This document shows, piece by piece, positions 1 to 10,329 of a DNA stretch of 10,329 nt (its first letter is position 1; every line of letters begins with the position of its first letter). The position numbers and the translations under genes are program-made. The notes under the pieces were generated by a model. It did no database searches. It was not told where the DNA came from and saw only the letters and a program-made list of their open reading frames with translations. The stretch is from Pelagibacteraceae bacterium AG-339-N18 (GTDB lineage: Bacteria > Pseudomonadota > Alphaproteobacteria > Pelagibacterales > Pelagibacteraceae), in the NCBI GenBank assembly GCA_003282055.1, contig QCAD01000028.1, positions 1-10,329 of the forward strand, read 5' to 3'.

Positions 1-1851
1 AAAGGTAGAATTAAACTAGATGATGAGTCTCTAAAATTTAAGGATAAAGAATATGAGTATTGGACCAAAACAACTGCAGTAGGGAATTATTCTATAAAAT
101 TGAGAAAAAAAATTGGAAGTGATACAATAGAAGAAGTCTGGAATGGTGACAAAGAAAAAGAGAAATTAAAAACTGAATATTTTGGTGTAGGTGACTTAGA
201 GGTAAGTTACAATGATAAACTTTTAGGTTATTCTTTGGATTTAAAAGGTTCTGAATATTATACGATATATGTAAGAGATATTTCTTCTGGAAAATTACTT
301 ACTGAAAAAATAGAGGAAACAAGTGGGAACATTACTTTTAGTTTAGATGATAAATATATTCTTTATTCAAAACTAGATAAATTTCACCGGCCTAGAAAAA
401 TCTTTAGACACAAGATTGGATCTTCAGTAAAGGACGACAAACTCATTTTTGAGGAAAAAAGTGACGCGTTTACTGTGGGAATAAGTTTAAGCTCAGATGA
501 AAAATATTTTTTTATTACAACTTCAGATCATAATACATCAGAACAATATTATTTTAGAGTTGAAGACGAGAATCCAAAGCCAAAATTAATAAAAAAGAGA
601 AAAAAAGGTATTATTTATTCAATCAATTCTTGGGACAACTACTTTTATTGTCATACTAATGAAGACGCAGAAGATTTCAAAATTGAGAGATGCAATGATT
701 TATCAAGTCAAAAATGGGAAATTTATATAGCTGCTAAAGACGAAGTTTTAATTGGAGGATTAATATTTTTAGATAATTGGATTATCAGAAGTGAAAAGTC
801 TAATGCGTTAAGAAAGTTATTTGTGAGGAATAAGCAGACAGGGATTGAAGAGGAATTAAAATTCACAAGTGAGACTGTAGTTGTGCCTGGAGTTTCATTA
901 AAGCAAAAAGATAAGCATACAGACTTAGTTTACTTATCATACTCATCTCCTAAAACACCTGGTAAGACTTACTTATATAATTTAAGAACAAAAGAAAAAA
1001 AATTAGTTAAAGAACAAGAGATTCCATCGGGTCATAATCCAAATGACTATATAGTCGAAAGATTAGAGTGCCCTTCCCATGATGGAAGATTAGTTCCTGT
1101 TACAATCACTAGACATAAAAAAACAAAAATTGACGGATCAGCAAATTTACTTTTATATGGGTACGGATCATATGGAAGTTCAATGACGCCAGATTTTTCC
1201 TCAACTAGATTAAGTTTAATTGATAGAAATATTATTTGGGTAACTGCACATATTAGAGGGGGAATGGAGAGAGGGATGAAATGGTGGAAAGAGGGAAAAC
1301 TACTGAATAAAAAAAATACTTTTGAAGACTATATTTATGCTGCAAAATTTTTAATTGATAAAAAGTACTCATCTCAAGGAAAAATTATTGGCATGGGTGG
1401 GTCGGCTGGTGGTTTACTAATGGGAGCTGTTGTAAATCAAGCTCCAGAACTATTTTTGGGGATTATCATGGCTGTACCATTTGTAGACTCTTTAACAACT
1501 AATCTTGATCACTCTTTACCATTAACTGTTGGAGAGTTTGATGAATTTGGAAATGCAAAAGATATTAAAGAACATTTTGATTATATATATTCATACGCAC
1601 CTTATAATAATATTAAGAAAATGGATTATCCTCATATATTAATTACCACTAGCCTTAGTGATAATAGAGTATTATTTGACGAACCAGCAAAATTTACTGC
1701 TAAGTTAAGAGATTTAAAAACTGATAACAATTTACTGTTATTAAAAACTGAAATGAACGCCGGTCATGGTGGCAAGTCTGGAAGAGATGGTGCTATCGAG
1801 GAGATTGCTTTTGACTACGCGTTTGCTTTAAAAATTTCAAAAAAAATTTAA
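1..1851 (+). CDS. ptrB: Oligopeptidase B (S9A prolyl oligopeptidase family), 5' end cut by window edge
   Basis: This is a serine peptidase that cleaves oligopeptides after basic residues, probably in the cytoplasm. The frame is open from base 1 without a stop, so the TTG at 100 is not the true start. The first 33 codons already read like the family (GRIKLDD, then EYEYWTK). The visible 616 residues compare with about 690 in the family, so some 70-80 N-terminal residues lie outside. The N-terminal part is the beta-propeller region. The C-terminal alpha/beta-hydrolase domain shows LLYGYGSYG, then HIRGGMERG, the nucleophile motif GGSAGG (Ser codon 1402-1404), the triad Asp in LSDNRV (1660-1662) and the triad His in NAGHGGKSGR (1765-1767). 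The triad is intact, so the enzyme should be active. It ends at TAA 1849-1851, and the next gene has its own heat-shock promoter. Family assignment is secure; preference for Arg/Lys is family knowledge. Confidence 0.95.
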   Translation, partial: KGRIKLDDESLKFKDKEYEYWTKTTAVGNYSIKLRKKIGSDTIEEVWNGDKEKEKLKTEYFGVGDLEVSYNDKLLGYSLDLKGSEYYTIYVRDISSGKLLTEKIEETSGNITFSLDDKYILYSKLDKFHRPRKIFRHKIGSSVKDDKLIFEEKSDAFTVGISLSSDEKYFFITTSDHNTSEQYYFRVEDENPKPKLIKKRKKGIIYSINSWDNYFYCHTNEDAEDFKIERCNDLSSQKWEIYIAAKDEVLIGGLIFLDNWIIRSEKSNALRKLFVRNKQTGIEEELKFTSETVVVPGVSLKQKDKHTDLVYLSYSSPKTPGKTYLYNLRTKEKKLVKEQEIPSGHNPNDYIVERLECPSHDGRLVPVTITRHKKTKIDGSANLLLYGYGSYGSSMTPDFSSTRLSLIDRNIIWVTAHIRGGMERGMKWWKEGKLLNKKNTFEDYIYAAKFLIDKKYSSQGKIIGMGGSAGGLLMGAVVNQAPELFLGIIMAVPFVDSLTTNLDHSLPLTVGEFDEFGNAKDIKEHFDYIYSYAPYNNIKKMDYPHILITTSLSDNRVLFDEPAKFTAKLRDLKTDNNLLLLKTEMNAGHGGKSGRDGAIEEIAFDYAFALKISKKI

Positions 1852-1860
1852 TTTTGCTAT

Positions 1861-1888
1861 CTTGAAAAAATTAAATTAATCCCCACAT
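1861..1888 (+). promoter_or_regulatory. Sigma-32 (RpoH) type heat-shock promoter of hsp20
   Basis: A -35 element CTTGAAA (1861-1867) is followed by a 13-base spacer and a -10 element CCCCACAT (1881-1888). The E. coli sigma-32 consensus is CTTGAAA, 11-16 bases, CCCCATNT, so this is a near-perfect match. It lies directly ahead of a small heat-shock gene. Transcription would start about 6-8 bases further on, near 1895. The match is seen in sequence; use by RpoH is inferred. Confidence 0.85.
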
Positions 1889-1896
1889 AAGTATTG

Positions 1897-1950
1897 TTGG
1901 CTGCCTAATGGGGCCAGTATAAATAAACTTGCTTAACAAAGGAGGATATT
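1897..1950 (+). promoter_or_regulatory. ROSE-like RNA thermometer in the hsp20 leader
   Basis: The predicted leader is about 55 bases and folds into two hairpins. Hairpin 1 pairs UUGGC (1897-1901) with GCCAG (1913-1917) and continues as C1904-C1905 with G1910-G1911 around a UAAU loop. Hairpin 2 pairs CUUGCUU (1928-1934) with AAGGAGG (1939-1945) around an AACA loop. All positions pair (U1929 with G1944 as a wobble) except G1931 opposite G1942. A UUGCU anti-Shine-Dalgarno with one G-G mismatch is the signature of ROSE thermometers ahead of small heat-shock genes in alpha- and gammaproteobacteria. At low temperature the ribosome site would be hidden; heating would melt it. The leader is shorter than classical ROSE leaders. 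Function is inferred. Confidence 0.75.
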
Positions 1951-2397
1951 ATGACAAGTAAGGATTTATCTATATTTAACTCACTGAGACCTTTTTCAAT
2001 TGGTTTTGACGACATGTTTGATCAATTCGAAAACATGCTTGGTAACGGTTCTTTGACTATGCAGTCAAATTACCCACCATACAATATCAGGAAAACTGGA
2101 AAAGATAATTACGAAATTGAACTAGCGTTAGCCGGTTTTAATAAAAAAGATGTTGAAGTTGAGTTTGAGGATAATTTATTAACTGTTAGAACTAAACAAG
2201 TTGATAAATCTCAAGATAACAATTCTGATGGAGAGATAATCCATAAAGGTATTTCTCAAAGACAGTTTGCTCGATCATTTACTATTGCAGATGATGTAAA
2301 AGTGAATGGAGCCGAGCTTAAAGATGGTCTTTTGACAATATCTTGTGAAAGGATTGTTCCAGAGCATAAAAAGAAAAAACTTATCGAAATTAAATAA
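1951..2397 (+). CDS. ibpA: Small heat shock protein Hsp20, IbpA type
   Basis: This is an ATP-independent holdase that binds unfolding proteins in the cytoplasm and passes them to DnaK and ClpB. The protein has 148 residues, close to E. coli IbpA. An N-terminal arm carries SIGFDDMFDQFE, which resembles the IbpA stretch SAIGFDRLFNHLE. The alpha-crystallin domain runs from about YPPYNI (41-46) through ALAGF (59-63) and DNLLTV (74-79) to GLLTI (126-130). The C-terminal anchor IEI (145-147) is the I-x-I motif that fits a neighbouring subunit's groove. The ATG at 1951 sits 5 bases after AAGGAGG, one of only two strong ribosome sites in the window. Control is probably double: a sigma-32 promoter for transcription and a ROSE-like leader for translation. 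A hairpin follows the stop. The IbpA-like class is clear; the exact orthologue name is less so. Confidence 0.95.
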   Translation: MTSKDLSIFNSLRPFSIGFDDMFDQFENMLGNGSLTMQSNYPPYNIRKTGKDNYEIELALAGFNKKDVEVEFEDNLLTVRTKQVDKSQDNNSDGEIIHKGISQRQFARSFTIADDVKVNGAELKDGLLTISCERIVPEHKKKKLIEIK

Positions 2398-2407
2398 GTT
2401 TACCTTG

Positions 2408-2432
2408 CTTGCGGAGATTATTTCTCCGCAAG
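2408..2432 (+). terminator. Hairpin between convergent hsp20 and lipoprotein genes
   Basis: A perfect 10-bp stem pairs CTTGCGGAGA (2408-2417) with TCTCCGCAAG (2423-2432) around a TTATT loop. It lies 10 bases after the hsp20 stop and 3 bases beyond the stop of the opposing lipoprotein gene. No clear T run follows on either strand (TGATCAAAAAC on +, CAAGGTAAAC on -). It is therefore not a textbook intrinsic terminator, and may act as a shared transcript end or as a 3' barrier against exonucleases. Confidence 0.6.
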
Positions 2433-2435
2433 TGA

Positions 2436-2744
2436 TCAAAAACAACCGTTAGATACAAATCCAATCACAACTAGTTTTGAATTAATTTCAAATCTTCTCT
2501 CACACGGAATACCATATTTTTTGGTATTATATATTATAACTAAATTCCCTTTTTCATTTTTAAAATCTTCATCTGGGTCTCCCAAACTATTGGTTAATTC
2601 TTGAGAGGACTTCCCAATAAATTTACTTAATTTCTTATTTTCTTTTTCAACAATAGCGTCAGTTTTTTGTTTTATAGTCTGACATCCAGATAATAAAATG
2701 ATTATAAATAGGCTTGTTAAAAATAAAATTAAACTTCTCATCAT
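2436..2744 (-). CDS. Small BamE/OmlA-like lipoprotein
   Basis: This is a 102-residue predicted lipoprotein of unknown role. The N-terminus has a short charged start (MMRS), a hydrophobic core (LILFLTSLFIIILL) and a lipobox LLSGC with the lipidated cysteine at residue 21, so it should be exported and membrane-anchored. A Lys-rich helix follows. From about residue 43 the pattern GKSSQELTNSLGDPDED, a beta strand LVIIY, ERRFEI and a final NGC resembles the small BamE/OmlA-like fold. Cys81 and Cys101 could form a disulfide in the periplasm. The start is one of two adjacent ATGs (2742-2744 or 2739-2741), with a weak GAGAG upstream. It converges on hsp20 and diverges from the purine permease. The lipoprotein call is firm; the fold resemblance is tentative and a BamE function is not claimed. 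Confidence 0.8.
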   Translation of the reverse strand: MMRSLILFLTSLFIIILLSGCQTIKQKTDAIVEKENKKLSKFIGKSSQELTNSLGDPDEDFKNEKGNLVIIYNTKKYGIPCERRFEINSKLVVIGFVSNGCF

Positions 2745-2804
2745 TTTATAATTACTCTCAAATTATGGCATAAATATAAACTTCTGAGTTGAAAATTGTT
2801 GATA

Positions 2805-2816
2805 AAAACTAGTTTT
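2805..2816. promoter_or_regulatory. 12-bp palindrome in the divergent promoter region, possible operator
   Basis: AAAACTAGTTTT is a perfect 12-bp palindrome located 52 bp before the permease start, in the 123-bp gap (2745-2867) between the divergent lipoprotein and permease genes. It could be a dimeric repressor site, but AT-rich palindromes this short arise by chance. The rest of the gap shows no riboswitch and no convincing -35/-10 pair. Confidence 0.25.
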
Positions 2817-2856
2817 GAAAGGCAAGAGGAAAGAGAATCGAATATTTATTACTAAT

Positions 2857-2863
2857 AAGGAGG
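2857..2863 (+). promoter_or_regulatory. Strong Shine-Dalgarno of the purine permease
   Basis: AAGGAGG sits 4 bases before the ATG at 2868 and fixes this start. It is the same core as the hsp20 site, but no UUGCU anti-Shine-Dalgarno lies nearby, so this site should be open at all temperatures. Confidence 0.8.
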
Positions 2864-2867
2864 ATAA

Positions 2868-4178
2868 ATGCTTGATAAATATTTTAATTACAAAAAACAT
2901 AAAACTAATTTTAAAACAGAAGTAATTGCTGGAACGACTACGTTTTTAACCATGGCATACATCATGTTTTTAAACCCATTTATATTGTCTGGAGAATTTG
3001 CTGGACCCGAAAAAGGTTTTTTTGATTTTGGAGCTGTGTATACAGCAACAATTTTAGCAACTGCATTGGCTTGCTTTATTATGGCTTTTTATGGAAAAAC
3101 GTGGCCAATAGGACTTGCTCCTGGAATGGGTATAAATGCGTTTGTTGCTTTTGGTGTTTGTGCTGGTATGGGATATACACCACAAGAAGCTCTGGGCGCA
3201 GTTTTAGTAGCAGGTGTATTATTTTTAATTATCTCTTTAACACCAATCAGAGCTTGGTTAATTAATTCTATACCCAAAAGTTTGAAGTTAGGAATAGGCG
3301 CAGGAATAGGTTTATTTTTAGCAATAATTGGTCTTCAAATAATGGAAGTTGTAGTTGATAATCCAGTTACACTAGTTCAACTTGGTAACTTAAGTGATCC
3401 TTTGGTGTTGTTAGGTTGTGCGACTTTTATTGCAATAATTGTTTTAGACAAAATGAATGTCAAAGGAAATATTATTATAGGCATTCTAGTATTTAGTATT
3501 ATTGCTTGGGCTACAGGTTTAGCTAAATTTAATGGTATTGCAAGTTCACCACCACCAATGACATATCTATTTGAGTTTGATTTATCAGCAGCGATGACGG
3601 CTGGTATGTCAACAGTAATATTCACTTTATTATTTATAGATTTTTTTGATACCGCAGGAACCTTAACTTCGGTAGCCAATGTTGCAGGTAAAGTAGGAAA
3701 GGATGGTAAGGTTCAGGATATCAACAAAGCAATGCTGTCTGACAGTGTAAGCACGGTTGCTGGTGCTGTAATGGGAACTACAACAGTCACAAGTTATGTT
3801 GAGTCTGGAGCGGGTGTTAAAGCGGGTGGTAAAACTGGAATGACATCTCTTGTCATTGGTATACTTTTTCTTGCTTGTATATTTTTTGCACCATTAGCTA
3901 CTAGCTTGCCAAAACAAATTGATGGTGCGGCTTTGCTTTTTGTGTCAGTTCTTTTTATTAGAAATATAACCGATATTGAATGGAATGATATTTCAGAATC
4001 TGCTCCAGCAATTCTTGCTATGATTTCAATGCCTCTGACATATAGTATAAGCAATGGTATTGCTTTAGCATTTGTCTCTTATGCATTAATCAAGATATTT
4101 ACTGGTAAATTTTCTACTACATCGCCAGCTATTTGGGTTATTGCAATTTTAAGTGTAGTAAGTTTCGCTGTAGCATAA
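2868..4178 (+). CDS. Purine base permease, NCS2/AzgA family
   Basis: This inner-membrane transporter has 436 residues, the usual length of AzgA-type (COG2252) members, which import guanine, hypoxanthine, adenine or xanthine by proton symport. The start MLDKYFNYKKHKTNFKTE leads into AGTTTFLTMAYI, a typical AzgA opening. Core motifs are LAPGMGINAFVAF (83-95), DFFDTAGTL (258-266) and the TTTVTSYVESGAG stretch (304-316), which is close to the family's TSSVTTYVES motif and is followed by VKAGGKTG. These cover the substrate-binding half-helices. Hydrophobic segments occur throughout and fit the 14-helix NCS2 fold. The facing gene encodes a purine-type phosphoribosyltransferase, which would trap imported bases as nucleotides, so purine salvage is the likely role. 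A palindromic terminator follows. Family is secure; which purine is carried cannot be told from sequence. Confidence 0.95.
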   Translation: MLDKYFNYKKHKTNFKTEVIAGTTTFLTMAYIMFLNPFILSGEFAGPEKGFFDFGAVYTATILATALACFIMAFYGKTWPIGLAPGMGINAFVAFGVCAGMGYTPQEALGAVLVAGVLFLIISLTPIRAWLINSIPKSLKLGIGAGIGLFLAIIGLQIMEVVVDNPVTLVQLGNLSDPLVLLGCATFIAIIVLDKMNVKGNIIIGILVFSIIAWATGLAKFNGIASSPPPMTYLFEFDLSAAMTAGMSTVIFTLLFIDFFDTAGTLTSVANVAGKVGKDGKVQDINKAMLSDSVSTVAGAVMGTTTVTSYVESGAGVKAGGKTGMTSLVIGILFLACIFFAPLATSLPKQIDGAALLFVSVLFIRNITDIEWNDISESAPAILAMISMPLTYSISNGIALAFVSYALIKIFTGKFSTTSPAIWVIAILSVVSFAVA

Positions 4179-4190
4179 ATAAATATTAAT

Positions 4191-4223
4191 AGGGCTAGTT
4201 AACTAGCCCTGTTTACTTTTTTT
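4191..4223. terminator. Bidirectional intrinsic terminator shared by permease and phosphoribosyltransferase genes
   Basis: A perfect 20-bp palindrome at 4191-4210 (AGGGCTAG, TTAA centre, CTAGCCCT) forms an 8-bp GC-rich stem. On the + strand a seven-T run follows at 4217-4223. On the - strand the exit side reads ATTAATATTTATTTAT, also T-rich. The stem contains the stop codon (4203-4205) of the opposing gene, so that gene's last codons lie in or against the terminator. Confidence 0.85.
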
Positions 4224-4730
4224 GATAATCTCTTTTATAGATATTTCCTCATAATGTTCAGTTGGTTGAACAATCCAAGGATCTGAGTTGAGCTTAATAG
4301 GACAAAAATCTGGTTCAAAAGTTGAGGATTTTTTTTTCCATAAACAGGCTGTCTTAATTTCTTTTATAAAATTTTTTGTTGGTCCGTAACTCTTCAACCA
4401 TTCTATACTCTTATTTAAAGTTAAGCCTGTATCTGATAAATCATCAATTAAGAGTACTCTTTTAAAATCTTTATCATTTGCTAGTGAGCTTATTTCCCTT
4501 GCAAACATTAGTTGACCTTGTTGGTCCTCAATGCCTTTTCCTGAATAACTTTGGATAACAATATATGCTATAGGAAGTTTTAATATTCTCGAAAGTATGT
4601 CAATAATTGGTGCAGCACCCCTCATTATTCCAACTAAGACAGTGGGATGGTAATTATTGTGGATTTCGATGGCTAATTTTTCAACAATTTTTGTATATTC
4701 TTCAAATGATATAATTAATTTATCTGCCAT
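4203..4730 (-). CDS. Purine-type phosphoribosyltransferase (COG2236-like)
   Basis: A cytoplasmic type I phosphoribosyltransferase, likely joining PRPP to hypoxanthine, guanine or xanthine to give the nucleotide. From MADK the protein has 175 residues. It shows the pyrophosphate loop VGIMRGAAP (33-41), the PRPP-binding signature VLLIDDLSDTGLT (92-104) with paired acidic residues, and a C-terminal DPWIVQPTEHYEE resembling the WIVFPWE motif of microbial hypoxanthine-type enzymes. The frame is open upstream to an ATG at 4811, but that start would overlap the divergent glycosyltransferase gene and adds a non-family, Phe-rich tail. I chose ATG 4728-4730 (MADK); ATG 4743-4745 (MIKKFMADK) is possible. 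Neither has a Shine-Dalgarno. The gene ends inside the terminator shared with the purine permease, and the pairing supports purine salvage. Family is firm; the base used is inferred. Confidence 0.85.
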   Translation of the reverse strand: MADKLIISFEEYTKIVEKLAIEIHNNYHPTVLVGIMRGAAPIIDILSRILKLPIAYIVIQSYSGKGIEDQQGQLMFAREISSLANDKDFKRVLLIDDLSDTGLTLNKSIEWLKSYGPTKNFIKEIKTACLWKKKSSTFEPDFCPIKLNSDPWIVQPTEHYEEISIKEIIKKSKQG

Positions 4731-4740
4731 AAATTTTTTT

Positions 4741-4746
4741 ATCATA
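4741..4746 (-). promoter_or_regulatory. Possible -10 element of the phosphoribosyltransferase gene
   Basis: On the - strand TATGAT lies 10 bases before the ATG at 4730. If used as a -10 box, the transcript would begin only a few bases before the start codon, giving a near-leaderless mRNA, in keeping with the lack of a ribosome site. No clear -35 is seen in the surrounding poly-T tract, so this is weak. Confidence 0.3.
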
Positions 4747-4779
4747 TAAAAAAAATTAAAAAAGATTAAAAAAGAACCT

Positions 4780-5670
4780 ATGAAAGTATTTGATTGTTTC
4801 ATGTATTTCAACGAGGACGTTGTTTTAGATCTAAGGCTTAATATGCTTGATAAATACGTTGACTACTTTGTAATCGTTGAAAGTAGCTTCACACATAAAG
4901 GTGATAAGAGAGAGCTTCAATTTGATAATAAAAAGTTTGAGAAATTTAAAGATAAAATTATTTATTTAGTATACGAAAAAAGACCTAATAATATTAAAGA
5001 AATTTTGAATGATGAGCATGAAGACGATAAATCAAGAAAATATATATTTAATTCAATCTTAAGAGAAAATGGACAAAGAAACTTTATACTCAATGGATTA
5101 GAAGATGCAAATGAAGATGACTTGATTTTAATTTCAGATGTAGATGAGATACCAAATTTGGAAAGATTGGAAATTGGTAACATTAATCAAAAAATAATAA
5201 TGTTTAAACAGGAAATGTTTTATTATAAATTTAATCTTAAATTACCCAACTTTAATTGGACTGGGACTAAAGCTTGCAAGAAAAAATATTTAAAATCTCC
5301 TCAATGGTTGAGAAACATTAAAGATAGAAAATATTCTTTATATAGATTTGATGTTTTATTTTCTGAAACAAAGTTTATAGACCTCAAAATAATAGAAAAT
5401 GGAGGATGGCATTTTACAAACCTAAAAAGTGCTGAAGAAATAGAACATAAACTAAGATCATATCTGCATCACAGGGAGTTCGATGTGAACCCTATTTCTA
5501 TAAATGAAATCAATAATATAATTAAAAATAAAATAGCTATTTATGATCTAACTTTAGATAAAAGGACCCAAAAAATAGGTCATGGTAAAAAACTTGAAAA
5601 GTATCCACTAGACAGATTGCCAAAATTTTTGCAAGATAATTTACATAATTATCAAGAATGGATAGACTAA
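4780..5670 (+). CDS. Glycosyltransferase family 17 protein
   Basis: This is a predicted sugar-nucleotide transferase of 296 residues, matching family GT17 (PF04724), whose eukaryotic founder adds a bisecting N-acetylglucosamine to N-glycans. It opens with VFDCFMYFNEDVVLDLRL and YFVIVESSFTHKG (29-41), both typical of the family. The metal/nucleotide-binding DxD motif appears in LILISDVDEIP (115-125), and GGWHF (208-212) is the other hallmark block. No signal peptide or membrane helix is visible, so it probably works on the cytoplasmic side, on a lipopolysaccharide, capsule or other glycan. No other glycan gene is nearby, so the acceptor is unknown. ATG 4780 lacks a Shine-Dalgarno and lies 49 bp from the divergent phosphoribosyltransferase. 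A DUF1330 gene follows after one base. Family is clear; donor and acceptor are not. Confidence 0.9.
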   Translation: MKVFDCFMYFNEDVVLDLRLNMLDKYVDYFVIVESSFTHKGDKRELQFDNKKFEKFKDKIIYLVYEKRPNNIKEILNDEHEDDKSRKYIFNSILRENGQRNFILNGLEDANEDDLILISDVDEIPNLERLEIGNINQKIIMFKQEMFYYKFNLKLPNFNWTGTKACKKKYLKSPQWLRNIKDRKYSLYRFDVLFSETKFIDLKIIENGGWHFTNLKSAEEIEHKLRSYLHHREFDVNPISINEINNIIKNKIAIYDLTLDKRTQKIGHGKKLEKYPLDRLPKFLQDNLHNYQEWID

Positions 5671-5671
5671 T

Positions 5672-5971
5672 ATGAAAAAAGGATACTGGGTAAGTTTGTA
5701 CTTTAAAATAGATAACCAAGAGAATATTAAGAAATATTCCAAGCTAGCAACACCAATTATTAAAAGTTATGGTGGTGTACCCCTTGTAAGAGGTGGAAAA
5801 CATGAAACTTTTAATGGAGATGATTTCTGTAGAACCGTTGTGTGGGAATTTCCAAGTTATGCTAAAGCATTAGAGTGTCATGCTTCTAAAGAATATCAAG
5901 ATAGTTGGTCATTGGCTGAAAAAACAACAAAAAGACATATGCAGGTTATTGAAGGATTTAGTATTGAATAG
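5672..5971 (+). CDS. DUF1330 domain protein
   Basis: A 99-residue protein that fits the DUF1330 family, small dimeric ferredoxin-like (alpha/beta barrel) proteins of unknown function. It begins MKKGYWVSLYFKIDN, with a strand carrying the YW pair, followed by the helix YSKLATPIIKSYGG and the strands around VPLVRGGKHETFNG. Then comes RTVVWEFPSYAKALECHASKEYQ, in which the strand VVWEFPS and the helix AKALECH..EYQ are the family's recognisable pieces. It covers the whole domain and ends at the expected I-E-G-F strand. The start is one base after the glycosyltransferase stop, so the two are probably co-transcribed. The last 14 bp overlap the 3' end of the opposing DNA glycosylase gene. No biochemical role can be assigned from sequence. 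Confidence 0.88.
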   Translation: MKKGYWVSLYFKIDNQENIKKYSKLATPIIKSYGGVPLVRGGKHETFNGDDFCRTVVWEFPSYAKALECHASKEYQDSWSLAEKTTKRHMQVIEGFSIE

Positions 5972-6593
5972 GCTCAGGGTCTATGCTTCTCCATAAATAC
6001 CAAGTCGCAACTGAACAATAAGGAGTAAATCTTTTTTTTAATAACTTTACAAATTTTTCTGGGGGTAAATATTTTTTTTTGTAATTTTTAGAAATCGCTC
6101 TTAATAAACCAATATCTTGAATAGGCCAAATGTTGGACCTATTGTAAGTAAATAATAGGATCATTTCAGCAGACCATCTACCTATCTGTCTTAAATTTGA
6201 TAGATAGTCTATAGCCTCTTCATCAGTCATTTTTGAAATTAATTTAGGATTAAAAGTTTTTTCAATAGTTTGTTTGGCTAAACTTTTAATGCCCAAAACC
6301 TTTTGTCGACTGAGCCCACAGCTCTTTAGTTGAGAAAAGGTCAGATTTGATACAGTTTTTGCATTAATCTTATTTTTACATTTTTTTTTAAATTTAAAGA
6401 AGACAGAGTTTGCTGCAGCAACACTAATTTGTTGTCCAATTATGCTTTTACACAATGAGTAGAAAATATCACGTCTTGTCGTTAGAATAGTTTCAGATGG
6501 GCTTTGATAACTTTTAATTAATTTTGAGAGAATTTTATCATTTTTTGATAAGTACTTTTTTGCTTTACTCCAGTATTTAGGAACGCTAGTCAT
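5958..6593 (-). CDS. DNA-3-methyladenine glycosylase II-like protein (AlkA/HhH-GPD family)
   Basis: A base-excision repair enzyme that should flip out and cleave alkylated purines. It is short, 211 residues from MTSVPKYW, as in AlkA-like proteins that lack the N-terminal domain of E. coli AlkA. The HhH-GPD core shows LCKSIIGQQISVAAA (about 47-61), GLSRQKVLGIKSLA (93-106), the helix-hairpin-helix LRQIGRWSAEMI (134-145), and PIQDIGLLRAI, in which Asp160 matches the catalytic aspartate of the family. An upstream in-frame ATG at 6662 adds 23 residues lying wholly inside the transporter gene and not family-like, so I prefer ATG 6591-6593. That start overlaps the transporter's stop by 8 bp (ATGACTAG), suggesting translational coupling. 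The 3' end overlaps the convergent DUF1330 gene by 14 bp. Glycosylase family is clear; substrate range is inferred. Confidence 0.9.
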   Translation of the reverse strand: MTSVPKYWSKAKKYLSKNDKILSKLIKSYQSPSETILTTRRDIFYSLCKSIIGQQISVAAANSVFFKFKKKCKNKINAKTVSNLTFSQLKSCGLSRQKVLGIKSLAKQTIEKTFNPKLISKMTDEEAIDYLSNLRQIGRWSAEMILLFTYNRSNIWPIQDIGLLRAISKNYKKKYLPPEKFVKLLKKRFTPYCSVATWYLWRSIDPEPIQY

Positions 6594-7470
6594 TAATTGG
6601 CCTAGAAGTAATAATCTTTTTTTTATAAATTTCTCGTCTAAAAATGATAAGTGTTGAAACAATTACTAATAAAGCACCTATCAATGTTTTAAACGTTGGT
6701 ACTTCATTCCAAATAAAATACCCAAATATTATAGCGAAAACTAAAGCTAAATATTTAAGAGGAGTTACTAAAGAAACTTCTGAAAATTTATATGATTGAC
6801 TTAACCATAAATTTGCAACGCCTCCAAAAATACCTATCAAAGATAAAAGTATAAAATGATTTAAAGTAGGCATAATCCAGCCCTGGGGGATGGTTAAAAA
6901 ACTTAACAATGTAATAGCTAGGGAAAAATAAAAAGAAATTAACCAAACAGGTTCGGTTGTTGACAATTGTCTAATAGTAATTGCTACATAAGAAAGACCT
7001 AAACAAAATATAATTGGAAAAACATAATAAATGTTTAATTCAGTAATCCCAGGTTCTGTAATTACGAGAATTCCAACAAAGCCTATAATGACTGCTAACC
7101 ACCTGAAAATACCAACTTTCTCATTTAGTAAAAATATAGACAATATAGTTGTAAATATTGGAGCAGCAAAAGATATACTCACAACTGTTGCTAATGGCAA
7201 CTGTCTTAAGGCAATAAATATTGCAATTAATGCTATCAGTCCAGAGCCACACCTTAATGCATGCAATCCTGGTCGTTGAGTTTTATAAAAATTATGAAAT
7301 CTTTCTTTCGGGATTATAAAAAAATAAAAAATAATTCCAAAAAAGCCTCTGAAAAACAAAACTTGACCGATGGGATAATCTACAGACCATTTTACAATTA
7401 AATCCATTAGTGAAAATGCACAAATGGACATAAACATGTACAAAAATCCCAATTGATTTTTACTAAGCAT
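6586..7470 (-). CDS. EamA-type (DMT superfamily) transporter
   Basis: A 294-residue inner-membrane protein made of two EamA repeats, about ten hydrophobic helices in all, the normal size for the family. Members export or import small metabolites such as amino acids or nucleosides. The first repeat shows FSLMDLIVKW, the conserved FFRGFFG after helix 2, ATVVSISFAAPIFTTILSIFLLNEKV, then RWLAVIIGFVGILV. The second shows SLIGIFGGVANLWLSQSY, SLVTPLKYLALVFAIIFGYFIWNEVP and TLIGALLVIVSTLIIF; acidic Glu after helices 4 and 9 (NEK and NEV) is typical. The tail RREIYKKK is positively charged and should be cytoplasmic. ATG 7468-7470 lacks a Shine-Dalgarno and faces msrA across 35 bp. It overlaps the downstream DNA glycosylase by 8 bp, so the two form an operon. 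Substrate unknown. Confidence 0.92.
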   Translation of the reverse strand: MLSKNQLGFLYMFMSICAFSLMDLIVKWSVDYPIGQVLFFRGFFGIIFYFFIIPKERFHNFYKTQRPGLHALRCGSGLIALIAIFIALRQLPLATVVSISFAAPIFTTILSIFLLNEKVGIFRWLAVIIGFVGILVITEPGITELNIYYVFPIIFCLGLSYVAITIRQLSTTEPVWLISFYFSLAITLLSFLTIPQGWIMPTLNHFILLSLIGIFGGVANLWLSQSYKFSEVSLVTPLKYLALVFAIIFGYFIWNEVPTFKTLIGALLVIVSTLIIFRREIYKKKIITSRPIND

Positions 7471-7505
7471 ATGAATAATTTGTAGATTAAATTAAATCTT
7501 ATTCA

Positions 7506-7949
7506 ATGGAAATAGCAGTTTTAGCACTTGGATGTTTTTGGGGGCCTGAAATTAAATTCAGTAAAATAGATGGTATAATCAAAACAGAAGTTGGTTACTG
7601 TGGTGGTGATAGCTCTGTTACGACATATAAAGAAGTTTGTACTGGAAACACAAATCATGCTGAGGTAGTAAAGCTAGATTTTGATGAGAAAACTATTACA
7701 TATGAAAAAATTTTAAAAATTTTTTTTCAAATTCATGACCCTACAACTTTAAATTCTCAGGGACCAGATTTTGGAACTCAATATAGAAGTGAAATATTCT
7801 GTCTAAATGATAATCAAATAATGATTGCTGAGAAAGTGCTTAATGAAGCGAATGAACGGTTGTCTGGAAAAGTTGTAACAAAAATATCTTTATTAAAAAA
7901 TTACTGTCCAGCAGAAGAATATCATCAAAAATATTTGGAAAAACGATAA
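7506..7949 (+). CDS. msrA: Peptide methionine sulfoxide reductase MsrA
   Basis: MsrA reduces methionine-S-sulfoxide, free or in proteins, back to methionine in the cytoplasm, using thioredoxin. The 147 residues show the catalytic GCFWGPE (Cys10, Glu15), EVGYCGGD (28-35), the NHAEVV block (50-55), HDPTTLNSQGPDFGTQYRS (77-95) and the C-terminal AEEYHQKYL (136-144). Two points are unusual. The motif before AEEYHQ, normally two aromatics, reads NYCP, placing Cys134 there, and GYCGG has Cys32 where Ser or Ala is usual. The protein also ends just after YHQKY, without the tail that carries resolving cysteines in E. coli MsrA, so Cys32 or Cys134 may resolve the sulfenic acid. ATG 7506 has no Shine-Dalgarno. 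It heads a tight + strand run, with sseA starting one base after its stop. Confidence 0.95.
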   Translation: MEIAVLALGCFWGPEIKFSKIDGIIKTEVGYCGGDSSVTTYKEVCTGNTNHAEVVKLDFDEKTITYEKILKIFFQIHDPTTLNSQGPDFGTQYRSEIFCLNDNQIMIAEKVLNEANERLSGKVVTKISLLKNYCPAEEYHQKYLEKR

Positions 7950-7950
7950 C

Positions 7951-8766
7951 ATGTCTTTAGTCGAAACTGATTGGTTGGAAGAAAACCTTGCTAAAGTGAA
8001 AATTATTGATTGTTCTTGGCATATGCCACAAACACAGAGAGATGGATATAAAGAATATGAGTCCCTTCATATACCAAATGCAATTTTTTTTGATTTAGAT
8101 AAAAATTCAAGAAAAGATACTACTTTACCTCATATGTTAGTTGATCAAATAAGTTGGGATGCAATTGTTTCTAATATGGGAATTCAAAAAAACGATGAGA
8201 TAGTCATTTATGATAATTCTGATGTCATAAGCTCATGTCGTGGTTGGTTTAATTTTATTTACTATGGGCATAATCCAAAATTAATAAATGTTTTAAATGG
8301 TGGTTTAAGTAAATGGGTTAAGGAAAAAAAAAGAGTTACGGATAAAATTTCAAATATTAGTGAGTCAAATTATAAAAGTATAGAGAGAAAAGACCTTGTT
8401 AAGAGTAAACAGGCTATTGATCAAAATATAGAAGAAAAAATTTTTACATTGATTGATGCGCGAAGTAGAGAAAGATTTGAGGGGAAAGTCCCTGAACCTA
8501 GGAAAGGTCTTAGAGGTGGAAGTATTAAAAACTCTTTTTGTATACCATTTAATTATTGCCTGAATCACAATAAAACTTTTAAAAATAAAGATGAACTTCA
8601 AAAAGTTTTCAAGACAAGTTTAAAAAGTTTAGAACAAAAAAATATTGTTTTTTCATGTGGTTCTGGTGTTACAGCGTGTGTTTTGGCACTAGCTTATTCT
8701 TTAATTAATGATAAATATCTTCCTTGTATTTATGATGGCTCTTGGGCTGAATACGGAATAATTTAA
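7951..8766 (+). CDS. sseA: 3-mercaptopyruvate/thiosulfate sulfurtransferase
   Basis: A tandem-rhodanese enzyme of 271 residues that moves sulfane sulfur from 3-mercaptopyruvate (or thiosulfate) to an acceptor such as thioredoxin or cyanide. The first, non-catalytic rhodanese domain shows LHIPNAIFFDLD (39-50), DEIVIYDNSD (82-91) and LNGGLSKWV (115-123). The second carries TLIDARSRERFEGK (166-179), RGGSIKNS (188-195) and the active-site loop CGSGVTAC (236-243), with catalytic Cys236. The CGSGVTAC loop is the form typical of mercaptopyruvate sulfurtransferases, whereas thiosulfate-preferring rhodaneses have a basic residue there, so SseA is favoured. It ends in YDGSWAEYG, also typical. The gene starts one base after the msrA stop and is followed after 7 bp by the RND adaptor, so it sits in a sulfur/redox-plus-efflux operon. 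No leader peptide is seen; the protein is cytoplasmic. Confidence 0.95.
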   Translation: MSLVETDWLEENLAKVKIIDCSWHMPQTQRDGYKEYESLHIPNAIFFDLDKNSRKDTTLPHMLVDQISWDAIVSNMGIQKNDEIVIYDNSDVISSCRGWFNFIYYGHNPKLINVLNGGLSKWVKEKKRVTDKISNISESNYKSIERKDLVKSKQAIDQNIEEKIFTLIDARSRERFEGKVPEPRKGLRGGSIKNSFCIPFNYCLNHNKTFKNKDELQKVFKTSLKSLEQKNIVFSCGSGVTACVLALAYSLINDKYLPCIYDGSWAEYGII

Positions 8767-8773
8767 ATTTTTT

Positions 8774-9643
8774 ATGAAAAGATCTACGAAAACTATTTCA
8801 GTAATACTTATATTTTTTTTAATTATTACAATTGTAATTGTTGGGAGATCAATGATTGGAAATCATTTTAAAAAGAAATTTAGCAAAACACCCCCGCCAG
8901 GAATAATTGTAACTGAAGTTATTGAAAAAGAATTTTCTGAACAAATAGAAACCTACGGTACAGCAATTTCAAAAAAATCAAAAAATTTTAAGATTAAAAA
9001 AGATGATCTTTTTGAAGATCTAAAATTAAAGAACTTTGTAAAAGAAGGAGATGTTTTAATTAAATTAAAAAGTGGAGACATATTAGCCCCATTTAGCGGC
9101 GTACTAGGTTACACAGGTTTAACAGAGGATATTCTTGTTTCAAGTAACATATTTATTATCACACTTGATGATAACTCGACAATTTACTCAGATATTAAAA
9201 TACCAGAAAGTTATTCTTCTTCTATAAAAAAAGGTCTTCCAGTCGAAGTTACATTATCTAGTTTTAAAAATAAAACTTTTTTAGGTGAGATAGATTTTGT
9301 TTCAAGCAGAATAAATGCAGATACTAGAAGTTTATTATCAAGAATTAAAGTGAAAAATCAAAATTTAGAATTAATCTCAGGTTCACTTTTAGAGGTTATA
9401 GTTAAATTTAATTTAAGAAATTCCTTAAGTGTGCCTGATACAAGTGTGATGATAGAAGGTGATAAATCATATGTTTACAAAATTAATGAGGAGAATATTG
9501 CAAATAAAACTGAGGTAGAAACTGGCCTAAGAAGTGATAGCAACATTGAAATAATTTCAGGCTTAGCTGATGGAGATATTATTGTAGCTGAAGGTTTAAA
9601 AAAGGTAAGACCTCGTGGAAAAATAAAACCAATAAATAAATAA
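8774..9643 (+). CDS. RND efflux membrane-fusion (periplasmic adaptor) protein lacking the alpha-hairpin
   Basis: This is the adaptor that couples an inner-membrane RND pump to the outside. It has 289 residues, against about 350-400 for common adaptors. One N-terminal membrane helix (about 8-25) anchors it, with no lipobox. The first lipoyl half ends NFVKEGDVLIKL (87-98); after only KSGD the second half begins ILAPFSGVLGYTG (103-115), where other adaptors insert a long coiled-coil hairpin. The beta-barrel domain follows (IYSDIKIPESY, about 137-147; LPVEVTLSSF, 155-164; ISGSLLEVIV, 201-210). A membrane-proximal domain comes next (VPDTSVMIEGDKSYVY, 220-235; EVETGLRSDSNIEIISGLADGDIIVAEG, 247-274). 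The permease start codon directly follows its stop, with no gap. The call rests on fold pattern plus neighbour and is strong; the missing hairpin is seen directly. Confidence 0.9.
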   Translation: MKRSTKTISVILIFFLIITIVIVGRSMIGNHFKKKFSKTPPPGIIVTEVIEKEFSEQIETYGTAISKKSKNFKIKKDDLFEDLKLKNFVKEGDVLIKLKSGDILAPFSGVLGYTGLTEDILVSSNIFIITLDDNSTIYSDIKIPESYSSSIKKGLPVEVTLSSFKNKTFLGEIDFVSSRINADTRSLLSRIKVKNQNLELISGSLLEVIVKFNLRNSLSVPDTSVMIEGDKSYVYKINEENIANKTEVETGLRSDSNIEIISGLADGDIIVAEGLKKVRPRGKIKPINK

Positions 9644-10329
9644 TGTTTATTACAGAATTAAGTATTAAAAGACCAACAGTATCTTGGGTAATGTCCTTGA
9701 TATTGATTATATTTGGTTTATTTGTTTTTTGGAAATTACCAGTTAGGGAGTTGCCCAACGGGATTCAACCCCCTGTTGTTCAAGTTCAAGTAGACTACAA
9801 ATCTGCAGCAGCTTCGATAGTAGATCAAGAAGTAACCCAAGTTGTTGAGGATGTTATCGGTGGAGCTGAGGGTATTAAAAATATTGACTCGAAGTCTGAA
9901 AATGGAAGAAGCACAATCAATGTTGAGTTTGATACAAGTATTAATCTAGATAATGCTGCCAATGACATCAGAGAGAGAGTTGCAAGAGTTGTAGATAACT
10001 TGCCAACCGAGTCAGATCCGCCACAAATACTTAAGAGAGCTGCGGGCTTCACAACAACTATGTGGCTATCATTGTCCTCATCCTCCTGGAGTGATCTTGA
10101 ATTAGGAGATTACGCAGAAAGATATCTTGTGGACCAATTTTCAAGTGTAAAAAATGTTGGAAGAATAAGAGTGGGTGGATTAAGAGAATTGAGTATTAGA
10201 GTATGGATTGATCCCATTAAACTTGCAGCTAATGATTTAACAATTAAAGAAGTTGAATTTGCAATACGTGGTGAAAATATAAGTTTGCCTGCAGGAACGT
10301 TAGAGGCAAATAATATTGATTTAACAATT
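9644..10329 (+). CDS. RND multidrug efflux permease (HAE-1/AcrB-like), 3' end cut by window edge
   Basis: The first 228 codons of a protein expected to be about 1000 residues, a proton-driven inner-membrane pump working as a trimer. It begins MFITELSIKRPTVSWVMSLI, the standard RND start with helix 1, followed by LPVRELPNG (residues 29-37) and the VVQVQVDYKSAAASIVDQEV stretch, where most relatives have PGAS in place of SAAAS. Then come GGAEGIKNIDSKSENGRSTINVEF, NDIRERVARVVDNLP, and MWLSLSSSSWSDLELGDYAERYLVDQF with KNVGRIRVGG and VWIDPIKLAANDL, which belong to the pore (PN1/PC-type) subdomains. The sequence pattern is of the HAE-1 (hydrophobe/amphiphile) class, not the heavy-metal class. The frame stays open to the last base. 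The ATG directly abuts the adaptor stop (TAAATG), so both are surely one transcript. Substrates cannot be predicted. Confidence 0.95.

What the first reader, a model, noticed from the sequence alone, without database searches (positions are those of the whole stretch)
1897..1950. Minimal ROSE-type RNA thermometer ahead of hsp20
CUUGCUU at 1928-1934 pairs with the Shine-Dalgarno AAGGAGG at 1939-1945 across an AACA loop, with a single G1931-G1942 mismatch. This is the exact logic of ROSE elements (UUGCU against AGGAG with a non-Watson-Crick G-G). A second, GC-rich hairpin (1897-1917) begins about where the predicted heat-shock transcript starts. At about 55 bases, with two hairpins, it is more compact than the multi-hairpin ROSE leaders described in rhizobia. 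The only other strong AAGGAGG site (2857-2863, purine permease) has no such partner, which argues against chance.
Basis: partly seen in the sequence, partly recalled or inferred. Interest (0 to 1): 0.7.

Follow-up and report, generated by a model that had tools for sequence, protein, structure and literature searches.

The report
Heat-sensing RNA leader of hsp20
The start of the hsp20 message in this SAR11 ocean bacterium carries a short two-hairpin RNA of the ROSE type that very probably keeps the chaperone gene silent until it warms up, and the same kind of leader sits in front of hsp20 in many marine phages.

Summary
CUUGCUU (1928-1934), loop, AAGGAGG (1939-1945) and a 5' hairpin (1896-1918) lie between a sigma32-like promoter and hsp20. 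Rfam ROSE_3 finds it at E=0.001 but below the gathering score. Comparison supports a short ROSE-like thermometer: hairpin I covaries, the anti-SD/SD core is nearly invariant, and in 297 genomes of the order the 218 with a close hsp20 are exactly the 218 with a strong leader match. Two corrections: relatives favour the ROSE register with a bulged G over the G-G mismatch (UCGCU in 76 of 121 motif-bearing distinct viral leaders), and two-hairpin ROSE leaders are known in Pseudomonas (PMC3669281).

The wider find: a model built only from SAR11 leaders hits the hsp20 start in 199 of 233 viral hsp20 loci, and is best there in 10 of 10 whole phage genomes, with hosts SAR11, Methylophilales and cyanobacteria. 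Six searches showed no paper on this. Side hypothesis: synonymously invariant codons 2-4 (AAGUAAG) compete for the anti-SD. No temperature response was measured; all is sequence inference.

The parts
1861..1867 (+). sigma32-like -35 element CTTGAAA
   Evidence: 0 of 200 shuffles for the whole pattern; TTGAA in 102 of 104 distinct SAR11 leaders
1881..1888 (+). sigma32-like -10 element CCCCACAT; transcript start inferred about 1893-1896
   Evidence: start inferred, not mapped
1896..1918 (+). hairpin I: arms 1896-1902/1912-1918, bulged G1903, CC1904-1905/GG1910-1911 cap, loop UAAU 1906-1909
   Evidence: covariation, 4 of 9 pairs changed on both sides; RNAalifold; bulged-G CC/GG hairpin in 97 of 104 SAR11 and 89 of 156 viral distinct leaders, 2 of 230 controls
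1928..1934 (+). anti-Shine-Dalgarno strand CUUGCUU with the ROSE motif UUGCU (1929-1933), bulged or mismatched G1931
1939..1945 (+). Shine-Dalgarno AAGGAGG, partner strand of hairpin II
1928..1945 (+). hairpin II, the proposed temperature-sensing stem; bulged-G register 1928-1944, 1929-1943, 1930-1942, 1932-1941, 1933-1940, 1934-1939
   Evidence: RNAalifold on 41 leaders; UCGCU relatives
1956..1962 (+). AAGUAAG (last base of codon 2, codons 3 and 4), complementary to CUUGCUU; possible competitor strand
   Evidence: codons 2-4 are the only 3 of 125 degenerate, amino-acid-conserved codons without a synonymous change in 78 distinct CDS; ensemble calculation
1951..2397 (+). hsp20 (IbpA-like small heat shock protein, 148 aa)
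   Evidence: PF00011 64.3 bits, cut-off 20.8

Best explanation
The leader of hsp20, about 55-58 nt, is a short ROSE-like RNA thermometer of Pelagibacteraceae (SAR11). Transcription starts from a sigma32-type promoter right at hairpin I. At low temperature CUUGCUU pairs imperfectly with the Shine-Dalgarno (a bulged or mismatched G weakens the stem) and hinders ribosome binding. On warming, this stem opens and Hsp20 is translated, while the GC-rich hairpin I stays folded. Shown by sequence: anatomy, position, conservation, covariation of hairpin I, strict co-occurrence with hsp20, and the same kind of leader in phage hsp20 genes. Inferred: transcript start, temperature dependence and translational repression.
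For: Rfam: ROSE_3 26.9 bits, E 0.001 (search of 301 bases), and ROSE 20.9 bits at the exact site. Covariation on A2 (35 distinct rows; 41 of the 76 rows of A1 were used): cells with a change on both sides 19 observed, 8.5 shuffled, 0 of 500 shuffles as high; pairs with such a change 4, 3 of 500 as high; further pair types 14, 30 of 500 as high; sliding the 3' partner by 1 to 3 columns lowers pairing from 97.5% to 41-68%. RNAalifold finds both hairpins unaided. Co-occurrence: 218 genomes with close hsp20 (E<=1e-30) = the same 218 with a leader match at E<0.01, out of 297 (handle lists transcribed and compared). Divergent hsp20 of the same order: 18 of 18 read leaders have UCGCU before GGAG. Promoter and fixed spacing. 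Deep subclades shift the pairing to CCUUGCU/AGGAGG in 21 of 29 loci, keeping a stem. Known relatives are proven thermometers: the Pseudomonas ibpA leaders tested induce 3.3 to 8.3 fold from 25 to 42 C (PMC3669281, section read).
Against: Below the Rfam gathering score (26.9 against 43; 20.9 against 45), as are all 20 SAR11 and viral loci given. Hairpin II is conserved but does not covary: none of its 6 pairs has a change on both sides in A2, so pairing there rests on conservation and register shifts. Single-sequence folding is no better than shuffles, and ViennaRNA predicts that in this window hairpin II falls from 0.56 at 5 C to 0.12 at 37 C and is already the minority at 15 C, so the standard energy model would leave the SD half open at ordinary sea temperatures. 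In the same model L355 and L358 are open and L372 and L381 closed at all temperatures, and in L375 the SD closes with warming. No expression data.
Confidence: 0.83

Rival explanations
1. Three-strand switch: codons 2-4 (AAGUAAG, 1956-1962) compete with the SD for CUUGCUU, so warming moves the anti-SD from the SD to the coding strand instead of simply melting a hairpin.
For: Codons 2-4 (ACA AGT AAG) are the only synonymously invariant ones of 125 degenerate codons with conserved amino acid, 78 of 78 distinct CDS (codons 84 and 142 also show one codon for their main residue, but the residue varies there). AGT is 35 of 707 Ser codons and AAG 209 of 1037 Lys codons in the rest of hsp20. 23 of 29 deeper loci start ATGACAAGTAAG. 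Ensemble for the window: anti-SD:coding helix 0.35 at 5 C, 0.85 at 37 C; of 300 synonymous recodings 8 reach the observed value at 5 C, 2 at 15 C, 0 at 25 C and 37 C. L354, whose protein starts MSKNALS, still has AGTAAG.
Against: Over 97 distinct SAR11 leaders the median anti-SD:coding probability is only 0.01 at 5 C and 0.16 at 37 C. L372, L375 and L381 have other starts. Not looked for systematically in phages. Start-proximal codons can be constrained for other reasons; energy models handle ROSE cores poorly (recalled).
Confidence: 0.2
2. Hsp20 binds its own leader and represses translation, as reported for E. coli IbpA; hairpin I with its conserved bulged G and GCC-loop-GG apex is the binding site, and temperature acts indirectly.
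For: The apex is kept while stems change (31 different 4-bp stems among 89 viral leaders). The arginine needed in E. coli IbpA (R93, PMC10474464, passages including parts of the abstract) has an apparent counterpart: the motif GI..R.F in 80 of 80 SAR11 proteins and some R.F match in the scanned region of 10 of 10 phage proteins, doubtful in L150 (the place of R93 in the sequence is recalled and no alignment was made).
Against: That arginine motif may simply be common in small heat shock proteins; nothing here tests binding; the anti-SD/SD core explains repression without a protein. The two could coexist.
Confidence: 0.2
3. Only a 5' stabilising hairpin followed by a strong SD; the CUUGCUU match is a side effect of conserved sequence and has no temperature role.
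For: Single-sequence folding is not remarkable; hairpin II shows no double change.
Against: U(U/C)GCU before the SD recurs in divergent leaders at 121 of 138 against 8 of 251 control starts, and the motif changes (UU/UC, CCUUGCU) can keep pairing.
Confidence: 0.08
4. Chance or artefact.
For: Rfam scores lie below gathering thresholds.
Against: Identical sets of 218 genomes; best hit in 10 of 10 phage genomes.
Confidence: 0.01

Closest known systems
Short ROSE-like RNA thermometers of Pseudomonas ibpA (PMC3669281)
   Same: Two hairpins, sigma32 promoter, stable hairpin I, second hairpin made almost only of U(U/C)GCU against the SD, in front of an IbpA-type gene.
   Different: Host group; AT-rich; there the core is flanked on both sides by G-C pairs, here the lower flank is C-G but the upper one U-A; function untested here.
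Rfam RF02523 ROSE_3 and RF00435 ROSE
   Same: Matches both models from first to last position, including the bulged-G hairpin I and the UUGCU/AGGA core.
   Different: Scores below gathering; a middle part of RF00435 (31 model positions) is absent.
ROSE-G motif ahead of ABC transporter genes (PMC12857270, passages read)
   Different: Motif CUGCU, here UUGCU; other genes; relatives here favour the bulged-G register.
Possible RNA thermometer in the SAR11 genome HIMB5 (PMC6429828, passages and one section read)
   Same: Same clade; could be this very leader.
Cyanophage small heat shock proteins (PMC3827213, abstract read and terms searched)
   Same: The kind of phage hsp20 genes whose leaders are described here; [quoted passage not shown]
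   Different: Its main text has no thermometer, promoter, upstream or untranslated.

Membership tests
Short ROSE-like RNA thermometer | Lies in the 5' leader of a small heat shock gene, directly at the start codon | tested here: met
Short ROSE-like RNA thermometer | U(U/C)GCU pairing imperfectly with the SD with a bulged G | tested here: met
   UUGCU 1929-1933 against AGGAG 1940-1944; RNAalifold register
Short ROSE-like RNA thermometer | One or more GC-rich 5' hairpins | tested here: met
   hairpin I 1896-1918, covariation
Short ROSE-like RNA thermometer | sigma32-type promoter for the transcript | tested here: met
   consensus match only; no transcript mapped
Short ROSE-like RNA thermometer | SD exposed and translation raised by heat | not testable with these tools
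   ensemble calculation points that way on average, not in every leader, and is no measurement
Rfam RF02523 ROSE_3 | Score at or above the gathering cut-off (43 bits) | tested here: not met
   26.9 bits, E 0.001 in a 301-base search; so it is not filed as an RF02523 member
Rfam RF00435 ROSE | Score at or above the gathering cut-off (45 bits) | tested here: not met
   20.9 bits, E 0.48
ROSE-G | CUGCU motif with its bulged G facing a bulged G of the SD | tested here: not met
   motif is UUGCU; definition from PMC12857270 passages
fourU thermometer | Four U's pairing with the SD | tested here: not met
   no UUUU between 1920 and 1945; definition from the start of the PMC10586365 abstract as listed

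The most novel reading that the evidence does not exclude
The leader is a travelling module: T4-like marine phages (and some smaller pelagiphages) that infect SAR11, Methylophilales and cyanobacteria carry hsp20 together with a ROSE-type thermometer, so that these viruses translate their own chaperone according to temperature, including inside cyanobacteria.
Probability: 0.75. Interest if true: 0.8.

Novelty: new member of a known kind. Interest (0 to 1): 0.6.

Why it matters
SAR11 are among the most numerous bacteria in the ocean and are known for few regulators (recalled). A strictly hsp20-linked thermometer gives a concrete, testable temperature sensor in them. The same kind of leader in phages of SAR11, methylotrophs and cyanobacteria suggests that marine viruses tune a chaperone gene to temperature, which bears on infection in a warming ocean. 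The over 200 distinct natural leaders collected here (104 SAR11, 138 to 161 viral, by the stretch compared) allow one to ask what hairpin I is for; the function of such 5' hairpins is called not fully understood (PMC3669281).

Tried and rejected
Folding the window leader alone: no signal. Search of the window's own genome: none is held. Secondary model hits: four were looked at. L332 lies inside a coding frame; L333 and L334 were read only as DNA and show no ROSE motif; the HTVC008M hit lies just before hypothetical gp166 and has no UUGCU. The other weak hits were not examined. Of the 225 genome hits, 7 are weak (E 0.01-0.05), 6 of them in genomes without an hsp20 match at E<=1e-10. Model misses: 34 of 233 viral loci have no model hit (E<=1) at the hsp20 start, among them L090, L091, L093 and L095, which carry UUUGCUU before the SD, and L133, where I see no anti-SD. 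Of 138 distinct viral leaders 10 have CUGUCU, 4 ACGCU and 3 no recognised anti-SD; for L300 the script probably chose a wrong start, since one search has a good hit. The H1 figure printed used a wrong base pair and is not used.

Alignment A2 left out 35 of the 76 rows of A1: 18 whose SD MAFFT had shifted by a column (14 of them the AAGGAGU clade) and 17 near-duplicates, so its covariation counts do not cover that clade. In one search one CDS of 441 nt and duplicates were dropped (81 to 78).

fourU and ROSE-G were considered and rejected. Hsp20 phylogeny was not rebuilt; for cyanophages I rely on the abstract of PMC3827213.

Full report
What is there. Between a prolyl oligopeptidase gene (100-1851) and hsp20 (1951-2397; PF00011) the window has a sigma32-like promoter (CTTGAAA-N13-CCCCACAT, 1861-1888; no match in 200 shuffles), a 9-bp hairpin with one bulged G (1896-1918), an A/U-rich linker, and CUUGCUU-AACA-AAGGAGG (1928-1945) five bases before the AUG. 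The best 80 relatives of Hsp20 in genome contigs (89-97% identical) all come from records titled Pelagibacteraceae, Pelagibacterales or Pelagibacter, so the window is SAR11.

Known families. At gathering thresholds Rfam finds nothing in the window. With permissive thresholds the two best of five matches to the region are ROSE_3 (26.9 bits, E 0.001, 1895-1956) and ROSE (20.9 bits, E 0.48), both over the full model and both aligning the UUGCU/AGGA core and the bulged-G 5' hairpin. The alignment to RF00435 skips 31 middle positions. The gathering cut-offs (43 and 45) are not reached, so I call it ROSE-like and do not file it as a member of either Rfam family. At gathering thresholds no ROSE match appears in 20 further loci, 16 viral and 4 SAR11.

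Relatives in SAR11. Of the 80 loci, 79 have enough upstream sequence and give 75 distinct leaders. In alignment A1 (window plus 75) AACUUGCU, GCC and GG of hairpin I and ATGACAAGTAAGGA are invariant. On A2 (41 rows, 35 distinct) hairpin I has 4 of 9 pairs with changes on both sides (3 of 500 shuffles reach 4); cells changed on both sides number 19 against 8.5 in shuffles, 0 of 500 as high; further pair types are 14, 30 of 500 as high; 97.5% of cells pair, against 41 to 68% when the 3' side is slid by 1 to 3 columns. Hairpin II has no double change: 4 of 6 pairs never vary. RNAalifold finds both hairpins without being told.

Register. ViennaRNA gives the G-G form of hairpin II -3.1 and the bulged form -0.3 kcal/mol at 37 C. 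RNAalifold chose the bulged form. Relatives favour it: in leaders with UCGCU (76 of the 121 motif-bearing among 138 distinct viral leaders; 18 of 18 divergent leaders of the same order) the C faces G in the bulged form but A in the G-G form. Of 79 SAR11 leaders 14 have AAGGAGU and 4 AAGGAGA, which costs the G-G form its bottom pair. ROSE-G, a motif with facing Gs, has CUGCU (PMC12857270, passages).

How strict is the link with hsp20. In 297 genomes of the order, a model of the leader (R1, from A2) has a match at E<=0.05 in 225 and hsp20 a match at E<=1e-10 in 259. Leaving out 7 weak leader matches (E 0.01-0.05) and 41 divergent hsp20 matches (all weaker than 1e-30, most near 1e-26), 218 remain on each side and the two sets are identical (lists transcribed by hand). 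Of 20 listed genomes without a leader match, 18 have a divergent hsp20, and all 18 have UCGCU before GGAG, by eye mostly with a further hairpin in between. In the deeper loci fetched the stem shifts to CCUUGCU/AGGAGG in 21 of 29. Hairpin I starts 29 nt after TTGAA in 86 of 100 measured leaders, as expected if it begins at the 5' end of the transcript (inferred).

Phages. Looking for relatives in viral contigs showed the same two-part leader ahead of phage hsp20. R1, made from SAR11 leaders alone, was given 233 of 240 viral hsp20 loci (7 left out for lack of upstream sequence: L106, L132, L145, L146, L177, L221, L288). At E<=1 a hit ends at the hsp20 start in 66 of 74, 68 of 80 and 65 of 79, together 199 of 233. 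Many of these loci are near-copies: 231 usable leaders are 138 distinct ones over the last 60 bases. Of these 121 have U(U/C)GCU before the SD, 10 CUGUCU, 4 ACGCU and 3 none recognised, against 8 of 251 other SD-bearing starts in the same loci. In ten complete phage records (54-196 kb) the best hit in the whole record is the hsp20 leader in 10 of 10, though weak in some (E 0.43 in S-PM2, 0.076 in HTVC115P). Twelve further records taken at even steps from a ranking of 506 (the first row was P-SSM4 again and the last, an E. coli phage record with a partial match, was not fetched; some of the twelve are near-copies) all have UCGCU before the SD and a GCC-loop-GG pattern; R1 reports a match around the start in 10 of 12, E 0.0003 to 0.43. 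Hosts in the records are SAR11 (HTVC008M, Mosig, HTVC115P, HTVC103P), Methylophilales (Melnitz), Prochlorococcus and Synechococcus. Independently, Rfam ROSE_3 matches three of 13 viral loci at E<=1, below its cut-off (L239 35.1, Melnitz 34.1, MED4-213 29.2 bits), and ten not. A bulged-G, CC/GG-capped hairpin occurs in 89 of 156 distinct viral leaders, with 31 different 4-bp stems, and one with another cap in 54 more; in SAR11 in 97 of 104 (2 with another cap, 5 missed); in control starts in 2 of 230 (25 with another cap). TATAAATA, the T4-type late promoter (recalled), precedes 34 of 161 distinct viral leaders, 58 by a looser pattern.

Mechanism. The best account is that of the Pseudomonas short ROSE-like leaders: hairpin I stays folded and hairpin II melts (PMC3669281; abstract and sections on conservation and discussion read). 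The ensemble calculation goes that way: SD unpaired 0.39 at 5 C and 0.73 at 37 C in the window; mean 0.29 to 0.43 over 97 distinct SAR11 leaders, with exceptions: L355 and L358 open and L372 and L381 closed throughout, L375 closing with warming. In the window it happens in an unexpected manner: the anti-SD leaves the SD for AAGUAAG in codons 2-4 (0.35 at 5 C, 0.85 at 37 C), already the majority at 15 C, which speaks against simple repression at ordinary sea temperature. Codons 2-4 are the only ones of 125 degenerate, amino-acid-conserved codons without synonymous change in 78 distinct genes, with codons for Ser and Lys that are rare in the gene, and of 300 synonymous recodings 8 reach the observed pairing at 5 C, 2 at 15 C and none at 25 or 37 C. 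In most other leaders the predicted coding pairing is small (median 0.01 at 5 C, 0.16 at 37 C). I hold this as a hypothesis at 0.2.

Novelty. For phage hsp20 thermometers I searched rna thermometer + bacteriophage + hsp20 (0 papers), hsp20 + cyanophage + thermometer, rna thermometer + cyanophage (listing only), rna thermometer + phage genome (listing only), hsp20 + cyanophage + heat shock protein (two of them looked into) and rose element + phage + small heat shock (listing only in that call); no title or abstract start reports it. PMC3827213 and PMC5028025 on viral Hsp20 do not contain the word thermometer in the main text. Phage thermometers as such are known: a fourU element ahead of blyA in prophage SP-beta and one ahead of a sigma70 gene found also in a Caudoviricetes phage (PMC11342760, first part of the results). 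For SAR11, (rose + rna thermometer + pelagibacter) listed 3 papers, one looked into by passages (PMC9111926), two as listing only; (sar11 + rna thermometer) listed 2: PMC2864753 mentions thermometers in general, and PMC6429828 mentions one possible RNA thermometer in HIMB5 without naming the gene. It may be this leader. The library holds only part of the literature. So the window's element is a new member of a known kind, possibly already noted in SAR11; the wide occurrence in marine phages seems new.

Noticed in passing
L108:1197-1247: A glutamine riboswitch aptamer (RF01739, 64.1 bits) lies just behind hsp20 (692-1144) on an IMG/VR contig that also has a thermometer-like hsp20 leader.
   Followed up: no
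L153, L390, L391, L392, L393, L394: In these six cyanophage stretches hsp20 directly follows regA, the translational repressor gene.
   Followed up: no
L335-L352, leaders: A divergent hsp20 (40-45% identical) in part of the order has UCGCU directly abutting AAGGAGG and, by eye in most, an extra middle hairpin.
   Followed up: partly
L119, L121, L122, L127, L129, L130, L136-L144: A phage group has AACUGUCUAAC(A)..GGAGGUU in place of the UUGCU motif, which would put other mismatches in the stem.
   Followed up: partly
L156: Unverified record Pseudomonas phage Y7 carries an Hsp20-like gene with a two-hairpin leader that looks like the Pseudomonas type; it may be bacterial DNA.
   Followed up: no
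window 1954-1962: Codons 2-4 of hsp20 (ACA AGT AAG) are synonymously invariant in 78 distinct SAR11 genes although AGT and AAG are rare in the gene.
   Followed up: partly
window 2868-4178 and 4203-4811: A xanthine/uracil-type permease and a phosphoribosyltransferase gene stand tail to tail behind hsp20.
   Followed up: no
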